In this document: in pieces, positions 1 to 64,000 of the stretch
How positions within the stretch are numbered: position 1 is the stretch's first letter
Layout of the letters: each line of letters starts with the position of its first letter
Assembly (NCBI GenBank): GCA_002733495.1
Contig: NVVV01000063.1
Span: 1 to 64,000 of the forward strand
Direction of reading: 5' to 3'
DNA length: 64,000 nt
Source: Robiginitomaculum sp.
GTDB lineage: Bacteria; Pseudomonadota; Alphaproteobacteria; Caulobacterales; Maricaulaceae
The notes under the pieces: model-generated
What the model saw: the letters and a program-made list of their open reading frames with translations, nothing else
What the model was told of the DNA's origin: nothing
The model's database searches: none
Position numbers and translations under genes: made by a program

Positions 1-528
1 GATGATCCTCCAAGTTGGGCAACGGACACTGTACGGGGAATGTATCTATATGGATCACGTAGCATGGCGATGCGTCCAAAGACAGCCACGTTTGATCCCT
101 ATGAATCCATAGGACAAAACTTGAGATATAATACCGATCACGATTATTCAATTCAACATTCACAGGCAACACGAGATGCCTTGCTAGATGACGGATTCTT
201 TTGTCCAAAGGACAATGTAAAAGATGGTAATATATGCATTGAGGAAAAGAACTATCTTCCTGATCCAACGTTTCATACCTTATTCATTAAGATTAAAGAT
301 GGTCAACAGGTTCAAGTTGTGACGCGTAAAAACATCATATTATTCATGAAAGTGTGGAAATCTATAGATGCTGAATTTTGGTATAACTACATATGGAAAT
401 CAAGTCCTTATTCCGCAAGCGGGTTGTCTCTCGATAAACCTGGGACGCCAAATTACTATCGTAGGAAAAAATTCATCGCGCCAATAATGATCCAAATCTT
501 CAATACGGCTATATCAACTCGTAGTTGA
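1..528 (+). CDS. 5'-truncated hypothetical phage protein
   Basis: The frame is open from the first base, and the first in-frame ATG (position 40) is preceded by 13 sense codons, so the gene almost certainly starts outside the window. At least 175 residues are visible. The protein is rich in aromatic and charged residues and shows no membrane segment or signal peptide. I do not recognise a family or catalytic motif. It ends 38 bases before the next start, and a TATAAATA late-promoter octamer lies just after its stop. Coding status rests on the long open frame and its position on the coding strand of the unit. Function unknown. Confidence 0.7.
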   Translation, partial: DDPPSWATDTVRGMYLYGSRSMAMRPKTATFDPYESIGQNLRYNTDHDYSIQHSQATRDALLDDGFFCPKDNVKDGNICIEEKNYLPDPTFHTLFIKIKDGQQVQVVTRKNIILFMKVWKSIDAEFWYNYIWKSSPYSASGLSLDKPGTPNYYRRKKFIAPIMIQIFNTAISTRS

Positions 529-536
529 TATAAATA
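529..536 (+). promoter_or_regulatory. T4-type late promoter octamer TATAAATA
   Basis: Perfect match to the T4 late promoter consensus, 30 bases upstream of the start at 566 and in the short gap after the preceding stop. In T4 this octamer is read by host RNA polymerase with gp55, gp33 and the gp45 clamp. Confidence 0.6.
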
Positions 537-565
537 AATCAGTTACACCAACTAGGACTGGTTAA

Positions 566-886
566 ATGAATCAATACTTTAGTAGAGTGGGCACCGCATT
601 GTCCATTCTGTTTAATGTCATACTTGGCGGGCCTCTAGGTCAGTCGTTTTCAGCAAGAAATTATGGTTGGCAAAGGGAGAATAAGCGAAATCTGGTATGG
701 TTGATAGATATTACATCGAAAGTTGCATATATTATATTATTAAAGCCCTTGACAATGCCATCAAAAGAGTATATAATCATAGAAACAAATCAACACTGTT
801 TAAATGCGTGGATATTCTGGCGCATAGAACGGCGCAAATATCTAAATAAGGAAATAGAAAATGGCAAAACGGCTCGTAAAGACTAA
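566..886 (+). CDS. Conserved small phage protein (ILGGPLGQSFSARN type)
   Basis: This 106-residue protein carries a block I associate with a widespread uncharacterised phage family: a GG(P)xxQSFSARN segment near residue 20, NLVWLID near residue 42, then an HCLNAWIFWR segment near residue 77. The N-terminal residues 10-22 are hydrophobic but too short for a confident membrane helix. The gene follows a TATAAATA octamer and overlaps the next gene by 26 bases, so translation is probably coupled. Function is unknown; family recognition is from memory. Confidence 0.75.
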   Translation: MNQYFSRVGTALSILFNVILGGPLGQSFSARNYGWQRENKRNLVWLIDITSKVAYIILLKPLTMPSKEYIIIETNQHCLNAWIFWRIERRKYLNKEIENGKTARKD

Positions 887-1124
887 AGGCATTAAGTCAC
901 AAGGCATTCACTCAAATGTATCAGCATCCACTCGTAAACTTATGCGCGATGGAGTTAGTGATGGAGCAAAATGGCTAAACAAAATGACTGCATACCGCAA
1001 GGGACAAAACCCTTGGATCACAATCGATAATCCAAACAAAGAAGAAACGAACAAGCGCCGTATACGCGTCAAATCTAATGATTTGTACGGCAGACCGAAA
1101 AATAAATTCGGCTATGCCCTTTGA
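861..1124 (+). CDS. Small basic hypothetical protein
   Basis: An 87-residue, strongly basic protein with many Lys/Arg and an RRIRVKSNDLYGRPKNKFG tail. A good ribosome site (aaggaaata) precedes the ATG at 861. It overlaps the preceding gene by 26 bases, and its stop overlaps the TTG start of the glutaredoxin gene (TTGA). The charge would suit nucleic-acid binding, but no motif is visible and I do not recognise it. It is coding by its start signal and tight packing. Confidence 0.7.
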   Translation: MAKRLVKTKGIKSQGIHSNVSASTRKLMRDGVSDGAKWLNKMTAYRKGQNPWITIDNPNKEETNKRRIRVKSNDLYGRPKNKFGYAL

Positions 1125-1363
1125 GTGTAGTAATTTACGGTAAAAAGAATTGTATCTATTGCAGCAAGGCTATTGATCTTGCTGTATTGGAACACCTAGA
1201 TTTTGAGTACCTCAATATTGACGATGCTCAAAATAAGGCTAATCTCTTGGAAGCATTTCCCAACGTAAAAACTGTGCCGCAAATATGGGTGGACGGTTTT
1301 CATGTCGGTGGATACCATGAGTTTGCGGCCACGATTGAAACCAAAACGGAGACTATAACATGA
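1121..1363 (+). CDS. grx: Glutaredoxin
   Basis: An 80-residue thioredoxin-fold redox protein. The active site is a CIYC dithiol at residues 11-14. It is followed by the cis-proline motif TVPQIW near residue 48 and the GGYHEF glutathione-site region near residue 60, the standard order in glutaredoxins. In T4-type phages glutaredoxins donate electrons to ribonucleotide reductase in the cytoplasm; that partner is not in this window. The start is TTG in a TTGA overlap with the preceding stop, and the end overlaps the next ATG (ATGA). This is a translationally coupled operon. Confidence 0.93.
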   Translation: MSVVIYGKKNCIYCSKAIDLAVLEHLDFEYLNIDDAQNKANLLEAFPNVKTVPQIWVDGFHVGGYHEFAATIETKTETIT

Positions 1364-1614
1364 AAACACTAGCAGAACAAAAAGCGGTGGTGCTTGATAA
1401 ACTTCTAGGCGGAGGCGTTGATATTGAATTCATCAAAGCTGACGGCTCTTTGCGCATCATGAATGCTGCCCTAAGTGCAGACGACGAAGTGAACGGCTTC
1501 GGCAAAAACGAAGCAACGGCCACTGTGTTTGATACTGGCATTAGCGCATATCGTAAGTTTGCATGGTCTGGCCTGTCTAAAGTTGATGGCGAAACATTCA
1601 CTCACTCAAACTAA
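1360..1614 (+). CDS. Small SH3-like barrel protein (DUF2693/WYL_2-like)
   Basis: An 84-residue protein with the pattern VDIEFIKADGSLRIMNAAL followed by TVFDTGISAYRKFAW. This resembles the phage SH3-beta-barrel family I know as DUF2693 (WYL_2), in which a K(A)DG turn and a V(W/F)D segment are conserved. The start forms an ATGA overlap with the glutaredoxin stop. Members are common near replication genes of T4-like phages, but no biochemical role is established that I know of. Confidence 0.7.
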   Translation: MKTLAEQKAVVLDKLLGGGVDIEFIKADGSLRIMNAALSADDEVNGFGKNEATATVFDTGISAYRKFAWSGLSKVDGETFTHSN

Positions 1615-1638
1615 GAGCTGGACGAATATAATATAATC

Positions 1639-1668
1639 AAACGGAGTTGCATTAATGTGGCTCCGTTT
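1639..1668 (+). promoter_or_regulatory. Hairpin enclosing the ribosome site of the glycosyltransferase gene
   Basis: AAACGGAG (1639-1646) and CTCCGTTT (1661-1668) form a perfect 8-bp stem with a 14-base loop. The Shine-Dalgarno (ACGGAG) is inside the 5' arm and the ATG at 1655 is in the loop, so the folded mRNA should mask initiation. A TATAAT sequence at 1632-1637 lies just upstream, without a good -35 box. No T-run follows, so it does not look like a terminator. Confidence 0.55.
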
Positions 1669-2614
1669 GGAGAATGATATTATGGAAAAGAATGAATTAA
1701 ATAAAGATGCGATGGGAGGCACAGAATTACTAGAAATGCGCCTCCGTTCTCATTTGTCCAATGATCTTTTAGACAAATTCCAAATTGTGTGTTCGCGCGA
1801 GAGGGCCATTAATCCAGAAAAGAAACGTATATTCTGGGCACATGATCTCGCCCAAGACTCTGAGGCCAAAAAGGCATTAGGCGGCGAACGGTATAAAAAC
1901 TACGACAAGATTGTGTTTGTATCTCATTGGCAACAGTCGATGTATCAGGCATATTTAGGTGTTCCATATAGCGCGGGTATAGTTTTACGTAATGGTATCG
2001 AGCTATTCGAGTCGCACGTGAAGCCAATGGACAAAATTCGCCTAATATATTTCTCTACACCTCACAGAGGATTGGACATTCTTGAATCGGTATTTTCACA
2101 CATGACCAAGGGTGGCAATAATCATGATGTGGAACTTAACGTGTTTTCATCGTTCAATCTGTACGGTTGGGCCGAAAGAGACAAGCCGTACAAGGAATTA
2201 TTTGATCTACTTGATAATCACCCGCAGGTAAATTATAATGGATCGGTCACAAATGACAGAATTCGCGAAGAACTCAAACGTTCTCATATTCTAGCATATC
2301 CATCGACTTGGCCAGAGACCAGTTGTTTATGTCTTATAGAATCTATGTGTGCCGGGCTGACCTGCGTTCATTCATCACTAGGAGCTTTACCAGAGACTTC
2401 CATGGGCATAACAAGCATGTATGCGTACACCGAGCAACCAAACGGTCATGCCCATAGATTTGCAGCGCAACTTGATGCAGATATAAAACATATCCGAAAT
2501 ATACATGCTAATGATGTACCCCTAGTACACAATATGAGATCACACGGAATCTACGATTTCAACAATATTGCGAGAGAATGGGAAGCACTGTTAAAAAGTA
2601 TCTTGACAACATAA
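1655..2614 (+). CDS. Glycosyltransferase, group 1 / GT4-like
   Basis: A 319-residue glycosyltransferase of the GT-B type seen in T4-like marine phages. The N-terminus (RLENDIMEKNELN..AMGGTEL) matches that family as I remember it, which supports ATG 1655 over the in-frame ATG at 1682. Further signs are the KKRIFWAHDL segment near residue 57, the KIVFVSHWQ segment, and the C-terminal donor-site motif PETSCLCLIESMCAGL, which has the E-x7-E spacing typical of GT4 enzymes. The substrate is unknown; modification of phage DNA or of host surface sugar are the usual guesses. It stands alone behind a masking hairpin at its ribosome site. Confidence 0.88.
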   Translation: MWLRLENDIMEKNELNKDAMGGTELLEMRLRSHLSNDLLDKFQIVCSRERAINPEKKRIFWAHDLAQDSEAKKALGGERYKNYDKIVFVSHWQQSMYQAYLGVPYSAGIVLRNGIELFESHVKPMDKIRLIYFSTPHRGLDILESVFSHMTKGGNNHDVELNVFSSFNLYGWAERDKPYKELFDLLDNHPQVNYNGSVTNDRIREELKRSHILAYPSTWPETSCLCLIESMCAGLTCVHSSLGALPETSMGITSMYAYTEQPNGHAHRFAAQLDADIKHIRNIHANDVPLVHNMRSHGIYDFNNIAREWEALLKSILTT

Positions 2615-2631
2615 TATAAAATATGTAAAGA
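2603..2631 (+). promoter_or_regulatory. Sigma70-like promoter
   Basis: Consensus TTGACA at 2603-2608, a 17-base spacer, and a poor -10 (TAAAGA) at 2626-2631. It lies at the end of the glycosyltransferase gene and 50 bases before the start at 2681. The -35 is perfect; the -10 is weak. Confidence 0.45.
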
Positions 2632-2680
2632 TGGCAACTAGATATATAGTTACACATTATAAACAAACAGGAAAATACTG

Positions 2681-3820
2681 ATGGCTCGTAGACCGAAAAT
2701 CACCTTAAGTAGAAAATCCTCCAAGTTACTGGAAGAAAATTCTATTGGTCTAGAAACAACCAATTGGAATGATGTTGAGGACACTGAATATGCTGTATAT
2801 TCAACATTACGACATTACGGATATTTTTATGACGGAAAAGTGGCAGCAAAGTGGGCGAACACGTGGGTTAAGGCAAATCGAAGCACAGCCGATTATAAAG
2901 ATTTCTGCGCCGCAGAATACTGGTCAATATCCAGAACGTTATCGAGTCTATGTAAAATGCATACGAATGGTGCAAAGTTTGATAAGAAGCGCATGGCATG
3001 GATCAAAGTCCATGTTAACGAGGTGATTGAACGAGGCAAAGACAACATTAAAAATCGAACATCGAGTGTTGTGCCGATTAGACGTTCACCTTCAGAAATT
3101 ATTAAAGAGCGTACCAATGATTTCATTGCAGAGATCGAAGACTTCATAGATCAGTTCTCAACAGAATCACTCACGCGGGCGGAGATTAAAGAGTGGTCGG
3201 CATATGATCTGATGAAACATCAGGAAGTTCCTTATATCACCGCAAAAGCTGTACATGATTATTATCAGCCACTCTTGGCCGAACTTGAGGAGGTAGTTAA
3301 GGGTACGGATAGAGACTTAGTTGAAGCCTATGCTACCCTCTCCACCCGTGCGAGGAACGCTTACCTGAAGCTGATTAAAAGCATCATTAGCGATTCAGAT
3401 ATGTATATGAATGGTAAGAAGGCTGTAAGAAAGCCACGCGCGAAGAAAGTGTATTCCGCAGGCGTCCAAACCGCACATGTAAAATATTGTAAGTCCAGTA
3501 AGGAATTTAAACTCACCAGTGTTAATCCTTTGAAACTTATTGGTGCAACCGAAGTGTATTTGTTCAACACGAAGTATCGAAACATCACATATCTCGTGAG
3601 TGATCAGAAGACTGGATTTTCAGTTAAAGGAACAACAATTCAAGGCATTGATATGGAAGCCAGTTATAAGAAAACGCTACGTAAGCCTGAACTGTATTTT
3701 AACGACACGTTAAAAGCCACAAAGCTGAGAATGAAGAAAACTCTTACCGCTCTAAAAACGAAATCTGGAACTGTCAACGGACGCATGGGCACAGATACAA
3801 TATTATATAAAGTGTATTGA
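2681..3820 (+). CDS. Hypothetical protein, 379 aa
   Basis: A soluble, Lys-rich 379-residue protein with no membrane segment. The N-terminal tail is basic (RRPKITLSRKSSK). The middle third (about residues 140-230) is rich in Glu and Lys and probably helical. Another very basic stretch (KKAVRKPRAKKVYS) sits near residue 250, before a beta-rich C-terminal part. It lies directly upstream of rnh in what looks like its own transcription unit, since each has a TTGACA promoter. I believe similar proteins occur in marine T4-like phages but cannot name a family or function. Confidence 0.8.
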   Translation: MARRPKITLSRKSSKLLEENSIGLETTNWNDVEDTEYAVYSTLRHYGYFYDGKVAAKWANTWVKANRSTADYKDFCAAEYWSISRTLSSLCKMHTNGAKFDKKRMAWIKVHVNEVIERGKDNIKNRTSSVVPIRRSPSEIIKERTNDFIAEIEDFIDQFSTESLTRAEIKEWSAYDLMKHQEVPYITAKAVHDYYQPLLAELEEVVKGTDRDLVEAYATLSTRARNAYLKLIKSIISDSDMYMNGKKAVRKPRAKKVYSAGVQTAHVKYCKSSKEFKLTSVNPLKLIGATEVYLFNTKYRNITYLVSDQKTGFSVKGTTIQGIDMEASYKKTLRKPELYFNDTLKATKLRMKKTLTALKTKSGTVNGRMGTDTILYKVY

Positions 3821-3845
3821 CATCGCCTAGATATTAATATATAAT
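3817..3845 (+). promoter_or_regulatory. Consensus sigma70 promoter for rnh
   Basis: TTGACA (3817-3822), a 17-base spacer and TATAAT (3840-3845): both hexamers match consensus at ideal spacing. The -35 overlaps the stop of the upstream gene, and the ATG of rnh is at 3867. It should be strong with host polymerase and so early. Confidence 0.85.
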
Positions 3846-3866
3846 GATTTGAAACAGGAAAATACC

Positions 3867-4721
3867 ATGATACTTTTAGATTTATCGCAGGTGATGATTG
3901 CCACACTTATGATCTCCCTGGGGAAACACACCAATGCCGAAGTCGATGAGAGTATGTTGCGACACATGATCATCAATTCATTACGAATGAATCATCACAA
4001 ATTCAGTCGTGAATATGGTCCACTTATTATTTGTGCAGATGATACCAACTATTGGCGCAAGGATATCTTTCCGTACTATAAAGCAGGCCGAAAAGATGCC
4101 CGTAAAGAATCGGAGATTGATTGGAACGTTGTATTCAAGAGTTTGAATAGGATCAAAGCGGAGATCAAAGAGTTTCTGCCATACAAGGTAATTCAATCTG
4201 ATCGTGCTGAAGCCGACGATGTTATTGGCACAATCGCGCGTAATGAGGGAACACTACTCAATTCTGAAGATAAGATTCTCATATTATCAGGCGACAAAGA
4301 TTATATTCAACTTCAGAAATTCGCTAATGTATCACAGTATGATCCCACGCGGAAGAAGTTTATCACGCACAATGATCCAGCTGCATATCTGCACGAGCAT
4401 ATTCTTCGTGGTGATCGAGGCGATGGTATTCCCAACGTACTATCTGCCGATAACAGTTTCGTCGACGGCATACGACAAAAACAATTGCGGGCAACGAAGA
4501 TCGCAAAGTGGGATTCGGGTGAAGTGCCAATCGATCAAGAAACACAACGAAACATCGCACGTAATAGAGCGTTAATCGATTTGTCTGAAGTGCCTGGGTC
4601 AATCAAGGTTGACATCCTTAGGCAATGGGACGAGCCGAACACGAAAACCCGAGCACAACTTGTTTCATATTTCATGAAATATAAGTTAAAACACCTTATG
4701 GAGCATATTGGGGAATTTTGA
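3867..4721 (+). CDS. rnh: RNase H, T4 rnh-type 5' to 3' exonuclease (flap nuclease)
   Basis: A 284-residue FEN1-family nuclease, close to T4 RNase H (305 aa). It removes RNA primers and flaps during lagging-strand synthesis. Visible metal-site acids are in LLDLSQ (residue 5), ICADD..YWRKD (about 54-62), RAEADD (about 112-117) and LSGDKDY (about 136-142), in the same order as in T4. The pattern of a DNA-contacting region followed by ..RALIDLSEVP also matches. I chose ATG 3867 (preceded by aggaaa) because the family begins close to the first metal Asp; the upstream in-frame TTG at 3849 would add residues without support. It has its own consensus promoter. Confidence 0.93.
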   Translation: MILLDLSQVMIATLMISLGKHTNAEVDESMLRHMIINSLRMNHHKFSREYGPLIICADDTNYWRKDIFPYYKAGRKDARKESEIDWNVVFKSLNRIKAEIKEFLPYKVIQSDRAEADDVIGTIARNEGTLLNSEDKILILSGDKDYIQLQKFANVSQYDPTRKKFITHNDPAAYLHEHILRGDRGDGIPNVLSADNSFVDGIRQKQLRATKIAKWDSGEVPIDQETQRNIARNRALIDLSEVPGSIKVDILRQWDEPNTKTRAQLVSYFMKYKLKHLMEHIGEF

Positions 4722-4759
4722 TTCACATATAATTCTAAACCATAATTAAGGAAACAACC

Positions 4760-5188
4760 ATGGTTAAATCAATTTACGAAATTATTACATACGCAGGCAA
4801 ATTACGAAAGACGGAGGAACGCATTGCTTATTTGCGGGAACATAACTCCGCACCTCTCAAAAATATTGTCATTGCGACAACGGACAAGAACAAGATTAAA
4901 TTCCTCTTGCCTGCGGAAGCTCCGCCGTATACACCCTCAGTCCATAACGAAAATCATGGGTTATTGTATCGCGAAGCACGTAAGCTGAAGTATTTTGTCG
5001 AGGGTTGGGCACCGCCTGGACTAAAACAAGTGAAACGCGAACAAGTATTCATTGAAATGCTTGAGTCTATTCACCGTGACGATGCAAAGATTCTTTTACA
5101 GATGATCACACAGAAACCGTTCAAGGGTTTCACGCCAGAAGTTATATTGGCAGCATTTGATTACACATTAACGGAGAAATCTGCATGA
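4760..5188 (+). CDS. DUF6433-like conserved T4-type protein
   Basis: A 142-residue protein starting at ATG 4760 after an aagga ribosome site. It contains FLLPAEAPPYTPS near residue 50, a central REARKLKYFVEG, and KREQVFIEMLESIHRDDAKILLQM near residue 95. I associate this pattern with the uncharacterised DUF6433 family of marine T4-like phages, commonly placed beside replication genes. The C-terminal half looks helical. The last bases overlap the start of the next gene (ATGA). No enzymatic motif is visible and the function is unknown. Confidence 0.8.
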   Translation: MVKSIYEIITYAGKLRKTEERIAYLREHNSAPLKNIVIATTDKNKIKFLLPAEAPPYTPSVHNENHGLLYREARKLKYFVEGWAPPGLKQVKREQVFIEMLESIHRDDAKILLQMITQKPFKGFTPEVILAAFDYTLTEKSA

Positions 5189-5424
5189 AGATCAGTTTAT
5201 TAAGTATGCTGACGGTACTGTTTATCTATTTGAAATTGACAGGTGTCATTTTGTGGTCTTGGTGGTGGGTACTATCACCTCTTTGGGGCCCATTCACATT
5301 TATCTTAGGAATTGTTGCGTTTGCTGCCCTTTGTGTCGGTACCGTGGCAGGTATTGATGCCGTTGAACGCCGCATCCAGAACAAAAAGCGCATTGCTCGC
5401 CTTAAGCGTAATCATGAAAAATAA
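5185..5424 (+). CDS. Small membrane protein (phage Fragile-X-F/TMEM185-like)
   Basis: A 79-residue protein with two hydrophobic segments: about residues 4-25 and 30-57, the first containing LKLTGVILWSWWWVLSP. A basic C-terminal tail (RRIQNKKRIARLKRNHEK) should stay in the cytoplasm. The sequence resembles small phage proteins often labelled transmembrane Fragile-X-F protein, which have no known function. It is coupled on both sides, by an ATGA overlap upstream and an 11-base overlap with the HAD gene downstream. A role at the inner membrane is inference. Confidence 0.8.
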   Translation: MKISLLSMLTVLFIYLKLTGVILWSWWWVLSPLWGPFTFILGIVAFAALCVGTVAGIDAVERRIQNKKRIARLKRNHEK

Positions 5425-5989
5425 GGTAATCATAACAGACGCGGATGGGGTGATTCTGGACTGGCAATATAGTTTCACCCAGTGGATGGCACGGAAAGGT
5501 CTGCAACCACACCGCACTGATCTCTATAACTTGGCCTTATGCTACGGCATCGGTAGTGTTGATATGATGCGTTATATCACAGAATTCAACAATAGCGCAA
5601 GCGTTGCTTTTGTTCCGCCGTTTCGTGATGCCATGAAATATATCAAAAAGTTACATGAAGAACATGGATATGTGTTTCACTGCATCACATCATTAAGTCT
5701 TGACCCGTATGCAGGCGCCTTGCGAATTCAGAACATTCGTAATCTATTCGGTACCACAGCATTTGAAAAAATTGTTTGTCTCGACACAGGCGCCGATAAA
5801 CACGAAGCACTTGAACCATATCGTGATAGTGGATGTATTTGGGTCGAGGACAAGCCCGAGAATGCCCAACTTGGCACAGACATGGGACTTGACTCGTATC
5901 TTATGGCACACGATCATAACTCGGACAATATACCCGCCGATATGGCGGTTGTGAATAATTGGAAAGAACTTTACGAAAGAATTACATAA
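5414..5989 (+). CDS. HAD-superfamily hydrolase
   Basis: A 191-residue HAD-like phosphatase. Motif I is TDADGV at residues 8-13 (nucleophile Asp followed by the acid/base Asp). A Ser/Thr motif II candidate (CITSLS) lies near residue 97, a Lys (ADKHEALEP) is in the motif III region, and WVEDKPENA near residue 150 gives the motif IV acids. ATG 5414 is chosen because it puts motif I at the N-terminus; an upstream in-frame start at 5312 would read through the preceding gene. Nucleotide or sugar phosphates are plausible substrates. The stop overlaps the next ATG (TAATG). Confidence 0.85.
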   Translation: MKNKVIITDADGVILDWQYSFTQWMARKGLQPHRTDLYNLALCYGIGSVDMMRYITEFNNSASVAFVPPFRDAMKYIKKLHEEHGYVFHCITSLSLDPYAGALRIQNIRNLFGTTAFEKIVCLDTGADKHEALEPYRDSGCIWVEDKPENAQLGTDMGLDSYLMAHDHNSDNIPADMAVVNNWKELYERIT

Positions 5990-6693
5990 TGAATAATAAA
6001 CCAGTAAATAATGACACAACACCGAAGATTAGTGACGAAGGAGTTGATTGTGTGGATGGTGTGGGAAATCCCACAATCATAAAACGTGTCGATCATCCAG
6101 AACTAGGATATTATATTCAAACAGAAAGCCGTCCGCACGGAACATATGATGTCGCCTACAGTCTTATTGATGATGGATATATAGGTGATGAGACCTGGGT
6201 AAAAATGCTGATCACTGATCGCGGCATTCTACCCCAGAGAATATACACAGATGGTGACGGCGTAGTCTGCTCTATCGGCAAATCTACAACCGACGGTAAA
6301 TGGTACGGATGGTCTCATCGCTCAATCTATGGTTTCGAAATTCGTTCCGAGGTTAAATGGGGAGATTGTGCCTACATGCCAGCAAATGCGGAAGAATTTG
6401 GTCAAGCTTATATGGAATTCTTCACCGATAAGGAGTGGAACATTAACCAAAAATATGAGGTTAATGTTGCATGGAATGATGAGCGTGTAAAATATCCAGA
6501 TGAGGAGCGAGGGCCAGTCGGCGTGTACATTACTGCCGACTACACGAATGATGTTCCTAACAAAAAACTGCGTGGAACACAGTACACAACATGGTGGCCG
6601 TATCCAGAAAAATGGGGTAAAGGTGCTTGGGTAGCTGAGACGGAAGAAGATGCAAAACAAATGGCTATAGACTTCGCGGATAGTGTCAGCTAA
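5989..6693 (+). CDS. Hypothetical protein with GWSHRSIYGF motif
   Basis: A 234-residue soluble, acidic and Trp-rich protein. The segment DGKWYGWSHRSIYGFEI (about residues 103-119) is a motif I have seen repeatedly in uncharacterised phage proteins. The C-terminal third has a WWPYPEKWGKGAWVAETEEDA segment. The TAATG overlap with the HAD gene gives the start; the longer frame beginning at 5959 would overlap that gene without a ribosome site. Function unknown. It ends the operon: a late promoter octamer and a terminator follow immediately. Confidence 0.8.
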   Translation: MNNKPVNNDTTPKISDEGVDCVDGVGNPTIIKRVDHPELGYYIQTESRPHGTYDVAYSLIDDGYIGDETWVKMLITDRGILPQRIYTDGDGVVCSIGKSTTDGKWYGWSHRSIYGFEIRSEVKWGDCAYMPANAEEFGQAYMEFFTDKEWNINQKYEVNVAWNDERVKYPDEERGPVGVYITADYTNDVPNKKLRGTQYTTWWPYPEKWGKGAWVAETEEDAKQMAIDFADSVS

Positions 6694-6697
6694 CACG

Positions 6698-6705
6698 TAT
6701 AAATA
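6698..6705 (+). promoter_or_regulatory. T4-type late promoter octamer TATAAATA
   Basis: A perfect octamer 4 bases after the stop at 6693. The only gene it could serve directly is at 6760, but a terminator-like hairpin lies between, so a transcript would either pass it or end as a very short RNA. Confidence 0.5.
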
Positions 6706-6720
6706 TTTACATGAAACAAC

Positions 6721-6745
6721 AGGCGATCCTTTGTGGTCGCCTTTT
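6721..6745 (+). terminator. Intrinsic terminator
   Basis: AGGCGA (6721-6726) pairs with TCGCCT (6737-6742) and an inner CC/GG extends the stem past a one-base bulge. A five-base TTTGT loop and a TTTT run complete a standard rho-independent terminator for the operon ending at 6693. Confidence 0.75.
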
Positions 6746-6759
6746 ACTTAGGAATGACT

Positions 6760-6993
6760 ATGCCTCTTTATGAATTTAAGAACAATGATACAAACCAAGA
6801 TGAATCCCATTTTTTTACCATCACAGAACGTAAAAATTTTCTATTAGAAAATCCACACATCACACAAAGACTCGCTTCTCCGCCGTATGGGGATTCTGTT
6901 CGACTTGGAATTCGCAAGATTGATAACAGTTTTAATGATGTATTATTGAAAGCGAAAGGCGCACACCTTCATTCCACAATCGAGACAAAATAA
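6760..6993 (+). CDS. Small MPLYEF protein, FmdB-like without zinc ribbon
   Basis: A 77-residue protein beginning MPLYEFKNNDT, followed by FFTITERKNFLLENPHIT and ending with KIDNSFNDVLLKAK. This matches small proteins of marine T4-like phages that resemble the start of FmdB regulatory proteins but lack the CxxC zinc ribbon. The start at 6760 is preceded by taggaat; ATG 6754 and GTG 6733 are less likely because the family starts at MPLYEF. Function unknown. Confidence 0.75.
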   Translation: MPLYEFKNNDTNQDESHFFTITERKNFLLENPHITQRLASPPYGDSVRLGIRKIDNSFNDVLLKAKGAHLHSTIETK

Positions 6994-6995
6994 AC

Positions 6996-7024
6996 TTGAC
7001 TTCGATATAAATGTGTGTTATGGT
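6996..7024 (+). promoter_or_regulatory. Sigma70-like promoter for the Acb1-like gene
   Basis: TTGACT (6996-7001), 17-base spacer, TATGGT (7019-7024), with the gene start at 7053. The -10 overlaps the left arm of the inverted repeat at 7020-7028. Confidence 0.6.
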
Positions 7025-7054
7025 GTACTATTATTTAACTATAAGGTACACCAT
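7020..7054 (+). repeat. Inverted repeat spanning -10 box and start codon
   Basis: ATGGTGTAC (7020-7028) and GTACACCAT (7046-7054) are perfect 9-base inverted repeats separated by 17 bases. The left arm overlaps the -10 box and the right arm covers the last bases before the ATG and its first two bases. It may be an operator, or an RNA hairpin that blocks translation of read-through transcripts only. Confidence 0.7.
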
Positions 7055-7499
7055 GAAAACCACAAAATATGTACGCATAGAATATGATGAAGCCACACAA
7101 ATAAAGCTAAGAGAATGGGCGATTGCTCAAGGTTTCGATTTAACGATTAAATGGAGTGGCAGTAAACAACCTGTCGAAGCATTCAATTTTCACACAACAA
7201 TTTTCTGGACAACATCCCTACACGATTATATTGATGAAACGATAGGATATACATGGCCGCAATCAGCGAAGGCTGTTGGATTTGAGTTGTTAGATAATGA
7301 GACGGTAGCAGTTCTAAAGGTGGAAGGCGACAACCTTATATCGACAAGAGATGTTATGGTTATGTATGGAATGAAAGATGATTGGCCTTCATTTTTACCA
7401 CACGTCTCTGTTTCCTACGCTAAAGATCATCCAACAGACGTTACGTTGCCAAATTTTCCGTTGGTATACGACAAGCTAATCATATCCGATGCAAAATAA
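7053..7499 (+). CDS. acb1: 2H phosphoesterase, probable anti-CBASS Acb1-like
   Basis: A 148-residue protein with the two HxT/S motifs of 2H phosphoesterases: HTT at residues 47-49 and HVS at 117-119, in the contexts FNFHTTIFWTT and FLPHVSVSYAKD. Length, N-terminus (YVRIEYDEATQIKLREWA) and motif spacing fit T4 Acb1 (gene 57B product, about 150 aa), which hydrolyses the cyclic nucleotides made by CBASS immunity. Other 2H enzymes (RNA ligase/CPDase) are the alternative, but those are usually longer. ATG 7053 follows an aagg ribosome site; the in-frame start at 7011 lies inside the promoter and is rejected. It overlaps the nuclease gene by 11 bases. Confidence 0.75.
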   Translation: MKTTKYVRIEYDEATQIKLREWAIAQGFDLTIKWSGSKQPVEAFNFHTTIFWTTSLHDYIDETIGYTWPQSAKAVGFELLDNETVAVLKVEGDNLISTRDVMVMYGMKDDWPSFLPHVSVSYAKDHPTDVTLPNFPLVYDKLIISDAK

Positions 7500-8175
7500 T
7501 TTCAATCATGTAGATCATGGCTTTGTTCTTCCTGAATTGGAATGTATAACAACACCGAAAATGCGAACTTATACAACTCCGTTGGGTTATAAATACCCAT
7601 CGGTGACAACAGTGCTGGGCGCAGATGAATCGAAAAAAGAAGGCCTAGATAAATGGCGCCAACGAATAGGTCCTGAAGAAGCTGATAAGATAATGCGACA
7701 AGCAGGGATAAGAGGCAATGCCGTACACGAAATGGCCGAGAAATTCCTGAATAATGATATCACTTGGAAGAAGGGAGCAATGCCTTCTAATCTATTAACA
7801 TTTTCACAGATCAAAAAGGTATTGATTGAATCTGTTGATAATGTGTGGGAACAAGAAGTTCCACTATACTCCGACAGATTGAAAGTTGCTGGTCGTGTGG
7901 ATTGTATCGCAGAATTTAACGGCAAACTTTCCATAATAGATTTTAAAACATCGCTAAGACAAAAGCGTAAAGAGTGGATATCTGGCTACTTCATGCAGAC
8001 TGGATTCTATGCGGCAGCGTTTTATGAACAGACGGGTATTGCGATTAAAAATGGTGTTATCATAATTGCGTCCGATGATAGCACTTCCGCCGATGTTTTT
8101 GAAATCAATACTTTTGAATATCTACCAGAGTTTATTAAGCTACGTCAACTGTTCCGTTCGATTCACTATATTTGA
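7489..8175 (+). CDS. PD-(D/E)XK-family exonuclease
   Basis: A 228-residue nuclease with the PD-(D/E)XK core: the Glu of VHEMAEKFL near residue 85, the acid in VAGRVDCIAEF near residue 134, and the IDFKTS catalytic D-x-K near residue 150. A YFMQTGFYAAAFYEQTG segment follows, the usual Q-x3-Y of RecB/exonuclease VIII-like proteins. An N-terminal YPSVTTVLG is also typical of phage members. It probably acts as a DNA exonuclease in recombination or host DNA breakdown. The start at 7489 overlaps the Acb1-like gene and has a weak ribosome site, so translational coupling is likely. Confidence 0.85.
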   Translation: MQNNFNHVDHGFVLPELECITTPKMRTYTTPLGYKYPSVTTVLGADESKKEGLDKWRQRIGPEEADKIMRQAGIRGNAVHEMAEKFLNNDITWKKGAMPSNLLTFSQIKKVLIESVDNVWEQEVPLYSDRLKVAGRVDCIAEFNGKLSIIDFKTSLRQKRKEWISGYFMQTGFYAAAFYEQTGIAIKNGVIIIASDDSTSADVFEINTFEYLPEFIKLRQLFRSIHYI

Positions 8176-8296
8176 TCATCACTGTATCTATAGCCTTTAT
8201 ATGTATTCTAAAACGATACGTTTATTATACTGTAAATGGAAAGTTTGTCAAGAGAAAGTTTTCCTAAGTATAAATTTTATATAATCAATAAATGTG

Positions 8297-8324
8297 TTGA
8301 CACCCATTACCAATAGTTTATGTT
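8297..8324 (+). promoter_or_regulatory. Sigma70-like promoter
   Basis: TTGACA (8297-8302), 16-base spacer, TATGTT (8319-8324), 28 bases before the ATG at 8353. It sits in a 177-base gap (8176-8352) in which I see nothing else. Confidence 0.65.
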
Positions 8325-8352
8325 CTAGATGAGATAGCAACAAGAGGTAAAC

Positions 8353-8754
8353 ATGGCTTATATTAGCACATCAGAAGTTAAAGAAATTCGTAAGGCACTA
8401 AAAATCAAGTTCGGAAAAGATATCAAATTTTCCGTCGTTCGTGAATCTAGTGGACTGGCCGTAGATGTTTCTATTATGTCCAGTGTACAGGATTTTTCGA
8501 CGTTATGGAAAAATAAGAATAAGGGTGAATATGGTTTTGGTTACAAGCAAATCTGGGGACCAGGAACTATGCCGACATTAGCTTCATCGAAATTGTATAA
8601 TGACATTGTAGACATTATCAAATCTGCGCCCGCAAAGGTCCCAGGATGTAATCCATGGTATGATAAAAGTGATTCACAAACCGATTACTTTGATACTGCA
8701 TTCTACTACCATGTTAATATTGGTAAATTTGATAAGCCTTATATTCAACAATAA
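8353..8754 (+). CDS. LPD29-like domain protein
   Basis: A 133-residue protein starting with EVKEIRKALKIKFGKDIKFSVVRESSGLAVDVSI and ending with TDYFDTAFYYHVNIGKFDKPY. I associate this combination with the LPD29 domain (large polyvalent protein-associated domain 29), found alone or in large injected phage and plasmid proteins. It is preceded by aagaggtaaac and its own TTGACA promoter. The molecular role of LPD29 is not known to me. It lies between the nuclease and the VWA/AAA pair. Confidence 0.75.
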   Translation: MAYISTSEVKEIRKALKIKFGKDIKFSVVRESSGLAVDVSIMSSVQDFSTLWKNKNKGEYGFGYKQIWGPGTMPTLASSKLYNDIVDIIKSAPAKVPGCNPWYDKSDSQTDYFDTAFYYHVNIGKFDKPYIQQ

Positions 8755-8757
8755 TGC

Positions 8758-8786
8758 TTGACAGGAATTATCCCAAGTTATATTGT
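8758..8786 (+). promoter_or_regulatory. Sigma70-like promoter for the CobT-like gene
   Basis: TTGACA (8758-8763), 17-base spacer, TATTGT (8781-8786), with the ATG at 8813. The -35 starts 4 bases after the previous stop. Confidence 0.7.
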
Positions 8787-8812
8787 GATTATGAAATACA
8801 CGGAGATTTACA

Positions 8813-10729
8813 ATGGCTATGAAGAAGTATCATTCAATACTTGCGCGTTGTCTCGCGAATGAAAATATTCGAATACTGACGGGCAAATATCACACGGCAC
8901 ATTTCAATATGAAACTTCGAACATTGGCTATGCCGACATGGAAAGATATGGGTGATGATTTATACGAGATGCTCGTCGGCCATGAAATAGGACACGCACT
9001 ATTCACCCCAGCGGCTGGCTGGGATCAGTGTCAAAAAGATTATCCTGAAGTGCCCGCATCATTCTTCAATGTTATCGAGGACATCCGTATAGAACGGATG
9101 GTTCTTGATAGATATCCAGGCATGATTGGGCCGTTTCTTCGAGGTTACGAAGAGATGATGGCTAAAGACATGTTCGGTATCGCAAAGCCCGGAAAGATTG
9201 AAAAATTAACGTTCATTGATAAGATCAATATTAAGGGTAAATTGCGGACACTGATTGATATCAAATTCACAGATCGTGAAATGGTATTTCTAGAGCAATT
9301 ATCAAAAAACAAAACTTTCGAGGACGTTGTCAAGACATCCGTTGATATTTATTATGAATTTTATAACAATAAGTCCACAAATATCGATTTGGAGAGTTTT
9401 ATTGATGAAACGGACGACGAAGCTGGCGAGCCAGCTTTAGATGATGTATACAGTGATCAAGGTGAAAGAACAACGTCCTTATCCGATGATGAGTTGCCTG
9501 ACGTGGATAGTACGTGTTCTGCCGTCACATATGAAATGCAGGAAGAAAAGCTCAGACTATCAGTTCTGATAGATGAGGATTCTTTATACGTCGATGATAT
9601 ACGTCCTGGCGAGTTGGAGAAAATTCTGATTCCTCATTCCACACTTGCTATGTCCCGATTCAATAAAAATGTTGTGCCGTTGAAAATGCACATTCGTCAA
9701 GCTAAAAAAACTGTTAATCAAATGATGAAGGAATTTAATCTTCGAAAAGCGGCCCACGCGCTCTCCCGTGCCCGAATCTCCGACACAGGAACTCTTGATG
9801 TCGGTAAAATTCACAAGTACCGTTTCGATGATGACCTATTTAAACAAATGACAAGTGTACCTCAGGGTCAGAGTCACGGTATAGTGATGCTTATCGATTA
9901 CTCGCATTCCATGAACAGAATACTTGACGATGTAAAGTATCAGGCTGGCATTCTATCCATGTTCTGTAAACAAGCCCAAATTCCGTTCACTGTATATGGA
10001 TTCACGGACGGTGGACATCACGGCTATCTAGATAGCCGTGGGGATCGTGATGCCGAAGCACGCATCACATACAGGAGTATGAGGATGTTTGAGTTAATCA
10101 ATTCACATTTGGACCGTACAGATTACAATACTGCGCTCACCTATCTCATCTCACCGACGTCTGTGATTAACAGTTCAATCGAAACTACTGGAACTACTCC
10201 TCTAGGTGAAGCATTATTGTTGATCAATCGTGTTGTTCACAAGATGAAAAGTGAACTCAATCTAGATAAAATGACACTAGTGACACTTACTGATGGACAA
10301 GGTTCTGCAATATCGACGGTCGACGGCAAAGATTCTCCGCGTTCCAGTGGACACTCATTGTTATCTATTCGCATGAATAATAAAGTTGTGACGACCAGAC
10401 GCTCTGGTATGTTCCCAGCGATTATTAAACATATTAGAAGTTGCGGCATCACTACTGTAGGATATCATGTTGTCACAAACTTGATATCTAGGACAGCCGC
10501 CTATCCCTCACACACTAATCTTGCTAGGAAATCTGGCATTCTTATAGGTGAAAACTATAAAGGATATGATAGACACTTTGTTTTAGAAGGCCGTGGTCTG
10601 AAAAAGTCTGGATCGTTTGACCTCTTTTATGGTGGTTCCAAAGTTATTGCCACAGAATTCAAACAGTTTACAAATGAGTCCGCGGCCAGCCGCGTTCTGG
10701 CCAGAAAGGTCATGGAAGTTGTTGGATAA
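8813..10729 (+). CDS. CobT-like VWA protein with HEXXH motif
   Basis: A 638-residue two-part protein. The N-terminal part has a zinc-peptidase-like HEIGH motif at about residues 60-64 (VGHEIGHALFTP) and an IEDIRIERM segment near residue 89, as in CobT/VWA-peptidase-like proteins. An acidic linker (about residues 190-240) follows. The C-terminal VWA domain has the MIDAS motif DYSHS near residue 363 and a TLTDGQGS segment near residue 492. Paired with the downstream CobS-like ATPase, it resembles the CobS-CobT subcomplex that inserts cobalt during B12 synthesis, or MoxR-VWA chaperone pairs. No CobN-like subunit is seen here. Whether HEXXH is catalytic is unknown. Confidence 0.85.
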   Translation: MAMKKYHSILARCLANENIRILTGKYHTAHFNMKLRTLAMPTWKDMGDDLYEMLVGHEIGHALFTPAAGWDQCQKDYPEVPASFFNVIEDIRIERMVLDRYPGMIGPFLRGYEEMMAKDMFGIAKPGKIEKLTFIDKINIKGKLRTLIDIKFTDREMVFLEQLSKNKTFEDVVKTSVDIYYEFYNNKSTNIDLESFIDETDDEAGEPALDDVYSDQGERTTSLSDDELPDVDSTCSAVTYEMQEEKLRLSVLIDEDSLYVDDIRPGELEKILIPHSTLAMSRFNKNVVPLKMHIRQAKKTVNQMMKEFNLRKAAHALSRARISDTGTLDVGKIHKYRFDDDLFKQMTSVPQGQSHGIVMLIDYSHSMNRILDDVKYQAGILSMFCKQAQIPFTVYGFTDGGHHGYLDSRGDRDAEARITYRSMRMFELINSHLDRTDYNTALTYLISPTSVINSSIETTGTTPLGEALLLINRVVHKMKSELNLDKMTLVTLTDGQGSAISTVDGKDSPRSSGHSLLSIRMNNKVVTTRRSGMFPAIIKHIRSCGITTVGYHVVTNLISRTAAYPSHTNLARKSGILIGENYKGYDRHFVLEGRGLKKSGSFDLFYGGSKVIATEFKQFTNESAASRVLARKVMEVVG

Positions 10730-10741
10730 TCCAAATATACA

Positions 10742-10770
10742 TTGACATACAAATGATGTTTGTATAGATT
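10742..10770 (+). promoter_or_regulatory. Sigma70-like promoter with operator-like palindrome
   Basis: TTGACA (10742-10747), 17-base spacer, TAGATT (10765-10770). The spacer region contains the inverted repeat ATACAAA/TTTGTAT (10748-10754 and 10760-10766) around TGATG, a plausible repressor site or structural element. The CobS-like start is at 10801. Confidence 0.6.
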
Positions 10771-10800
10771 GTACTTGTAACATATATATAAGGAAATAAC

Positions 10801-11979
10801 ATGCGTGAATTCACTGAAATCCAAAAGAACCTCACTAAAGCTTTGACATTTGACGGTGAGACAACTTTTGGCCGGGCCGCGATTATTGCCGAAGCTGAAA
10901 GTTTGGGCTACACATATAGCCAAGGTAAGTATGCAATTTATAATTACCAGAAAGTCGGTCACGGCATGTATGATGTGACACGTCCTAACATCGAAACGGA
11001 GGCTGCAACGGCGGCCGCGGCCGCAAATGCTGTGTTGCCCATTAAACAAATCACCACGCGCATAGACGGCGATGTATTCATCCCTGATATTGTCGATGAG
11101 TATGTTCAATGGGGCAACTTCAAAGACCTCCTCACGATTGTAACGTCTAAGGTATTCTATCCAACATTCATCACTGGACTGAGTGGCAACGGTAAAACTA
11201 TGATGGTAGAGCAAGCCTGTGCCCACGCGAAACGCAATTTCGTGCGTATGCAAATTCATCAAGACACTAATGAGGATGATATGTTAGGTGGATTTCGTCT
11301 CGTGAATGGCGAAACGATATTTGCCAAGGGCCCAGTCATTCGTGCCATGGAACAAGGTGCTATATTATTACTAGATGAAGTGGACAAAGGCTCTAATCGT
11401 CTTATGGCTTTGCAGGGTGTCCTAGAAGGAAAACCAGTATTAATTAAAAAGACTGGAGAGATCGTTTATCCTGCCCCAGGTTTCAATGTTATTTCGACTG
11501 CTAACACGAAGGGTAAAGGTTCCGATGACGGTCGCTTCATTGCTACCTCAGTGATTGATGAGTCGTTCCTTGAACGTTATCCCATTACAATGGAACAAGA
11601 ATATCCATCCAAAGCCATAGAGAAAAAAATTCTAACAAATCACATGAAGAAATTCGGCAAAAGTGATGTGTCATTTAGAAATGTACTACTAGATTGGGCG
11701 CAAGCTATTCGAAAAACCTTTGATGACGGGGCATTAGATGAAGTTATATCCACTCGCCGTTTATGTCACATTGTGCAAACATACTCGATCTTTGGTGATC
11801 AAAAGAAGGCTATTGACCTATGTATATCCCGTTTCGACACTGACACCAAAGATGCGTTTTCATCATTATTTGATAAATATATTATGGCGGCGCGTCCTGA
11901 CGAGAAGAAATTCTCCGACGGAGGAATTGGAAGTGTAGAGTTTGGTTCCACAACTAGTAATTCTCCGCCCCCATTTTAA
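10801..11979 (+). CDS. cobS: CobS/MoxR-like AAA+ ATPase
   Basis: A 392-residue AAA+ protein. Walker A is GLSGNGKT near residue 125-132, Walker B ILLLDEVDKG near residue 188-197, a sensor-I-like VISTANT lies near residue 232, and an Arg-containing ESFLERYPI segment follows. This is the arrangement of CobS cobaltochelatase ATPases and MoxR proteins, and cobS homologues are well known in marine T4-like phages. The N-terminal 80 residues include an Ala run (EAATAAAAANA). Expected role: an ATP-driven partner of the upstream CobT-like VWA protein, possibly acting with host CobN. ATG 10801 has a good aaggaaat ribosome site. Confidence 0.88.
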   Translation: MREFTEIQKNLTKALTFDGETTFGRAAIIAEAESLGYTYSQGKYAIYNYQKVGHGMYDVTRPNIETEAATAAAAANAVLPIKQITTRIDGDVFIPDIVDEYVQWGNFKDLLTIVTSKVFYPTFITGLSGNGKTMMVEQACAHAKRNFVRMQIHQDTNEDDMLGGFRLVNGETIFAKGPVIRAMEQGAILLLDEVDKGSNRLMALQGVLEGKPVLIKKTGEIVYPAPGFNVISTANTKGKGSDDGRFIATSVIDESFLERYPITMEQEYPSKAIEKKILTNHMKKFGKSDVSFRNVLLDWAQAIRKTFDDGALDEVISTRRLCHIVQTYSIFGDQKKAIDLCISRFDTDTKDAFSSLFDKYIMAARPDEKKFSDGGIGSVEFGSTTSNSPPPF

Positions 11980-11989
11980 GGAATAATTA

Positions 11990-12337
11990 ATGTTTATACA
12001 TTATCTAATAACAATTCTGGTGACATCGGCAATATTCGGTGTCCCAGGACTTGATACCATCATATCATATATTCTGCCATTCTTCGCACTAACGTATTAT
12101 TATATCATTTTAAGATTATCGACTGGTATGGCGAAAGTGGAACTGCCTATTAAAAATTTTGATATTTCTAAATCGATATTGGTTAACGGCACGAACACTT
12201 CTGGCATAATGTTCATTTACTCTATGGGTCATACCACAATCGCACTACTTTGTGTTCCATGGATTGCCTTGACTGCAATCAGTTCTATTTTTCACACCTG
12301 CGTAGAATTGGGTTTGATAGAAATTGAAAATAGATAG
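11990..12337 (+). CDS. Hypothetical inner-membrane protein
   Basis: A 115-residue hydrophobic protein with predicted membrane segments at about residues 3-18, 23-43 and 74-100, and a central polar stretch. It starts 10 bases after the cobS-like stop with an aaggaa ribosome site, so it belongs to that transcript. I do not recognise it. A membrane anchor or transporter-like role beside the CobS/CobT pair is only a guess. Confidence 0.65.
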   Translation: MFIHYLITILVTSAIFGVPGLDTIISYILPFFALTYYYIILRLSTGMAKVELPIKNFDISKSILVNGTNTSGIMFIYSMGHTTIALLCVPWIALTAISSIFHTCVELGLIEIENR

Positions 12338-12366
12338 TTGACAATTTAAATTTATCCAGATAATAT
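12338..12366 (+). promoter_or_regulatory. Sigma70-like promoter for the endolysin gene
   Basis: TTGACA (12338-12343) directly after the preceding stop, 17-base spacer, TAATAT (12361-12366). The ATG is at 12393 behind aggaga. Confidence 0.6.
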
Positions 12367-12392
12367 ATGATATATAAACTAGGAGAAATATT

Positions 12393-12914
12393 ATGAGTAT
12401 TATTAAAACTTTGGCGTTTGTTTTACCCATTGTCGCGATGAGTGTGCCGTATGCGCAGTTGGTGGCATCCGAAAAGGAAACAGTGTTAGATGCCGGATTC
12501 ATTGTGCAGCGTGATTGTCTATCTTTAGGACTATATCACGAAGCTCGATCTGAATCCGATTTGGGTCAGCGAGCTGTGGGTTTCGTGATGATGAATCGGA
12601 TGAAGTCCTCGCGCTATCCAAAAAGTGTGTGTGGTGTTGTCAAACAGGGCAAGAAAACCGCCAATGGTAATATGATCAAAAACAAATGTCAATTCTCATT
12701 TTATTGTGACGGCGCATCTGACAAGCCTAAAAATCGTAAGGAATGGCTAAAGGCACAAGCTATGGCATATGATATCATGACCACATACGGTATAGTTGAG
12801 GACCCAACAGGCGGCGCAGTGATGTATCATGCAGATTACGTTAGCCCTTACTGGAAACATGCCTATACACGCACCAGCCGAATTGATTCCCACATCTTTT
12901 ACAAGGAGAAATAA
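12393..12914 (+). CDS. SleB/CwlJ-family cell wall hydrolase, secreted endolysin
   Basis: A 173-residue protein with an N-terminal signal-like segment (Lys5, then hydrophobic residues 6-24, possible cleavage after an Ala near 21-25). The hydrolase_2 (SleB/CwlJ) domain follows. The catalytic Glu is in LYHEARSE (Glu50), followed by QRAVGFVMMNRM, CQFSFYCDG near residue 107, and AVMYHADYVSPYW near residue 144, all typical of this lytic-transglycosylase-like family. It is the probable lysis endolysin, exported by Sec or held as a signal-anchor form, so a pinholin-type release could apply. The stop overlaps the next ATG. Confidence 0.9.
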   Translation: MSIIKTLAFVLPIVAMSVPYAQLVASEKETVLDAGFIVQRDCLSLGLYHEARSESDLGQRAVGFVMMNRMKSSRYPKSVCGVVKQGKKTANGNMIKNKCQFSFYCDGASDKPKNRKEWLKAQAMAYDIMTTYGIVEDPTGGAVMYHADYVSPYWKHAYTRTSRIDSHIFYKEK

Positions 12915-13195
12915 TGGCACGAGTGATTTACAAAACGCTGATACCGTACGTTGGCCAAAAGGTACTTATCAAAGTCTCAGAAAATTATTTTCGATTTTTA
13001 CATGTCGGAGAGCAGAATCAGAGACCTTGCGTATGGTATGAAACTGTGTCCGAGGATAATATGTGCAAAGATTATTATGAGATTATTGTAGTCGGCACTG
13101 GCCATCCTATTCCAGATGAATTTCAGACATATCTCGGCACATCACAGATGAATGATTTGGGACTAGTCTGGCATCTATACGGCAGGTGGATATAA
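12914..13195 (+). CDS. DUF7352-like small protein
   Basis: A 93-residue protein with the order VIYKTLI..., FRFLHVGEQNQRPCVWYE, IIVVGTGHPIP and FQTYLGTSQMNDLGLVWHLYGRW. This matches the small uncharacterised phage and plasmid family I know as DUF7352 (HVGxQNxxPCxW, GTGHPI, YxGTxQMxxLVWHL). The start overlaps the endolysin stop (TAATG), and the stop overlaps the next ATG. Function unknown; likely an all-beta fold. Confidence 0.8.
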   Translation: MARVIYKTLIPYVGQKVLIKVSENYFRFLHVGEQNQRPCVWYETVSEDNMCKDYYEIIVVGTGHPIPDEFQTYLGTSQMNDLGLVWHLYGRWI

Positions 13196-13413
13196 TGCAA
13201 GAGCTTGACAGATATATCCCATGGACAGCCACAAAAGATTCGGTGTGTCCAATCCCTGAAGGATTCAAATTCACTGTTTGGGACACATGGACTGGAGAAG
13301 ACCCTGTTCACCAATCATGGATGGACGGCTCTACGCTACGACACTCATCCTACTGGAACAGCGAAGCACGGTTCCCGATTATTGGATATTTAATCCACAA
13401 AGACACAACATGA
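13195..13413 (+). CDS. Small hypothetical protein
   Basis: A 72-residue Trp/Asp-rich protein (TVWDTWTGEDPVHQSW near residue 28). ATG 13195 shares its A with the stop of the preceding gene, which makes it more likely than the in-frame GTG at 13186. The stop overlaps the next ATG (ATGA). No family recognised. Coding status rests on the chain of stop/start overlaps. Confidence 0.6.
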   Translation: MQELDRYIPWTATKDSVCPIPEGFKFTVWDTWTGEDPVHQSWMDGSTLRHSSYWNSEARFPIIGYLIHKDTT

Positions 13414-13610
13414 ATATTTTGAAGCGGGCATTTTCAAAGAAATGCCTACACACCACCTTTTACGAAAATATGGCATGTAGCGGTATATGTGTAGATTGTG
13501 GAAAAGATTTAGGTTTCATCGGAAATCTTGATCGTTCGAAATGCGTTGCAGACAATGATCCGAATATATGGCAACCTGCGAGAAATGACCAAAAGATTGG
13601 AAAATTTTAG
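13410..13610 (+). CDS. Small zinc-ribbon-like protein
   Basis: A 66-residue basic protein with CSGICVDCGKDLGF (about residues 22-35) and a further Cys near residue 45, plus an upstream Cys/His (KKCLHTTFY). The cysteines suggest a small metal-binding fold, similar to short zinc-finger-like phage proteins. The start is taken at the ATGA overlap with the preceding gene; longer frames read through that gene. It ends one base before the tmRNA promoter. Confidence 0.65.
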   Translation: MNILKRAFSKKCLHTTFYENMACSGICVDCGKDLGFIGNLDRSKCVADNDPNIWQPARNDQKIGKF

Positions 13611-13641
13611 TTGACAACCAAGACTTAGTATGTTATAAATA
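13611..13641 (+). promoter_or_regulatory. Combined sigma70 and T4-late promoter of the tmRNA gene
   Basis: TTGACA (13611-13616), a 17-base spacer and TATAAA (13634-13639) form a near-consensus host promoter. The same -10 continues as TATAAATA (13634-13641), the late octamer. The site could therefore serve both unmodified polymerase and the late gp55/gp33 polymerase. Predicted transcript start is near 13646. Confidence 0.75.
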
Positions 13642-13645
13642 ATAC

Positions 13646-13895
13646 ATAGTTGTTTGATACAGCTTTAAATTCGCAACACTCGGGGGCAGTACCCGACGTC
13701 TCCACCAAACTACTACATCGGGGGACGACCTAGGATCGACTGTGAATGGATAAGTAAAGTGTAGACTATCGGTTGAGTTCCGTAATTGATTCAAACTTGC
13801 TAAACGCAAATCTAAACTACGCGCCAGTCGAATTGGCAATTGCAGCATAATTTTGCTGCGGGGCATGAGTTCCACCTTGCAACAGAACGGACTCA
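13646..13895 (+). ncRNA. ssrA: Circularly permuted two-piece tmRNA (ssrA), alphaproteobacterial type
   Basis: The acceptor piece comes first and ends CGTCTCC-A-CCA (13697-13707). After a 13-base intervening segment (13708-13720) the coding piece starts at GGGGACG (13721). These arms form a 7-bp acceptor stem with G3-U70, the alanine identity pair. The T-arm is TCGGG (13680-13684), a 7-base loop, and CCCGA (13692-13696). A long-helix pairing joins ATTCGC (13669-13674) to GTGAAT (13742-13747). The D-arm-like GGATCGACTG follows the 5' arm. The tag frame starts at GCA 13806 and stops at TAA 13848-13850, giving AANLNYAPVELAIAA including the charged alanine. The stop lies in the loop of a GCAGCA/TGCTGC hairpin. 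Outer ends are approximate. Confidence 0.92.
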
Positions 13896-13913
13896 CTTCA
13901 CAAAGGACATATT

Positions 13914-14261
13914 ATGTATACCCCAGATTATTGGTTAATCTTGAAAATTCTAGGCAAAGACCCCCACTACAAAGTGTTCGGTTCTTGGTCAGGTAGTTAT
14001 TTGTGTGGTCAAAGCTGGCGCATGAATAGTGGTATAGAATCGGTCACCGAGCATCTAGGATGGTATGATATTATTGGATCATCTGGTTCAGTATATCGCT
14101 GCAATGATACTCGATATGGTGCAAACTCGTACGGATCAGACGTGGTAACAGATTTCGTGAATCGTGCAAACGGAAAGATTGAAATTCTTGAAACTATGCC
14201 AGATATGCTTAATATGAACTGGATATTATCAATCACAAAGGAGAACACCAATGAAAGTTAG
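13914..14261 (+). CDS. Conserved small phage protein (YTPDYW type)
   Basis: A 115-residue protein starting MYTPDYWLILKI, with HYKVFGSWSGSYLCGQSWRMNSGI (about residues 38-61) and SSGSVYRCNDTRYG near residue 76. This pattern recurs in small uncharacterised phage proteins. An aaggac ribosome site precedes ATG 13914, about 20 bases after the end of the tmRNA coding piece, so it may be co-transcribed with the tmRNA. The last 11 bases overlap the next gene. Function unknown. Confidence 0.75.
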   Translation: MYTPDYWLILKILGKDPHYKVFGSWSGSYLCGQSWRMNSGIESVTEHLGWYDIIGSSGSVYRCNDTRYGANSYGSDVVTDFVNRANGKIEILETMPDMLNMNWILSITKENTNES

Positions 14262-14451
14262 CACACATCTAACAGAAGACGGTCGCGGCCGCGCAGAAGT
14301 TCACACTACCGAAGGTGTAGGCCATGAGATCAGATATTTCGATAACAACGGTAAGCGATATCATTCCGAAACCTTCGGTGATAAACAACTTCATGAGTTA
14401 CAGATTATTGCTGATGAATGGTCCGACAGCATTCACACGTTGCACGGATAA
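14251..14451 (+). CDS. Small hypothetical protein
   Basis: A 66-residue protein with AEVHTTEGVGHEIRYFDNNG (about residues 15-34) followed by a short helix (KQLHELQIIADEWSDSI). I recall similar short proteins in marine T4-like phages, with an EVHxTEG segment, but no function. It overlaps the preceding gene by 11 bases with an aaggag ribosome site, and the gp33-like gene begins 3 bases after its stop. Confidence 0.65.
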   Translation: MKVSTHLTEDGRGRAEVHTTEGVGHEIRYFDNNGKRYHSETFGDKQLHELQIIADEWSDSIHTLHG

Positions 14452-14453
14452 AA

Positions 14454-14675
14454 ATGAAAAAAACCAAAGAAGAAGCTATCATAGATGAAATTTCTCACTA
14501 TGTTAATTCCGATGTGACTTATATAGACGCATTAGTTATTTATGCCGAAAAGCACGATATAGAAATAGAGGTGCTAGGCGAAATCGTGAAACGTTCGGTA
14601 GTTCTCAAATCTAAAGTTGAAGAGGATGCCGAGTTTCTAAACCTCATAGAAGAGACACAAAAATTACCGATATAA
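14454..14675 (+). CDS. 33: gp33-like late-transcription co-activator
   Basis: A 73-residue helical protein. VTYIDALVIYAEKHDIEIEVLGEIVKRSVVLKSKV (about residues 21-55) matches gp33 proteins of T4-like marine phages as I remember them, which bind the RNA polymerase beta flap and link it to the sliding clamp at late promoters. Position directly upstream of gp59 and gp32 supports this. ATG 14454 is chosen; the in-frame start at 14418 lies inside the preceding gene. Its end overlaps the probable ATT start of gp59 by 13 bases. The TATAAATA sites throughout the window are its expected targets. Confidence 0.75.
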   Translation: MKKTKEEAIIDEISHYVNSDVTYIDALVIYAEKHDIEIEVLGEIVKRSVVLKSKVEEDAEFLNLIEETQKLPI

Positions 14676-15268
14676 GCGACGGCGAAAAGGCATACAATGT
14701 TTATACGACTTATCTGGCCTTAAAAGCCCACTTCACTACATCATACGATTATGTGGAGAATAAAGGTAGAACTCGCGCAAACATTAAATCATTTGAAAAA
14801 CGAAAAGACAAATATTTCTTTCTGCTATTGTCACGAAAGAAAAATTGGTTTGAGCATATGCTTGCCAATATGATTGTTAAACCGAGAACATATATCCGTG
14901 ATCTGGTCAACAATGAAGAGTGTAAAATCATCACAATGAAATTCATGAAAACTGTACAATCATTAACGTATATTGTAAAGTCGGAACTTTCGCAATTGGA
15001 TGATAATTTTGATAGTAACTTCACAATAATAGATGGACAGCACCCGCCCATCTTGGGCCTTTACCTTTCAGGGAAGATTGGTCCAGAGACATTGATAATT
15101 ATTGATGATCTAATTGGGTGCTTTGATTACTGGAACAAAAACATACAGGACACCATAATTTGGCCTGATGTCTATAGAATGTGTCAAAAATACAAGCCAT
15201 TCTTGTCTGAAGTTTATGATAAGGATAAAATGAAAACCGTGATAATGGGCTATTTTCAAGCGTTATAA
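14663..15268 (+). CDS. 59: gp59 replicative helicase loader, probable ATT start
   Basis: This is the T4 gp59 family, which loads the gp41 helicase onto gp32-covered DNA. The body (KGRTRANIKSFEKRKDKYFFLLLSRK) matches. The first in-frame conventional start is GTG 14753, but the frame upstream encodes AYNVYTTYLALKAHFTTSYDY, which is the conserved gp59 N-terminus as I know it. Between the upstream in-frame stop and that segment there is no ATG, GTG or TTG; ATT 14663 (then T-D-I-S-D-G) is the best start, giving 201 residues (T4: 217). A weak agaagag precedes it. The alternatives are GTG 14753 with a truncated protein, an ATA start at 14672, or a sequence error. Confidence 0.85.
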   Translation: MTDISDGEKAYNVYTTYLALKAHFTTSYDYVENKGRTRANIKSFEKRKDKYFFLLLSRKKNWFEHMLANMIVKPRTYIRDLVNNEECKIITMKFMKTVQSLTYIVKSELSQLDDNFDSNFTIIDGQHPPILGLYLSGKIGPETLIIIDDLIGCFDYWNKNIQDTIIWPDVYRMCQKYKPFLSEVYDKDKMKTVIMGYFQAL

Positions 15269-15271
15269 ATA
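15264..15271 (+). promoter_or_regulatory. T4-type late promoter octamer upstream of gp32
   Basis: TATAAATA overlapping the gp59 stop codon, 71 bases before the gp32 ATG. It would give gp32 late expression in addition to read-through from the gp33-gp59 unit. Confidence 0.65.
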
Positions 15272-15341
15272 GTAACGTACAATAAAGTACAGCACAAAAT
15301 CGCAATAAAACCGTAAGAAACGCAACACAAGGAATCGTAAT

Positions 15342-16229
15342 ATGTCGTTTGCAGCACTGAAAAAGAATCGCACTAAATCATTCGAAGCTCTTAATTCTGA
15401 GTTACAAAAAATGGATCGCAAGAGTGGTAATCAGCACGATGATCGCTACTGGAAGCTTGATGTAGACAAAGCAGGTAATGGTTATGCTATTATTCGCTTT
15501 CTAGACACACCAGATGGAGAAGATTTACCATTTGTACGTGTCATTGATCATGGATTTAAAGGTCCAGGTGGCTGGTACATCGAAAACTCTCGAAAAACTT
15601 TAGGTAATGATGAAGCTGATCCTGTCGCGGAAATTAACTCCGAGTTGTGGAACACTGGAACTGAAGAGAATAAGAACAAAGCTCGCGCTCAAAAGCGCCG
15701 CACTGGGTACCACGCAAACATCTACATTGTAAAAGATACTGCCAATCCAGCTAACGAAGGACAAGTTAAATTGTTCAAGTTTGGACCAGAGATTTACAAA
15801 AAAGTTAATGGCGCAATGAATCCTGAATATGAGGACGAAACTGCAATGAATCCATTTGACTTCTATGATGGAGCAAACTTCAAACTTAAAGCTCGTAACA
15901 AAGAAGGTGGTTTTCGTACTTACGAAGCTTCTGGATTTGAGGCAGTAAGTCAAGTTCTACCTACAGATGCCGAAATGAAAGTGGTTTATGAGTCTTTGCA
16001 TTCATTGTCCGCTATCGTGGCACCTGATCAATTCAAGCCTTATGCTGAATTGAAAACAAAACTTTATCGTGTTTTGGGTCTAACTGGTGGACAAAGTTCG
16101 ACTGCCGCCAGTGCCGATATGCCTACAGCTAAAGCTGATTCTGCACCGATGACACAAACGCCAGCAGCTTCAGCAACAGATGAAGATGGAGATGATCTTG
16201 CGTTCTTCAAGAGTTTAGCCGACGGTTAA
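15342..16229 (+). CDS. 32: gp32 single-stranded DNA-binding protein
   Basis: A 295-residue protein, T4 gp32 length 301. It has the basic N-terminal cooperativity region (LKKNRTKSFEAL), an OB-fold core with GYAIIRFLDTPDGEDLPFVRVIDHGF, the KRRTGYHANIYIVKDTANPANEGQVKLFKFG segment, a flexible Ala/Thr-rich linker and an acidic C-terminal tail (TDEDGDDLAFFKSLADG) for partner proteins. The His-Cys3 zinc ligands of T4 gp32 are not visible, as I recall for marine relatives. It coats ssDNA in replication, recombination and repair. It is followed by a strong terminator shared with the convergent tape-measure gene. Confidence 0.95.
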   Translation: MSFAALKKNRTKSFEALNSELQKMDRKSGNQHDDRYWKLDVDKAGNGYAIIRFLDTPDGEDLPFVRVIDHGFKGPGGWYIENSRKTLGNDEADPVAEINSELWNTGTEENKNKARAQKRRTGYHANIYIVKDTANPANEGQVKLFKFGPEIYKKVNGAMNPEYEDETAMNPFDFYDGANFKLKARNKEGGFRTYEASGFEAVSQVLPTDAEMKVVYESLHSLSAIVAPDQFKPYAELKTKLYRVLGLTGGQSSTAASADMPTAKADSAPMTQTPAASATDEDGDDLAFFKSLADG

Positions 16230-16253
16230 TCTAAAACTATATAACTAAGAATA

Positions 16254-16277
16254 GGGGCCTTTATCGGGCCCCTTTTT
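16254..16277 (+). terminator. Intrinsic terminator after gp32, between convergent genes
   Basis: GGGGCC (16254-16259) pairs with GGCCCC (16267-16272) around a 7-base loop, followed by TTTTT. The stop codon of the minus-strand tape-measure gene lies in the loop. The opposite strand lacks a clear T-run, so termination is best for the + direction. Confidence 0.85.
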
Positions 16278-17973
16278 GTGGGACGGACGCATTATCAAGA
16301 ACGCGGCTAGGTTGTGCAAGTTGGTAGATAGTTGTATTCGTTGTTTGTACAGTTGTAGGAGAAGATGCTACGGTAGGCGAAGACACGATTATATTAGTGC
16401 CCGCTTTTGTGGCAGAGGAACTAGCTCTTTCAAGTCTGTCAGTACGCAATTCTAAAGTAGGACTCTTTAAAGGAATCGCTTTAAAGTTTAGACCACTCAC
16501 ACCTGTTGCCTCTGACAATGCACTTTCTATTTCACCAATGATGAATGATTTGTTCTGTGCTAGATCAACATTCGGATCATCGGTAAGAATTTCTATGGTT
16601 TTCGCTTTAGCCACTTGCAATTGTGTCACGCGCTTTTGAATTTGTTTAAGCTCTTCGGGATCAACACCGTTCTTTTTCAATTCTTCGATCTCGTCCGCAA
16701 TGTTGGTCGCCAGTTCACTGATTGATTGTACTAGAATTTCGTTGTTGATTTGACCTTTGAGTTTGTCCAGAACGATACCAAAGTCGTCAGCCTTCGCCAC
16801 CTCTTGTGCGACAATGGCCGCAGTATCTTCGCCTGATCTACCCGCAGTAATGTCCCCTAGGATGTTTCCATCGGCACCTAAACTGTCAAGCAATTTAGTT
16901 GCACCGATCTCTTCAACTCTTTTCGCCAATCTATCATTGACCATAGCTTCTTGTCTCTGATAGAAATCTACAAGCCATGATGCGCCTAGAAATGCTATAG
17001 AAGAGATTGCGCCCACAACTAAGCGAGCTGGTGTGAACATGGCCCCGAAAGCTAAAATGTTAGCGGCAGTCGAAATGACTTTACCTAATTTTTCATCGCC
17101 TGTTTGGTCCGCGACGAAATTGCCCAGAGCATTGCCTATGCCAGCTATTGCAGCACCAAGACCTATTTTGCCTATGAATGCACCTCGACCTACCGTTAAG
17201 AATTTGCCTATGGCGATAGATGTTTTAGGACTTAGGAGAGGCAGAGAGAATGCTGTTCCTATGACACCACCCATTTTAGACCAGAAATCGCTGTCAAGGG
17301 AGCCTAAGAAACTGTCGGACGATGCCCTTTCCATTGTGTCTGATATGAAATTCTTTGCCAGTACACCAGCGAATATGGCTAGACCAAATCTCTTACCGAT
17401 TATGCCAGCAAGTAGACCGAACGATGCAGCTTCACCAAATCCGGAGCCTAATGTTTTTGCGAAATCTTCAGGTACACCAAAGTTCTCGAGGGATCGACCT
17501 ACCGCGCCGCCGAGAAATTCACCTAGAGGCAAAGCGACAATAGCGAGCAATGCAGTGCTGAATAGTTTTCCTGCAATGAAGCCGAAGCCACCTGTCAAGT
17601 TATCAAATAGTCCTCTAACTTTATCGGTAGACTTCTTAAATATATTGTCTCCACCTTCCTTCTCGCCAGGCGCAAGCTTATCGCTACGCTTCTTATCTCT
17701 GATACGTTCGGCCTCCTGGGACAAGCGGGAATTTTGTGATTCTAATGAGTCGGATTGTAACATGCTGATGTTCTCAAGGAATCCAGATTGAATTTCCATT
17801 TGGGTCGCGACTGAACCCATAACATCAGAGAACTTCTCAAGTAATTCCGTATTGACTCTCGCAACGGCGTCAACCTTGTTCCCGACCTTCTCCACTGGCG
17901 TCAACTTAGTGAATCTACCAGTTACTGGGTCCCGCGCTACCGTTTTGTTGACCGTGCTACCAAAGTCTGCCAT
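16261..17973 (-). CDS. 29: Tail tape measure protein, gp29-like
   Basis: A 570-residue protein of about the length of T4 gp29 (590 aa), the hub-associated tail-length ruler. The central part (about residues 130-370) is Gly/Ala-rich with several hydrophobic segments (GGFGFIAGKLFSTALLAIVALPLG and later stretches), typical of tape measures. It is flanked by a helical N-terminus and a coiled-coil-like region near residues 400-460 (IADEIEELKKNGVDPEELKQIQKRV). The gene follows the gp26-like and gp51-like genes on the minus strand, the usual place for a tape measure. Assignment rests on length, composition and position rather than a specific motif. Confidence 0.78.
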   Translation of the reverse strand: MADFGSTVNKTVARDPVTGRFTKLTPVEKVGNKVDAVARVNTELLEKFSDVMGSVATQMEIQSGFLENISMLQSDSLESQNSRLSQEAERIRDKKRSDKLAPGEKEGGDNIFKKSTDKVRGLFDNLTGGFGFIAGKLFSTALLAIVALPLGEFLGGAVGRSLENFGVPEDFAKTLGSGFGEAASFGLLAGIIGKRFGLAIFAGVLAKNFISDTMERASSDSFLGSLDSDFWSKMGGVIGTAFSLPLLSPKTSIAIGKFLTVGRGAFIGKIGLGAAIAGIGNALGNFVADQTGDEKLGKVISTAANILAFGAMFTPARLVVGAISSIAFLGASWLVDFYQRQEAMVNDRLAKRVEEIGATKLLDSLGADGNILGDITAGRSGEDTAAIVAQEVAKADDFGIVLDKLKGQINNEILVQSISELATNIADEIEELKKNGVDPEELKQIQKRVTQLQVAKAKTIEILTDDPNVDLAQNKSFIIGEIESALSEATGVSGLNFKAIPLKSPTLELRTDRLERASSSATKAGTNIIVSSPTVASSPTTVQTTNTTIYQLAQPSRVLDNASVPQKGAR

Positions 17974-17975
17974 GT

Positions 17976-18134
17976 TTATTCCTCTTTATTCTTTTCCATA
18001 AAGTCGAGTAACATATCTACGTACAAGTCCCTCTCATAGGGAATCAAATTCTCAATATCGCTTATCTTATATTTATGATGTTGTGTAAGGGCGAACATTA
18101 CTCTATAATAGTGCGCCAGCGAGGTGTTACACAA
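17976..18134 (-). CDS. 51: gp51-like small hub assembly protein (52 aa), TTG start or frameshift product
   Basis: A short frame between the gp26-like and tape-measure genes encodes 52 residues with NTSLAHYY near the start and SDIENLIPYERDLYVDMLLDFMEKNKEE at the end. This resembles the small hub-assembly (gp51-type) proteins that I recall at this place in marine T4-like phages. The only nearby start is TTG at 18134, 2 bases after the gp26-like stop and without a ribosome site, so translation depends on coupling. Alternatively it is entered by -1 frameshifting: this frame is open upstream of the gp26-like stop, across a T6 run. The stop lies 2 bases before the tape-measure ATG. Confidence 0.72.
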   Translation of the reverse strand: MCNTSLAHYYRVMFALTQHHKYKISDIENLIPYERDLYVDMLLDFMEKNKEE

Positions 18135-18136
18135 CG

Positions 18137-18835
18137 TTATATAAAAAACGTTTCAGTGCCCTCAATCGCGAATGTGCGTTCTGTGCCGTCTGTTGTCTTA
18201 TATTTCTTCTCGAATCGGAGACAAGGCATGGTAGAGAAAAACTCTTTCATACTCTTTACAGTCTTTGCCTCAAGATCATCGGCAAATTGTAGAACTTCCT
18301 CTGGTGTATAATCAGAAAACTTGTAAACGGAATCTCCGTGAACCAATGTATCAATACAATTCATCATAGCATTGAACACCGTATCTGGGCTACCATCACT
18401 TTTGCCAACCAAGGCAAACTCCTTAATGCTTGGATAACGCATGATAATGGTTGTATTTTCATCGATGGTGATATGCTTTGAGTGACCGTCTTTATGTGTC
18501 AACTGAATATCTTCGATCTCGATAGCCATCTCAATCTCTTCCGATGTCGTCGGGTCCTTGATCTTGAATTCTAATAGATTGCTTACCGATTTCGATCTTA
18601 TGTTGAGCAACAGATATTCAACATCAAACATCGCAAGGTTGTCTATGTTGATGTCAGTGACGCAATTACCTATGACCTGTTTAAGAGCCAGTATGATCTG
18701 TTCGAATTCCTTAGACTCTTGTGCAATAAGGAGAATCTTTTCCTCTTTAACAGTGAAAGGTCTAAACGTTGTCTTCTCTTCCGTGGAAGGTATGGTGATG
18801 TTGAATAGTGGTAATGATAATTTAGGCAATGCCAT
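18137..18835 (-). CDS. 26: gp26-like baseplate hub protein / assembly chaperone
   Basis: A 232-residue protein starting ALPKLSLPLFNITIPSTEEKTTFRPFTVKEEKILLIAQES. This is the typical N-terminus of the T4 baseplate (gp26-type) family of marine phages. Later blocks agree: FDVEYLLLNIRSKSV near residue 83, TTIIMRYPSIKEF near residue 142, and EFFSTMPCLRFE near the end. The start at 18835 is preceded by ggag; the longer frame reaching 18946 lies in the preceding gene. Position before a tape measure makes it an analogue of the tail-assembly chaperones of other tailed phages (inference). Confidence 0.85.
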   Translation of the reverse strand: MALPKLSLPLFNITIPSTEEKTTFRPFTVKEEKILLIAQESKEFEQIILALKQVIGNCVTDINIDNLAMFDVEYLLLNIRSKSVSNLLEFKIKDPTTSEEIEMAIEIEDIQLTHKDGHSKHITIDENTTIIMRYPSIKEFALVGKSDGSPDTVFNAMMNCIDTLVHGDSVYKFSDYTPEEVLQFADDLEAKTVKSMKEFFSTMPCLRFEKKYKTTDGTERTFAIEGTETFFI

Positions 18836-18849
18836 GATATAGCTCCATT

Positions 18850-19599
18850 TTATAATGCGTTGGTTATTGTTCTTATATTGGACACCTGATGAATCAGGTC
18901 TTGGATATTTTGAGGACGACGAATTTGTCCGATAGCCTGAACCCATGCGTTGATTGCAGAGATGTAGGTTAATAGTCCATTGCCTCTTGAGTTATCTTCA
19001 GAGACGATACCGCTTTCTGCGCCATCTACTTTAAGCTCCGAGAACGTGAATGATACAGGCAATGTCATCACTTCAGCGTTATTCTCCCACGCTGCCTGGA
19101 TGCTACCTACCGTAACGGGCCAAGCTTTACCAAACTTATATGCGTAAAGCTTGTTACCAACGTGTGTGGAGTAAAGAAATACTTCTACGGTCGCGGCGTA
19201 ATCATCCCTATAACCAAACTCGAATGGCACTCTGCCTTTGACCTCAGATAATTGGCCTGCCGAGTTGTCGTAATTGACAACCTCTTGCATCCATCTATGA
19301 AAGAACTTCAATGTTGCAAAGTCGCCGTCGACCATGAATACAGTTTGAAGGTTTTCAAATTGAAAATCTACTGGACGTTTCTCTCCTATACCGAAGCCCT
19401 GATTTTTGATCGGCGTGGTGCCGACGTCCATCCCTGGTATGTCTACTGATCGACATAAGAAAGATAACTCTCTTGAACCGATCATTTCTTCAAGTCCCAA
19501 CAATGCGTTAGGTAATGTCACAACAACATAGAAGAGATTGTTTTGTGCCAAGCCTCTTTTGTTGATCTGCGCATTGAATTCTGATATACTAAAGCTCAT
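18850..19599 (-). CDS. Baseplate tube-initiator-like protein (gp54/gp48/gp19 fold)
   Basis: A 249-residue protein starting SFSISEFNAQINKRGLAQNNLFYVVV, reminiscent of gp19-type tail-tube starts. It also has the SVDIPGMDVGTTPIKNQGFG segment and a SIQAAWENNAEVMTLPVSFTFSELK strand pair common in tube-fold proteins. In T4, gp54 and gp48 form the tube base and share the gp19 fold; gp48 is found elsewhere here (20833), so this is best read as the gp54 role. ATG 19599 overlaps the preceding stop (ATGA) and has gagagg upstream. The assignment to gp54 rather than another tube-fold protein is tentative. Confidence 0.68.
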   Translation of the reverse strand: MSFSISEFNAQINKRGLAQNNLFYVVVTLPNALLGLEEMIGSRELSFLCRSVDIPGMDVGTTPIKNQGFGIGEKRPVDFQFENLQTVFMVDGDFATLKFFHRWMQEVVNYDNSAGQLSEVKGRVPFEFGYRDDYAATVEVFLYSTHVGNKLYAYKFGKAWPVTVGSIQAAWENNAEVMTLPVSFTFSELKVDGAESGIVSEDNSRGNGLLTYISAINAWVQAIGQIRRPQNIQDLIHQVSNIRTITNAL

Positions 19600-20207
19600 C
19601 GTTTGCCTCTCATCATTTTTCGGCTGTCTGCCCACACTTTGGCATTGCTCGCTTTCTCGAAACGTTCGAATGGTAAAAATACGGCAGGTGTCCACGATTC
19701 AGGTTTAATTCGGATGAATCGTGATCGAAAGTGTGGACCAAGATAACGTTTGATACAAGGTTGAAATAGACTAAATTTTGATGCGCCAGATAGAATATCA
19801 TATGACACTTTCATCTTAGTTTTTTCATCGAACCTCTTGTTGTTCACCGTGTCGAACAATGCATCTAGTAGTTTTGCGCGTAGCACAGGTGGCAGATAAT
19901 GTAAATTCATAGCCAAGATGCCATCTTTATATCTTTCAATAGGAATAATTAGTGGGAACGAGTCATAATATGGTAGAGTTTTCTTGTGTTTTGGATCATA
20001 GTTGACGAAATACATCTGTCCTGGTCCAACACTGGTCCATGAATTGACCAACTGGGCCTGTTCTTCCTTAAACAATCGACCAGTAGAAATCGAATTGGTC
20101 GTCTTCCGAACATTTAGCCTGAACCAGTTTATACTACTCTTTGCTTGTTGATCGACATGCCCCTTGCGTTGTGCATTCAATATGTGATTTTGGAACGTAG
20201 TGGCCAA
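19596..20207 (-). CDS. Conserved T4-type structural-region protein, function unknown
   Basis: A 203-residue protein. The core GPGQMYFVNYDPKHKKTLPYYDSFPLIIPI (about residues 61-90), followed by LAMNLHYLPPVLRAKLLDALFD and FRSRFIRIKPESWTPAVFLPFERF, is a pattern I have seen in marine T4-like phages near gp4 and the hub genes. I cannot name it safely; DNA-end protector (gp2-type) is one possibility. The start is TTG 20207, behind gagag, since no ATG or GTG lies between it and an upstream stop. It heads the minus-strand hub operon, about 90 bases downstream of a late promoter with a structured leader. Confidence 0.75.
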   Translation of the reverse strand: MATTFQNHILNAQRKGHVDQQAKSSINWFRLNVRKTTNSISTGRLFKEEQAQLVNSWTSVGPGQMYFVNYDPKHKKTLPYYDSFPLIIPIERYKDGILAMNLHYLPPVLRAKLLDALFDTVNNKRFDEKTKMKVSYDILSGASKFSLFQPCIKRYLGPHFRSRFIRIKPESWTPAVFLPFERFEKASNAKVWADSRKMMRGKR

Positions 20208-20225
20208 TGAAGAAACTCTCTTTGT

Positions 20226-20233
20226 TATAAATA
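20226..20233 (+). promoter_or_regulatory. T4-type late octamer facing the gp4 region
   Basis: A perfect TATAAATA on the + strand. The next + gene starts at 20833, so a transcript from here would first run antisense to gp4. It may be functional, or a chance part of the structured leader of the minus-strand operon. Confidence 0.35.
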
Positions 20234-20239
20234 GTTGTA

Positions 20240-20267
20240 TCGATCACGGTGCTGCAACACCTATCGA
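20240..20267. promoter_or_regulatory. Stem-loop between two facing late octamers
   Basis: TCGAT-cac-GGTG, loop CTGCAA, CACC-t-ATCGA forms a 9-bp stem with a small internal loop, and does so on either strand. For the minus-strand operon it lies in the mRNA leader, between the promoter at 20300-20307 and the TTG start at 20207. Confidence 0.5.
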
Positions 20268-20299
20268 ATCTAGCGACCAAGGGAGTTACCAGCTATGAG

Positions 20300-20307
20300 T
20301 ATTTATA
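20300..20307 (-). promoter_or_regulatory. T4-type late promoter of the minus-strand hub operon
   Basis: TATAAATA on the minus strand (TATTTATA on +), 11 bases downstream of the gp4 stop in transcription direction. It should drive the genes from 20207 down to the tape measure at 16261. Confidence 0.7.
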
Positions 20308-20317
20308 CAACTCAACA

Positions 20318-20782
20318 TCATTTTATTCCCAATTCCTTCTCTGACATAATTTGAAAAACCCAGCCACGGTCGTCACAATACGCTTTGGCAGCTTTCCATT
20401 TGGCCTCATTCACGCCCCACGTTTTAACTTCACGAATATAACTCTTACGTATACCGCCAGCTTTGGTCATTTTCTTTGTGAAATCTGGAGGTGTTGTTTG
20501 TGCCTTGGGTTTAACTTCTATGATGATAACCTCTTTTTTGCTCGTCTCACGATTGATACGCTCAACATAGAAGTCCGTGAAATACCTGTGTATTCTATTA
20601 TCTAACGGAGACACATATGGAATGACCAATGTTTCGCTGCCCCACTTGGTCACGTTTCCATGGGTGTCAAGATAATTCATTAACTTTAACTCCCAACCTG
20701 ATCTATACACAATATTCGTCACATCGCCCATATACTTCTTCGGATTACGTGGTTTAAATTTACCTTGATGATATCTTGGCAT
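20318..20782 (-). CDS. 4: gp4 head completion protein
   Basis: A 154-residue protein closely matching T4 gp4 (150 aa). It has the basic N-terminus GKFKPRNPKKYMGD, then NIVYRSGWELKLMNYLD, VTKWGSETLVIPY, IHRYFTDFYVE and IIEVKPKAQTTPP. The YxxD...EVKPK arrangement is endonuclease-like (lambda-terminase/VSR type core). It finishes filled heads before tail joining. ATG 20782 is followed directly by the conserved start, with a GATAAATA late-promoter-like octamer about 35 bases upstream on the minus strand. Confidence 0.92.
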   Translation of the reverse strand: MPRYHQGKFKPRNPKKYMGDVTNIVYRSGWELKLMNYLDTHGNVTKWGSETLVIPYVSPLDNRIHRYFTDFYVERINRETSKKEVIIIEVKPKAQTTPPDFTKKMTKAGGIRKSYIREVKTWGVNEAKWKAAKAYCDDRGWVFQIMSEKELGIK

Positions 20783-20796
20783 ACATCTTCCTTGAT

Positions 20797-20822
20797 TATA
20801 AATAGTATTAGAAGTATTTATC
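20797..20822. promoter_or_regulatory. Divergent pair of late promoters
   Basis: TATAAATA (20797-20804) points right to gp48 (start 20833). GATAAATA (complement of 20815-20822, 7 of 8 matches) points left to gp4 (start 20782). Each is about 30 bases from its gene, in a shared 50-base gap. Confidence 0.65.
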
Positions 20823-20832
20823 AGAGGCTATT

Positions 20833-21717
20833 ATGGCGTTAATACACACCGTACAATCTATCGTCGATCAGAGAAAAACAGGCAGACAAACTAGCGTTAT
20901 GCGGTTTCCTGAGGACTTAGGTTCTCATGCGATTATCTTAAACTTCAAATCATACAACTATTCACAGACAGATGGTGGCGAGTCCAGAATAGGAACAGAT
21001 TCTATTGTGTTGCCTTTGCCTACGAACTTACAAGACTCATTTACAGTTAATGCGCAAAGTCAAGAGCTAGGATTCGGTGGCGATATAGTAGCGCAAAGTC
21101 TAAGTAGTGGAAAAACATTCGGCGATTTGGGAGCAGGCTTCGTCGACTCCTTGTCAGGTTTAAAAGCGACAGATTCGGAATTTAACACGAAAGAGATGCT
21201 CACTAACTTCAAGGCTGCCGCTAAGTTCTTCGGAAGAAGCGGCCTTGATACCGTATTGCCTGGGTTAGGTGCAGCGGCAGATGTAGCAAGTGGTAAAGCC
21301 ATCAATCCACACGTCACAATCGACTTCGATGGTATGAACCTAAAGTCACACAGTTTCACATGGAACTTTGCGCCCAAGAATGCTAGGGAGTCTGATCTCC
21401 TAAGACGTATCACAAACAAGATCAGACACAACATATTGCCAGATTATGTTGGAGGTTCTGATGCCAGTGTTCTGGGTAAAGCTCTATTGACATATCCCGA
21501 TCTGGTTGATATATTCTTTGTCGGCATTGATCAATCGTATTTCTATCATTTCAAGCCTTGTATGGTTCAATCATTCACCACAAACTTTTCACCTAACGGT
21601 CTCGCATTCGTTACTGGTGGCAAGCCAGCAATGGTACAATTCCAAATGAGTTTAACAGAAGCTAAGATACATACACGTTCTGATTACGTAGATGATTCTT
21701 ACACGCCTGCGCCGTAA
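20833..21717 (+). CDS. 48: gp48 baseplate tail-tube protein
   Basis: A 294-residue member of the gp48 tube-cap family (T4: 364 aa). The signature is NPHVTIDFDGMNLKSHSFTWNFAPKNARESDLLRRI (about residues 157-192), followed by CMVQSFTTNFSPNGLAFVTGGKPAMVQFQMSLTEAKIHTR near the C-terminus. The middle segment (residues 70-150) is a Gly/Ala/Leu-rich helical insertion. With gp54 it caps the baseplate and nucleates tube polymerisation. It leads the gp48-gp53-gp27-gp5 operon from its own late promoter. Confidence 0.88.
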   Translation: MALIHTVQSIVDQRKTGRQTSVMRFPEDLGSHAIILNFKSYNYSQTDGGESRIGTDSIVLPLPTNLQDSFTVNAQSQELGFGGDIVAQSLSSGKTFGDLGAGFVDSLSGLKATDSEFNTKEMLTNFKAAAKFFGRSGLDTVLPGLGAAADVASGKAINPHVTIDFDGMNLKSHSFTWNFAPKNARESDLLRRITNKIRHNILPDYVGGSDASVLGKALLTYPDLVDIFFVGIDQSYFYHFKPCMVQSFTTNFSPNGLAFVTGGKPAMVQFQMSLTEAKIHTRSDYVDDSYTPAP

Positions 21718-21728
21718 AGGAGAACCTA

Positions 21729-22295
21729 ATGCCTAGCTATTTCAAAAAGTTTCCTACAGTCAATTACAACGGCACCATATTGACCGATGTAACCCGCAGA
21801 GCAAAGTTCATAGATGCAATACGCATAAATCCGCTAACATTTCTTCCATACACTGTAAGCGGTGATGATCGTCCAGAGGATGTCGCGTTCTATTATTACG
21901 GGGATGCGGGCTTTGTGTGGCTCGTGTATCTTGCGAACAATATCATAGACCCTTACACTGATTGGGTAATGACAGATTCAGATTTCGAGAAGTTCCTTAT
22001 CAAGAAGTACGCGGCGCAATCAGGCACAGAAGGATTCGAAGTTCTTAATTGGACATTGAATGCCACTATTACCGAAAACATTATCCATTACGAAAACATT
22101 GCCGATCCTACATTGACTCTATCTCCTGATACTATTATACTATCAGATTCCTCAATCGCAGTTAGTGATTGGTCACCTGTGCGCGTGTATGAATATGAAT
22201 CACGCATAAATGAAGATAAAAGAAACGTTACCATTATCAATAAAATCTATGCGGACAGTATGGAAAAAGAATTGGAAGCATTGCTAAATGTCTAA
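21729..22295 (+). CDS. 53: gp53 baseplate wedge protein
   Basis: A 188-residue protein, T4 gp53 length 196. The N-terminus PSYFKKFPTVNYNGTILTDVTRRAKF, then TFLPYTVSGDDRPEDVAFYYYGDAGFVWLVYLANNIIDPYTDW, is the typical gp53/LysM-like wedge signature. gp53 joins wedges around the hub. It starts 11 bases after gp48 behind aggagaa and overlaps the next gene by 8 bases. Confidence 0.9.
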   Translation: MPSYFKKFPTVNYNGTILTDVTRRAKFIDAIRINPLTFLPYTVSGDDRPEDVAFYYYGDAGFVWLVYLANNIIDPYTDWVMTDSDFEKFLIKKYAAQSGTEGFEVLNWTLNATITENIIHYENIADPTLTLSPDTIILSDSSIAVSDWSPVRVYEYESRINEDKRNVTIINKIYADSMEKELEALLNV

Positions 22296-23637
22296 GATCG
22301 ATAATGCAGGGGCGTTCAAACTCATATCATTTAATATCAGTAAAGATGGCGCTAACGTTGATGCCACAAATATCGTACACATGTTTTCCATTCAGGAGAG
22401 TATGAGCTTGAATAGTATTCGAGGCAGCGCAAAAATATACGATTCAACTGGATTGCTATACACATTTCCACTGACGGGCGAAGAGACGATTGATATTGAG
22501 TATAGCGACTGGTTCGGCGATGTGCGCAAAGATACAATGTTCCTATATGCAATCACTGATGTAAAACCGAGCAAAGAGGCAGATTCAAACACCCTCGGTA
22601 TGACATTACATTTTGTATCTAAGACCAAGTTTCTTGCAAATCGCCGCATGGTTCGCAAGTCTTACACGGGACTCATCAGTACCATCGCGGGAGACTTGTT
22701 TGACGCTTTCTATGATGCTGATCCTATACAAATTGAGGGCACAACTGGGTTTCAAAGACTGTCTATACCGAATATGTTACCTGACGATGCAATGAATTTT
22801 CTCTCAAGGCGCGCATACTCCTCAGAGGACGAATCGAGCATGATACGCTTCTTTGAGAATCGCAATGGACACTTCTTCATGTCACCTGGATACTATGCAC
22901 GAAATGTTTCTGGAGAACCATTGACATATGGTTACAACGCATTGCCTGATCAGACGGGTGAAGGTCAGCTTAACATGATGTCACAACTGATAGAGATAGA
23001 TTTCAATGAGACTGTAAATACTATTGCCGATCTTAATGATGGCAATTACAATGCGTCTACGATAGAGCTTGACATTCTTAAAAGACAAGTCGAACATAAC
23101 CAATACAAGTATCTTGATGAATATCAGGCATACACATATCCCAATGGTACTGTGTCCTCTCGCCACAACAAATCATTCATGGACGAAAGTGCGATTGATC
23201 CGCACGTTACAGTTATCCTTAAGGATTATGGTGACCCTGATGCCTCACAATACCCAGGACTTAGGCCGAACACATATGAACATAAGACATACACGCATAA
23301 ATATGCAGCGTATCACCACTTGAACGCGAATAAGATATTCGTAAAAATATATGGACGCAATAGTATTGTGGCAGGCTCAACGATTGATCTCGATCTTCCC
23401 AAGTTTATGAAGGATTCTAATAATATCGCCATTGATCCATTATGGTCAGGACGGTACTTTATAGAAGCCGTGGACAACGTATTTTTTGAGGACACTTATA
23501 CACAGTCTCTCACATTGTCCAAGTCTGGTGTAAGTAACCTACCCGAGCCACCGTCTAATGTGCCTTATATGCTGAATGAGACTAATGCCGATGTGGACAA
23601 ACCAAACATTAATGATTATATAGCAGGACAGATATGA
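22288..23637 (+). CDS. 27: gp27-like baseplate hub protein
   Basis: A 449-residue protein between gp53 and gp5, the hub position. The pattern MFSIQESMSLNSIRGSAKIYDSTGL, then LPDDAMNFLSRRAYSSEDES...FFENRNGHFFMSP near residue 170, and a C-terminal VKIYGRNSIVAGSTIDLDLP is characteristic of gp27/gpD-type hub rings, where two tube-like domains form a trimeric pseudo-hexamer that carries gp5. It is somewhat longer than T4 gp27 (391 aa). It overlaps gp53 by 8 bases and gp5 by 4 (ATGA). Confidence 0.8.
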   Translation: MSKIDNAGAFKLISFNISKDGANVDATNIVHMFSIQESMSLNSIRGSAKIYDSTGLLYTFPLTGEETIDIEYSDWFGDVRKDTMFLYAITDVKPSKEADSNTLGMTLHFVSKTKFLANRRMVRKSYTGLISTIAGDLFDAFYDADPIQIEGTTGFQRLSIPNMLPDDAMNFLSRRAYSSEDESSMIRFFENRNGHFFMSPGYYARNVSGEPLTYGYNALPDQTGEGQLNMMSQLIEIDFNETVNTIADLNDGNYNASTIELDILKRQVEHNQYKYLDEYQAYTYPNGTVSSRHNKSFMDESAIDPHVTVILKDYGDPDASQYPGLRPNTYEHKTYTHKYAAYHHLNANKIFVKIYGRNSIVAGSTIDLDLPKFMKDSNNIAIDPLWSGRYFIEAVDNVFFEDTYTQSLTLSKSGVSNLPEPPSNVPYMLNETNADVDKPNINDYIAGQI

Positions 23638-25526
23638 ATACGATTGGCTTTGATAATCTATTATGGTTTATGGGTGTTATAGAGAACATCGATAAGTCAA
23701 CAGGTCGTGTTCAGGTTAGATGCTTCGGCGTGCATCCGACGGTGGCACAAGACCCAGAATTTGATCTACCATGGGCGACACCTATTAATGGCACATACGG
23801 TAATATGAATTTCATTCCTCAAATTGCGGAATGGGTATTCGGATTCTTTATTGATGGTCGCGATGCACAACAACCTATGATCATTGGCACAATACCAGGT
23901 GCGAATGCCACGTTGCCTTATGGTTCTGGCGATATTGCAGAAAACCATTACGTGAAACCCTCTAGAGAATCCATCGAGAAGTTCGGCACACCGCCGCTTC
24001 ACCCCGCGATGTCTGGCGAGGACGTAACAGAAACACCTATTCTTATTGCTGAAGTAACAAAGAGAACGAGTTTAGCGACGCCAGATGGTTCTACCGTCAA
24101 CGAACCTGATCCAGTAATAGGTGGTGATGCCTCATATGTTTCTGTCATATCGCCTGGGTACGCAAGATCATATGTGTCCGTATCTGGATCAGAAGATGCC
24201 GAGCATGTAAGTATAATGCATACGTCCGGGGCACATATTCAAATTGATAATTCAGGAAACATTAAAATCAAGAGCATGGGTGATACCTATTCTGGATCAG
24301 AAGGCAATTCAGGCGAATATGTAGAAGGACGCAAAGACCTAATCATTGATGGCAAGTATACAATATCTGTCAATGGCGGCGATTGTGTCATGAAAATAGC
24401 AGGTGATCTTGTAATAGATGCGATGAATGATGTCAAGTATAATGTTTCGGGTAAAATGAATTTCAATGTGAGTGAATCCATTACAATGACTGGATCAAAG
24501 ATTAACATTCACGCAAGAGAAAACAATATCGATTTCTATGCAGCAAAGAAAGTAAAAATGTTTGCTGGGGGTGATCTCGCGATACGATCAAATGGTTCAA
24601 TGTTTGTGAATAGTGACAACATGAATTTCGATACTGGACAGTTCCGTGTCAAGTCTGCCGACACAAGTATCACTGGTGCTGGTAAGGTTGCATTCGATGG
24701 TGGCATATTTTATGTAGGTGCAGGGGCATCGTTCATTGAAGGTAATCCAAACTTCAACTCGGGTTCTGGCGCAGGTCAAGCCGATGCCGTTGTGTCGACT
24801 ACCGATATTGCGACACCTGTTGTGCAATTCGATATAAAATCTCGAGCACTTGTGGCCGAATCTGGTAGGCAAGATAGTGTTTCGAGTACTGCTACTGCAG
24901 GGCGGGGTCATAACGCACTGGACGATGTGGTGGACGTTTCTGGAGACACTTCTCCTATACTCGTAGCGTATAGTGGTTTCAATGAAAGCGAAGTGCTTCG
25001 TAATGTTGCGGTCGGTCGTGCAGGTGCGTTGCTAGAATTGATTGGTGATGCTGAATCGGGTGGCGATTACAACATTATATTCTCAGGAACTAAGATTTCA
25101 TTGCCTCAGCCTATAACAACATTCACAATTCAAGAGATGCTTGCTTGGCAAACCGACAGTGTTTCGGCTGGTTCTGAAAGCTCTGCCGCTGGCAAGTATC
25201 AAGTGATCAAGAAAACCTTGAATGGTGTTGTGAACAAACTTGATGGTCTATCACTAACCGATCTGTATAATGAGAATACACAGGATACCATTGGATATTT
25301 CTTATTAGAAAACCGAGGCTTGTCGAAATATATTGCAGGTAGTCTGTCGCGTGAAACGTTTGCGAACAATCTATCTAAGGAATGGGCAGCATTGCCTATT
25401 GTGTCTGGTCCTAAAGCTGGACAAAGCTTTTACGAGGGTGTAGGTAGCAATAAAGCCAGAGTGTCAGTATCAGCCATTCTTAGTGCAATAGATCAAATCG
25501 ATATCGGCGGAGGAATAATAGTATGA
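23634..25526 (+). CDS. 5: gp5 baseplate hub spike with C-terminal muramidase domain
   Basis: A 630-residue hub spike. An OB-fold (about residues 8-95: FMGVIENIDKSTGRVQVRCFGVHP..., GTYGNMNFIPQIAEWVFGFFIDGRDAQQPMIIGTIPG) is followed by a beta-helix region (about residues 190-350) of short repeats such as KDLIIDGKYTISVNGGD and MKIAGDLVIDAMNDVKYNVSG. A lysozyme-like domain (about 460-610) begins GALLELIGDAESGGDYNIIFSG and contains SAAGKYQVIKKTL. In T4 gp5 the lysozyme lies between OB-fold and helix; here it follows the helix. It should pierce and locally digest murein during infection. Confidence 0.87.
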   Translation: MNTIGFDNLLWFMGVIENIDKSTGRVQVRCFGVHPTVAQDPEFDLPWATPINGTYGNMNFIPQIAEWVFGFFIDGRDAQQPMIIGTIPGANATLPYGSGDIAENHYVKPSRESIEKFGTPPLHPAMSGEDVTETPILIAEVTKRTSLATPDGSTVNEPDPVIGGDASYVSVISPGYARSYVSVSGSEDAEHVSIMHTSGAHIQIDNSGNIKIKSMGDTYSGSEGNSGEYVEGRKDLIIDGKYTISVNGGDCVMKIAGDLVIDAMNDVKYNVSGKMNFNVSESITMTGSKINIHARENNIDFYAAKKVKMFAGGDLAIRSNGSMFVNSDNMNFDTGQFRVKSADTSITGAGKVAFDGGIFYVGAGASFIEGNPNFNSGSGAGQADAVVSTTDIATPVVQFDIKSRALVAESGRQDSVSSTATAGRGHNALDDVVDVSGDTSPILVAYSGFNESEVLRNVAVGRAGALLELIGDAESGGDYNIIFSGTKISLPQPITTFTIQEMLAWQTDSVSAGSESSAAGKYQVIKKTLNGVVNKLDGLSLTDLYNENTQDTIGYFLLENRGLSKYIAGSLSRETFANNLSKEWAALPIVSGPKAGQSFYEGVGSNKARVSVSAILSAIDQIDIGGGIIV

Positions 25527-27235
25527 GTTGTAAATCAGAAATAGTCGCAGGTTCAGCCATTGCAAAGCTTAACGGTGCGAATGCCCTTGAGCAATTCCAG
25601 ACATTTGATGATCTAATTGAGTTCACTTCCAATCCAGCTTCTAGGCTAGATATTGATACCGTAAGACTTGTCACGTCCAATATGAATATAATTGTCAATA
25701 GACATGAGTTGGACAACTATCCAGTTCTTGGTGCCCGTGCTATACAATCTGATCTAACATCGGCAGAGATGTCGCAATTCGTTATTGATTGGGGATATAC
25801 AGAATTTCAGTTGGCAGCACAAACAACCGATATTGTGAATGCCTCTCTGACCCCACCTGTTGTCCCTGGCGAAAGCATTGATACAACACCTATACCCGCC
25901 GCATCGACAACACCAGCTGCGGCCGAAATGTTAACACAGGTTGATTTGTTTTACAATACAAATATTCCATCGTCCATATCCAATAATGTTTGTGCGTTGT
26001 TTGGTGTTGCAGCCGTGGTGTTTGGTAGTATTGCGACCATAAACGATAATATTGACAAACTAAACGAATTGAAGAATGGTACGGGCGCGGATATTGCCAA
26101 GTTGAAAGCTTTGAATGTTTCTTTGGATGAAGTGATAGACACACTTGCCACGAAATATATAGGACAAATAAAGAACCTTGCCGACAATGCCACTACCGAG
26201 ATCGCGAACTTAGGATCAAGCACCGATCGTATGTTCAAAGCAATGAACAAACGCGCATTCGAAGCCGAAGCTTTCTACTCAAAAGATCGTATGAATTCCT
26301 TGAAGAGCAAGAAAGAATCTATAATTTCTGGTATGGCTGCACAGTTTGAAGACTTGACGCCAGAGGCAATTGCGTTTATAATGTTTCGCCTTTGTCAGCT
26401 TGTAGAGGTTGTTGATGTATTGATGTCAGGTCCAGCAGACAAGATGAAAGCATTCAACGATCTGACAATATCACAATTCAAAGTGGCCGGGGTTATCCAA
26501 AGCGCAGAATCAATCACATCTATCGTTGAAGGCGCTTGGCGCATGCCACCAGATGAACGTGTTTCAAGACGTGTCAAAGCGGTATCAACAATCAATGGTC
26601 GCCGTGCGGGTGATCCAATCGGTTCCACTATTGTGCCTTACGTTAGTGAGCCATTGACACAAGAAGAGATGCAACTAATTAGAGGACTAGACGAAAATGG
26701 AACTGATAATTTTTTCTTTGCAAATTCGGTACTCAATATGGGTACGGTGGCTACGGACAACCATATCAGAACTGGTATTGATCGCGAATGGAACGCATCT
26801 GAGAACACACCTGATGCTGGTTGGAAGTATGTTGCTATACACCACCCTGAGGTCTATGTGAAGCTTGCACGAATCAGTAAGAAGCTTGGTGTAAGATTCA
26901 AAATCTTGAGCGCGTACCGTTCGCCTTGGTACAACCGTGTATATCAACGAGATATATTGGGTAACAAAGGTGCAGCATTCAATTCGAAACATATGTCAGG
27001 CATGGCACTCGACATAGCAATGCGTAACAACGGAGTGGATTACAACGTGGCCCATGCAGATTTTGCAAAAGTCGCCAGTCTTGAAGGTATAGGCGGCATG
27101 GCACTGTATAATAACTTTGTGCATATCGACACGTCAACGCGCCGAACTTGGAACACGTCCAAGCGTCTTACAGTTCAGGAGAAGAATGTTATCCAAGCAC
27201 ATACACGTGATGCATTTAGGAAGGGTCTGGCATAG
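25523..27235 (+). CDS. Virion protein with C-terminal M15-type peptidase domain
   Basis: A 570-residue protein directly coupled to gp5 (ATGA overlap). The first 400 residues are not recognised: an Ala/Pro/Thr-rich linker lies near 115-135 and a helical segment near 180-290. The C-terminal 130 residues show the M15 zinc peptidase signature: SAYRSPWYN near residue 463, SKHMSGMALDI near 488 (His and Asp zinc ligands) and FVHIDT near 532 (last His). This predicts a D-Ala-D-Ala carboxypeptidase or L-Ala-D-Glu endopeptidase acting on murein. Context makes it a hub-attached second cell-wall enzyme. Confidence 0.82.
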   Translation: MSCKSEIVAGSAIAKLNGANALEQFQTFDDLIEFTSNPASRLDIDTVRLVTSNMNIIVNRHELDNYPVLGARAIQSDLTSAEMSQFVIDWGYTEFQLAAQTTDIVNASLTPPVVPGESIDTTPIPAASTTPAAAEMLTQVDLFYNTNIPSSISNNVCALFGVAAVVFGSIATINDNIDKLNELKNGTGADIAKLKALNVSLDEVIDTLATKYIGQIKNLADNATTEIANLGSSTDRMFKAMNKRAFEAEAFYSKDRMNSLKSKKESIISGMAAQFEDLTPEAIAFIMFRLCQLVEVVDVLMSGPADKMKAFNDLTISQFKVAGVIQSAESITSIVEGAWRMPPDERVSRRVKAVSTINGRRAGDPIGSTIVPYVSEPLTQEEMQLIRGLDENGTDNFFFANSVLNMGTVATDNHIRTGIDREWNASENTPDAGWKYVAIHHPEVYVKLARISKKLGVRFKILSAYRSPWYNRVYQRDILGNKGAAFNSKHMSGMALDIAMRNNGVDYNVAHADFAKVASLEGIGGMALYNNFVHIDTSTRRTWNTSKRLTVQEKNVIQAHTRDAFRKGLA

Positions 27236-27248
27236 GACTCCGAATATA

Positions 27249-27365
27249 TCACATATCTTCCATCAAGAATAAAATGATACCAATGAGTTCCCTGTTTACC
27301 ATAAGTTGATACATTATCACAACTAGTGCCGCACAAATAACTGTGTTTACGATTGTTTGATACAT
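27249..27365 (-). CDS. Putative small membrane protein (38 aa)
   Basis: A short frame encodes 38 residues with a hydrophobic segment (about 5-23: IVNTVICAALVVIMYQLMV) and a second one (27-35: IGIILFLM). An AAGGA ribosome site stands 8 bases before the ATG at 27365, and it follows the GGQ-protein gene on the same strand with a 25-base gap. A longer frame in another phase (27175-27390) runs antisense into the M15 gene and lacks a ribosome site. Function unknown; a one- or two-helix membrane peptide such as a small holin is a speculation. Confidence 0.5.
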   Translation of the reverse strand: MYQTIVNTVICAALVVIMYQLMVNRELIGIILFLMEDM

Positions 27366-27390
27366 TATTAAATTCCTTGCTTGTGCGCAA

Positions 27391-27600
27391 TCATGATAAT
27401 TTATCCCCATATGTTATGTATGCGAATTCAACCATTTCCATGGCAATCTTTCGTGACATATATTGACTTCTGGCTCTTGCTGTGGCAGTAAGTCCTGTTG
27501 GTTGATGTGTCACTTTAATAGGATGGTTCTCAAACCCAACATGTTGTCCTCCAACATCTGATCGGGCGCATTCCACCACACAATCTTCTGGTAGGAACAT
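27391..27600 (-). CDS. Stand-alone GGQ release-factor-like protein (mini RF-1 domain)
   Basis: A 69-residue protein aligning with the peptidyl-hydrolase domain of class I release factors. It has ARSDVGGQHV (GGQ at about residues 17-19), then IKVTHQPTGL (RF-type ITHxPTG strand), and ARARSQYMSRKIAMEMVE (the RSQxxNxxxAM helix). Codon-recognition domains are absent, as in rescue factor ArfB, but the basic C-terminal tail that ArfB places in the mRNA channel is also absent; the chain ends EFAYITYGDKLS. The likely activity is release of nascent peptide from stalled ribosomes. ATG 27600 overlaps the preceding stop (TGATG); GTG 27603 is an alternative. Confidence 0.82.
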   Translation of the reverse strand: MFLPEDCVVECARSDVGGQHVGFENHPIKVTHQPTGLTATARARSQYMSRKIAMEMVEFAYITYGDKLS

Positions 27601-27872
27601 CACACCACCTGGACGCTACGAAGTTTAGGACGCTGACGGGCACCAGAGAAGGTTGAATGGAACGTCAAGAATACTGGCGTACCAGGCTCGGTGGACATCA
27701 CAAAGTAACCGTCTTCGTTAAACTTGTTCTGAAAGCCAGCAATGTCTGCTACCATGAGCGCCATGTGCTGGGCAGGAGCGATTGCATCTCCAGTGTCAGG
27801 AAACGATTGTACAACGTTTGCGACTTTTCCGTTCGATAGTTTCACAGTCTCTTCTGTTTTGTAATAATGCAT
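27600..27872 (-). CDS. Hypothetical protein, 90 aa
   Basis: A 90-residue protein with KLSNGKVANVVQSFPDTGDAIAPAQHMALMVADIAGFQNKF and a C-terminal TPVFLTFHSTFSGARQRPKLRS. It looks like a small alpha/beta protein without known motif. It is translationally coupled to the GGQ gene (TGATG), so it may be functionally linked. Spacing to the preceding 45-residue frame is 12 bases. I do not recognise it. Confidence 0.7.
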   Translation of the reverse strand: MHYYKTEETVKLSNGKVANVVQSFPDTGDAIAPAQHMALMVADIAGFQNKFNEDGYFVMSTEPGTPVFLTFHSTFSGARQRPKLRSVQVV

Positions 27873-27884
27873 TATCTTAGACTC

Positions 27885-28022
27885 CTAAAAGTTTTGTTTG
27901 ATTTCAACTAGATTCGCGGCGCCCCAACACTCTAGTTCACGGTCGACTTGACTCTGATCATCACACATTAAAGCGATTGAAAAATTGTTGGCAAACTTAA
28001 ACTTAACTTCAAACTTAAACAT
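27885..28022 (-). CDS. Small protein, 45 aa
   Basis: A short frame encodes 45 residues, starting FKFEVKFKFANNFSIALMCDDQSQVDRELECW. The alternating hydrophobic start and the CDDQSQVD segment look like a genuine small folded phage protein. ATG 28022 is preceded by aaagagataaa and lies about 30 bases downstream of a TTGACA promoter on the same strand. It is the first gene of the unit leading to the GGQ protein. No function can be assigned. Confidence 0.6.
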   Translation of the reverse strand: MFKFEVKFKFANNFSIALMCDDQSQVDRELECWGAANLVEIKQNF

Positions 28023-28042
28023 TTTATCTCTTTCTGATTGGT

Positions 28043-28079
28043 ACAGTTATTATATAGCAGTAGGACAAATAACTGTCAA
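28043..28079 (-). promoter_or_regulatory. Minus-strand sigma70-like promoter flanked by an inverted repeat
   Basis: TTGACA (complement of 28074-28079), 17-base spacer, TATATA (28051-28056; TATAAT at 19 bases, 28049-28054). ACAGTTAT (28043-28050) and ATAACTGT (28069-28076) are a perfect 8-base inverted repeat enclosing the core promoter, a possible operator. It drives the unit from 28022 to 27249. Confidence 0.65.
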
Positions 28080-28090
28080 CAGTCAATATT

Positions 28091-28261
28091 CTATGGCTCT
28101 ACTTCACCTTCCACTATATTAACCGTGTATGAAGTGTTTGAATAAATCTTTTCGCGAAGAGCATCTGATGCCCGCCATTCGGCCCGCATCATATCTTCGG
28201 CATCAATTTCATATTCAATTTCTTCACCATTGAAGTTTTGTGTAACATTATACTTCGGCAT
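28091..28261 (-). CDS. Small hypothetical protein, 56 aa
   Basis: A 56-residue acidic protein (PKYNVTQNFNGEEIEYEIDAEDMMRAEWRASDALREKI). A strong AGGAGG ribosome site stands before ATG 28261; the longer frame to 28312 would start inside the previous gene without such a site. It overlaps that gene by 14 bases and is the last gene of the unit from the promoter at 29382. No family recognised. Confidence 0.7.
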   Translation of the reverse strand: MPKYNVTQNFNGEEIEYEIDAEDMMRAEWRASDALREKIYSNTSYTVNIVEGEVEP

Positions 28262-28442
28262 CACATTGTTCCTCCTTGAATAGATCATATTCCAATGTTT
28301 GGAAGTACTCATTGATTTCCTCTTTGTCCTCTATTGTGTGGCAAATAAGTAAATCATCCTCGGATATGACACCCTCATCATAGTCCAATTCCATATCAAC
28401 AAACATGCGTTCCACGTCTACTGGATCAGGATCAAAAGTCAT
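28248..28442 (-). CDS. Small very acidic hypothetical protein, 64 aa
   Basis: A 64-residue protein, about one third Asp/Glu (VERMFVDMELDYDEGVISEDDLL and EDKEEINEYF). Such charge occurs in DNA-mimic inhibitors of host proteins, but composition alone does not show that. The start overlaps the previous stop (ATGA) and the end overlaps the next gene. Function unknown. Confidence 0.65.
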   Translation of the reverse strand: MTFDPDPVDVERMFVDMELDYDEGVISEDDLLICHTIEDKEEINEYFQTLEYDLFKEEQCDAEV

Positions 28443-28657
28443 GGGCTAACCAGTCTTTCTTCTATCTCGAAATTCTTATCGCCGTATGTTGGCCACCGGG
28501 CAGTTCCTCTATATCCAGGTTCTGCCAACTCTTCCCACTTATCATCAAGGAATTTTCTGGCGCCAGCTTCGCTCAGGAACAATTCGAAATTGTCTCTGCA
28601 ATAGACGTCCTCATGTTCATCTCCGTATTTCCATGTTACTGTCCATAATTTAATCAT
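28439..28657 (-). CDS. Small hypothetical protein, 72 aa
   Basis: A 72-residue protein (IKLWTVTWKYGDEHEDVYCRDNFELFLSEAGARKFLDDKW) that looks like a compact alpha/beta fold. It overlaps the previous gene by 8 bases and the next by 4. No known motif. Coding is supported by the unbroken chain of overlapping frames from one promoter. Confidence 0.65.
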   Translation of the reverse strand: MIKLWTVTWKYGDEHEDVYCRDNFELFLSEAGARKFLDDKWEELAEPGYRGTARWPTYGDKNFEIEERLVSP

Positions 28658-28958
28658 TTGATATATCCATTTCCATTTGCACTGACGGCACCGCCAGCTC
28701 AGCCGTAAAGATTTTCACCTCGTTTGCGCTGTATGAAACAAGAATCTGACCAGCAAAACCTTCCTCGGAAACATCCACTGAGCCGACAAGAGGCAAGTTG
28801 AGGAACTTCTCAATAAAGACATGATCGTCACGAACTTCCCATTTGAATTTGGCGCCGTTCAAGATGCTTTTCATCTCAGGCGTAACGGCAAACGGTGTTG
28901 GGATAGTTGTACCCTTTACACCATCTACACTGGCTAGATCAAAATATTCATAATTCAT
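28650..28958 (-). CDS. Hypothetical protein, 102 aa
   Basis: A 102-residue acidic, beta-rich protein without membrane segment or Cys. The start overlaps the previous stop (ATGA) and the end overlaps the next start by 8 bases. No family recognised. It belongs to the minus-strand accessory cluster under the promoter at 29354-29382. Confidence 0.65.
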   Translation of the reverse strand: MNYEYFDLASVDGVKGTTIPTPFAVTPEMKSILNGAKFKWEVRDDHVFIEKFLNLPLVGSVDVSEEGFAGQILVSYSANEVKIFTAELAVPSVQMEMDISND

Positions 28959-29233
28959 GTCAATGTCTCCATTATTTTAGAGATTCGATTATCATATTCA
29001 AGAAATGATACTTGGTACGGTATATACGATTTCATATTAGGCGGCACTTCTTTTGTCTCGCCGCTGGACACTTTCTTTGTGACTTTGATAGTGAAGGCTT
29101 GAAAGCCGTGATTACACATACCCTTTGCCGTGACAATACCTTCTAGATAGCTGTCACCTCGACTCTTCATCGGTTCAAAATCGAAAGCTTTGATGCTATC
29201 GCCAACCTCGGCAGTGTTTTCGAATTTCAACAT
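28955..29233 (-). CDS. Hypothetical protein, 92 aa
   Basis: A 92-residue protein (LKFENTAEVGDSIKAFDFEPMKSRGDSYLEGIVTAKGMCNHGFQAFTIKV) that resembles small OB/SH3-like barrel proteins by its alternating strands. This is only an impression. ATG 29233 is chosen because it follows aagga and overlaps the stop of the upstream 31-residue frame; an in-frame start at 29266 lies within that frame. Function unknown. Confidence 0.65.
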   Translation of the reverse strand: MLKFENTAEVGDSIKAFDFEPMKSRGDSYLEGIVTAKGMCNHGFQAFTIKVTKKVSSGETKEVPPNMKSYIPYQVSFLEYDNRISKIMETLT

Positions 29234-29328
29234 TATATTTTGTTCCTTTTTACGAGAGCATCCCACATTTTTGTTGTGCCGTAACAGTTTATAACACCTT
29301 CGCGTTTTGCGAATTTATCTGACATCAT
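29233..29328 (-). CDS. Putative very small protein, 31 aa
   Basis: The first frame after the minus-strand promoter encodes 31 residues (SDKFAKREGVINCYGTTKM, then WDALVKRNKI). Its stop shares a base with the ATG of the next gene (TAATG), as for other genes of this cluster, and it begins about 25 bases downstream of the promoter -10. The start is ATG 29328 or 29325. The ribosome site is weak. Short but plausible; no function. Confidence 0.5.
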   Translation of the reverse strand: MMSDKFAKREGVINCYGTTKMWDALVKRNKI

Positions 29329-29353
29329 ATATCTTTCTGTGTGATACAATTAC

Positions 29354-29382
29354 CTTATATCAATAGGACCAATTGGTGTCAA
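29354..29382 (-). promoter_or_regulatory. Minus-strand sigma70-like promoter of the accessory cluster
   Basis: TTGACA (complement of 29377-29382), 17-base spacer, TATAAG (29354-29359). It is near-consensus and drives the six genes from 29328 to 28091. It is back to back with the late promoter of gp25. Confidence 0.8.
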
Positions 29383-29385
29383 GCG

Positions 29386-29393
29386 TATAAATA
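29386..29393 (+). promoter_or_regulatory. T4-type late promoter of the gp25-gp6 operon
   Basis: A perfect TATAAATA 19 bases before the gp25 ATG at 29412, adjacent to a divergent sigma70-like promoter. Another octamer inside gp25 (29765-29772) lies 47 bases before gp6. Confidence 0.75.
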
Positions 29394-29411
29394 ACACAAA
29401 GGGGATATTGT

Positions 29412-29819
29412 ATGGCACTTACACCATTGACAGTTAAACGAGACATATACGCGGACTTCCATAAGGACCTATTGCGGAACCCCGTGTCCGATGATATCGC
29501 GCGTAAGATTAACGAGGAAGCTATCAAAGAATCCATTCGTAATCTATTATTGACCGATAGAGGTGAAAGATTATTCCAACCAGAGGTAGGATCAGATATT
29601 CGCCACATGCTATTCGAGAATATAGGTGCCGATACACTTGTGATCATGCGCGAAAAGGTAAAAGATACTATCATATCCCATGAACCTCGAGCTAATCTAA
29701 TCTCCGTAGATGTTGCAGGTGCGATTGATAATAATTCGGTAAACATTAGAGTTACGTTTAATGTTATAAATAGTCAAACACCAATAGATTTAACATTAAC
29801 ATTAAATAGAGTAAGATAA
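29412..29819 (+). CDS. 25: gp25 baseplate wedge protein
   Basis: A 135-residue protein (T4: 132). It has DIYADFHKDLLRNPVSDDIARKINEEAIKESIRNLLLTDRGERLFQPEVGSDIRHMLFEN and the HEPRANL motif of the gp25/W-like lysozyme-fold family. gp25 connects wedges to the sheath and initiates sheath assembly. It is the first gene of a long baseplate operon; its stop overlaps the gp6 ATG. Confidence 0.95.
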   Translation: MALTPLTVKRDIYADFHKDLLRNPVSDDIARKINEEAIKESIRNLLLTDRGERLFQPEVGSDIRHMLFENIGADTLVIMREKVKDTIISHEPRANLISVDVAGAIDNNSVNIRVTFNVINSQTPIDLTLTLNRVR

Positions 29820-31603
29820 TGGCAACAAACGTACCCTTCACGGAGCTAGACTTCGACAATATCCGTGCCAGCCTTGTGGCATATCTGTCCGCCCAAAAAC
29901 AATTCAAAGATTACGATTTCGCGGGTTCTAACATATCCGTTCTATTGGATGTCATGGCATACAACACATTTCAATCAAACTTCTATGCTAACATGGCAGT
30001 TTCAGAAATGTTTCTAGATTCCGCACAACTTAAAGATTCTATTGTGTCACACGCCAAGGAATTGAATTATCTTCCTGGGTCCAGACATTCGGCCCGCGCT
30101 GTTATTAATGTTGCTTTGTCGGTGGCTAATTCACCAAAAAATGTGATTATTCCTCGTAACACCAAATTCACGGCAAAGTGTGGTAACAAAGAGTTATCAT
30201 TCTTCAATGATGATTCTGTGGTCATTAAGCCAGTGAACGGCTTATATTCCACTACTGATCTTCCAGTGTATGAAGGTGTAAACGTTCGTGAAGTGTTTGA
30301 GGTTAAGTCGGCGAATCAGAGGTTTGTGCTATCAAACAATACGGTGGATACCAACTCTATTCATGTATTTGTTCGAGACAATACGGTAGAGCAATCAAAT
30401 ACACAGGAATATATCGTGAGTGATAACATATTTGGTGTGGGTGGAACGGATAGAGTTGTGTATCTGCAACCAAATTCCCATGACAAATACGAAGTATCTT
30501 TCGGTAACAATATATTTGGCGCCCAACCTGTGATAGGCAACGTGATTGAAGTTGAATATCGTATAACGGTAGGAGAGGCCGGCAACGGCGCAAAGAATTT
30601 CTCGTCTGCTAATCCAGTTTCTGGCTACACTACCACGGTAGAAACAACCTCTAATGCGGAAGGTGGATCAGAACGCGAGACAAATAATTCAATCAAATTC
30701 TTTGCACCTAAGTCCATTCAAGTGCAGGACCGCGCAGTAACAGAACGCGATTATGAAATACTCCTGAAGAACAACTTCAGCGAGATTCAAGCGGTGTCCG
30801 TCTTCGGCGGCGAAGAGCTTGATCCACCAAGATATGGTCGTGTTGTGATTGCAGTTGATGTTAAGAACGCAACAGGCGTTTCCGAAAACAACAAAGCGAA
30901 ATACAACGTGTTTCTACGCGAGAGATCGCCTATCGGTATTGAGCCTATCGTAATAAGTCCACAGTTTATGTTTATTTCTGTGGCGAGTCAAGTGTTTTAT
31001 GATGTGACCACTACTGGATTATCTTCGGCAGACATTGAATCAAAAGTGCAAAGTGCAATTCTTAACTATTCAACTGTCAATTTATCAGATTTCAAGAAGA
31101 CATTTCGCAAGTCCAAATTGAGTTCTGCTATTGATAGTTCTGATTCCAACATTCTCTCAAACGACACAGACATTTTGGCAATCATTCCTATTAATCCAGA
31201 GATCAATGTTGCATCATCTTTTGTGTTGAATTTCAATAACCCTTTGACACCAGGACCTACACTACGAGCCACTGACACGATTCTTGATTATAAGTTTGCA
31301 GTAAAATCTTCTATCTTCACCTACGGCGGCAAAGAGTCCTTCCTTCAGGATGATGGCACTGGTAAACTTCATATATTGAGAACAACCAGTAGTGGATTTG
31401 TATACGTTAAACGTAATGTGGGCACTGTTGATTACATGAATGGTAATGTCATTCTAACAAATATCATCGCGGATGCATTCACAGGATCAGAGATTAAAAT
31501 ATTTGCCCGCATCAATTCGGATAATATCACAGCATCTAAGGATCGCATCGTGACCATTCGTGATACTGATGTGGACATAGTTGTAACAGGAACTAAAAAC
31601 TAA
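29819..31603 (+). CDS. 6: gp6 baseplate wedge protein
   Basis: A 594-residue protein (T4: 660). The N-terminus VPFTELDFDNIRASLVAYLSAQKQFKDYDFAGSNISVLLDVMAYNTFQSNFYANMAVSEMFLDSA is the classical gp6/J-family signature. VQDRAVTERDYEILLKNNFSEIQAVSVFGGEEL near residue 302 follows. gp6 forms the inner ring of the baseplate. It overlaps gp25 and the next gene by one base each (TAATG), indicating coupled translation. Confidence 0.93.
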   Translation: MATNVPFTELDFDNIRASLVAYLSAQKQFKDYDFAGSNISVLLDVMAYNTFQSNFYANMAVSEMFLDSAQLKDSIVSHAKELNYLPGSRHSARAVINVALSVANSPKNVIIPRNTKFTAKCGNKELSFFNDDSVVIKPVNGLYSTTDLPVYEGVNVREVFEVKSANQRFVLSNNTVDTNSIHVFVRDNTVEQSNTQEYIVSDNIFGVGGTDRVVYLQPNSHDKYEVSFGNNIFGAQPVIGNVIEVEYRITVGEAGNGAKNFSSANPVSGYTTTVETTSNAEGGSERETNNSIKFFAPKSIQVQDRAVTERDYEILLKNNFSEIQAVSVFGGEELDPPRYGRVVIAVDVKNATGVSENNKAKYNVFLRERSPIGIEPIVISPQFMFISVASQVFYDVTTTGLSSADIESKVQSAILNYSTVNLSDFKKTFRKSKLSSAIDSSDSNILSNDTDILAIIPINPEINVASSFVLNFNNPLTPGPTLRATDTILDYKFAVKSSIFTYGGKESFLQDDGTGKLHILRTTSSGFVYVKRNVGTVDYMNGNVILTNIIADAFTGSEIKIFARINSDNITASKDRIVTIRDTDVDIVVTGTKN

Positions 31604-34600
31604 TGAGTGATTTCTCCACCACCGTCTCCCATATGATTGAGAACCAATTTCCTGCCATCTATCGCGAAGAGGGTGAGGAACTGGTAGCATTCACGAAAGC
31701 TTATTACGAGTTTTTAGAGGAGACCGATGAGTATTCTGTTAAACTCACGAGACAAATGTTTGATGCCAATGATATAGATGATTCACTTGAAAAATTCATA
31801 ACACATTTCAAACAAAAATACATGGCCGACTTGCCCTTCACGTCTGCTACCGATAAGCGTTTCATGATCAAACATATCATGGACCTATACCGCTCAAAAG
31901 GATCACAACGTTCTCTAGAATTATTCATGCGTTTGATGTTCAATGAGGAGGTAGATATATATTTGCCAGGCAAAGATATGCTGCGGGCCTCTGATTCGGA
32001 GTATTATCGCCCCGTATATCTTGAAGTTAGCAAGTCACCGCGCACCAGATCGTTTATAAACAAGCAAATCACAGGCACAAAATCAGGTGCCACTGCATTT
32101 GTTGAAGGCATTGCCACAAAACGTATTTCAGGAAAACATATAGATGTATTATATCTGTCTAGTGTACGTGGCACATTCAAATTTAATGAGCGGATAACCG
32201 ACGATGGTTTGCTGGCAGGTGCGCCCATAGTCAACGGTTCACTCACTGACATAGCGATCACTATCGGTGGACGTAACAATGTTGTGGGTGATATATTCGA
32301 TGTTATTTCTCCAAATGGTACGCAAGGTAAGATTCGTATTACTGCGGTAGAAAATGCCACAGGCAGAGTTGACTTCGAGATTATATCAGGAGGTTACGGT
32401 TACACAAATACATCCGACGCAACTGCATCCGAAGTCTTTGTGTCCACCGCTTTACTCGATATAGATAATACAGATACCAGATACCAATTCGTCCAGTATG
32501 AGAATGTTGTGCAACGCATCGAAACGATTAACACTTTGAGTGCGACAGATATCAATGGTGCCTTACCAGGCGACTTCGTCGTGGGAATAAACGGTTCAGG
32601 TGGACAGGTGGCAAACGGTGTTGTGATATCTGTTGCTAATACCGATGCAAATGGATCAATTATATCGTTACCTTCCGCAAATTCCATAATCACACTACAA
32701 GCCCTAAACGACACAACATTCGGAGATCAGAAAGTTATCGCGACCATCGGAAGTGCCGCTTATGCGGTCGGTGAAATCGTGGAAGAGCAATCCAAGGTGA
32801 CTTTAACTATCAGTACGAATGTGGGCACATTCGTTGTTGGCCAAATCGCACAACAGCTTATCCGCGATGCCGTTTCAAATAACATAATAGATATAGCGTT
32901 TGGTACAATAACTAGTGCAAACTCCACAAGCATGGTACTTGAGCCATCATGGGGAACATTTAATATCGCCGAGAGTATAGAGCAACAATCTAATTCGAGT
33001 ATAACGGCTTTTGTGACAGCGGCTAGCACTTTGCCTGTGGACGCTGGTGCCCGTGCGATTGTTACTGCCATAAACGGTGCGAACGTGACTATAAACGATT
33101 TATTCGGCACATTCAATGTCGCGAACAATCTTCGTGGTAAATCTACAAGACTTATCGATGAGATCAGTACAGTTAGCACGACTGGTGCGTCCGATCTTTG
33201 GCTGAATGGTATCAATACAGCAAACGGCATCGTCGACTTGGTGGCAAACAATTACGCTTCTGGTATCGTTGTAGGACAGAACACGACATCTATCGGTATC
33301 TTCGGAAACACTTCTCCCTTTCACTTCAAGGTGGGATCATCTCTTTCACTCGAAACTATACGGGACACAATGTTTTCTGTTCCTGTATTCGACCATGAGA
33401 ACCCTTCATATGAATACATAGCTGATGGTACATTCTCTCGCGATGCGGTTATAACAAATACACTTACCGCGGGACAACGTGGATCGTCTGCGATATTCAA
33501 AATGACAACAACATTTCCTTCTCCTCTTGTTGACGGTACGTTGATGGAATGTGGTGGACTTGGTGACAGTGTAGCGATTACCTTAATTGATTCAATCGCC
33601 AACCCAGGTACTAAAAGACTTGTTCTTATGTCAGGTGATGGTGCGCTTAGTCCAGTGGCAACAGATCGTGCGGAACTTTCAATAGAGGCAGTCGATCTAC
33701 CACTCAATCTATCTGACAATCACGAAATACAAGTTCATCTTGATCCACCTAATGGCACGATAGAATTATGGATAAATGGTGTATCTAAAGGTACAGCGAA
33801 CACAAGTGACGGCTCACCTTACACTCTATGGTCCGACACTGAAGATGGTGGTTACGGTATCGTCTCGGGCAATGTCCATTCTGGTGCGTCACTTCTCGAT
33901 TGGGAAGGCACATTGATCAGTGATCTTGAATACTTTGAGGCTGTTCCGAATGTGAATTCTGTTGTAGGATCACAACTTGATATTAACCGCGTAATCTCTG
34001 ACATTAAGACTGGCATCGGTGCAGATTTTGACATCGGCTTCCTCGAGAATACAGAAATAGTTAATTTGAATGTCGATCTTGTGTCGGCAAATAATGTTGT
34101 TGATATACCGTTTGCTCAAGTGTTATTGACAGGCGAAGGATCAGGTATAGGTTTCATAGCGTCCACGACTGTCGATACAGGCGGTACATTGTATTCTAAC
34201 GGATCAATCGTAACGTTCACTGGCGGTGGCTTCGGTGGTGGTGATCCGTTCATCGCAGCGGAAGGATCAATCATAACAGATGCAGGTGGTGTTATTACGA
34301 GTATCACAATGACCAACCCTGGTGAAGGATATTTCTTCGCGCCAGTTCCAGCTCTTCCCGCAACAGGCGGCACGGTTGCGACTGTAACTCCTGTTATGGA
34401 CTTCGGTTACGGATTCATGAAACTACCGAACGGTGATGATACAACATTCATAACCGATTGTCTAACCAATGATAACTTCACTATTGGCACAATCGCATCA
34501 CTATCACGTATCAATCCGGGTGTAAACTACAATGCCGATCCCTTCGTCGTTGTTCGTAACAAGTTTATATCATCATTTGGACGACGTAACTTCTTTGCCG

Positions 34601-35256
34601 AAGTTGATACACTTGTTGGCAACTATTCTGTGGGCGAAGCGTTGACCCAAGATGTAGGAGGAGGTAGCACGGCTAAAGGTAACGTCATATCATTCACGAA
34701 CAATAATGATGGCACAGGCACATTACTGATTGAACGCACAAGCTTTAGTATTGCCTTCTTAGACAGCGTGGCCGTGTCAGGTGCACAGTCTGGCGCTACA
34801 TCCAATATAGTTTCATTGACAAACGATGAGTCAGGTTCACCAATAGGAGAGAACGCCATTATCACTGGCACTGTTATTGCCGCAGATGGTATCGCTACTG
34901 GTGTAGATGTTGTCGACTCTGGTTATGGTTACTCGCCTGGCGAGCCAGTGTCTCTTTCTCGTGTAGGGTTTGACTTTATTATCGAAGGTGATGCTTCAGT
35001 CATCAATCAAGGTATATCTGAAGGATACTGGCGCACTACCACATCACATTTGAATTCCGAGAAAAAGTTACAGGACTCTAAATACTTTCAGGAATATTCC
35101 TATGATGTGATCTCTGGCATTTCGCTAAATAGATATAAGGATGCATTGAAAGATGTATTGCATGTGGCAGGCAATGAGCTATTCGGAAGCATAACTAAAA
35201 AATCATTACTAGATAGTCAAATAAGCATTGCAGATAGCTCAGTAGAAATCGTTTAA
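31603..35256 (+). CDS. 7: Large gp7-position baseplate wedge protein with LamG-like insertion
   Basis: A 1217-residue protein at the gp7 place between gp6 and gp8. The N-terminus (VSHMIENQFPAIYREEGEELVAFTKAYYEFLEET, DLYRSKGSQRSLELFMRLMF) is a block common to this protein in marine T4-like phages. Residues about 586-780 look like a concanavalin/LamG-type beta-sandwich (RGSSAIFKMTTTFPSP..., NHEIQVHLDPPNGTIELWINGVSKG). A Gly-rich repeat region and ...VGEALTQDVGGGSTAKG-type modules follow. The C-terminus (SEGYWRTTTSHLNSEKKLQDSKYFQEYSYDV) is also conserved. Assignment to gp7 is by position. Confidence 0.7.
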   Translation: MSDFSTTVSHMIENQFPAIYREEGEELVAFTKAYYEFLEETDEYSVKLTRQMFDANDIDDSLEKFITHFKQKYMADLPFTSATDKRFMIKHIMDLYRSKGSQRSLELFMRLMFNEEVDIYLPGKDMLRASDSEYYRPVYLEVSKSPRTRSFINKQITGTKSGATAFVEGIATKRISGKHIDVLYLSSVRGTFKFNERITDDGLLAGAPIVNGSLTDIAITIGGRNNVVGDIFDVISPNGTQGKIRITAVENATGRVDFEIISGGYGYTNTSDATASEVFVSTALLDIDNTDTRYQFVQYENVVQRIETINTLSATDINGALPGDFVVGINGSGGQVANGVVISVANTDANGSIISLPSANSIITLQALNDTTFGDQKVIATIGSAAYAVGEIVEEQSKVTLTISTNVGTFVVGQIAQQLIRDAVSNNIIDIAFGTITSANSTSMVLEPSWGTFNIAESIEQQSNSSITAFVTAASTLPVDAGARAIVTAINGANVTINDLFGTFNVANNLRGKSTRLIDEISTVSTTGASDLWLNGINTANGIVDLVANNYASGIVVGQNTTSIGIFGNTSPFHFKVGSSLSLETIRDTMFSVPVFDHENPSYEYIADGTFSRDAVITNTLTAGQRGSSAIFKMTTTFPSPLVDGTLMECGGLGDSVAITLIDSIANPGTKRLVLMSGDGALSPVATDRAELSIEAVDLPLNLSDNHEIQVHLDPPNGTIELWINGVSKGTANTSDGSPYTLWSDTEDGGYGIVSGNVHSGASLLDWEGTLISDLEYFEAVPNVNSVVGSQLDINRVISDIKTGIGADFDIGFLENTEIVNLNVDLVSANNVVDIPFAQVLLTGEGSGIGFIASTTVDTGGTLYSNGSIVTFTGGGFGGGDPFIAAEGSIITDAGGVITSITMTNPGEGYFFAPVPALPATGGTVATVTPVMDFGYGFMKLPNGDDTTFITDCLTNDNFTIGTIASLSRINPGVNYNADPFVVVRNKFISSFGRRNFFAEVDTLVGNYSVGEALTQDVGGGSTAKGNVISFTNNNDGTGTLLIERTSFSIAFLDSVAVSGAQSGATSNIVSLTNDESGSPIGENAIITGTVIAADGIATGVDVVDSGYGYSPGEPVSLSRVGFDFIIEGDASVINQGISEGYWRTTTSHLNSEKKLQDSKYFQEYSYDVISGISLNRYKDALKDVLHVAGNELFGSITKKSLLDSQISIADSSVEIV

Positions 35257-35264
35257 GGTGAACA

Positions 35265-37553
35265 ATGAAACTAATTACAGAAAATTTTAAAACACACGCC
35301 GCGACCCAGTTCCACGAATCATTTTCTGAAGCTGCTAATACGATATACTATATGGCAGCACACCGCTCCATTCCGTTTTCTGATGACAACAATCCTCCTG
35401 ATCCAGACAACAGTTTGAACGAAACGCATTATAAGCTTTATGATGAGATGTTGTTTGGTAAACATATAACTCCTGCCGACGTTAAACTTATGATCAAGAA
35501 CGATCCTTGGGTAACAGGCACAGTATATGATATGTACGATGACAAGGATTCCACGTTATCTGCCAAGACATTTTTCATTGTCTCTCCTGAATCTGGCAAT
35601 TATCATATATTTAAATGTTTGTATAATGCTGGTGGTGAGCCGTCAACTGATCAACCACTATTCTCCGAAACTGATGCGGCAGATACACTTTACATTACGT
35701 CTGATGGTTATCAATGGAAATATATGTTCACAGTGACTAATGCCGAATTTGGTAAATTTGCCACTGTCAATTTTATTCCTGTAATTCCAAACGCTAACGT
35801 GACTGCCAATTCTGTGTCTGGTACCATAGAAACGATTTTAGTTTCTACCGTTGGCGATTCGTACAACTCCTATGCAGAATGTGTGGTCAAAGAGTCTGCG
35901 GTTGCTGGTAACACGTTGTTATATTCACTCCTTGGAGAACGTAATACAGATTATCTATTGACGCTCGATACTACTGTTGGACTGGTAGAAGAGAAAATTA
36001 CTTCGATTAATCTAGACGCCAAAGAGGCTTCTGGGGTCATTGTAGCTATATTTCCAGCGAACAACACAATTCAAGTGACTAACACACTACGTGCCTTTGA
36101 CGCAACAGTATCTTTGACTGGCGCATCATCCAACACCACCGCAAACATTCTATCGGCTGACCGCTTGACCACGGCGTTGTCAGCCAACACCGACTTCTAT
36201 AAAAATAATAGTATGTATATTCGTTATGGCACAGGTGCGGGTCAACTCCGCACAATAACCGAATATATTGTTACTGGTGGTGAAAGACGAGTGTTAGTTA
36301 ATGCTGAATTTAATCCACTACCAGATACTTCTTCAATTATAGAAATTGGTCCTCGCGTGATTTTATCAGGCGATGGGGCTGGCGCCAATGCGGTAGCGAC
36401 TGTTGATCCATCAACAAATTCCATTTTTGAGATTGAAATAATTGATCGAGGCATTGATTACTCTTTTGCTGATGTGACTATTGTTGGCAATTCAGGAATT
36501 CTCGATGATGCGTCTAATCCAATCTTGACAACAGGCGCCAATGCCAGAGTGATTATTGCACCACATAACGGTCACGGTTCAGATGTAGCCAAAGAATTGT
36601 TCGCAAAACGTGTCGGTGTTGCCATGGAATTCGCAAACACGGAAGTCGGCCTAATACCTGCCGTGAATGATTATCGTAAGTTCTCTATCGTGCGTGAGCC
36701 TATGTTTGCCAATGTCGAATTGACACTTGAAACATCATTTACCGCAACATCATTCACGGCAGGTGAAACTATAACTCAACCTGACACAGGTGCTACCGCT
36801 CTGATATCAAATCGTTCTGGCGTAACGTTACGCTTGACGGACATTCGTGGCTTCTTTCAAACTGGCAACAGTTCAATAAACGAAGTTGTGGGTGATACGA
36901 GCGGATATCTTGCTGCCGTTACTGGTATTGATAAGAGTGTGGAAACGTTTGATCAACGTGAAACCTATCAAGTGAATATTCTAGACAGTGGACCTCTCGG
37001 TGGTGGGTTCAATCTTGATGAATTGGTAATTCAGCCGGGTATAGATGCTATCAGTTCCGATATCGTGAAACTACTCACAACTGAAAGTGCATACATATAT
37101 AATGACGGCGAAACAATAACACAAGTGTCTTCTGGTGCTTCTGGTATCATTACTGATCGTTTTGATAATCTTTTAACGCTAAATAACATCGTGGGTACAT
37201 TTATTATAGGAAATATTGTAGGTTCCGCTACAAGTGTGTCTGCAACTGTTATAAATATTGATAATACAATCGCTGCCGCGGCTGTTGGATATGTACACGA
37301 AATAAGCGCAAATGCCGATGTGATATCGTTGACAAATGTGCGAGGCTTCTTTGGTATTTCAGATGATGTTTCTGGATCGGTAAAAGTCTTTAATGGTAAC
37401 GACACACAGGCAGTGGCCAAAATTACAGGCCGTGACTATTCAAAGAACGCTCTAGTTGATAACTCGGGCGATATTATATACGTAGAAAATATGACACCGA
37501 TCTCGCGCAGCGCAACTCAGACCGAGAAAATCAAGGTCATTATAGAATTTTAA
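35265..37553 (+). CDS. 8: gp8-like baseplate wedge protein, enlarged
   Basis: A 762-residue protein. Its first 190 residues match gp8: ITENFKTHAATQFHESFSEAANTIYYMAAHRSIPF, then LYDEMLFGKHITPADVKLMIKNDPWVTGTVYDMYDD and TSDGYQWKYMFTVTNAEFGKF. T4 gp8 has 334 residues, so this form is more than twice as long. The extension includes GETITQ-type modules near residues 500 and 615. It sits 8 bases after the gp7-type gene in the wedge operon. Confidence 0.82.
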   Translation: MKLITENFKTHAATQFHESFSEAANTIYYMAAHRSIPFSDDNNPPDPDNSLNETHYKLYDEMLFGKHITPADVKLMIKNDPWVTGTVYDMYDDKDSTLSAKTFFIVSPESGNYHIFKCLYNAGGEPSTDQPLFSETDAADTLYITSDGYQWKYMFTVTNAEFGKFATVNFIPVIPNANVTANSVSGTIETILVSTVGDSYNSYAECVVKESAVAGNTLLYSLLGERNTDYLLTLDTTVGLVEEKITSINLDAKEASGVIVAIFPANNTIQVTNTLRAFDATVSLTGASSNTTANILSADRLTTALSANTDFYKNNSMYIRYGTGAGQLRTITEYIVTGGERRVLVNAEFNPLPDTSSIIEIGPRVILSGDGAGANAVATVDPSTNSIFEIEIIDRGIDYSFADVTIVGNSGILDDASNPILTTGANARVIIAPHNGHGSDVAKELFAKRVGVAMEFANTEVGLIPAVNDYRKFSIVREPMFANVELTLETSFTATSFTAGETITQPDTGATALISNRSGVTLRLTDIRGFFQTGNSSINEVVGDTSGYLAAVTGIDKSVETFDQRETYQVNILDSGPLGGGFNLDELVIQPGIDAISSDIVKLLTTESAYIYNDGETITQVSSGASGIITDRFDNLLTLNNIVGTFIIGNIVGSATSVSATVINIDNTIAAAAVGYVHEISANADVISLTNVRGFFGISDDVSGSVKVFNGNDTQAVAKITGRDYSKNALVDNSGDIIYVENMTPISRSATQTEKIKVIIEF

Positions 37554-37568
37554 CGAAGGCACAGACAC

Positions 37569-40500
37569 ATGGGTTTAGATACAGATTTTAACCAAGCTCC
37601 TTATTATGATGATTTCGATGAGAATAAAAACTTTCATCGCATTCTGTTTAAGCCTGGGATGGCGGTCCAAGCGCGTGAGCTGACACAACTTACCACGATA
37701 CTACAAAATCAGATTGAAAGATTTGGCGATAGTGTATTGCGCGAAGGTACGATCATTAAAGGCGCGAACTTCAATGAAGTTGTGAACGTTTCTTATGTTA
37801 AAATTATCGATCTATCAACAAATGGCCAGCCTGTTGTTATGTCAAATTATCTTAACGCCCGTGCAGTAGGTGTCACCACAGGCATCACGGCAAAAATTAT
37901 ATCTACTGATACTGGATTAGAAACTCAAACTCCAAATCTAAACACAATATATATCAAATATCTTACATCTGGCACGAGCGGAGAAAAATTCTTTGCCACA
38001 ACAGAAAACGTCGAAATACGCAATTTCGTTACAGATGAGGTACTGGCTACAATAACCGTCGCTGGCTCTGTTGAGGGTGCTAGTGCCGTCGGAAAAAGTT
38101 ATGGTGTTACGGTCGACGATGGTGTTATCTTTCAAAAGGGACACTTTGTTCGTGTCGATGCGCAACTAGCAATTATATCAAAATACAATAATATTCCAGA
38201 CTCACTGGTAGTAGGCTTTCAGACTATAGAGTCCATAATAAATTCCAACAATGACACTTCATTATTGGATAATGCTCAAGGGTCCAATAACGAAAATGCA
38301 CCTGGTGCCGATCGTCTTAAGCTGACCGCAAACCTTGTGTCTCGTACATTAGTAGAAGCGTCTGGCGACGAAGAGTTCTTTGCTATCCAAGAATATGATC
38401 GAGGCCGTGTGGTTCGTCGCAATGTGACAACCCAATTCGAAGGCATATTTTCTGCCTTGCGTGAGCGCACAAAAGATGAATCCGGCAACTATACTGTGAA
38501 CGATTTCACATTACGAATTGGCGATCATGTTGGCGCCAATAACGATCTAGTTTCATTGTACGTTGGTTCAGGTAAAGCTTACGTCGAAGGCCGTAAAGTG
38601 GAACTAATTAACTCGTTGGATGTAGACGTACAGAAAGCAACAGATTTCGAAACCGAAGGACAATACTCTCTTGCCACTAATATCGGCAACTATATTCTCC
38701 TTGATGAATACATCGGCAACTTCGACACAAGTACGCTAGTGGAAATTGATTTATATGATACTGTCCAAGGGGCTGCAACCGCTGGACTTGTGCCGGCCTC
38801 GCCTGCTGGTGCAAAAATAGGTACGGCACGCGCACGTACCATTCTTCTAGATGATGGTGTAGCTGGAACCGCCACTGCGAAATATAGAATGTACATATTT
38901 GATATTCAACTAAACGCTACCAAATCGTTTGCCGATGTTCTGTCGGTATATTACGCTGGAACGGGGACGGACGATGACGGTATCGCCGATCTTGTGGACA
39001 ATACGATATTTGAAACATCATTCAAACGTGCCATATTTCCTCTAGGTAACGAAGCTCTTAAACTTGCACCTGCAGCGGCGACATCATTAGATTTCGTGTA
39101 TCGCACTGTAAACAAAGCATTAAGTGTGTCTACTGCTGGTGTTCTAAGCATCACATTATCTTCTGGTGCATGGCCTTACGGCGACGGCAGCCTTAACGCA
39201 ACACAGTTAGAAGATTTTCTGATCATTCCTAGCGCAACATTCTCACCATACACAACAGGTGTTCCAGTAGATTTAACAGGCGCAACTGGTTCCGTTTCTG
39301 GCACAACCCTGACAATCACACCTGCGTTGGCTAACCCTGGCTCTGCTACCAGTGTGATTGCACACTATAACGTAAAAGAGACTACCGCACAACCAGCACA
39401 CAAAGACCTCGAGACTGTTTATATCAAGATCGAAGCTGACACAAATGCTGGCGCCGCGACTGGCGTTTACTCCCTTGGTCTACCAGATGTATTCTCGATT
39501 GAGAATGTTTGGGCTGGCTCATCATACTCCGAAGGTAATACGGATGTGACTGCGAGTTTCGAATTGCGCACTGGCCAAAAAGACACACACTACGGCCTAT
39601 CTTCAATTCGCAAGAGCAAAAAACTTACAATCGTAAATGGTGTTAATGATCTACTGTTTATCAAGGTAAAAGTATTTCATCGAAACAACTCTGGCTCATT
39701 CGGCACAGGTCTCTTCACTATATCATCTTATCCTGTGGATGACGTGACCCCTTCCTCTACAACCATCACAACACAAGAAATTCCTAAATATACAATGGAT
39801 GATGGAGTTATAGTCAACTTGCGCGATGTTGTGGATATGCGTCCTCAGGTCGCGAACACCGTGAAATATGAGACAAGTTCTGCGGTAGCAATTGCCAATG
39901 TGAATCCTATATTCATTAACCCAAATACTGCAATCGATTTCGGTGCGAGTGATCTTCTTCTTGCTGCTCCTAATGAATTGTTAGAACTTGATTATGAATA
40001 CTATGTACCTAGACGTGACCTTATTCTTGTTGATCCTAATGGTGTATTTGCTATCAAACAGGGTGATCCTAGTGAAGCGCCTACGCCGCCGACATTGCCT
40101 GGTATTGGTATGGTGCTTGCCACAATAACTGTACCACCGTTTCCATCTTTACCTAAGCGTACAGCCGATATTGCTGATCGTCCAGAGTACGGTATAACAA
40201 TCGCCCGTCGCGAGAATCGCCGTTACACAATGCGCGACATCGGCGGCATAGAAACTCGCGTGAAACATCTTGAATACTATAGTTCTTTGAATGCGCTAGA
40301 AACGGCAGCAAAAGATTTGGTCATTACAGACGCGCAAGGACTTGACCGTTTCAAGAATGGTATCTTTGTTGACACTTTTCGTGATCTGTCTATCGCAAAT
40401 GTTAAAGACCCAAATTTCTCGGCGGGTATTGATCCAACAAATCAAGAAATAATTCCTCGCTTTAATGCGTTTCCGATGGACTTAGGTGTTCTATCTGGTC

Positions 40501-43232
40501 CATCCACTGGTGTAGATATCTATGAAGATGTTGCCACTTTGCTTAATCAAGGTGAAAAGAGTTTTATAACACAGCCTTACGCAACAATGCATAGAACTTG
40601 TGTTACAGATTTCTATAAATTCCAAGGCCACACTGCTATTCACCCAACATACGATAGCTCTTATGATACGACCCGTGCTCCAACTGTTGCAGTCGGAGCA
40701 AACTTGATCGATGCATTCACTGATTATACGGAAGCCCTTTCCGAATTCATTCCTATGTCTCGCACTCTGACCGAAGTTCGTCTGGATTCTATTGCTTCTG
40801 CGAGAGGTCTAACAACCACAAGAACTACTTCAGTCTCCAATACAGCATTGACGGTAGCAGATACGAATAACACGACATCGCTTGTCGGAGATTTCATCAC
40901 AGACATTAATTTTAGTCCATTCATGCGTTCACGGGCCATTAGAATTCGTGCCTCTGGATTGCGTCCGAACACCCAACACTTTTTCTTCTTTGATGGAGTT
41001 GTTGTAAATGCTAGTGTGGCTGGAGCCCAGCGTGAAGATAATTCACCATTGCTATCCGACTTATCCCAACTAGGACGTTTCGGCGATGCAGTGAGTACGG
41101 ATGTCAACGGATTATTGGAAGCAATATTCTTGATTCCTGAAGAGACTTTCTTTATTGGTGACCGCGAGTTGTTCATTGCAGATGTTTCCGATCTAGCTTC
41201 AGTGGACACAGCGTCTTCAACCGCCAGAATCACATATCACGGATTCAACTACTCTGTTAATCGTCTACAATTGACGTCCTCTACACGTATTCCAGAATTC
41301 GATCAAACAACAACAATCGATACGACCACTAATTCGACGACAGTGATCGCCAACTCTACAACCAACGGCACTTGGAATGGCGAAGGCGGGGGTGGCGGCG
41401 AAGGTGGTGGTGGTGATCCAATCGCCCAAACTTTCACCATAAAATCCAATATGTCAAATGATAGTATCGTTATGGTAACTGCCATTGATATTTTCTTCAA
41501 AGAGAAGTCGACAACAACTGGTGTTACAGTTATGATCAGAGAAGCCGTAAATGGCTTCCCTTCTGGCCCAATCATTCCGTTTGGTAAGAAACACCTAACA
41601 AGTGCTGAGGTCCTAGACAGTGACACACAAGGTATACAAACCGCAACCCATGTAACATTTGACGCACCTGTCTCTTTGACTCGTGGTGTTGAATATTGTT
41701 TCGTCATTATGCCTGATGGTAACAGTCCTGATTATAGAATTTGGATTGCTAAGACTGGACAAACTGATGTTGATAGTGGTTTGGCTATTACAAGTGATTC
41801 CCATAATGGTACACTGTTCACTTCCACAAATAATAGTGCCTGGACACCTTACCAAGATGAGAATATTAAGTTCGACCTTCATAAAGCGCAATTCAACGAT
41901 ACGGGTTCCGTATTCTTGACCAATCGCGACACAGAATTTCTTTCAATTGATACCATTGCTGGCACATTCAAAGTCGGTGAAAGGGTTGCCGTTAATCGTG
42001 CGAACACAGGTGAAACTATTTCTGTTACTGCGGGTAGTAAAACATTGAATGGCACTGGCTTAGATATATTCCAAGCTGGAGATTACATAGGATATTACGC
42101 GAACACAACTGTTATCGATGTATTGCAAGTAAAAACTGCGGCAAACTCAACGACCGTCATAACTAAAGGTTCACCTATATCATCGAATGTCGCTTCCGAT
42201 TTCTTCAAGACTATTGTTGGCACAGTCACACACTTTGATCGTAATGATCCTGGCGCACTACACATAGACAATTCAAGTGCCACTACTGGCACTTATATTT
42301 ACAACGATTATCAGCCTGTCACCGTAACAGCAAACAACTATTTTGCTGCTGGTGAAACGATCTTTGGAGAAACATCTCAAGCTACGGCGAATATTGCGTC
42401 TGTGGACGATCTACAAGTGAGTTACTTACAGCCTAACATATATCGCACAGATACACCTTTGACTAACACTAAGATGAGTGCTGATATTTTAACCAACAAT
42501 CTCGGGACAAATTACGCATCTCCTGTGGTAAAAATGCCTTTCAATGATAATAAATACCTAACGCAAGATAAAACCGTCATCAAATCTAAATCAAACGAAT
42601 TGCCTGGTACAGATTCTTTCCGTCTTAAAATTGACATGACCAATATTGTCAACGACACATTGCGCGATTCATCGCCGATGGTAGACTTCGATATATCTAA
42701 TATGACAGTTTTTGGATATAAAATCAATAATATACTGACCGACGGAACAACAACTGAAGCCGACGCTGAAGGTGATGGACCATCACTTACCAAGTATATT
42801 TCAAGAACCGTTAAGCTGGCAGATAACTTTGATGCCGACGATATCAAAGTTTATCTAACTGGATATAAACCGAGCGGAACAGAAATTGTTGTGTACGCTA
42901 GATTTCAAAACGAATTTGATTCGAGAGACGTTGATGCGGTCGAGTGGACAAAATTGACACTTAAACCAGAATCAGACACAAACTCATCTAAGTCCAACTT
43001 GTTTGATTATCGCGAGTTTGAATACGGTGTCGACATACAGGCTTCTGGAGCATTCACTTCTGGCGGCGGAGCTGCATTGAATTCGGACAACAGCGAGATA
43101 CTACGTTATCATGATGAGGCAGGTGTCATATTTGATCGTTACGGAACATTCACACTGAAGATTGTGCTATTGTCTCCTAGCTATAATGTTGTGCCGAAAG
43201 TCAAAGATATAAGAGCGATTGCATTGACATGA
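37569..43232 (+). CDS. Giant baseplate wedge protein, gp10/DUF4815-type
   Basis: An 1887-residue protein. The N-terminus (FNQAPYYDDFDENKNFHRILFKPGMAVQARELTQLTTILQNQIERFGDSVLREGTIIKGA) is the typical start of the DUF4815-type structural proteins that occupy the gp9/gp10 place in marine T4-like phages. Near residue 1275 a Gly run (GEGGGGGEGGGG) leads into a jelly-roll-like domain (DPIAQTFTIKSNMSNDSIVMVTAIDIFFKEKS..., FPSGPIIPF, LTRGVEYCFVIMPDG). A C-terminal section carries a GETIFGETSQA module near residue 1595. It probably links the baseplate periphery to the fibres. Confidence 0.75.
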   Translation: MGLDTDFNQAPYYDDFDENKNFHRILFKPGMAVQARELTQLTTILQNQIERFGDSVLREGTIIKGANFNEVVNVSYVKIIDLSTNGQPVVMSNYLNARAVGVTTGITAKIISTDTGLETQTPNLNTIYIKYLTSGTSGEKFFATTENVEIRNFVTDEVLATITVAGSVEGASAVGKSYGVTVDDGVIFQKGHFVRVDAQLAIISKYNNIPDSLVVGFQTIESIINSNNDTSLLDNAQGSNNENAPGADRLKLTANLVSRTLVEASGDEEFFAIQEYDRGRVVRRNVTTQFEGIFSALRERTKDESGNYTVNDFTLRIGDHVGANNDLVSLYVGSGKAYVEGRKVELINSLDVDVQKATDFETEGQYSLATNIGNYILLDEYIGNFDTSTLVEIDLYDTVQGAATAGLVPASPAGAKIGTARARTILLDDGVAGTATAKYRMYIFDIQLNATKSFADVLSVYYAGTGTDDDGIADLVDNTIFETSFKRAIFPLGNEALKLAPAAATSLDFVYRTVNKALSVSTAGVLSITLSSGAWPYGDGSLNATQLEDFLIIPSATFSPYTTGVPVDLTGATGSVSGTTLTITPALANPGSATSVIAHYNVKETTAQPAHKDLETVYIKIEADTNAGAATGVYSLGLPDVFSIENVWAGSSYSEGNTDVTASFELRTGQKDTHYGLSSIRKSKKLTIVNGVNDLLFIKVKVFHRNNSGSFGTGLFTISSYPVDDVTPSSTTITTQEIPKYTMDDGVIVNLRDVVDMRPQVANTVKYETSSAVAIANVNPIFINPNTAIDFGASDLLLAAPNELLELDYEYYVPRRDLILVDPNGVFAIKQGDPSEAPTPPTLPGIGMVLATITVPPFPSLPKRTADIADRPEYGITIARRENRRYTMRDIGGIETRVKHLEYYSSLNALETAAKDLVITDAQGLDRFKNGIFVDTFRDLSIANVKDPNFSAGIDPTNQEIIPRFNAFPMDLGVLSGPSTGVDIYEDVATLLNQGEKSFITQPYATMHRTCVTDFYKFQGHTAIHPTYDSSYDTTRAPTVAVGANLIDAFTDYTEALSEFIPMSRTLTEVRLDSIASARGLTTTRTTSVSNTALTVADTNNTTSLVGDFITDINFSPFMRSRAIRIRASGLRPNTQHFFFFDGVVVNASVAGAQREDNSPLLSDLSQLGRFGDAVSTDVNGLLEAIFLIPEETFFIGDRELFIADVSDLASVDTASSTARITYHGFNYSVNRLQLTSSTRIPEFDQTTTIDTTTNSTTVIANSTTNGTWNGEGGGGGEGGGGDPIAQTFTIKSNMSNDSIVMVTAIDIFFKEKSTTTGVTVMIREAVNGFPSGPIIPFGKKHLTSAEVLDSDTQGIQTATHVTFDAPVSLTRGVEYCFVIMPDGNSPDYRIWIAKTGQTDVDSGLAITSDSHNGTLFTSTNNSAWTPYQDENIKFDLHKAQFNDTGSVFLTNRDTEFLSIDTIAGTFKVGERVAVNRANTGETISVTAGSKTLNGTGLDIFQAGDYIGYYANTTVIDVLQVKTAANSTTVITKGSPISSNVASDFFKTIVGTVTHFDRNDPGALHIDNSSATTGTYIYNDYQPVTVTANNYFAAGETIFGETSQATANIASVDDLQVSYLQPNIYRTDTPLTNTKMSADILTNNLGTNYASPVVKMPFNDNKYLTQDKTVIKSKSNELPGTDSFRLKIDMTNIVNDTLRDSSPMVDFDISNMTVFGYKINNILTDGTTTEADAEGDGPSLTKYISRTVKLADNFDADDIKVYLTGYKPSGTEIVVYARFQNEFDSRDVDAVEWTKLTLKPESDTNSSKSNLFDYREFEYGVDIQASGAFTSGGGAALNSDNSEILRYHDEAGVIFDRYGTFTLKIVLLSPSYNVVPKVKDIRAIALT

Positions 43233-43432
43233 TGGTAAAAACTGAAGTTCCTGAATTTTCACGAGACTTATCCTCTCGCGCGTTGCTAAATACTAACAGT
43301 AAGGCTAAACGCGATCATATTGTTCGGCGGGGTCAAATGGCTAAAATTCAGGAACTAGACGCGCATGTTAAGATTTTGAAAACACAACAAATCGAAATAA
43401 AAACCATGCTGCAACAACTAATCGATAGGTAG
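43229..43432 (+). CDS. Small coiled-coil protein, 67 aa
   Basis: A 67-residue basic protein whose last 40 residues have a heptad-like pattern (MAKIQELDAHVKILKTQQIEIKTMLQQLIDR). The start overlaps the preceding stop (ATGA), and the fibre gene begins 6 bases after its stop. A trimerising connector or fibre-attachment peptide is possible by position; nothing specific is known. Confidence 0.7.
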   Translation: MMVKTEVPEFSRDLSSRALLNTNSKAKRDHIVRRGQMAKIQELDAHVKILKTQQIEIKTMLQQLIDR

Positions 43433-43438
43433 AATTAA

Positions 43439-46400
43439 ATGAGTAAGTCAAGTTATATAGGTGCTAATGTAGCAATAGCCACTGACACCTTTTCTGGTTG
43501 GATAAACAAGACTAATCAAGTTCGATATGATCTCGGAACGGTTGTAGTGACTGTAGGAAATGTTCCTCAGCCTAACTCATCAAATGGTGCTGAAACCAGC
43601 GGCAATGCACATATTGAAGGCATATTCTCCGCAAATACTGTGGCGATCGGCACTGCCCTTAGAGGTGGTACAGTTAGTATTCCAGCGCCATTGCTTGTCA
43701 ACTCCAACGTCATATTCAACGATTCTCCTACGATTCAAGTGGATGCTAACACTGAAACATTTTCTATTGATGCCAACAATATGGTTATCTCGTCAAATGT
43801 TGTTTTTGATGGCGCAGGTAAAACAATCGATATTAGTACCGCAGGAACGAATATTCTTGTTGGCCCTGTACAGGTTAACACTATTACCACACTATCGGCA
43901 AATGTCACTTTAGATGGTACAACTTTAACTACCACTGCCAATGCGAACTTTACTTCGAGTACATTTGATATTAATGCTGGCCTCACCACAGTCGGGGCTA
44001 ATAATACAGCTTTCACTATGGTTGTAAATGCCGACACAACTCTTGCCAACACCACGATATCCGATGAGTTAATTGCTAATGCTAATGCAACATTCAATGG
44101 CATCACAACAACGATCAATAATAATCTTGTCGTAGGCTCTGATAATACTGATAATTTAACAATCAATGCTAAACTAGCATCTAACTTGATTCCAGACACG
44201 ATTTCAATCGATCTTGGCTCTGAGGCCGAACCGTTTAATGATCTACATATAGACACAGTATGGTCTAATATAGATATCGAAGCACTTGGTGAAGTTCGCC
44301 TGAAGGGCGCAGGCTCCACTGTTCGTCAAAAATCTACCACAACTGGATATCAAGACCTAGATATCACTCTTGAAACGAGTGTTGGTGCGACTAAAACTCC
44401 GTTTGTAGCTTTCGCTAATTCTACCGTCCAAGGTATCAAAGGCAGTGCGAATGTTACACAGGACTTGGGAGATGTTGCCACTTGGTATAAACGCGCATAT
44501 GTCGCAAATGTTGAAACAAATTTTGTACGAATTTACGGCGCACCTGGTGGTAATGGTCTAGATGTTCAAGGGGATGTTAACATAGGAGGCAGCACGACCG
44601 TAGTTGGCACTTCTATCCTAGACGATGTGACCATCGCGACCACTCTAGGCGTCACAGGAATTGCAACATTCTCTGGTGCCGCAAACTTTAACGGTAATGT
44701 GACCTTGGGTGACACCGGGGCAGATTCCGTCGTGTTTAATGCTGATATCAACTCAAACGTTCTTCCCAATACAAATGTGACTTATAATCTAGGCAGCATT
44801 ACACAACAATGGAATGATATTTACACACAAGACCTATTTGTATCTGCGAATGTTTCTATCACAAATGGTCTAGCCGTATCTGGTATATCTTCGCTTTCCA
44901 GCGCAATCATATCTAACACATTAAGTGTTGCAGGTCAAACAGACCTCAATGGTAATATCAACTTAGGTGATAGTGTCACCGATACTATATCAGTTATAGG
45001 TGCAATTGACACCTCTATCCTTCCGAATGCGAGTGTCACACACAATCTTGGCTCTGTTGCTCTTAAATGGAATGATTTACACATCGATCAAATCTTCGGT
45101 GGTGGAGTTGCACAATTATCTGACCGTCTCGATCTTGCTGGCACGACAACTCGTATCATTAGATCGAAATCCGATGACCCGATTCAAAATGATATCCAAA
45201 TTCAATTACAGAATACTGACACTGTTGATGTTACCGTAACTCCTTTAGTTGTTAATTCACTTGCAGTGAAGCCAGGCGTCACAAACACTTTTGATTTGGG
45301 TGCAACAGGTGATCGCTGGAAAACTATATATTCTGCCAACATTGTAACCGATAAAGTTACCACAAATGGTGCGCCCGGCACCGTTGATGTTATAGTCGGT
45401 GGTGACGCTGTTATATCTGGCAACTTAATAGTAACTGGTGACACAACACTATCTAGTGACACTACACTTGCCCTTTCCAATTCTGACATAACGGATTTGA
45501 ATATACTCGGCACACTATCAATGAGCGGTATCGCTGGTGTGGACACAAACTTTGAACCATTGACAGATAGCATATATAATCTTGGCGCCGATTTGACCCG
45601 CTGGTCAAGCGTTTACGCTGATAATCTTTACGGTGCTCTCGCTTTCTCCAATCTTACTAGTGTTCCTGATCCAATTGTCACAGTAACATTGACTGGTGAT
45701 GTGACTGGTTCTGGAAATGCAACTCTTACTAATCTGGGCAATGGCAATATATCATTTGTCACGACAATACAACCGAATTCTATAGCTTTAGGCACAGACA
45801 CGACTGGTGATTATGTGGCAACAGTTGTTTCTGGTACTGGCCTAAGTGTTACTGGCACAGGTGAAGGTGCTGCGGTATCTATTTCTCATGCTGATACGTC
45901 TGCCGTACTGGCATTAAGTGTTGATAATATTGGTGGAAGTGTTATACAGGATATCGCACTAACGTTTGACACATTCGGTCACGTTCTCACACACGCTTCG
46001 GTGTCTACTGATCTCGACCTTCGCTATTCAAAAAACACGTTCCAAACTGTTACATCCGATGTGGGCAGTGCGGTTGCCGATAATCTTGCCGACACACTGA
46101 CATTGACAGGCGGGGCAGGTATTTCCACAACCGCCTCGGTTGATACTATCACGTTTGCTTCTACTGATACATTAGATAGCGTGACAGCACGTGGTGCGAC
46201 AACCTCGAACGCCATGACCGTTGGTGCCATGACAGTAAATGGTGATCTAAACGTCTTGGGATCACTCAACACTATATCCTCAACAACAATCAACGTGGAC
46301 GACACATTTCTTAAACTGAATGCGGCTTTTGTGGGTGATGCTGATATGATTGGTGTTGATGCTGGTATCACTGTGGAACGTGGTCTTGATGCCGACAGGT

Positions 46401-47974
46401 CAATTCGCTGGAACGAAACAACTGATCGTTGGGAATTTCAACACAGTGATGGAATATATTACAATTTACCAATCAGTTCCGAATATCAACTATACTCTTG
46501 GGCGCTACAAACCAATAGTGTGTCTCGCGGTACAATAATTGACGGCGAGGCTGTAAACTTTGTCGGTGGTATAGACACGGATGTCGGCTATGCTGTGGGT
46601 AGTAATACTATCACGTTCAATCACGCGAACACGTCATCACTGCTAGGAGATTTTGGTGTAACTGGTGCTGCAAACGGCACATACATAAAATCTATAACTG
46701 TTGATGCTCGTGGTCACTTGACTGCCGTTACAACAGACGATTTCGATACACGCTTTCTTGCTATCGGCGCAAAGGCTGTTGATTCAAATCTTCTAGATAA
46801 TCTAGATAGCACACAGTTTATCAGATCAGATGTGGTAACAAATGTTTCCGCCGACACAGAATGGCAAGATAATGTGAAAGTTCGTTTTGGCAATAGTGCC
46901 GACATGACAATCACACATACTGGTACCGTGAACCAGATCGACCTAACTCTAGGTGATTTGATAGTTCGTGATGGCACAACAGACAGATTCACATTTGCCC
47001 GCACTACTGGTAACTTCACCGCCGCAGGAAACATTAATGTCGGTGGCAATGTAGACGGACGTAACATTGCCGGCGATGGTACGAAACTTGATGGTATAGA
47101 AACACTCGCGGATGTGACTGATGCGACAAATGTATCTGCCGCATTGACTAACGGTGTTGCAGCATTAACATCAGGCGAAGTCACTCAATTATCCAACATC
47201 GGTACCGAGTTAATTTCTGCGGCAGAATGGGGATTTGTTGCGGCCGCAACTGCACCATACACCTCAGTTGAATCTGCTAAATTGAGTGGCATTGAATCTG
47301 GCGCAGACGTGACAGACGCAACTAACGTGAATGCTGCCGGGGCGGTAATGAATATAGATTCAACAACAACCGCGATGTCGTTTGTTATCGACGAAGACGA
47401 TATGATATCCAACAGTGCAACTAAAGTGCCAACGCAACAAAGCGTCAAAGCCTATGTTGATGCTTCTCCGTCTGGATTAACGAAAATTGAAACAATAACA
47501 ATTTCAAATACATCAACAGTGGACTTCACTGGCTTCGATGCTTCCAAATATTCAAGTTATGAAGTTGTCTTTGAAAATGTAGTTTGTTCCATTGCCGCCA
47601 GAATACTCCAAATGATAACTAGCAGCGATGGTGGATTAACTTATGATGCCGCGTCTTATGCATACCAGAGGATGTTAGATGGTACTTCCAGTTCCAACGG
47701 GTCAAGTGCTGTTATTCAAATAATCAATGGGTTATCAAACAGTGCAGGTAGCACTGGTTTATCTGGATCATTAATGGTGTATGGCGCGGGCAATGCGGCA
47801 ATAAATACAAGTTTTGTAGGAAGTTTTTCCGCAGACACTGCCGTTGGCTTTCCAAAATCATTAACTGTTGCGGCTAGAAGAGAGGTTAATGAAGATACTG
47901 ATGGTCTAAGGTTCTTCTTTGATTCTGGAAACGTATTTTCTGGCACAATAACAGTGTACGGTAGAAGTATCTAA
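43439..47974 (+). CDS. Long tail fibre protein 1
   Basis: A 1511-residue Thr/Asn/Val-rich fibre. The first 80 residues are likely the attachment part. Repeats such as LPNTNVTYNLGSITQQWNDIYTQDLFVSANVS and LPNASVTHNLGSVALKWNDLHIDQIFG follow (about every 90-180 residues), each with a xLGsxxxxWndiy motif typical of phage fibre shafts. KLDGIETLADVTDATNV and KLSGIESGADVTDATNV repeats lie near residues 1218-1300. The last 160 residues (TIETITISNTSTVDFTGFDASKYSSYEVVFENV... to TVYGRSI) form a globular tip, the probable receptor-binding head. A decayed gene copy follows. Confidence 0.85.
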   Translation: MSKSSYIGANVAIATDTFSGWINKTNQVRYDLGTVVVTVGNVPQPNSSNGAETSGNAHIEGIFSANTVAIGTALRGGTVSIPAPLLVNSNVIFNDSPTIQVDANTETFSIDANNMVISSNVVFDGAGKTIDISTAGTNILVGPVQVNTITTLSANVTLDGTTLTTTANANFTSSTFDINAGLTTVGANNTAFTMVVNADTTLANTTISDELIANANATFNGITTTINNNLVVGSDNTDNLTINAKLASNLIPDTISIDLGSEAEPFNDLHIDTVWSNIDIEALGEVRLKGAGSTVRQKSTTTGYQDLDITLETSVGATKTPFVAFANSTVQGIKGSANVTQDLGDVATWYKRAYVANVETNFVRIYGAPGGNGLDVQGDVNIGGSTTVVGTSILDDVTIATTLGVTGIATFSGAANFNGNVTLGDTGADSVVFNADINSNVLPNTNVTYNLGSITQQWNDIYTQDLFVSANVSITNGLAVSGISSLSSAIISNTLSVAGQTDLNGNINLGDSVTDTISVIGAIDTSILPNASVTHNLGSVALKWNDLHIDQIFGGGVAQLSDRLDLAGTTTRIIRSKSDDPIQNDIQIQLQNTDTVDVTVTPLVVNSLAVKPGVTNTFDLGATGDRWKTIYSANIVTDKVTTNGAPGTVDVIVGGDAVISGNLIVTGDTTLSSDTTLALSNSDITDLNILGTLSMSGIAGVDTNFEPLTDSIYNLGADLTRWSSVYADNLYGALAFSNLTSVPDPIVTVTLTGDVTGSGNATLTNLGNGNISFVTTIQPNSIALGTDTTGDYVATVVSGTGLSVTGTGEGAAVSISHADTSAVLALSVDNIGGSVIQDIALTFDTFGHVLTHASVSTDLDLRYSKNTFQTVTSDVGSAVADNLADTLTLTGGAGISTTASVDTITFASTDTLDSVTARGATTSNAMTVGAMTVNGDLNVLGSLNTISSTTINVDDTFLKLNAAFVGDADMIGVDAGITVERGLDADRSIRWNETTDRWEFQHSDGIYYNLPISSEYQLYSWALQTNSVSRGTIIDGEAVNFVGGIDTDVGYAVGSNTITFNHANTSSLLGDFGVTGAANGTYIKSITVDARGHLTAVTTDDFDTRFLAIGAKAVDSNLLDNLDSTQFIRSDVVTNVSADTEWQDNVKVRFGNSADMTITHTGTVNQIDLTLGDLIVRDGTTDRFTFARTTGNFTAAGNINVGGNVDGRNIAGDGTKLDGIETLADVTDATNVSAALTNGVAALTSGEVTQLSNIGTELISAAEWGFVAAATAPYTSVESAKLSGIESGADVTDATNVNAAGAVMNIDSTTTAMSFVIDEDDMISNSATKVPTQQSVKAYVDASPSGLTKIETITISNTSTVDFTGFDASKYSSYEVVFENVVCSIAARILQMITSSDGGLTYDAASYAYQRMLDGTSSSNGSSAVIQIINGLSNSAGSTGLSGSLMVYGAGNAAINTSFVGSFSADTAVGFPKSLTVAARREVNEDTDGLRFFFDSGNVFSGTITVYGRSI

Positions 47975-47975
47975 T

Positions 47976-48083
47976 TCAATTCGATATTGTCATAACATTT
48001 ATAGCTGATCCTTTAATACCAAAAATGTAGATGTTGGTAGAACTATTATGAGTGAACGTTGGATGATAGCTGAAGATTATTAA
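47976..48083 (+). pseudogene. Decayed C-terminal copy of the small fibre-associated gene
   Basis: Directly after fibre 1 one frame reads FDIVITFIADPLIPKNVDV followed by GRTIMSERWMIAEDY and a stop. The gene after fibre 2 (51458-51916) ends FIGSAKVKPLIPKTIDVSET, SMAKLWMIAKDY and stop. The last 34 bases including downstream TTAATAGxATAAAT differ at only 3 positions. No start or N-terminal part remains (an 11-codon ATG frame at 48048 exists), so this is a remnant left by recombination at the fibre locus. Confidence 0.75.
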
Positions 48084-48095
48084 TAGGATAAATTC

Positions 48096-51000
48096 ATGAT
48101 AACAACTGTCAATGGTAATATAGATATATCTGGAAATGTCACCTCAAGTAATGGCGTTTTCACAGGTAATGGTTCTGGTCTAACTAATCTTCCAGAAGGT
48201 AATGCAACATCCCTTGGTGGCAATACTCCTGGATTTTACTTAGATTACACGAACTTCACAGGCACTCCACCGCCTGGAGGTGTAGCAACACAAGATGAAG
48301 GCGTTAGTGTTGATCTAACCACATCTACCATCAATTTTGTTGGGGCAGGCGTGGTAGCCACTGATTCTGGATCAGGCGTAACAACAGTCACTATCGACGC
48401 CGCCGTCGATAGTGTCAACGGTTTAACTGGTGTCGTTGTTCTCAATACAGATGATATTCTTGATACGTCACAAACAAATAAATATACGACCGCGGCCGAT
48501 ATCACTAAACTTGGTGGAATTGAGACAGGTGCAGACGTAACGGATGCGGTAAATGTTGCCGGAGCCCTGCCCAATGGTATCTCCACACTCACTTCAGGCG
48601 AAGTCACTCAATTATCCAACATTGGTACAAATCTTATTTCTGCGACAGAGTGGGGATTTGTTGCGGCCGCAACTGCACCTTTCACTTCCACTTTAAAGAT
48701 CAAAATAGATGGTATCGAAACTGGAGCAACCGCTGACCAAACGGCAGGTGAAATATTAACAGCAATTAAAACCGTTGATGGTGCAGGCTCTGGTTTAGAT
48801 GCGGATTCACTAGATGGACACTCATCCACATATTTTCTGACCGCAGCATCAACGGCAGTAGAATCTTTTGCCCTGGATGTTAAGGATACAAGAGCTGCCG
48901 AGAATCTGCCAGATCAGATTCCATTACAGCAAGTGACATCGGAATTTACCGACAAGATTGTTTCTGGTTGGCATTCAGTGCTTAACGTAAAAGGCTGGAC
49001 TAACGGATATGCGAATTGGCAACTCATAGGAGGAGCAACAACATCAACACATGAGAATTTATATTTCAGATCAGGCATAAACTCCACATGGAATCCTTTA
49101 AGAACAATCTGGCATTCTGGCAACGATGGAACAGGTTCTGGTTTAGATGCAGACACCTTAGATGGTATAGACTCCCTTGGATTCTCTTTGTCGTCTCATA
49201 ATCACGATGCAACATATCTAAAACTGATAGGCGGAGCACTGACAGGTGCCATTACCACATCTAGTACAATCGACGGTAGAAACGTCTCGGTAGACGGCAC
49301 TAAACTCGATGGTATCGAAACTAATGCTACTGCCGACCAAACGGCAGGTGAAATTGAAGCGATTGTATCTCATGATAATCTTCTTGGTTTTGTGACAAAC
49401 GAGCACCTTGATTGGACAACAGATCAAGGTGCTACAAATATACATCTAAATAATATACCCGCGACAGCATTAACAACAGTACAAACCTCTGCGAGTGAAA
49501 TTGCACATTTAGCTTTGACAACTGAAGAGGGTGATGTCGTTGTACGAACCGACGAAAACAAGACATATATGCATAATGGTGGTATTGCTGGCACCATGGC
49601 AGATTTCACATTGCTTGCAACTCCTACGGATTCTGTAACAAGTGTTAATGGAGCCACTGGTGCCGTCGTTCTTACCCATGACGGTTTTGTCGATTTCGTT
49701 GCGAATGAACACATAGATTGGACAATAGACCAGGTCGCAACAAATGTCCATGTGAATAATCTTACTGGTGTTTCACTTAGTGGACACACCCATGTCGCCT
49801 CAAATATTACAGATTTTACCACCGCTTCTAATGTGACTATTGATGCGAGAGTTACAAAGGGATTTGTAGACGCTTTGAATGTGGATGCCGACACTTTAGA
49901 TGGCATCGACTCTCTTGGTTTCTCTTTGTCGTCTCATAATCACGATGCAACATATGTGAACGTATCTGGCGATACAATGACGAACGGGTTAGCTTTTGGA
50001 GCGTCAGTTGTAGTTAGTCCACAGGACCTAACTAGACATCTGAGTTTGTACGGAACGATTTATGGTTTCAGTATTACAAACTCCACATTGAATCATGTCT
50101 CGGGTTCAGTACATGATTTTTATGCGAGAACAGTTAAACTTGCTAGAATGGACGCAGCTGGAACATCTTCACCTAACACTGTAACAGTCATCACGCGGGA
50201 GAAAGGTGATGCCCGTTATCTGGGGCTATCTGGCGGCGCACTCACAGGTGCCATTACTACATCTAGTACAATCGACGGAAGATTTGTATCGGCGGATGGC
50301 ACCAAACTCGATGGTATCGAGACTGGCGCTACTGCCGACCAAACGGCAGGTGAAATATTAACAGCAATTAAAACCGTTGATGGTGCAGGCTCTGGTTTAG
50401 ATGCGGATTCACTAGATGGGGTGCAAGCGGAGGCTATGACTTGGGGTCATAATGACCCGCATATCACTTATCGAGATTTTAATGATTTCACTTTAACTGG
50501 AAAGTTCGGAGCCTACTTTATACAAAGCACCATAAATGGTCCAGGTCATCCAGGGGCAGGTCAATACTACCATCAAAGATTATCATTAGGATCTCAATAT
50601 GTAAATTATAGCTTACAATTAGCTATTGCTAGAAACATGACAGATAACTATTTATACTATAGAAATGAGGAAAACGGTTTTTTTTCCAGTTGGTATAAGA
50701 TGAAAGCGGGCGACTCTGACACTTTAGTAGGGGCCGCGCCCGCTATCACATCTACTGGTAACACAATTGTTAAACGTGACGGTTCTGGTGACATAAAGGC
50801 GAGACTATTCAGAAGTGAATATGATATCACCAACTCTAACATTGGTTATATTATGACACAGATAGATACTGTTACTAATAACTACATGCGGCCGTCCACG
50901 CCAGCACAGGTTAAAGCTGCACTAGGTATCGGTGCATCTTTACCACCTAAAGTGACCGTATTCACAGTAAGTGGAATATACACAAAGACAGCAGGAGCCA

Positions 51001-51458
51001 AACTCGCCGAAGTTAAGGTAACTGGTGGTGGTGCGTCAGCAGGTGACACTGGAAGTAATAGTAGAGCAGGTGGTGCAGGCGGTACGGCCATTAAAATGAT
51101 TGATCTTACGGCTGTAACCACGGCTACTATCACAGTTGGGGCGGGAGGGGCCGCTAGTCTTACAATAGGTAATGATGGTTCTGCAAGTTCTTACTCGGAC
51201 GGAACAACTATCCTTACAGGTAACGGCGGTACTAGAGGTATTGCCGGATCGGGCGGCGGAACTGCTACGGGTGGTGATATAAATATCGAAGGCGGCGGGG
51301 GCGGTATCCAGACAGGTGGGTCATCCTACTGGGGTACAGGCCATAACAATTCGCACACTACTTCTGGGGCGTATGGAGGCGGCGGCTGCGTCTTTCTAGG
51401 CAACTCAGCAGGCATCGCGACAGCAAGCGGTGTAGTTCACATAACGGAGTATTTCTAA
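48096..51458 (+). CDS. Tail fibre protein 2 with glycine-rich tip
   Basis: A 1120-residue fibre. It contains several copies of KLDGIETGATADQTAGEI-like and LDGIDSLGFSLSSHNHDATY motifs (about residues 140-780), where xGHxHxAxxY-type segments are common in fibre shafts. The middle section GWHSVLNVKGWTNGYANWQLIGG with FRSGINSTWNPLRTIWHSGNDG is a typical pyocin-knob-like fibre unit. The last 140 residues are extremely Gly-rich (GGGASAGDTGSNSRAGGAGG...), resembling polyglycine-II adhesin tips. It shares DNA blocks with fibre 1. The stop is joined to the next ATG (TAATG). Confidence 0.85.
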   Translation: MITTVNGNIDISGNVTSSNGVFTGNGSGLTNLPEGNATSLGGNTPGFYLDYTNFTGTPPPGGVATQDEGVSVDLTTSTINFVGAGVVATDSGSGVTTVTIDAAVDSVNGLTGVVVLNTDDILDTSQTNKYTTAADITKLGGIETGADVTDAVNVAGALPNGISTLTSGEVTQLSNIGTNLISATEWGFVAAATAPFTSTLKIKIDGIETGATADQTAGEILTAIKTVDGAGSGLDADSLDGHSSTYFLTAASTAVESFALDVKDTRAAENLPDQIPLQQVTSEFTDKIVSGWHSVLNVKGWTNGYANWQLIGGATTSTHENLYFRSGINSTWNPLRTIWHSGNDGTGSGLDADTLDGIDSLGFSLSSHNHDATYLKLIGGALTGAITTSSTIDGRNVSVDGTKLDGIETNATADQTAGEIEAIVSHDNLLGFVTNEHLDWTTDQGATNIHLNNIPATALTTVQTSASEIAHLALTTEEGDVVVRTDENKTYMHNGGIAGTMADFTLLATPTDSVTSVNGATGAVVLTHDGFVDFVANEHIDWTIDQVATNVHVNNLTGVSLSGHTHVASNITDFTTASNVTIDARVTKGFVDALNVDADTLDGIDSLGFSLSSHNHDATYVNVSGDTMTNGLAFGASVVVSPQDLTRHLSLYGTIYGFSITNSTLNHVSGSVHDFYARTVKLARMDAAGTSSPNTVTVITREKGDARYLGLSGGALTGAITTSSTIDGRFVSADGTKLDGIETGATADQTAGEILTAIKTVDGAGSGLDADSLDGVQAEAMTWGHNDPHITYRDFNDFTLTGKFGAYFIQSTINGPGHPGAGQYYHQRLSLGSQYVNYSLQLAIARNMTDNYLYYRNEENGFFSSWYKMKAGDSDTLVGAAPAITSTGNTIVKRDGSGDIKARLFRSEYDITNSNIGYIMTQIDTVTNNYMRPSTPAQVKAALGIGASLPPKVTVFTVSGIYTKTAGAKLAEVKVTGGGASAGDTGSNSRAGGAGGTAIKMIDLTAVTTATITVGAGGAASLTIGNDGSASSYSDGTTILTGNGGTRGIAGSGGGTATGGDINIEGGGGGIQTGGSSYWGTGHNNSHTTSGAYGGGGCVFLGNSAGIATASGVVHITEYF
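48735..48817 (+). repeat. 83-bp direct repeat, copy 1 (in fibre 2)
   Basis: Read base by base, 48735-48817 is identical to 50337-50419 and lies in the same reading frame. It encodes an ...QTAGEILTAIKTVDGAGSGL... unit. Identical copies 1.6 kb apart in one gene are likely sites of recombination or gene conversion. Confidence 0.85.
50337..50419 (+). repeat. 83-bp direct repeat, copy 2 (in fibre 2)
   Basis: Identical to 48735-48817 and in the same frame. The preceding 100 bases (50233-50283) also repeat the block at 49230-49280 (GGALTGAITTSSTIDGR). Confidence 0.85.
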
Positions 51459-51916
51459 TGAACAACAGACTAGTAGAAATTAAGAATGGACTTGTTGTAA
51501 ACAGCTTCATGTATGATGGGGCAGTTATCCCCGACCATTTAAGGGGTATGATTGCTACATATGATACTACACACATTGGTGATCTATATGATGGGGTAAG
51601 CTTTAAACGGCCTGCTCCATCACCAGCTTCAACTGATCCTCGAGACTATCCTTTGACGCCCTATCAGTTTAAACGATTTATGCGAGGCAAAGCTGGATAT
51701 CATCTCGCCGTTAATGCAGTGTTGGCGTATTTTGAATGGAATGATGAGGACGCGTGGGCCTTATATTCTGCGGAAATAGAAAACAGCACACAATACAATT
51801 TTGAAACTATGATAAACTTTATCGGGTCCGCTAAAGTGAAACCATTGATACCAAAGACCATAGATGTATCAGAAACCTCTATGGCAAAACTCTGGATGAT
51901 AGCAAAAGATTATTAA
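51458..51916 (+). CDS. Small fibre-associated protein, possible fibre assembly factor
   Basis: A 152-residue protein translated in a TAATG overlap from fibre 2. The N-terminus looks beta-stranded (RLVEIKNGLVVNSFMYDG), the middle has a DPRDYPLTPYQFKRFMRGKAGYHLAVNAVL helix region, and it ends PKTIDVSETSMAKLWMIAKDY. Position after a fibre gene suggests a chaperone or adhesin role like T4 gp38, but there is no sequence match I recognise. A decayed copy after fibre 1 shows it travels with fibre genes. Confidence 0.7.
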   Translation: MNNRLVEIKNGLVVNSFMYDGAVIPDHLRGMIATYDTTHIGDLYDGVSFKRPAPSPASTDPRDYPLTPYQFKRFMRGKAGYHLAVNAVLAYFEWNDEDAWALYSAEIENSTQYNFETMINFIGSAKVKPLIPKTIDVSETSMAKLWMIAKDY

Positions 51917-51919
51917 TAG

Positions 51920-51927
51920 TATAAATA
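51920..51927 (+). promoter_or_regulatory. T4-type late promoter octamer
   Basis: A perfect TATAAATA just after the stop at 51916 and 24 bases before the membrane-protein ATG at 51952. It could also serve gp13-gp14. The decayed fibre cassette has GATAAATT at the matching place (48087-48094). Confidence 0.7.
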
Positions 51928-51951
51928 GTCATTACGAGATAGGAAATATCA

Positions 51952-52218
51952 ATGTTTAAGAATATACCAAAAGATAAAATAGGCCATTTCAAAATGGGAG
52001 CAATCGTTTCTCTAATTGTGACAGTCGTATCGTTTCAATTTTTGGGGCTAGACATTTCGGTGTTTATTGGCGTGTTGGCCAGTGCCGTAATAGGTACACT
52101 AAAAGAGTTGTATGACATGACTGGCAGAGGTACTCCAGAATTTATGGATTTTGTCGCCACAGTGCTAGGCTCTTTACCGCTTGCCGCTGTTCTGCTGGTA
52201 ATTAATTATATTTATTAG
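51952..52218 (+). CDS. Small membrane protein with two helices, possible holin
   Basis: An 88-residue protein with a KDKIGHFKMGA start, hydrophobic segments at about residues 14-45 and 68-88, and a conserved-looking loop GTLKELYDMTGRGTPEFMDFVATVLGSLP. The KIGHF...KELYD...DFVAT arrangement resembles small YfiM/VanZ-like membrane proteins of phages and bacteria. Size and topology would allow a holin function, but it is placed among virion genes rather than beside the endolysin. Function unproven. Confidence 0.65.
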   Translation: MFKNIPKDKIGHFKMGAIVSLIVTVVSFQFLGLDISVFIGVLASAVIGTLKELYDMTGRGTPEFMDFVATVLGSLPLAAVLLVINYIY

Positions 52219-52227
52219 GAAATAACA

Positions 52228-52971
52228 ATGGCACAACCAACAACAAGAGTCGAATTCCGAGAATGGTGCTTACGCAAGCTGGGCAAACCTGTCATTGAAA
52301 TAAACGTCGATGCTACCCAAATAGAGGACCGCATAGACGAGTCATTATCCTTTTATTGGGACTACCATTTCGATGGTTCACAAAAAACGTATCTAAAATA
52401 TACAGTCACACAATTAGATATAGACAACAGATATATTACCGTGCCAGAAAGTATTCTTGGCGCCATACGCATGTTTCCTATGAGTAAGGGCTTGGGTTTA
52501 GGCACAGGCATCTTTAACGTACAGTACCAATTCGTATTACAGAACATAGGTAGTATTGTCGGTGGCAATCTTTTGAATTATTACATGACTAACGAGCACC
52601 TACAATTTATGCAGGATTTGCTTCAGCCGCAGGCACCTATTCGATATAGCAGACATGTCAACAAGGTATATATAGATACTGATTGGTCATACATTAACGT
52701 TGGCGAATTCATCATAATTGAAGCTTACATGATAGTTGATCCTGTTACTTATTCCGATGTGTGGAAAGACCGTTGGTTGCAAAACTACACGACAGAAAAA
52801 ATCAAATATCAATGGGGTTCCAATCTTACCAAATTTGTCGGTATGACATTGCCCGGTGCTGTACAGTTTAACGGCGAAGCCATTCTTAAAGATGCTGAGG
52901 CACAAATAGCCAAGATGGAAGATGAAATGATAAATTCATACGGCGTACCTCTGGCCGACATGATCGGATAA
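52228..52971 (+). CDS. 13: gp13 neck protein
   Basis: A 247-residue protein (T4: 309). It has the typical gp13 start (TRVEFREWCLRKLGKPVIEINVDATQIEDRIDESLSFYWDYHFDGSQKTYLKY) and the C-terminal VWKDRWLQNYTTEKIKYQWGSNLTKFVGMTLPGAVQFNGEAIL. gp13 and gp14 form the collar that seals the filled head before tail attachment. It starts 9 bases after the membrane-protein gene and is followed 3 bases later by gp14. Confidence 0.93.
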   Translation: MAQPTTRVEFREWCLRKLGKPVIEINVDATQIEDRIDESLSFYWDYHFDGSQKTYLKYTVTQLDIDNRYITVPESILGAIRMFPMSKGLGLGTGIFNVQYQFVLQNIGSIVGGNLLNYYMTNEHLQFMQDLLQPQAPIRYSRHVNKVYIDTDWSYINVGEFIIIEAYMIVDPVTYSDVWKDRWLQNYTTEKIKYQWGSNLTKFVGMTLPGAVQFNGEAILKDAEAQIAKMEDEMINSYGVPLADMIG

Positions 52972-52974
52972 TAA

Positions 52975-53637
52975 ATGGCCACTAATTCAAGTTTTAACAA
53001 TTTTGCCAGCTCGGCAGAGCAAACTTTGATCGAAGATTTGGTCATTGAATCAATCAGAATTTATGGACACAACGTTTATTATTTACCGCGTACCTTGAAT
53101 GCTGTGGATGATCTCTTGAATGAAGATGATTTGTCCTCATTTAATTCCGCTTATCTGATAGAGATGTATATTAAGAATGTCGAAGGTTTCGAAGGCGAAG
53201 GAGATTTCTTATCCAAATTTGGCCTACAGATTCGTGATAGTATAACTTTCACAGTGGCAAACAAAGTGTTTAATACGTTGATAGAAATTCCTACTGGAAT
53301 TTTTAGACCGAATGAAGGTGATATGATATACTTTCCATTGAACGGCAAGATGTTTAAACTGATGCACGTCGAGCATGAATCAATATTCTATCAGGTCGGA
53401 GCATTACAAATGTTCGACCTAAGATGTGAACTATTCGAGTATTCACAAGAAGTGTTCAACACTGGCGTGACAGTAATAGATACACTATTTGATCAATACG
53501 ATTTCACCTCTAACACAGCCATTGCGAATCTCGATTCAGTAGACGCATTCTCTGACAATGAAATAATCCAAACTGAGGCCGATATTATATTGGACTTCAC
53601 CGAGAAGGACCCTTATAGTGAGGGAGGCACGTTCTAA
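52975..53637 (+). CDS. 14: gp14 neck protein
   Basis: A 220-residue protein (T4: 256) directly after gp13. It has EQTLIEDLVIESIRIYGHNVYYLPRTLNAVDDLLNEDDLSSFNSAYLIEMYIKNVEGFEGEGDFLSKFGLQIRD, the classic gp14 pattern, and PNEGDMIYFPLNGKMFKLMHVEHESIFYQVG. It is the partner of gp13 in the collar. Confidence 0.94.
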   Translation: MATNSSFNNFASSAEQTLIEDLVIESIRIYGHNVYYLPRTLNAVDDLLNEDDLSSFNSAYLIEMYIKNVEGFEGEGDFLSKFGLQIRDSITFTVANKVFNTLIEIPTGIFRPNEGDMIYFPLNGKMFKLMHVEHESIFYQVGALQMFDLRCELFEYSQEVFNTGVTVIDTLFDQYDFTSNTAIANLDSVDAFSDNEIIQTEADIILDFTEKDPYSEGGTF

Positions 53638-53659
53638 ACTACACACTTTGTGTTGTATG

Positions 53660-53667
53660 TATAAATA
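53660..53667 (+). promoter_or_regulatory. T4-type late promoter of the gp15-gp16-gp17 unit
   Basis: A perfect TATAAATA 50 bases before the ATT start of gp15 at 53717. Confidence 0.7.
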
Positions 53668-53716
53668 CTCATAACTGAAATATTTACATTGAAGATTCGA
53701 AAGGTGGAGTAGCAAA

Positions 53717-54517
53717 ATTTTAGGGCACAACTTTTATCACAAGACAACACGAAAGTATGTGGCGCTTTTCGGAACACTATTCAACGACATAATGATCACT
53801 CGTAAAGATGTTAATAATGTTGATGCAATGACAATGAAGGTTCCCATTTCTTACGGGCCAAATCAAAAGTTTTTGGCCAAATTACAACAGGACCAAAAAC
53901 TTTCAGAGCCAGCAATGACGTTACCTAGAATGTCTTTCGAATTGTTGGGAATGATTTATAATGGTGACAGAAAACTTACTCGCCACCAAATGAACACGAA
54001 ACCTTTGGCCATAACAGATGATTCGTTTTCCACACAGTTTGTCGCGGCACCTTATGATTTAGAATTTCAACTAAATATAATGGTGAAATATTCTGAAGAC
54101 GGTAACAAGATTGTGGAACAGATCGTACCGTTCTTCAAACCAGATTGGACAGCTTCTGTACAGATAATTGATAATTTGGATTTCACAGTAGATATTCCTA
54201 TCGTGCTACAATCAATTGCGACCGAAGACACCTATGACGGAGATTTTAATGAAAGACGTGTCCTGATTTGGACACTAAACTTCACAATGAAAGCACAATA
54301 TTTTGGACCACTACAAACAAAGAAGATTATCAAATTTTCTGAGGTTAATCTGTTTGGTTCCATGAATGCTAATACGGCTTTCGAAGTCGTTAAAACTCAA
54401 CCAGGGCTAACAGCGAATGGTACACCTACAACCGATATCACACAAACAATTCCGTATGCTAATATCAATGCCGATGATCCATGGGATTTTATTGTGACTA
54501 TTGAGGATATTGTATAA
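53717..54517 (+). CDS. 15: gp15 tail terminator / sheath stabiliser, probable ATT start
   Basis: This is the T4 gp15 family (272 aa in T4), the hexameric tail completion protein that binds the last sheath ring and the neck. The first conventional start in frame is GTG 53759, but the preceding 14 codons read LGHNFYHKTTRKYV, which is the conserved gp15 N-terminus as I know it (MLG...Y...TIRKY). The frame opens only at 53693 and contains no ATG, GTG or TTG before 53759. ATT 53717 gives that N-terminus, 266 residues, and is preceded by a strong AAGGTGGAG with 7-base spacing. The body (FGTLFNDIMITR, VPISYGPNQKFLAKL, LPRMSFELLGM) is diagnostic. Confidence 0.9.
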   Translation: MLGHNFYHKTTRKYVALFGTLFNDIMITRKDVNNVDAMTMKVPISYGPNQKFLAKLQQDQKLSEPAMTLPRMSFELLGMIYNGDRKLTRHQMNTKPLAITDDSFSTQFVAAPYDLEFQLNIMVKYSEDGNKIVEQIVPFFKPDWTASVQIIDNLDFTVDIPIVLQSIATEDTYDGDFNERRVLIWTLNFTMKAQYFGPLQTKKIIKFSEVNLFGSMNANTAFEVVKTQPGLTANGTPTTDITQTIPYANINADDPWDFIVTIEDIV

Positions 54518-54975
54518 TGAATAACTCTATTGGTGATGCACTGAATATAAAGCCCGTCGATGAGCCTACTGTGAATGTACTAGATACTATTGCAAAAAGC
54601 GACATCGCTATTATACCAGAAGAAACGGAGTCTGTCAAGGACTTATCGAAGGTTCGTGCAAATATTATTAAGGTTATGGAATCTGGTGCTGAGGCTATGG
54701 AAGAGATGTTAGGCCTTGCAAATGCTGCACAGGACCCAAAGATGTTCGATTCCGTGGCAACTCTAATGGTCGCGACATTACGTGCTAACCGAGATTTAAT
54801 GGACCTACATAGAGTTCGTGAGAGAAATGCTTCGGCCAAATCTGGAAAACCCGTAAAGGATAATGATGATCGTCCTCACGTGACGAACAATATAATGGTA
54901 AGTCCCGATGAACTTATAGAAAAGTATATGAAACAAAAGGATGATGTGAAAGGGGATATTATAGATCATGAATGA
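54517..54975 (+). CDS. 16: gp16 small terminase subunit
   Basis: A 152-residue, mostly helical acidic protein (T4: 164) between gp15 and gp17. The central SKVRANIIKVMESGAEAMEEMLGLANAAQDPKMFDSVATLMVATLRANRDLMDLHRVRE has the coiled-coil oligomerisation pattern of gp16, and VTNNIMVSPDELIEKYMKQ is typical of the C-terminus. It recognises concatemeric DNA for packaging and regulates gp17. The start overlaps the gp15 stop, and the end overlaps gp17 by 8 bases. Confidence 0.9.
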   Translation: MNNSIGDALNIKPVDEPTVNVLDTIAKSDIAIIPEETESVKDLSKVRANIIKVMESGAEAMEEMLGLANAAQDPKMFDSVATLMVATLRANRDLMDLHRVRERNASAKSGKPVKDNDDRPHVTNNIMVSPDELIEKYMKQKDDVKGDIIDHE

Positions 54976-56614
54976 ACTAGTCGGGTACATGGGTAACCCA
55001 AATTTGAAGAAGGCTGGACAAGAAGCTGGAATACCACAAGAGCATTTAGAAGAATATATTAAATGTATGCTAGACCCAATATATTTTACCGAGACATATA
55101 TTAAAATTGTTCATCCTGATGATGGTTTGGTGCCCATGAAGATGTATGATTACCAAAAAGAGATCGTGGATAAGGTATCGAACAGTCGTAGGGTGACTGT
55201 GGTGACGTCCAGACAAGCAGGCAAGACTTCCACCGCTGTCGCGATCATTCTACACTATAGTATATTCAATAACCATAAAACAGTGGCCTTGCTTGCCAAT
55301 AAAGGTGATGCCGCAAGAGAAATTCTTGATCGTATTAAGATTGGTTACGAGTCCCTCCCAAGCTGGTTACAGCGTGGAGTTGTCTACTGGAATAAAGGTT
55401 CTGTTGAACTTGAAAACGGCTGTAAGATAATTGCTGCCGCGACATCCTCATCCGCTATACGTGGTAAGTCTGTACAGTTTCTTTATATTGACGAAGCTGC
55501 ATTCGTTGAAGGCTGGGATGAATTCTTCGCTTCCGTTTTCCCTACGATCTCCGCTGGTAAACAGACAAAAATTCTATTCACGTCTACACCGAACGGTATG
55601 AATCACTTCCATAAGACGTGCGTTTCTGCTCAGAAGAAGCATACCGATACCGAATCTTGGAACGGATATGAATATGTCGAGGTTCCTTGGCAACGTGTAC
55701 CTGGCCGTGATGAGGAATGGCGCCTTGAAACACTGCAAGCTCTAGACTTCGACTTAGAAAAGTTTGGTCAAGAATTTGAATGTGAATTTATGGGTAGCTC
55801 AGGCACACTGATCAGTGGTAACAAACTGAAAGAGCTTGTCCATCAAATACCACTAGAGACCGCAGATGGTTTATCGATGTATACAGCACCAGTGAAGGAA
55901 CACAATTATGTTTCCATCGTGGACGTATCTCGAGGTAAAGGTTTAGATTATTCAGCATTTCAGGTAATCGATGTGACCAAGATGCCATATGAGATCGTTG
56001 CAACATATAGGGACAATCTTGTAACACCAATCGAATATGTAGAGGTTATATTTCGAGTATGTAAATTGTTTAACATGGCAGTAGCCCTTATCGAGATTAA
56101 TGATATAGGTGGCCAAGTATCTGACCTATTATACCACGAATATGAATATGAGAATGTGCTCCACACAGAAAGTGCTGGATCAAGAGGCAAAAGAATTTCC
56201 ATGGGATATGGTAAATCTGTTGATCGCGGCATTCGTACCACAAAAAGTGTAAAGTCGGTTGGTTGCTCAATTCTAAAATTGCTTGTTGAACAGAATCAAC
56301 TATTAATTCCAGATTTCGAGACAATCAAGGAGTTATCGACATTCTCTAGACGAGGAACATCTTATCAGGCCGAATCTGGTCGTCATGATGATCTTGTTAT
56401 GTGCCTTGTGCTGTTCGCCTGGTTATCTGATCAACAATATTTCCAAGATTTCACAGATATCAATACACTTACACAGTTGCGGGAAAGAACACAAGAAGAG
56501 ATTACCTCCTCTTTAACACCATTCGGATTTATAGAGGATGGCCAAGGCGAAGAAGAACTATACGATTTCGAGCAAACCGCTTATGTCGATCCCGATTATT
56601 GGCTAAGAATGTAA
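54968..56614 (+). CDS. 17: gp17 large terminase subunit
   Basis: A 548-residue packaging motor and nuclease (T4: 610). In the ATPase domain, Walker A SRQAGKTS is at about residues 81-88, Walker B FLYIDEAAF near 172-180, and the coupling motif FTSTPNG near 198. In the RNase H-like nuclease domain the acids are in SIVDVSRGKGLDYSAF near 316, LIEINDIGGQ near 375 and RHDDLVMCLVLFAW near 472. It cuts and pumps DNA into proheads through the gp20 portal. Confidence 0.96.
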   Translation: MNELVGYMGNPNLKKAGQEAGIPQEHLEEYIKCMLDPIYFTETYIKIVHPDDGLVPMKMYDYQKEIVDKVSNSRRVTVVTSRQAGKTSTAVAIILHYSIFNNHKTVALLANKGDAAREILDRIKIGYESLPSWLQRGVVYWNKGSVELENGCKIIAAATSSSAIRGKSVQFLYIDEAAFVEGWDEFFASVFPTISAGKQTKILFTSTPNGMNHFHKTCVSAQKKHTDTESWNGYEYVEVPWQRVPGRDEEWRLETLQALDFDLEKFGQEFECEFMGSSGTLISGNKLKELVHQIPLETADGLSMYTAPVKEHNYVSIVDVSRGKGLDYSAFQVIDVTKMPYEIVATYRDNLVTPIEYVEVIFRVCKLFNMAVALIEINDIGGQVSDLLYHEYEYENVLHTESAGSRGKRISMGYGKSVDRGIRTTKSVKSVGCSILKLLVEQNQLLIPDFETIKELSTFSRRGTSYQAESGRHDDLVMCLVLFAWLSDQQYFQDFTDINTLTQLRERTQEEITSSLTPFGFIEDGQGEEELYDFEQTAYVDPDYWLRM

Positions 56615-56683
56615 ATGCGTATAATGCTAAATATTATGAGATATTAAATGTTTTGATGAATAAACTCATATAAGGAGAATAGC

Positions 56684-58510
56684 ATGACTTTTCAACTATC
56701 CGCAGGCGTTAACGTAAGCGAAATTGATTTAACTAACGTTGTACCAGCCGTCGCGACAACAGAGGGTGCAATTGCTGGTATATTTCGTTGGGGACCTGTA
56801 AACGAACGCACATTGGTTTCGTCTGAATCCGAACTTGCAGCTCGCTTTGGTAAACCAACATCCCTAAACCCGGAAACATTTTTTACCGCTGCCGATTTTC
56901 TTGCATATGGTAACAAATTGTTTGTTAGTCGAGTGACTTCCGCCACCGCTAAAAATGCTGGCGCAAATGCACTTATCAAATCCGTGGACGAAGCATTAGC
57001 CCACACTGGTGTAGATTTTATCGCAAAGTACCCAGGCGATTTAGGTAACTCTCTAGAAGTGTCCGTGTGTCCAACAGCTGCGGCATTCCAAGTAGATGAC
57101 TTGAACCTTGACCTTGTTGTTGGATCAAACACTGGTACAACGTCAGCCGGGCCAAGCGTTAAAAGTGGCGATATCATGCGAGTTGGTAACAACTCGATAG
57201 GTTTTCAAGAACTAACAATCACAAATATTGTATCAACAACAATATCTTTTGAGACGACATATAATCTATCAACAGACTTTAGTTCTGGAACTGGTCAAAC
57301 ATCTACCCTATATTGGGGAAACTATAAGAATGTTGAACGTGCTCCTGATGTTGGTAAAGTTCATATCGTGGTGAGCGATGTGGATGGTGTAATCACTGGA
57401 TCATCTGGAACAGTTCTGGAAGTGTTCGAAAATGTGTCCGTGACTTCAACTGCCAAGACTGAAGATGGTTCTACTAACTTCTACAAAAATGTTGTGAATA
57501 ACACATCTAAATGGCTTTTCGCCACACAAGATGATGTATCTGCAATAGGCACAGATGTAACAGCTGCCACGTACAGCACCTTAGCGTCTGGTGCAGACGG
57601 TGATGATGAATCTACTGTGTCCCTGGCCGATCTGGCCGTAGGTTACGATCTATACATATCTCCTGAAGATATCGACATATCTCTTGTGTTGCAAGGTAAA
57701 GCGACTTCAGGCGCGAACGATTCTGGCTTGGCGAACTATATTATCAATAACATTTGTGACGTGCGCCGTGATTGTATTGCCTTCGTTTCACCAGCATTTA
57801 ATGATGTTGTTAATGTCCCAGGCAGAGAAGTAGATAACATTCTGGCGTTCCGTAATAGCATGACCGTTTCAAGTTATGCAGTAATCGACTCTGGTTATAA
57901 ATACCGTTATGACAAATATAATGATGTTTTCCGTTACACACCGTTGAACGGTGACATTGCTGGTACCGTTGTTCGCACTGACACAGATCGTGATCCATGG
58001 TTCTCACCAGCGGGCTTCAGTCGTGGTGTTATCAAGAATGTTGTTAAATTGGCGTTCAATCCAAATCGGGCACAACGCGATATCCTTTATCCAAAAGATG
58101 TCAACCCAGTTATCACGCAGCCGGGCCAAGGAACAATCTTGTTCGGGGACAAAACCGCCCTGGGACGTGCAAGTGCATTTGATCGTATCAATGTTCGTCG
58201 CTTATTCATCGTACTGGAAAAGGCAATTGCCCGCGCCTCTAAGACAACTCTATTTGAATTTAATGATGAGTTCACAAGAGCACAATTCCGCAATCTAGTA
58301 GAGCCATTTTTGCGTGATGTGCAAGGTCGTCGTGGCATCTACGACTTCCGGGTTATTGTCGATGAAACAAACAATACTCCAGAAGTTATTGATAGTAACC
58401 GTTTTGTTGGTGATATCTATATTAAGCCTGCTCGCTCAATCAATTTTATACAATTGAACTTCGTTGCAGTTAGAACTGGTGTAGAGTTTAACGAAATAGT
58501 TGGTGCGTAA
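56684..58510 (+). CDS. 18: gp18 tail sheath protein
   Basis: A 608-residue contractile sheath protein (T4: 659). It has the typical start LSAGVNVSEIDLTNVVPAVATTEGAIAGIFRWGPVNERTLVSSESELAARFGKP and the conserved C-terminal part GVIKNVVKLAFNPNRAQRDILYPKDVNPVITQPGQGTILFGDKTALGRASAFDRINVRRLFIVLEKAI, ending with IYIKPARSINFIQLNFVAVRTG. ATG 56684 follows aaggagaa. No perfect late octamer stands upstream; the 69-base gap holds only TATAATGC. A strong terminator follows the gene. Confidence 0.96.
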   Translation: MTFQLSAGVNVSEIDLTNVVPAVATTEGAIAGIFRWGPVNERTLVSSESELAARFGKPTSLNPETFFTAADFLAYGNKLFVSRVTSATAKNAGANALIKSVDEALAHTGVDFIAKYPGDLGNSLEVSVCPTAAAFQVDDLNLDLVVGSNTGTTSAGPSVKSGDIMRVGNNSIGFQELTITNIVSTTISFETTYNLSTDFSSGTGQTSTLYWGNYKNVERAPDVGKVHIVVSDVDGVITGSSGTVLEVFENVSVTSTAKTEDGSTNFYKNVVNNTSKWLFATQDDVSAIGTDVTAATYSTLASGADGDDESTVSLADLAVGYDLYISPEDIDISLVLQGKATSGANDSGLANYIINNICDVRRDCIAFVSPAFNDVVNVPGREVDNILAFRNSMTVSSYAVIDSGYKYRYDKYNDVFRYTPLNGDIAGTVVRTDTDRDPWFSPAGFSRGVIKNVVKLAFNPNRAQRDILYPKDVNPVITQPGQGTILFGDKTALGRASAFDRINVRRLFIVLEKAIARASKTTLFEFNDEFTRAQFRNLVEPFLRDVQGRRGIYDFRVIVDETNNTPEVIDSNRFVGDIYIKPARSINFIQLNFVAVRTGVEFNEIVGA

Positions 58511-58546
58511 TAATCGTCCAGAGAATAGTTAACATCATATGGTAAT

Positions 58547-58571
58547 AATCAGAGACTTTATGTCTCTGATT
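58547..58571 (+). terminator. Intrinsic terminator after gp18
   Basis: A 10-bp stem AATCAGAGAC (58547-58556) / GTCTCTGATT (58562-58571) with a 5-base TTTAT loop, followed by TATCC. The stem is perfect but the T-run is short, so it may act partly as an mRNA stabiliser. Confidence 0.7.
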
Positions 58572-58602
58572 TATCCTACCGTGTTTAAGTCTGTTTCTGG
58601 TG

Positions 58603-58610
58603 TATAAATA
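58603..58610 (+). promoter_or_regulatory. T4-type late promoter of gp19
   Basis: A perfect TATAAATA 35 bases before the gp19 ATG at 58645, placed after the gp18 terminator, so the tube gene has its own start. Confidence 0.75.
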
Positions 58611-58644
58611 TAATTAAGTCATAAAGAAAATCTAAGGAGACATA

Positions 58645-59196
58645 ATGTCCTTCAACATAAATGATATGAGAAGCCAACTAACTTTCGGCGGCGCGAAAGC
58701 GTCACATTTTCAGGTACAAATTCAAAATCCAGTAAATGGCATTGCTGATATTAAAGTGCCGTTCATGGTACAAGCTGCACAAATTCCAGAATCGACGCTG
58801 GGCACAATCGAAGTGCCTTACTTTGGACGCAAAATTAAGCTGGCTGGTGATCGCACATTCGCTGAATGGACAGTCACCGTTCTCAACGACGAAGACTTCC
58901 TGATCAGGAATGCCATGGAACAATGGATGAACGCAATCAACTCACATGAGGATAATCTAACTGAATTTAGTTCCGCATCGCCTATTCAGTATAAGACACA
59001 AGCACAGATCACACAGTTCTCTAAAACTGGTGTAAATCTTCGTACTTACAATTTCAATGGTCTTTTCCCAACTAATATCTCAAATATCCAAATGGATTGG
59101 GGTACTACTGATGATCTAGAGCGTTTTGATGTGACTTTTCAGTACGATTGGTGGAATATATCTGGCGGCGTTACAGGTGATGCTGGTACTAGCTAA
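58645..59196 (+). CDS. 19: gp19 tail tube protein
   Basis: A 183-residue protein (T4: 163). Its typical start is FNINDMRSQLTFGGAKASHFQVQIQNPVNGIADIKVPFMVQAAQIPESTLGTIEVPYFGRKIKLAGDRTFAEWTVTVLNDEDFLIRNAMEQWMNAIN, and it ends NISNIQMDWGTTDDLERFDVTFQYDWW. It builds the rigid inner tube. ATG 58645 follows aaggaga. Confidence 0.96.
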   Translation: MSFNINDMRSQLTFGGAKASHFQVQIQNPVNGIADIKVPFMVQAAQIPESTLGTIEVPYFGRKIKLAGDRTFAEWTVTVLNDEDFLIRNAMEQWMNAINSHEDNLTEFSSASPIQYKTQAQITQFSKTGVNLRTYNFNGLFPTNISNIQMDWGTTDDLERFDVTFQYDWWNISGGVTGDAGTS

Positions 59197-59223
59197 ATAG
59201 TATTAGCAAGTGAGGAATATATA

Positions 59224-60858
59224 ATGGCTGAACTTTTTGGTTTCTCTATAATCAGAAAAAAATCTGAAGAAAAGGAAGAAGTCCGTACCTTTGTGGACAA
59301 GTCCGATGAGGATGGCGCAACTACAATTGCTGCCATCGGAGGATCATACGGAACATTCGTTGATTTGGAAGGCTCGGCACAAACTGAAGCCAAACTCGTC
59401 ACACAATATCGTGAAATAGAACATCATCCCGAAGTTAGACGTGCAATTGACGATATCGTAAATGAAGCCATTGTTGTTTCTGATGATGCTGCGGCCATAT
59501 CTATTAATCTAGATCAAACCGATTTATCATCAAGTATGCAAAAAACGATTTCCAATGAGTTTGAGGAAGTTCTAAGACTTATGGACTTCTCTAACAAAGG
59601 TTATGATATATTCAACAGATATTATGTCGATGGTAGACTCCGTTTTCACATTATCATCGATGAAAAAAATGTCAAGGCAGGAATAAAAGAACTACGCATG
59701 ATTGATCCTAGAAAGATCAAGAGAATTCGCGAAGTCGAAAAGGTACTTGATAGTAAAACTAATGCGGTTCTTAAGCGCACAAAAAATGAGTATTTTGTGT
59801 ATAATGAGGCAGGTTTTTTAAGAAAGAGTAATCTAGGCGGTGATCATGCCATCGCCGGGATTCGTATATCCACGGATTCAATTGCCGAAGTCACTTCGGG
59901 TATATTGAACGAGACAAACACGATTGTATTATCATATCTTCACCAATCCATGAAGCCCCTCAATCAACTGAAAATGTTGGAAGACTCTTCCGTTATATAT
60001 CGTCTAGCTAGGGCCCCTGAACGCCGTATATTCTATATCGATGTGGGTAATTTGCCTCGCGCACAAGCAGAACAATATCTCCGTGATATGATGACAAAAC
60101 ATAAAAATCGTCTAGTTTATGATGCGTCAACTGGAGAAGTTCGTAACGATAAAAAACATATGACAATGCTAGAAGACTTCTGGCTGCCTCGCCGTGATGG
60201 CAAGGGTACAGAGGTGACAAACTTGCCAGGTGGTGCCAATCTAGGTGAAATAGAGGACATCGTATATTTTCAAAAGAACCTATACAAAGCTTTGAATGTG
60301 CCAGTTTCACGTATGGAATCTGACACAGGATTCTCTATTGGTCGTTCCTCAGAAATTACTCGTGATGAGATCAAATTCTCAAAATTCATTAATCGTGTTC
60401 GTACTAGATTTTCTATCATATTTGATGAGATTTTAGAAAGACAACTAGTTCTTAAAAATATTATGACACTTGATGATTTTCGCGAATTTAAGAATAAGAT
60501 TCGTTACAATTTCAAAGAAGATAATCACTTCGAAGAAATGAAAAATACAGAGCTACTGCGCGAACGCATTTCAACATTGCGCGACATGGAAGATTTGATC
60601 GGCCGCTTCTATTCCGAAGAGTGGGTGTTCAAAAACGTTCTTAGGCTGGATGATATTGAAATTAACGATATGCAAAAACAAATGAAAAAAGAAGACGACG
60701 AAAATCCTCTAGATCAAGATGGTAATCCCAAGGATGGACCAACCAAAGATGAGGATAATACTTCAAATACAGCCGATAACAAGTTAGAAATTGTCGTTAA
60801 AAATAAAAATGAAGAGTTTGATAAATATCTATCACGGACTATATTAGAAAACACTTAA
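59224..60858 (+). CDS. 20: gp20 portal protein
   Basis: A 544-residue portal (T4: 524). It has SYGTFVDLEGSAQTEAKLVTQYREIEHHPEVRRAIDDIVNEAIV near residue 40, LRMIDPRKIKRIREV, LHQSMKPLNQLKMLEDSSVIYRLARAPERRIFYIDVGNLPRAQAEQYLRDMM near residue 240, and FQKNLYKALNVPVSRMESDTGFSIGRSSEITRDEIKFSKFINRVR near residue 350. The dodecamer is the head vertex through which gp17 pumps DNA. The C-terminal 50 residues are acidic and polar. Confidence 0.97.
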   Translation: MAELFGFSIIRKKSEEKEEVRTFVDKSDEDGATTIAAIGGSYGTFVDLEGSAQTEAKLVTQYREIEHHPEVRRAIDDIVNEAIVVSDDAAAISINLDQTDLSSSMQKTISNEFEEVLRLMDFSNKGYDIFNRYYVDGRLRFHIIIDEKNVKAGIKELRMIDPRKIKRIREVEKVLDSKTNAVLKRTKNEYFVYNEAGFLRKSNLGGDHAIAGIRISTDSIAEVTSGILNETNTIVLSYLHQSMKPLNQLKMLEDSSVIYRLARAPERRIFYIDVGNLPRAQAEQYLRDMMTKHKNRLVYDASTGEVRNDKKHMTMLEDFWLPRRDGKGTEVTNLPGGANLGEIEDIVYFQKNLYKALNVPVSRMESDTGFSIGRSSEITRDEIKFSKFINRVRTRFSIIFDEILERQLVLKNIMTLDDFREFKNKIRYNFKEDNHFEEMKNTELLRERISTLRDMEDLIGRFYSEEWVFKNVLRLDDIEINDMQKQMKKEDDENPLDQDGNPKDGPTKDEDNTSNTADNKLEIVVKNKNEEFDKYLSRTILENT

Positions 60859-60879
60859 TCAGGTGCATTATCATACTTG

Positions 60880-60887
60880 TATAAATA
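60880..60887 (+). promoter_or_regulatory. T4-type late promoter of the prohead core genes
   Basis: A perfect TATAAATA 23 bases before the ATG at 60910. Confidence 0.72.
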
Positions 60888-60909
60888 ATTAATGAAATAG
60901 GAGAATATT

Positions 60910-61095
60910 ATGTCGTACAGTGATCTACTAAAACATGCCAATAATGGTGATGCCTCCGCATTTACAACGGAGTTTGAATCGATGATGGGCGATAAAGTTT
61001 CTGCCGCACTGGAAACAAGATCGACCGAGGTTGCCACATCTATGTATGCGGCGGACACACAGGAAATAGGAACAGAAACCGATGAAGACGTTTAA
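60910..61095 (+). CDS. gp67-like small prohead core protein
   Basis: A 61-residue acidic protein after the portal gene (SYSDLLKHANNGDASAFTTEFESMMGDKVSAALETRSTEVATSMYA). A small protein of this form (xDLLxxAxxxDxxxFxxxFExxxxxKVxxxLExR) regularly follows gp20 in T4-like phages and corresponds to the gp67 prohead core position. It probably forms part of the scaffold and is cut by gp21. It overlaps the next gene by 14 bases. Confidence 0.72.
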   Translation: MSYSDLLKHANNGDASAFTTEFESMMGDKVSAALETRSTEVATSMYAADTQEIGTETDEDV

Positions 61096-61522
61096 ACAAA
61101 TGATCGCCGAGGTTGAAGAACCAAAATCAGGAATCGCAAAGAAATTCAAAGAAGTAAACACCAAAGACGGTGAAGAAACCAAGAATGATACTGCCACGGA
61201 TGCCCAATTCAAAGGTACGACTTCTAAAAAGAAACGTATTGCCGACAAGGATAAAGTGTTGCCCGAATCAGATTCTAGAAAGGCACTAAACAGCTTTAGT
61301 GTCATGCTTGAATCCAAAAATAAAATGTTAAAAGAAACATTCAAAGCAGGTAACATGAAGCTTAAAGATGGCTCTACCACTAAGGTTACCAACGAAGAAG
61401 CTAAAGCACTTAATGGTCTATTTGATGGTCTAAATGACACAAATAAGAAAAAGATGCAAGAGCGTTTGACAGTATCTAAAAGCAGCTTTGCTGAAATTGT
61501 AAACTTCGCTAAGGAGGTCTAA
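61082..61522 (+). CDS. gp68-like prohead core protein
   Basis: A 146-residue, very charged, Lys-rich helical protein (AKKFKEVNTKDGEETKND, SKKKRIADKDKVLPE, SRKALNSFSVMLESKNKMLKETF) ending SKSSFAEIVNFAKEV. Position between the gp67-like and head protease genes and its composition fit a prohead core (gp68-type) component. Sequence evidence alone is weak. ATG 61082 overlaps the previous gene. Confidence 0.62.
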   Translation: MKTFKQMIAEVEEPKSGIAKKFKEVNTKDGEETKNDTATDAQFKGTTSKKKRIADKDKVLPESDSRKALNSFSVMLESKNKMLKETFKAGNMKLKDGSTTKVTNEEAKALNGLFDGLNDTNKKKMQERLTVSKSSFAEIVNFAKEV

Positions 61523-61524
61523 TC

Positions 61525-61800
61525 ATGGCTGTAATAGAAACATCATTACCTGCCGCGACCTGGACAAAAGTTGTTGATAATGCCGCTATAGCCTCTTTCC
61601 AGAACACTGGTCAATGGCCAGTTTACATTAATCTTACTGCCACAAATGTTGCACCGACAGATTTGATTGGTTTTGTTTACAACACATGGGACAAAGAGAC
61701 AAAGGCTAACCTTTCGACCTTAACGTTTGTCTCCACACCATTATATGTGTGGGCAAAGCCCATTGGTGGCAAAACTGGACAAATGTTGTCTGAAACATAA
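61525..61800 (+). CDS. Small virion decoration-like protein, 91 aa
   Basis: A 91-residue beta-rich protein (TWTKVVDNAAIASFQNTGQWPVYINLTATNVAPTDLIGFVYNTWDKETKANLSTLTFVSTPLYVWAKPIGG). The SFQNTGxxPVYI strand and YVWA segment are typical of small head-decoration or fibre-base proteins of phages. It starts behind aaggaggtc, one of the best ribosome sites in the window, as expected for an abundant product. It is a paralogue of the next, frameshifted gene. Confidence 0.65.
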   Translation: MAVIETSLPAATWTKVVDNAAIASFQNTGQWPVYINLTATNVAPTDLIGFVYNTWDKETKANLSTLTFVSTPLYVWAKPIGGKTGQMLSET

Positions 61801-61802
61801 GC

Positions 61803-62143
61803 ATGATAGATAAGCTTTTCATAACTAATGGGTGGACATTAATAGCGAGCCGCACTCAAGGATTATCTATACAAAATGTAGGTCAATATCCCGTTTACCT
61901 ATCATGGTCCGACTCGGATGCGTCTTCTCCTGTTGATGATATAGGTCACATTTTTGAAACATATGAGAAGGCTTATAAACTTGACCCTACTGTCACATTT
62001 AATAGTAATGCGGAATTCATTTGGTCAAATCTATTGATGGTCCTAGCGGAAGTGTGGTTGTAGAGAATGATCCTTTGCCTACGGGTGTGGGCTACACATT
62101 TCATGGTTATTGGGCAACTGGATATGTCCAGGCGGCACCTTGA
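61803..62143 (+). pseudogene. Frameshifted paralogue of the decoration-like gene
   Basis: The first part (61803 to about 62030) encodes WTLIASRTQGLSIQNVGQYPVYLSWSDSD...TVTFNSNAEFIWS, clearly related to the preceding protein. The annotated frame then runs into a stop at 62063, while the -1 frame continues SIDGPSGSVVVENDPLPTGVGYTFHGYWATGYVQAAP to the stop at 62141-62143. The switch falls at tcaaatctattgatgg (62025-62040). Either one base is missing (mutation or sequencing error in the A run), or ribosomes shift there; the site is not a classical slippery heptamer. Confidence 0.6.
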
Positions 62144-62180
62144 ATTTTTCAATCTATCAACATCTGATTAGGAGTTAAAC

Positions 62181-62870
62181 ATGACAATTACATTACGCGC
62201 AATAAAAGGCTCCGAATTAACACACGTTGAGGTTGACGCAAACTTTTCAGATTTAGATGGCAGAGTCATAGTCAATATCGATGGTATTGCCAATAACGTG
62301 GCCGACATTGTGACTAATGCTTCCTCTATCGCAAACAACACAACCAACATTATATCAAATGATGTTGATATTGTGTCACTACATGAACGTTTTGGTTGGA
62401 TTATAGTCGCAGATACTGGCGGCGATATTAATCTTACTGTTGCCGACACTTTTTACAAGTTGACAAATAATGGCGCGGGTGCTCAAACGGATTTAACACA
62501 CGGTGTAGCAACACACAAATCTATTTGGAACACTTCAACATCACAATTGGAATTTGATGATTTGGCTATTGGAGACAGAGTACAATTTAGATTGAACTTT
62601 AGTGTTGTTGCCAGCAATCCAAATGTGGAATTAATGACTAAGGTAAATTTTGGTATTGGTGCAATTACTCCAAGTGTGCCTCTATTCTCTCTTATTGTGG
62701 ATCACATGTCATATAAAGCTGCAGGCCTGAAACAATTCAATGTTGAGTTTTCCGCGGTTATTCAAAATGCATCCATGCGCGACTTCCCAGGAGAAATCAC
62801 AGTCTCTTCCGATGCCACAAACGACACAGTGAATGTTGAAGGATTCGTTATCACAACGTTTATACGGTAG
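62181..62870 (+). CDS. Fibre-like virion protein, possible head fibre
   Basis: A 229-residue protein. The N-terminus TITLRAIKGSELTHVEVDANFSDLD is a common attachment sequence of phage fibres. A helical/coiled segment of NIDGIANNVADIVTNASSIANNTTNIISNDVDIVSLHE follows (about residues 32-68), then a beta-sandwich tip. Placed between prohead core and gp21 genes, beside two decoration-like proteins, it is probably displayed on the capsid. It is not clearly homologous to T4 Hoc. Confidence 0.68.
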   Translation: MTITLRAIKGSELTHVEVDANFSDLDGRVIVNIDGIANNVADIVTNASSIANNTTNIISNDVDIVSLHERFGWIIVADTGGDINLTVADTFYKLTNNGAGAQTDLTHGVATHKSIWNTSTSQLEFDDLAIGDRVQFRLNFSVVASNPNVELMTKVNFGIGAITPSVPLFSLIVDHMSYKAAGLKQFNVEFSAVIQNASMRDFPGEITVSSDATNDTVNVEGFVITTFIR

Positions 62871-62890
62871 ATGATGGCGGCATACAATTA

Positions 62891-62898
62891 CATAAATA
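62891..62898 (+). promoter_or_regulatory. Late-promoter-like octamer before gp21
   Basis: CATAAATA, 7 of 8 matches to TATAAATA, 19 bases before the GTG start of gp21. Confidence 0.45.
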
Positions 62899-62916
62899 AA
62901 CGAAAGAGGACAAGTT

Positions 62917-63585
62917 GTGACATTACTTATAACAGAAACTACCGATAATATTCATACACTCGTTGAAGCGAAAGCTAACGGTGAAGGTAAAAACTATTTC
63001 ATAGAAGGTATCATCATGCAATCTTCTGTACAGAATCGTAATGGTAGAATCTATCCAGAGTCTGTCCTGATGCGTGAAGTGACTCGTTATACAGAAAACT
63101 ACGTGAATACCAATAGAGCTTATGGTGAGCTAGGCCACCCATCTGGACCAACGATCAACTTAGATCGCGTGTCACATATGTTCACAGAACTAAGACAGGA
63201 AGGCTCTAATGTTATGGGCCGCGCGAAGGTTTTAGATACACCAATGGGCAAGATCGTTAAAAATCTTATCGATGAAGGAGCTAATCTAGGCATTTCATCA
63301 CGCGGCATGGGTTCCCTTAAAGCCAACAAGCAAGGAATCATGGAAGTACAAAGCGACTTTATGTTGGCCACTGCAGGCGATATTGTCGCTGATCCTTCCG
63401 CGCCTCAAGCTTTTGTTAAAGGTATTATGGAAGGTGTCGACTGGATTTATGACGTCGGTGCAAGTTCATGGACATCGGCAAACACACTTGATCGTATAGA
63501 AGAAAGCGTTAAGAAAATGGATTCCCGTGAACTGGAAGAGAATGCTTTAAAGTTTTTTAACTCTTTCATCAAATCATTAGCGTAA
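62917..63585 (+). CDS. 21: gp21 prohead core protease
   Basis: A 222-residue serine protease of the herpesvirus-assemblin-like family (T4 gp21: 212 aa). The catalytic His is in YGELGHPSGP (His74), and the Ser is in GISSRGMG (Ser127 or Ser128). The start region YFIEGIIMQSSVQNRNGRIYPESVLMREV is characteristic. It cleaves scaffold and capsid proteins during head maturation. The start is GTG 62917 behind agagga. Confidence 0.95.
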   Translation: MTLLITETTDNIHTLVEAKANGEGKNYFIEGIIMQSSVQNRNGRIYPESVLMREVTRYTENYVNTNRAYGELGHPSGPTINLDRVSHMFTELRQEGSNVMGRAKVLDTPMGKIVKNLIDEGANLGISSRGMGSLKANKQGIMEVQSDFMLATAGDIVADPSAPQAFVKGIMEGVDWIYDVGASSWTSANTLDRIEESVKKMDSRELEENALKFFNSFIKSLA

Positions 63586-63596
63586 AATCGCATTAG

Positions 63597-63604
63597 TATA
63601 AATA
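63597..63604 (+). promoter_or_regulatory. T4-type late promoter octamer
   Basis: A perfect TATAAATA 32 bases before the ATG at 63636. Confidence 0.72.
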
Positions 63605-63635
63605 TCAATAGAATAATAACTAAAGGAATAATCAT

Positions 63636-64000
63636 ATGTCTGATCGAGCAAGACTGATCCAGATTGACGAAATCTCAAAAAGCTTGGCCGCTCGGGCCGT
63701 CAAGAAAGCTGGAGATTCCCGAGCTGTATCTACTGCAAAGGCTATGGGTTCTGTTCATATTACAAAAAAGGATCGTGCAAAAGAGTTTGACAATATGTCA
63801 AAGCGAAATAAAACGATTGATTTGGGACTTAAGAAACTCACAGGTAAAGCGCGAGTTAATGCTACCGAACAATTCGAAGGCATGAACGAATACGAAATTA
63901 ACGAGGTATTATCCAACATGACAAGAGATGAACTAAATGAAGTGAAAGCTAGCCTAGGCGATGCGTCCGAAGCGAACGATGCAGTAACACCTGCTGGCGG
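63636..64000 (+). CDS. 3'-truncated hypothetical virion-region protein
   Basis: An open frame of at least 121 codons running off the end of the window, with aaaggaata before ATG 63636 and a perfect late octamer 32 bases upstream. The residues are polar and basic at first (SDRARLIQIDEISKSLAARAVKKAGDSRAV), then a helical section EFEGMNEYEINEVLSNMTRDELNEV (abridged) appears. Its place after gp21 is where the scaffold gp22 often lies, but the sequence does not clearly look like gp22, and I cannot assign a function. Confidence 0.75.
   Translation, partial: MSDRARLIQIDEISKSLAARAVKKAGDSRAVSTAKAMGSVHITKKDRAKEFDNMSKRNKTIDLGLKKLTGKARVNATEQFEGMNEYEINEVLSNMTRDELNEVKASLGDASEANDAVTPAG

Follow-up and report, generated by a model that had tools for sequence, protein, structure and literature searches.

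The 64,000-nucleotide stretch of DNA analyzed here (the window) contains a permuted tmRNA gene of the alpha type, complete in its parts, that belongs to a T4-like phage. This had been proposed in a first-pass annotation of the sequence, and it is supported by Rfam models, by pairing retained in relatives, and by the phage genes of the contig. Our preferred reading, which we regard as probable, is that the gene works: its two-piece RNA would be processed, charged, and used to rescue ribosomes, and it would be transcribed both early and late. We infer, of course, the timing of transcription, the processing, the charging, the rescue, and the benefit to the phage. Two-piece tmRNAs of phages have already been published (PMC9004378), so the kind of gene is known. 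To judge from the available parts of that paper and of PMC11915505, the additions made here are the promoter, a gene order shared by many phages, and the separation of phage from bacterial tmRNAs.

Contig C25 (155,986 bp), one of 82 in its assembly, begins with the window. The first and last 99 bases of C25 are identical; this repeat would fit a closed genome cut open by the assembler. The contig encodes T4-type portal, sheath, baseplate, and terminase proteins (phrog_213, E 6.2e-191; phrog_23, E 3.8e-123; phrog_219, E 1.7e-157), as well as a gp55-like late sigma factor and a gp45-like clamp, and it looks like a complete T4-like phage genome. In a search with the portal protein, Stenotrophomonas phage DLP6 ranks first among isolates (51.5% over 93% of the query); the phiM12 group of Sinorhizobium phages shows 54.6% over 87%, and relatives on viral contigs reach 64% among the best 80 of 282 matches. 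ARAGORN finds 29 tRNAs on C25. A tRNA that it calls near 128.6 kb (L008:4591-4664) has the anticodon CTA and would read UAG. Recoding of UAG, the idea that this tRNA prompted, was rejected: TAG ends 30 of 191 mechanically chosen open reading frames on C25.

An alphaproteobacterial host had been read from the tmRNA itself. Such a host is likely, but by way of the bin, an alphaproteobacterial MAG (82 contigs, completeness 87.89, contamination 5.15), and binning is, of course, no proof. Nor is the type of tmRNA by itself, since PMC9004378 reports an alpha-like tmRNA in a phage whose host, OM43, it classes as Gammaproteobacteria, and DLP6 has a beta-type permuted one. Host identity is therefore not readable from tmRNA type alone. 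The bin has an alpha tmRNA of its own on contig C14 (255.6 bits, tag ANDNIAHETALAA), different from the phage copy, and in a tree it groups with Henriciella- and Robiginitomaculum-type bacteria. A match to SspB lies near it on C14, and a match to SmpB lies on C47.

The gene and its surroundings contain these features:

13611 to 13641, + strand: putative overlapping promoter, by motif; -35 TTGACA at 13611-13616, a 17-nt spacer, and TATAAATA at 13634-13641
13646 to 13707, + strand: acceptor piece of the tmRNA (P2 3' side, T-arm, acceptor 3' strand, ACCA), from the Rfam alignment and pairing across relatives
13708 to 13720, + strand: spacer of 13 nt between the tmRNA pieces, which processing would be expected to excise
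13721 to 13897, + strand: coding piece of the tmRNA (acceptor 5' strand, P2 5' side, PK1, tag frame, 3' hairpin), from Rfam; the 3' end is approximate, 13897 being the end of the alpha_tmRNA match
13770 to 13794, + strand: putative PK1 pseudoknot; CGG/CCG, 13770-13772 with 13780-13782, and UUGAGU/AUUCAA, 13773-13778 with 13789-13794
13806 to 13850, + strand: tag frame and stop, covered by the Rfam alignment; codons 13806-13847 give ANLNYAPVELAIAA, and the stop TAA is 13848-13850
13842 to 13859, + strand: stop-codon hairpin, GCAGCA/UGCUGC with the tag stop in the loop, read from the sequence
13867 to 13894, + strand: 3' hairpin, read from the sequence, whose loop looks conserved (...GCAACAGAA)
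13914 to 14261, + strand: small ORF right after the tmRNA, AAAGGA upstream of its ATG, no Pfam or PHROG match
14251 to 14451, + strand: second small ORF, no Pfam or PHROG match
14418 to 14675, + strand: gp33-like late-transcription coactivator (PF16805, E 4.8e-9; phrog_25387, E 7.6e-13)
14753 to 15268, + strand: gp59-like DNA helicase loader (phrog_269, E 2.3e-28)
15342 to 16229, + strand: gp32-like single-strand DNA-binding protein (PF08804, E 2.3e-39; phrog_224, E 1.1e-101)

The circularly permuted tmRNA claimed at 13646-13895 is confirmed by the sequence and by Rfam, with each part that had been listed found in its place. The CCA arm lies upstream of the 5' arm, and the 13 bases of 13708-13720 separate the two. 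The acceptor piece ends in CCA at 13707 (ACCA is 13704-13707), and its partner strand, GGGGACG, is 13721-13727. The 7-bp acceptor stem (13721-13727 with 13697-13703) includes the expected G3.U70, at 13723/13701. The T-arm (13680-13696) has the 5-bp stem, 13680-13684 with 13692-13696, and the 7-nt loop that had been described. The long-helix pairing, P2, is found as two segments read from the sequence: UUCGCA (13670-13675) with UGUGAA (13741-13746), which gives 6 bp including one G.U, and AUAGU (13646-13650) with ACUAU (13765-13769). The P2 pair 13676/13740 is a non-standard A.C in the window; it is G-C in 105 of 114 aligned rows.

Once the alanine carried by the tmRNA is counted, the tag reads AANLNYAPVELAIAA, the same frame as first proposed. 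It does start with L in place of D (ANLN against ANDN), and it does keep the AIAA end, so that ANLNYAPVELAIAA and its TAA would supply a degron-like tail. The hairpin around the tag stop is likewise there, at 13842-13859. PK1 was absent from the original list of parts; it can form in the window, and the same rule is met in 9 of 5000 shuffles of the stretch. The CAACAGAA of the 3' hairpin is shared with the Rfam model consensus and with the bin's tmRNA. The interval originally given holds the gene but is slightly short, since the promoter lies at 13611-13641 and the covariance match runs to 13897.

Two checks had been suggested for the gene, and they gave different answers. The Rfam alpha-tmRNA model (alpha_tmRNA, RF01849) covers 13593-13897 over the full model, with a significant 96.5 bits against a curated cut-off of 50 (E 4.9e-25), and a second model, tmRNA_permuted (RF04321), covers 13646-13850, again over the full model, with 78.4 bits against a curated cut-off of 47 (E 2.5e-13). 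ARAGORN, run over the window, called no tmRNA. An Rfam scan of the whole window at curated cut-offs gave nothing besides these two models, and no riboswitch. The DNA of 13500-14300 found no similarity match among 50,697 phage records.

Relatives were sought by form: a pattern scan of IMG/VR for an alpha T-arm and a CCA end gave at least 120 viral stretches. ARAGORN made permuted calls in 67 of the 120 viral loci among the matches listed and none in the other 53. Rfam covariance models, run on the 45 of these 120 that ARAGORN missed on clipped pieces, matched 43; the two listed loci with no covariance match have sequence that ends just past the CCA. The published count of two-piece phage tmRNAs that we found (PMC9004378) rests on ARAGORN, and such genes are therefore probably undercounted in print.

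The first-pass annotation had also made compensatory changes in relatives a point on which the gene should stand or fall, and here the outcome is favorable. A perfect 7-bp acceptor partner strand and a TCGA-like motif lie downstream in 118 of the 120 viral loci among the matches listed; the two listed loci that lack the partner both run into contig edges. In a control, a partner was found in 19 of 1062 trials once both free bases were changed. Acceptor pairing was, of course, itself a selection rule. The T-stem pair 13680/13696, which the pattern left free on both sides, is therefore the cleaner test, and it is paired in all 114 aligned rows among the matches listed, with all four Watson-Crick types represented. 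These rows take in the window, Pelagibacter phage HTVC008M, and one further locus (L221).

The rest of the fold gives a graded picture in the same alignment. Inner P2 is paired in 95% of cells versus 71% in shuffles, and a slight excess over shuffles is seen for PK1 stem 1 (0.588 versus 0.496) and middle P2 (0.360 versus 0.300). Outer P2 (0.525 versus 0.520 shuffled) and PK1 stem 2 (0.273 versus 0.265) show no signal above shuffles in this alignment, whose variable PK1/P2 part we think MAFFT misaligns. A single-sequence PK1 rule built on the window fits 12 of 109 bacterial and none of 113 other phage genes among the matches listed, which makes the rule too narrow beyond the window.

Before counts were made, 2 of 120 viral and 7 of 118 bacterial loci among the matches listed were dropped for want of a 5' strand, as were duplicates. 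Three of the seven bacterial loci sit at contig edges. The other four are titled Saccharibacteria (L263, L264, L274, L338); they match the alpha T-arm/CCA pattern and are without a 5' partner strand by the rule used. The 13-nt spacer was considered as a special feature and rejected, spacers of at most 13 nt occurring in 5 of 118 phage and 10 of 111 bacterial genes among the matches listed. Phage spacers are generally longer, with a median of 79 versus 28 in bacteria (again among the matches listed).

Directly upstream of the tmRNA stands a site that, by its motifs, could serve at early and at late times of infection. The TATAAATA at 13634-13641 is predicted to double as a sigma-70 -10 element and as a T4-type late motif. 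The late promoter motif of T4 is placed at -13 to -6 (PMC1524935). By this rule, the +1 would fall on 13647, at the beginning of the acceptor piece. Alongside the motif, the phage encodes the gp55-, gp33-, and gp45-like proteins that go with a T4-type late promoter. The combination TTGAC-N18-TATAAATA is a single site in the 64-kb window and appears in none of 100 shuffles. Of the 17 TATAAATA sites on the window's + strand, 11 have a loose ribosome-site-plus-ATG match within about 80 nt, a figure that comes without a chance control.

The arrangement recurs. Among the matches listed, TATAAATA lies within about 110 nt before the tmRNA in 65 of the 118 viral loci with enough upstream sequence, where shuffling leads one to expect 2.44, and 40 of these 118 have the combined site, with TTGAC at -35. 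Bacterial tmRNA loci among the matches listed have neither (0/115 for TATAAATA, 0/115 for the combined site). Of the 40 combined viral sites listed, 38 have a 17-nt spacer, and at the other TATAAATA sites of the same listed loci TTGAC stands at -35 in 4 of 143 cases. Taking one locus per 90% cluster among the matches listed leaves TATAAATA in 45 of 89 and the combined form in 27 of 89.

In 30 records of the matches listed that were searched whole, the combined site occurs 16 times and the reversed pattern once. By sequence comparison, 11 of those 16 listed sites are the tmRNA sites; of the remaining five, one precedes a tRNA array, two precede gp32-like genes (one assignment agrees with the gene search, the other was made by eye), and two have no clear target. 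Two more combined sites lie on contig C25 ahead of tRNA-bearing stretches. After a second promoter of the TTGAC...TATAAATA form on C25, near 119.6 kb (L007:15613-16147), some 500 nt separate it from the next called tRNA. That stretch has no Rfam match at curated cut-offs, and the promoter may lie ahead of an RNA that is not yet described.

Overlapping early and late promoters have been described for RB49 and suggested for S-PM2 (PMC2984593). Within the open-licence papers of PMC, we found no report of one at a tmRNA.

The order of genes in the window is tmRNA, two small ORFs, gp33, gp59, gp32. The first small ORF, 13914-14261, has no relative among viral contigs. Searched on both strands, gp33 is seen in 33 of the 120 viral loci among the matches listed, always downstream and on the same strand, never upstream; gp59 and gp32 follow it in 23 of those 33. 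Where the listed loci have at least 3 kb downstream, 19 of 57 carry gp33, gp59, or gp32, and 38 carry none of them. With gp33 in 33 of 120 loci and the exact late motif in 65 of 118 among the matches listed, the layout is thus common, not universal.

Such an order invites the idea that the tmRNA serves as a leader, its excision setting the 5' end and the expression of the gp33-gp59-gp32 messages, with rescue secondary. A ribosome-binding site and an ATG do lie within about 20 nt of the tmRNA 3' end, gp33 does recur downstream, and Melnitz, a Methylophilales phage, is reported to have a riboswitch and the coactivator in one segment (PMC9004378). However, a leader needs no tag frame, no alanine identity, and no conserved pairing, and in 38 of the 57 listed loci with at least 3 kb downstream the tmRNA stands with none of the three genes in view. 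We regard this reading as unlikely.

The tags speak to a different alternative. The extractor accepted only tags ending in AA, so that the share of genes with this ending is not a finding; among the matches listed, it obtained a tag from 113 of 118 phage and 109 of 111 bacterial genes. The five listed phage genes without a tag comprise three cut by a contig end and two with a longer tag ending in AASA. Within the required AA, the end is LAA, VAA, or IAA in 81 of 88 distinct phage tags of the matches listed. VRQDFALAA, VYHLRLAA, and a few other short tags may be wrong frames.

Phage tags in the listed matches are longer than bacterial ones (median 14 versus 12 residues, p 3.7e-10). Viral contigs hold tags of 19-31 residues (L115, L119, L092, L094, L104, L106, L126, L069, L110, L109, L087), which far exceed the bacterial tags in the sample of listed matches. 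The start of the tag is, in E. coli work, what the adaptor SspB reads. Among the matches listed, 64 of 88 distinct phage tags and 50 of 57 bacterial tags start with ANDN, a weak difference (p 0.038), and the third position of the distinct phage tags that start with AN is D in 65, N in 3, E in 2, A in 2, and T, S, and K in 1 each. The ANLN start is in no other tag extracted from the matches listed; the window's L stands alone.

Among the matches listed, 26 of 113 phage genes have fewer than 70 nt of coding piece ahead of the tag, which leaves little room for PK1; none of 109 bacterial genes is of this kind. In those 26 listed viral loci, PK1 seems to be reduced or lost. The window's own tag starts 85 nt into its coding piece, the usual distance.

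A phage RNA might, of course, enter the host's rescue system only as a decoy, titrating SmpB or filling stalled ribosomes and so weakening host trans-translation. There is precedent: a form of the tmRNA from mycobacteriophage DS6A with only the tRNA-like domain is reported to inhibit the endogenous tmRNA in E. coli (PMC11915505). Searches for the SmpB and SspB families also found no match on the phage contig. Against this, the window gene is complete, with a tag frame ending in AIAA, a stop hairpin, PK1, and the long helix, and the L/V/I-AA end is kept in 81 of the 88 distinct phage tags of the matches listed, the final AA being imposed by the extractor. Inhibition of this sort is unlikely.

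Where the gene came from is a separate question. In a fast tree of 223 core sequences of the matches listed (114 phage, 109 bacterial), the two labels need 3 changes, versus 74.6 when shuffled. With pairs of at least 90% identity excluded, the nearest neighbor is a phage for 111 of 114 listed phage rows and a bacterium for 106 of 109 listed bacterial rows; with purine/pyrimidine coding, the nearest neighbor has the like label for 110 of 114 and 108 of 109, respectively, of the listed rows. These figures are to be read with a short core, flagged long branches, at least 118 bacterial rows, and the fact that near relatives cluster labels by themselves. The phage and bacterial alpha-type tmRNAs would on this comparison form almost separate groups, and the comparison favors an old phage lineage inside the alpha type. 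Phage tmRNAs follow the three bacterial lineages according to a figure legend in PMC9004378; the split drawn here is a finer look within one lineage and does not contradict that legend. A viral contig (L090) has its tmRNA among the bacterial ones, with a tag, ANDNRAPVALAA, that also occurs in a bacterial locus. This contig may be of bacterial origin, or its tmRNA may have been captured recently.

Phages do carry unselected passengers, and the bacterium of the bin has a tmRNA of the alpha type, so that the window gene might be a recent, unselected copy of the host's. But its core is 75% identical to its nearest sequence among the matches listed, a tmRNA on a viral contig, and 53% to the bin's tmRNA. 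The 3 label changes on the tree of listed matches (74.6 if shuffled) speak against the same idea, and the gene has kept its paired positions and has a phage-type promoter attached. A recent copy is very improbable. The retained pairing, the recurring place, and the recurring promoter suggest a maintained phage function, not a stray copy. Misassembly of a bacterial tmRNA onto the phage contig, for which a metagenome-type bin of 82 contigs (completeness 87.89, contamination 5.15) gives some opening, is scarcely credible given phage genes on either side, the 99-bp repeat at the contig ends, the location of the bin's tmRNA on a different contig, and the tmRNA-gp33-gp59-gp32 order in other phages, including the isolate HTVC008M.

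The probable reading, a working two-piece tmRNA, can be laid out as a sequence of steps. Host sigma-70 polymerase would transcribe the gene from the start of infection through the overlapping promoter, and the phage late-transcription proteins gp55, gp33, and gp45 would keep transcription going late. The precursor would start near 13646-13647. Host tRNA-processing enzymes would cut after the CCA and before the 5' G of the coding piece, leaving two pieces held together by the acceptor stem and P2. The G3.U70 pair would direct charging with alanine. The phage tmRNA, with host SmpB, would then enter stalled ribosomes, free them, and append AANLNYAPVELAIAA. The proposed benefit follows from the timing: transcription both early and late would give a steady supply of rescue during mRNA destruction and at the peak of phage translation. 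For E. coli infected by T4, PMC9697503 describes the host SsrA as remaining stable, with speculation by its authors that it keeps ribosomes available.

A wider proposal can be offered only tentatively, as one that may well prove wrong. Here, T4-like phages would keep an old permuted-tmRNA lineage of their own, apart from those of their hosts, tied to gp33-gp59-gp32 and made throughout infection from an early/late promoter. Tags conserved in their tails and variable in the starts that host adaptors would read would let the phage steer the adaptor or protease that meets the rescued proteins.

Among known systems, the scale is set by PMC9004378, which reports tmRNAs in 402 of 18,146 phages; among their 133 distinct structures, ARAGORN classes 53 as two-piece. 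In PMC11915505, the list of phage tmRNAs runs to 79 unique sequences. Our search found a permuted tmRNA in 5 of 42 relatives and named isolates, including DLP6 and HTVC008M. None was found in phiM12, phiN3, or S-CREM1, and most of the other relatives searched are short fragments. The DLP6 gene (KU682439.2, 102838-103059; L218:1501-1722) scores 136.8 bits, and 103.7 bits as beta type, with the tag ANDDSFAPMAIAA; the DLP6 record has no feature at 102838-103059, and the text of the DLP6 paper has neither tmRNA nor ssrA. In the phage DSS3_MAL1 (L225:893-1848), a GOLLD RNA (160.5 bits) adjoins a permuted tmRNA and spans a tRNA.

The bin's C14 tmRNA (alpha_tmRNA, RF01849) resembles the window's in being permuted with the CCA arm first, and in its G3.U70, T-arm, PK1, A-x-A-A-type tag end, and conserved GCAACAGAA stretch. 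The window gene differs in its lower score (96.5 versus 255.6 bits), its shorter length, its ANLN instead of ANDN, and its phage-type promoter. HTVC008M has an unannotated permuted tmRNA (NC_020484.1, 145161-145370) in the same order as the window, with the tmRNA, two small ORFs, and gp33 near the end of the record and gp59 and gp32 at its start. Its tag is ANFNEYALAA, and, unlike the window, it has no TATAAATA in the roughly 140 nt before its tmRNA.

A close published case is the two-piece tmRNA reported in Melnitz; Melnitz and related marine T4-like phages likewise have a permuted alpha-like tmRNA upstream of the late-transcription coactivator gene (PMC9004378). There, however, a glutamine riboswitch is present and the authors propose early expression (PMC9004378), whereas the window has no Rfam riboswitch and has an exact late motif. 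The early and late expression predicted here thus differs from the early-only proposal for Melnitz. In RB49, and by suggestion in S-PM2, a single gene has both an early and a late element, an arrangement proposed to substitute for middle-mode transcription (PMC2984593). Their sites concern homologues of T4 middle genes, while the window's site stands at a tmRNA.
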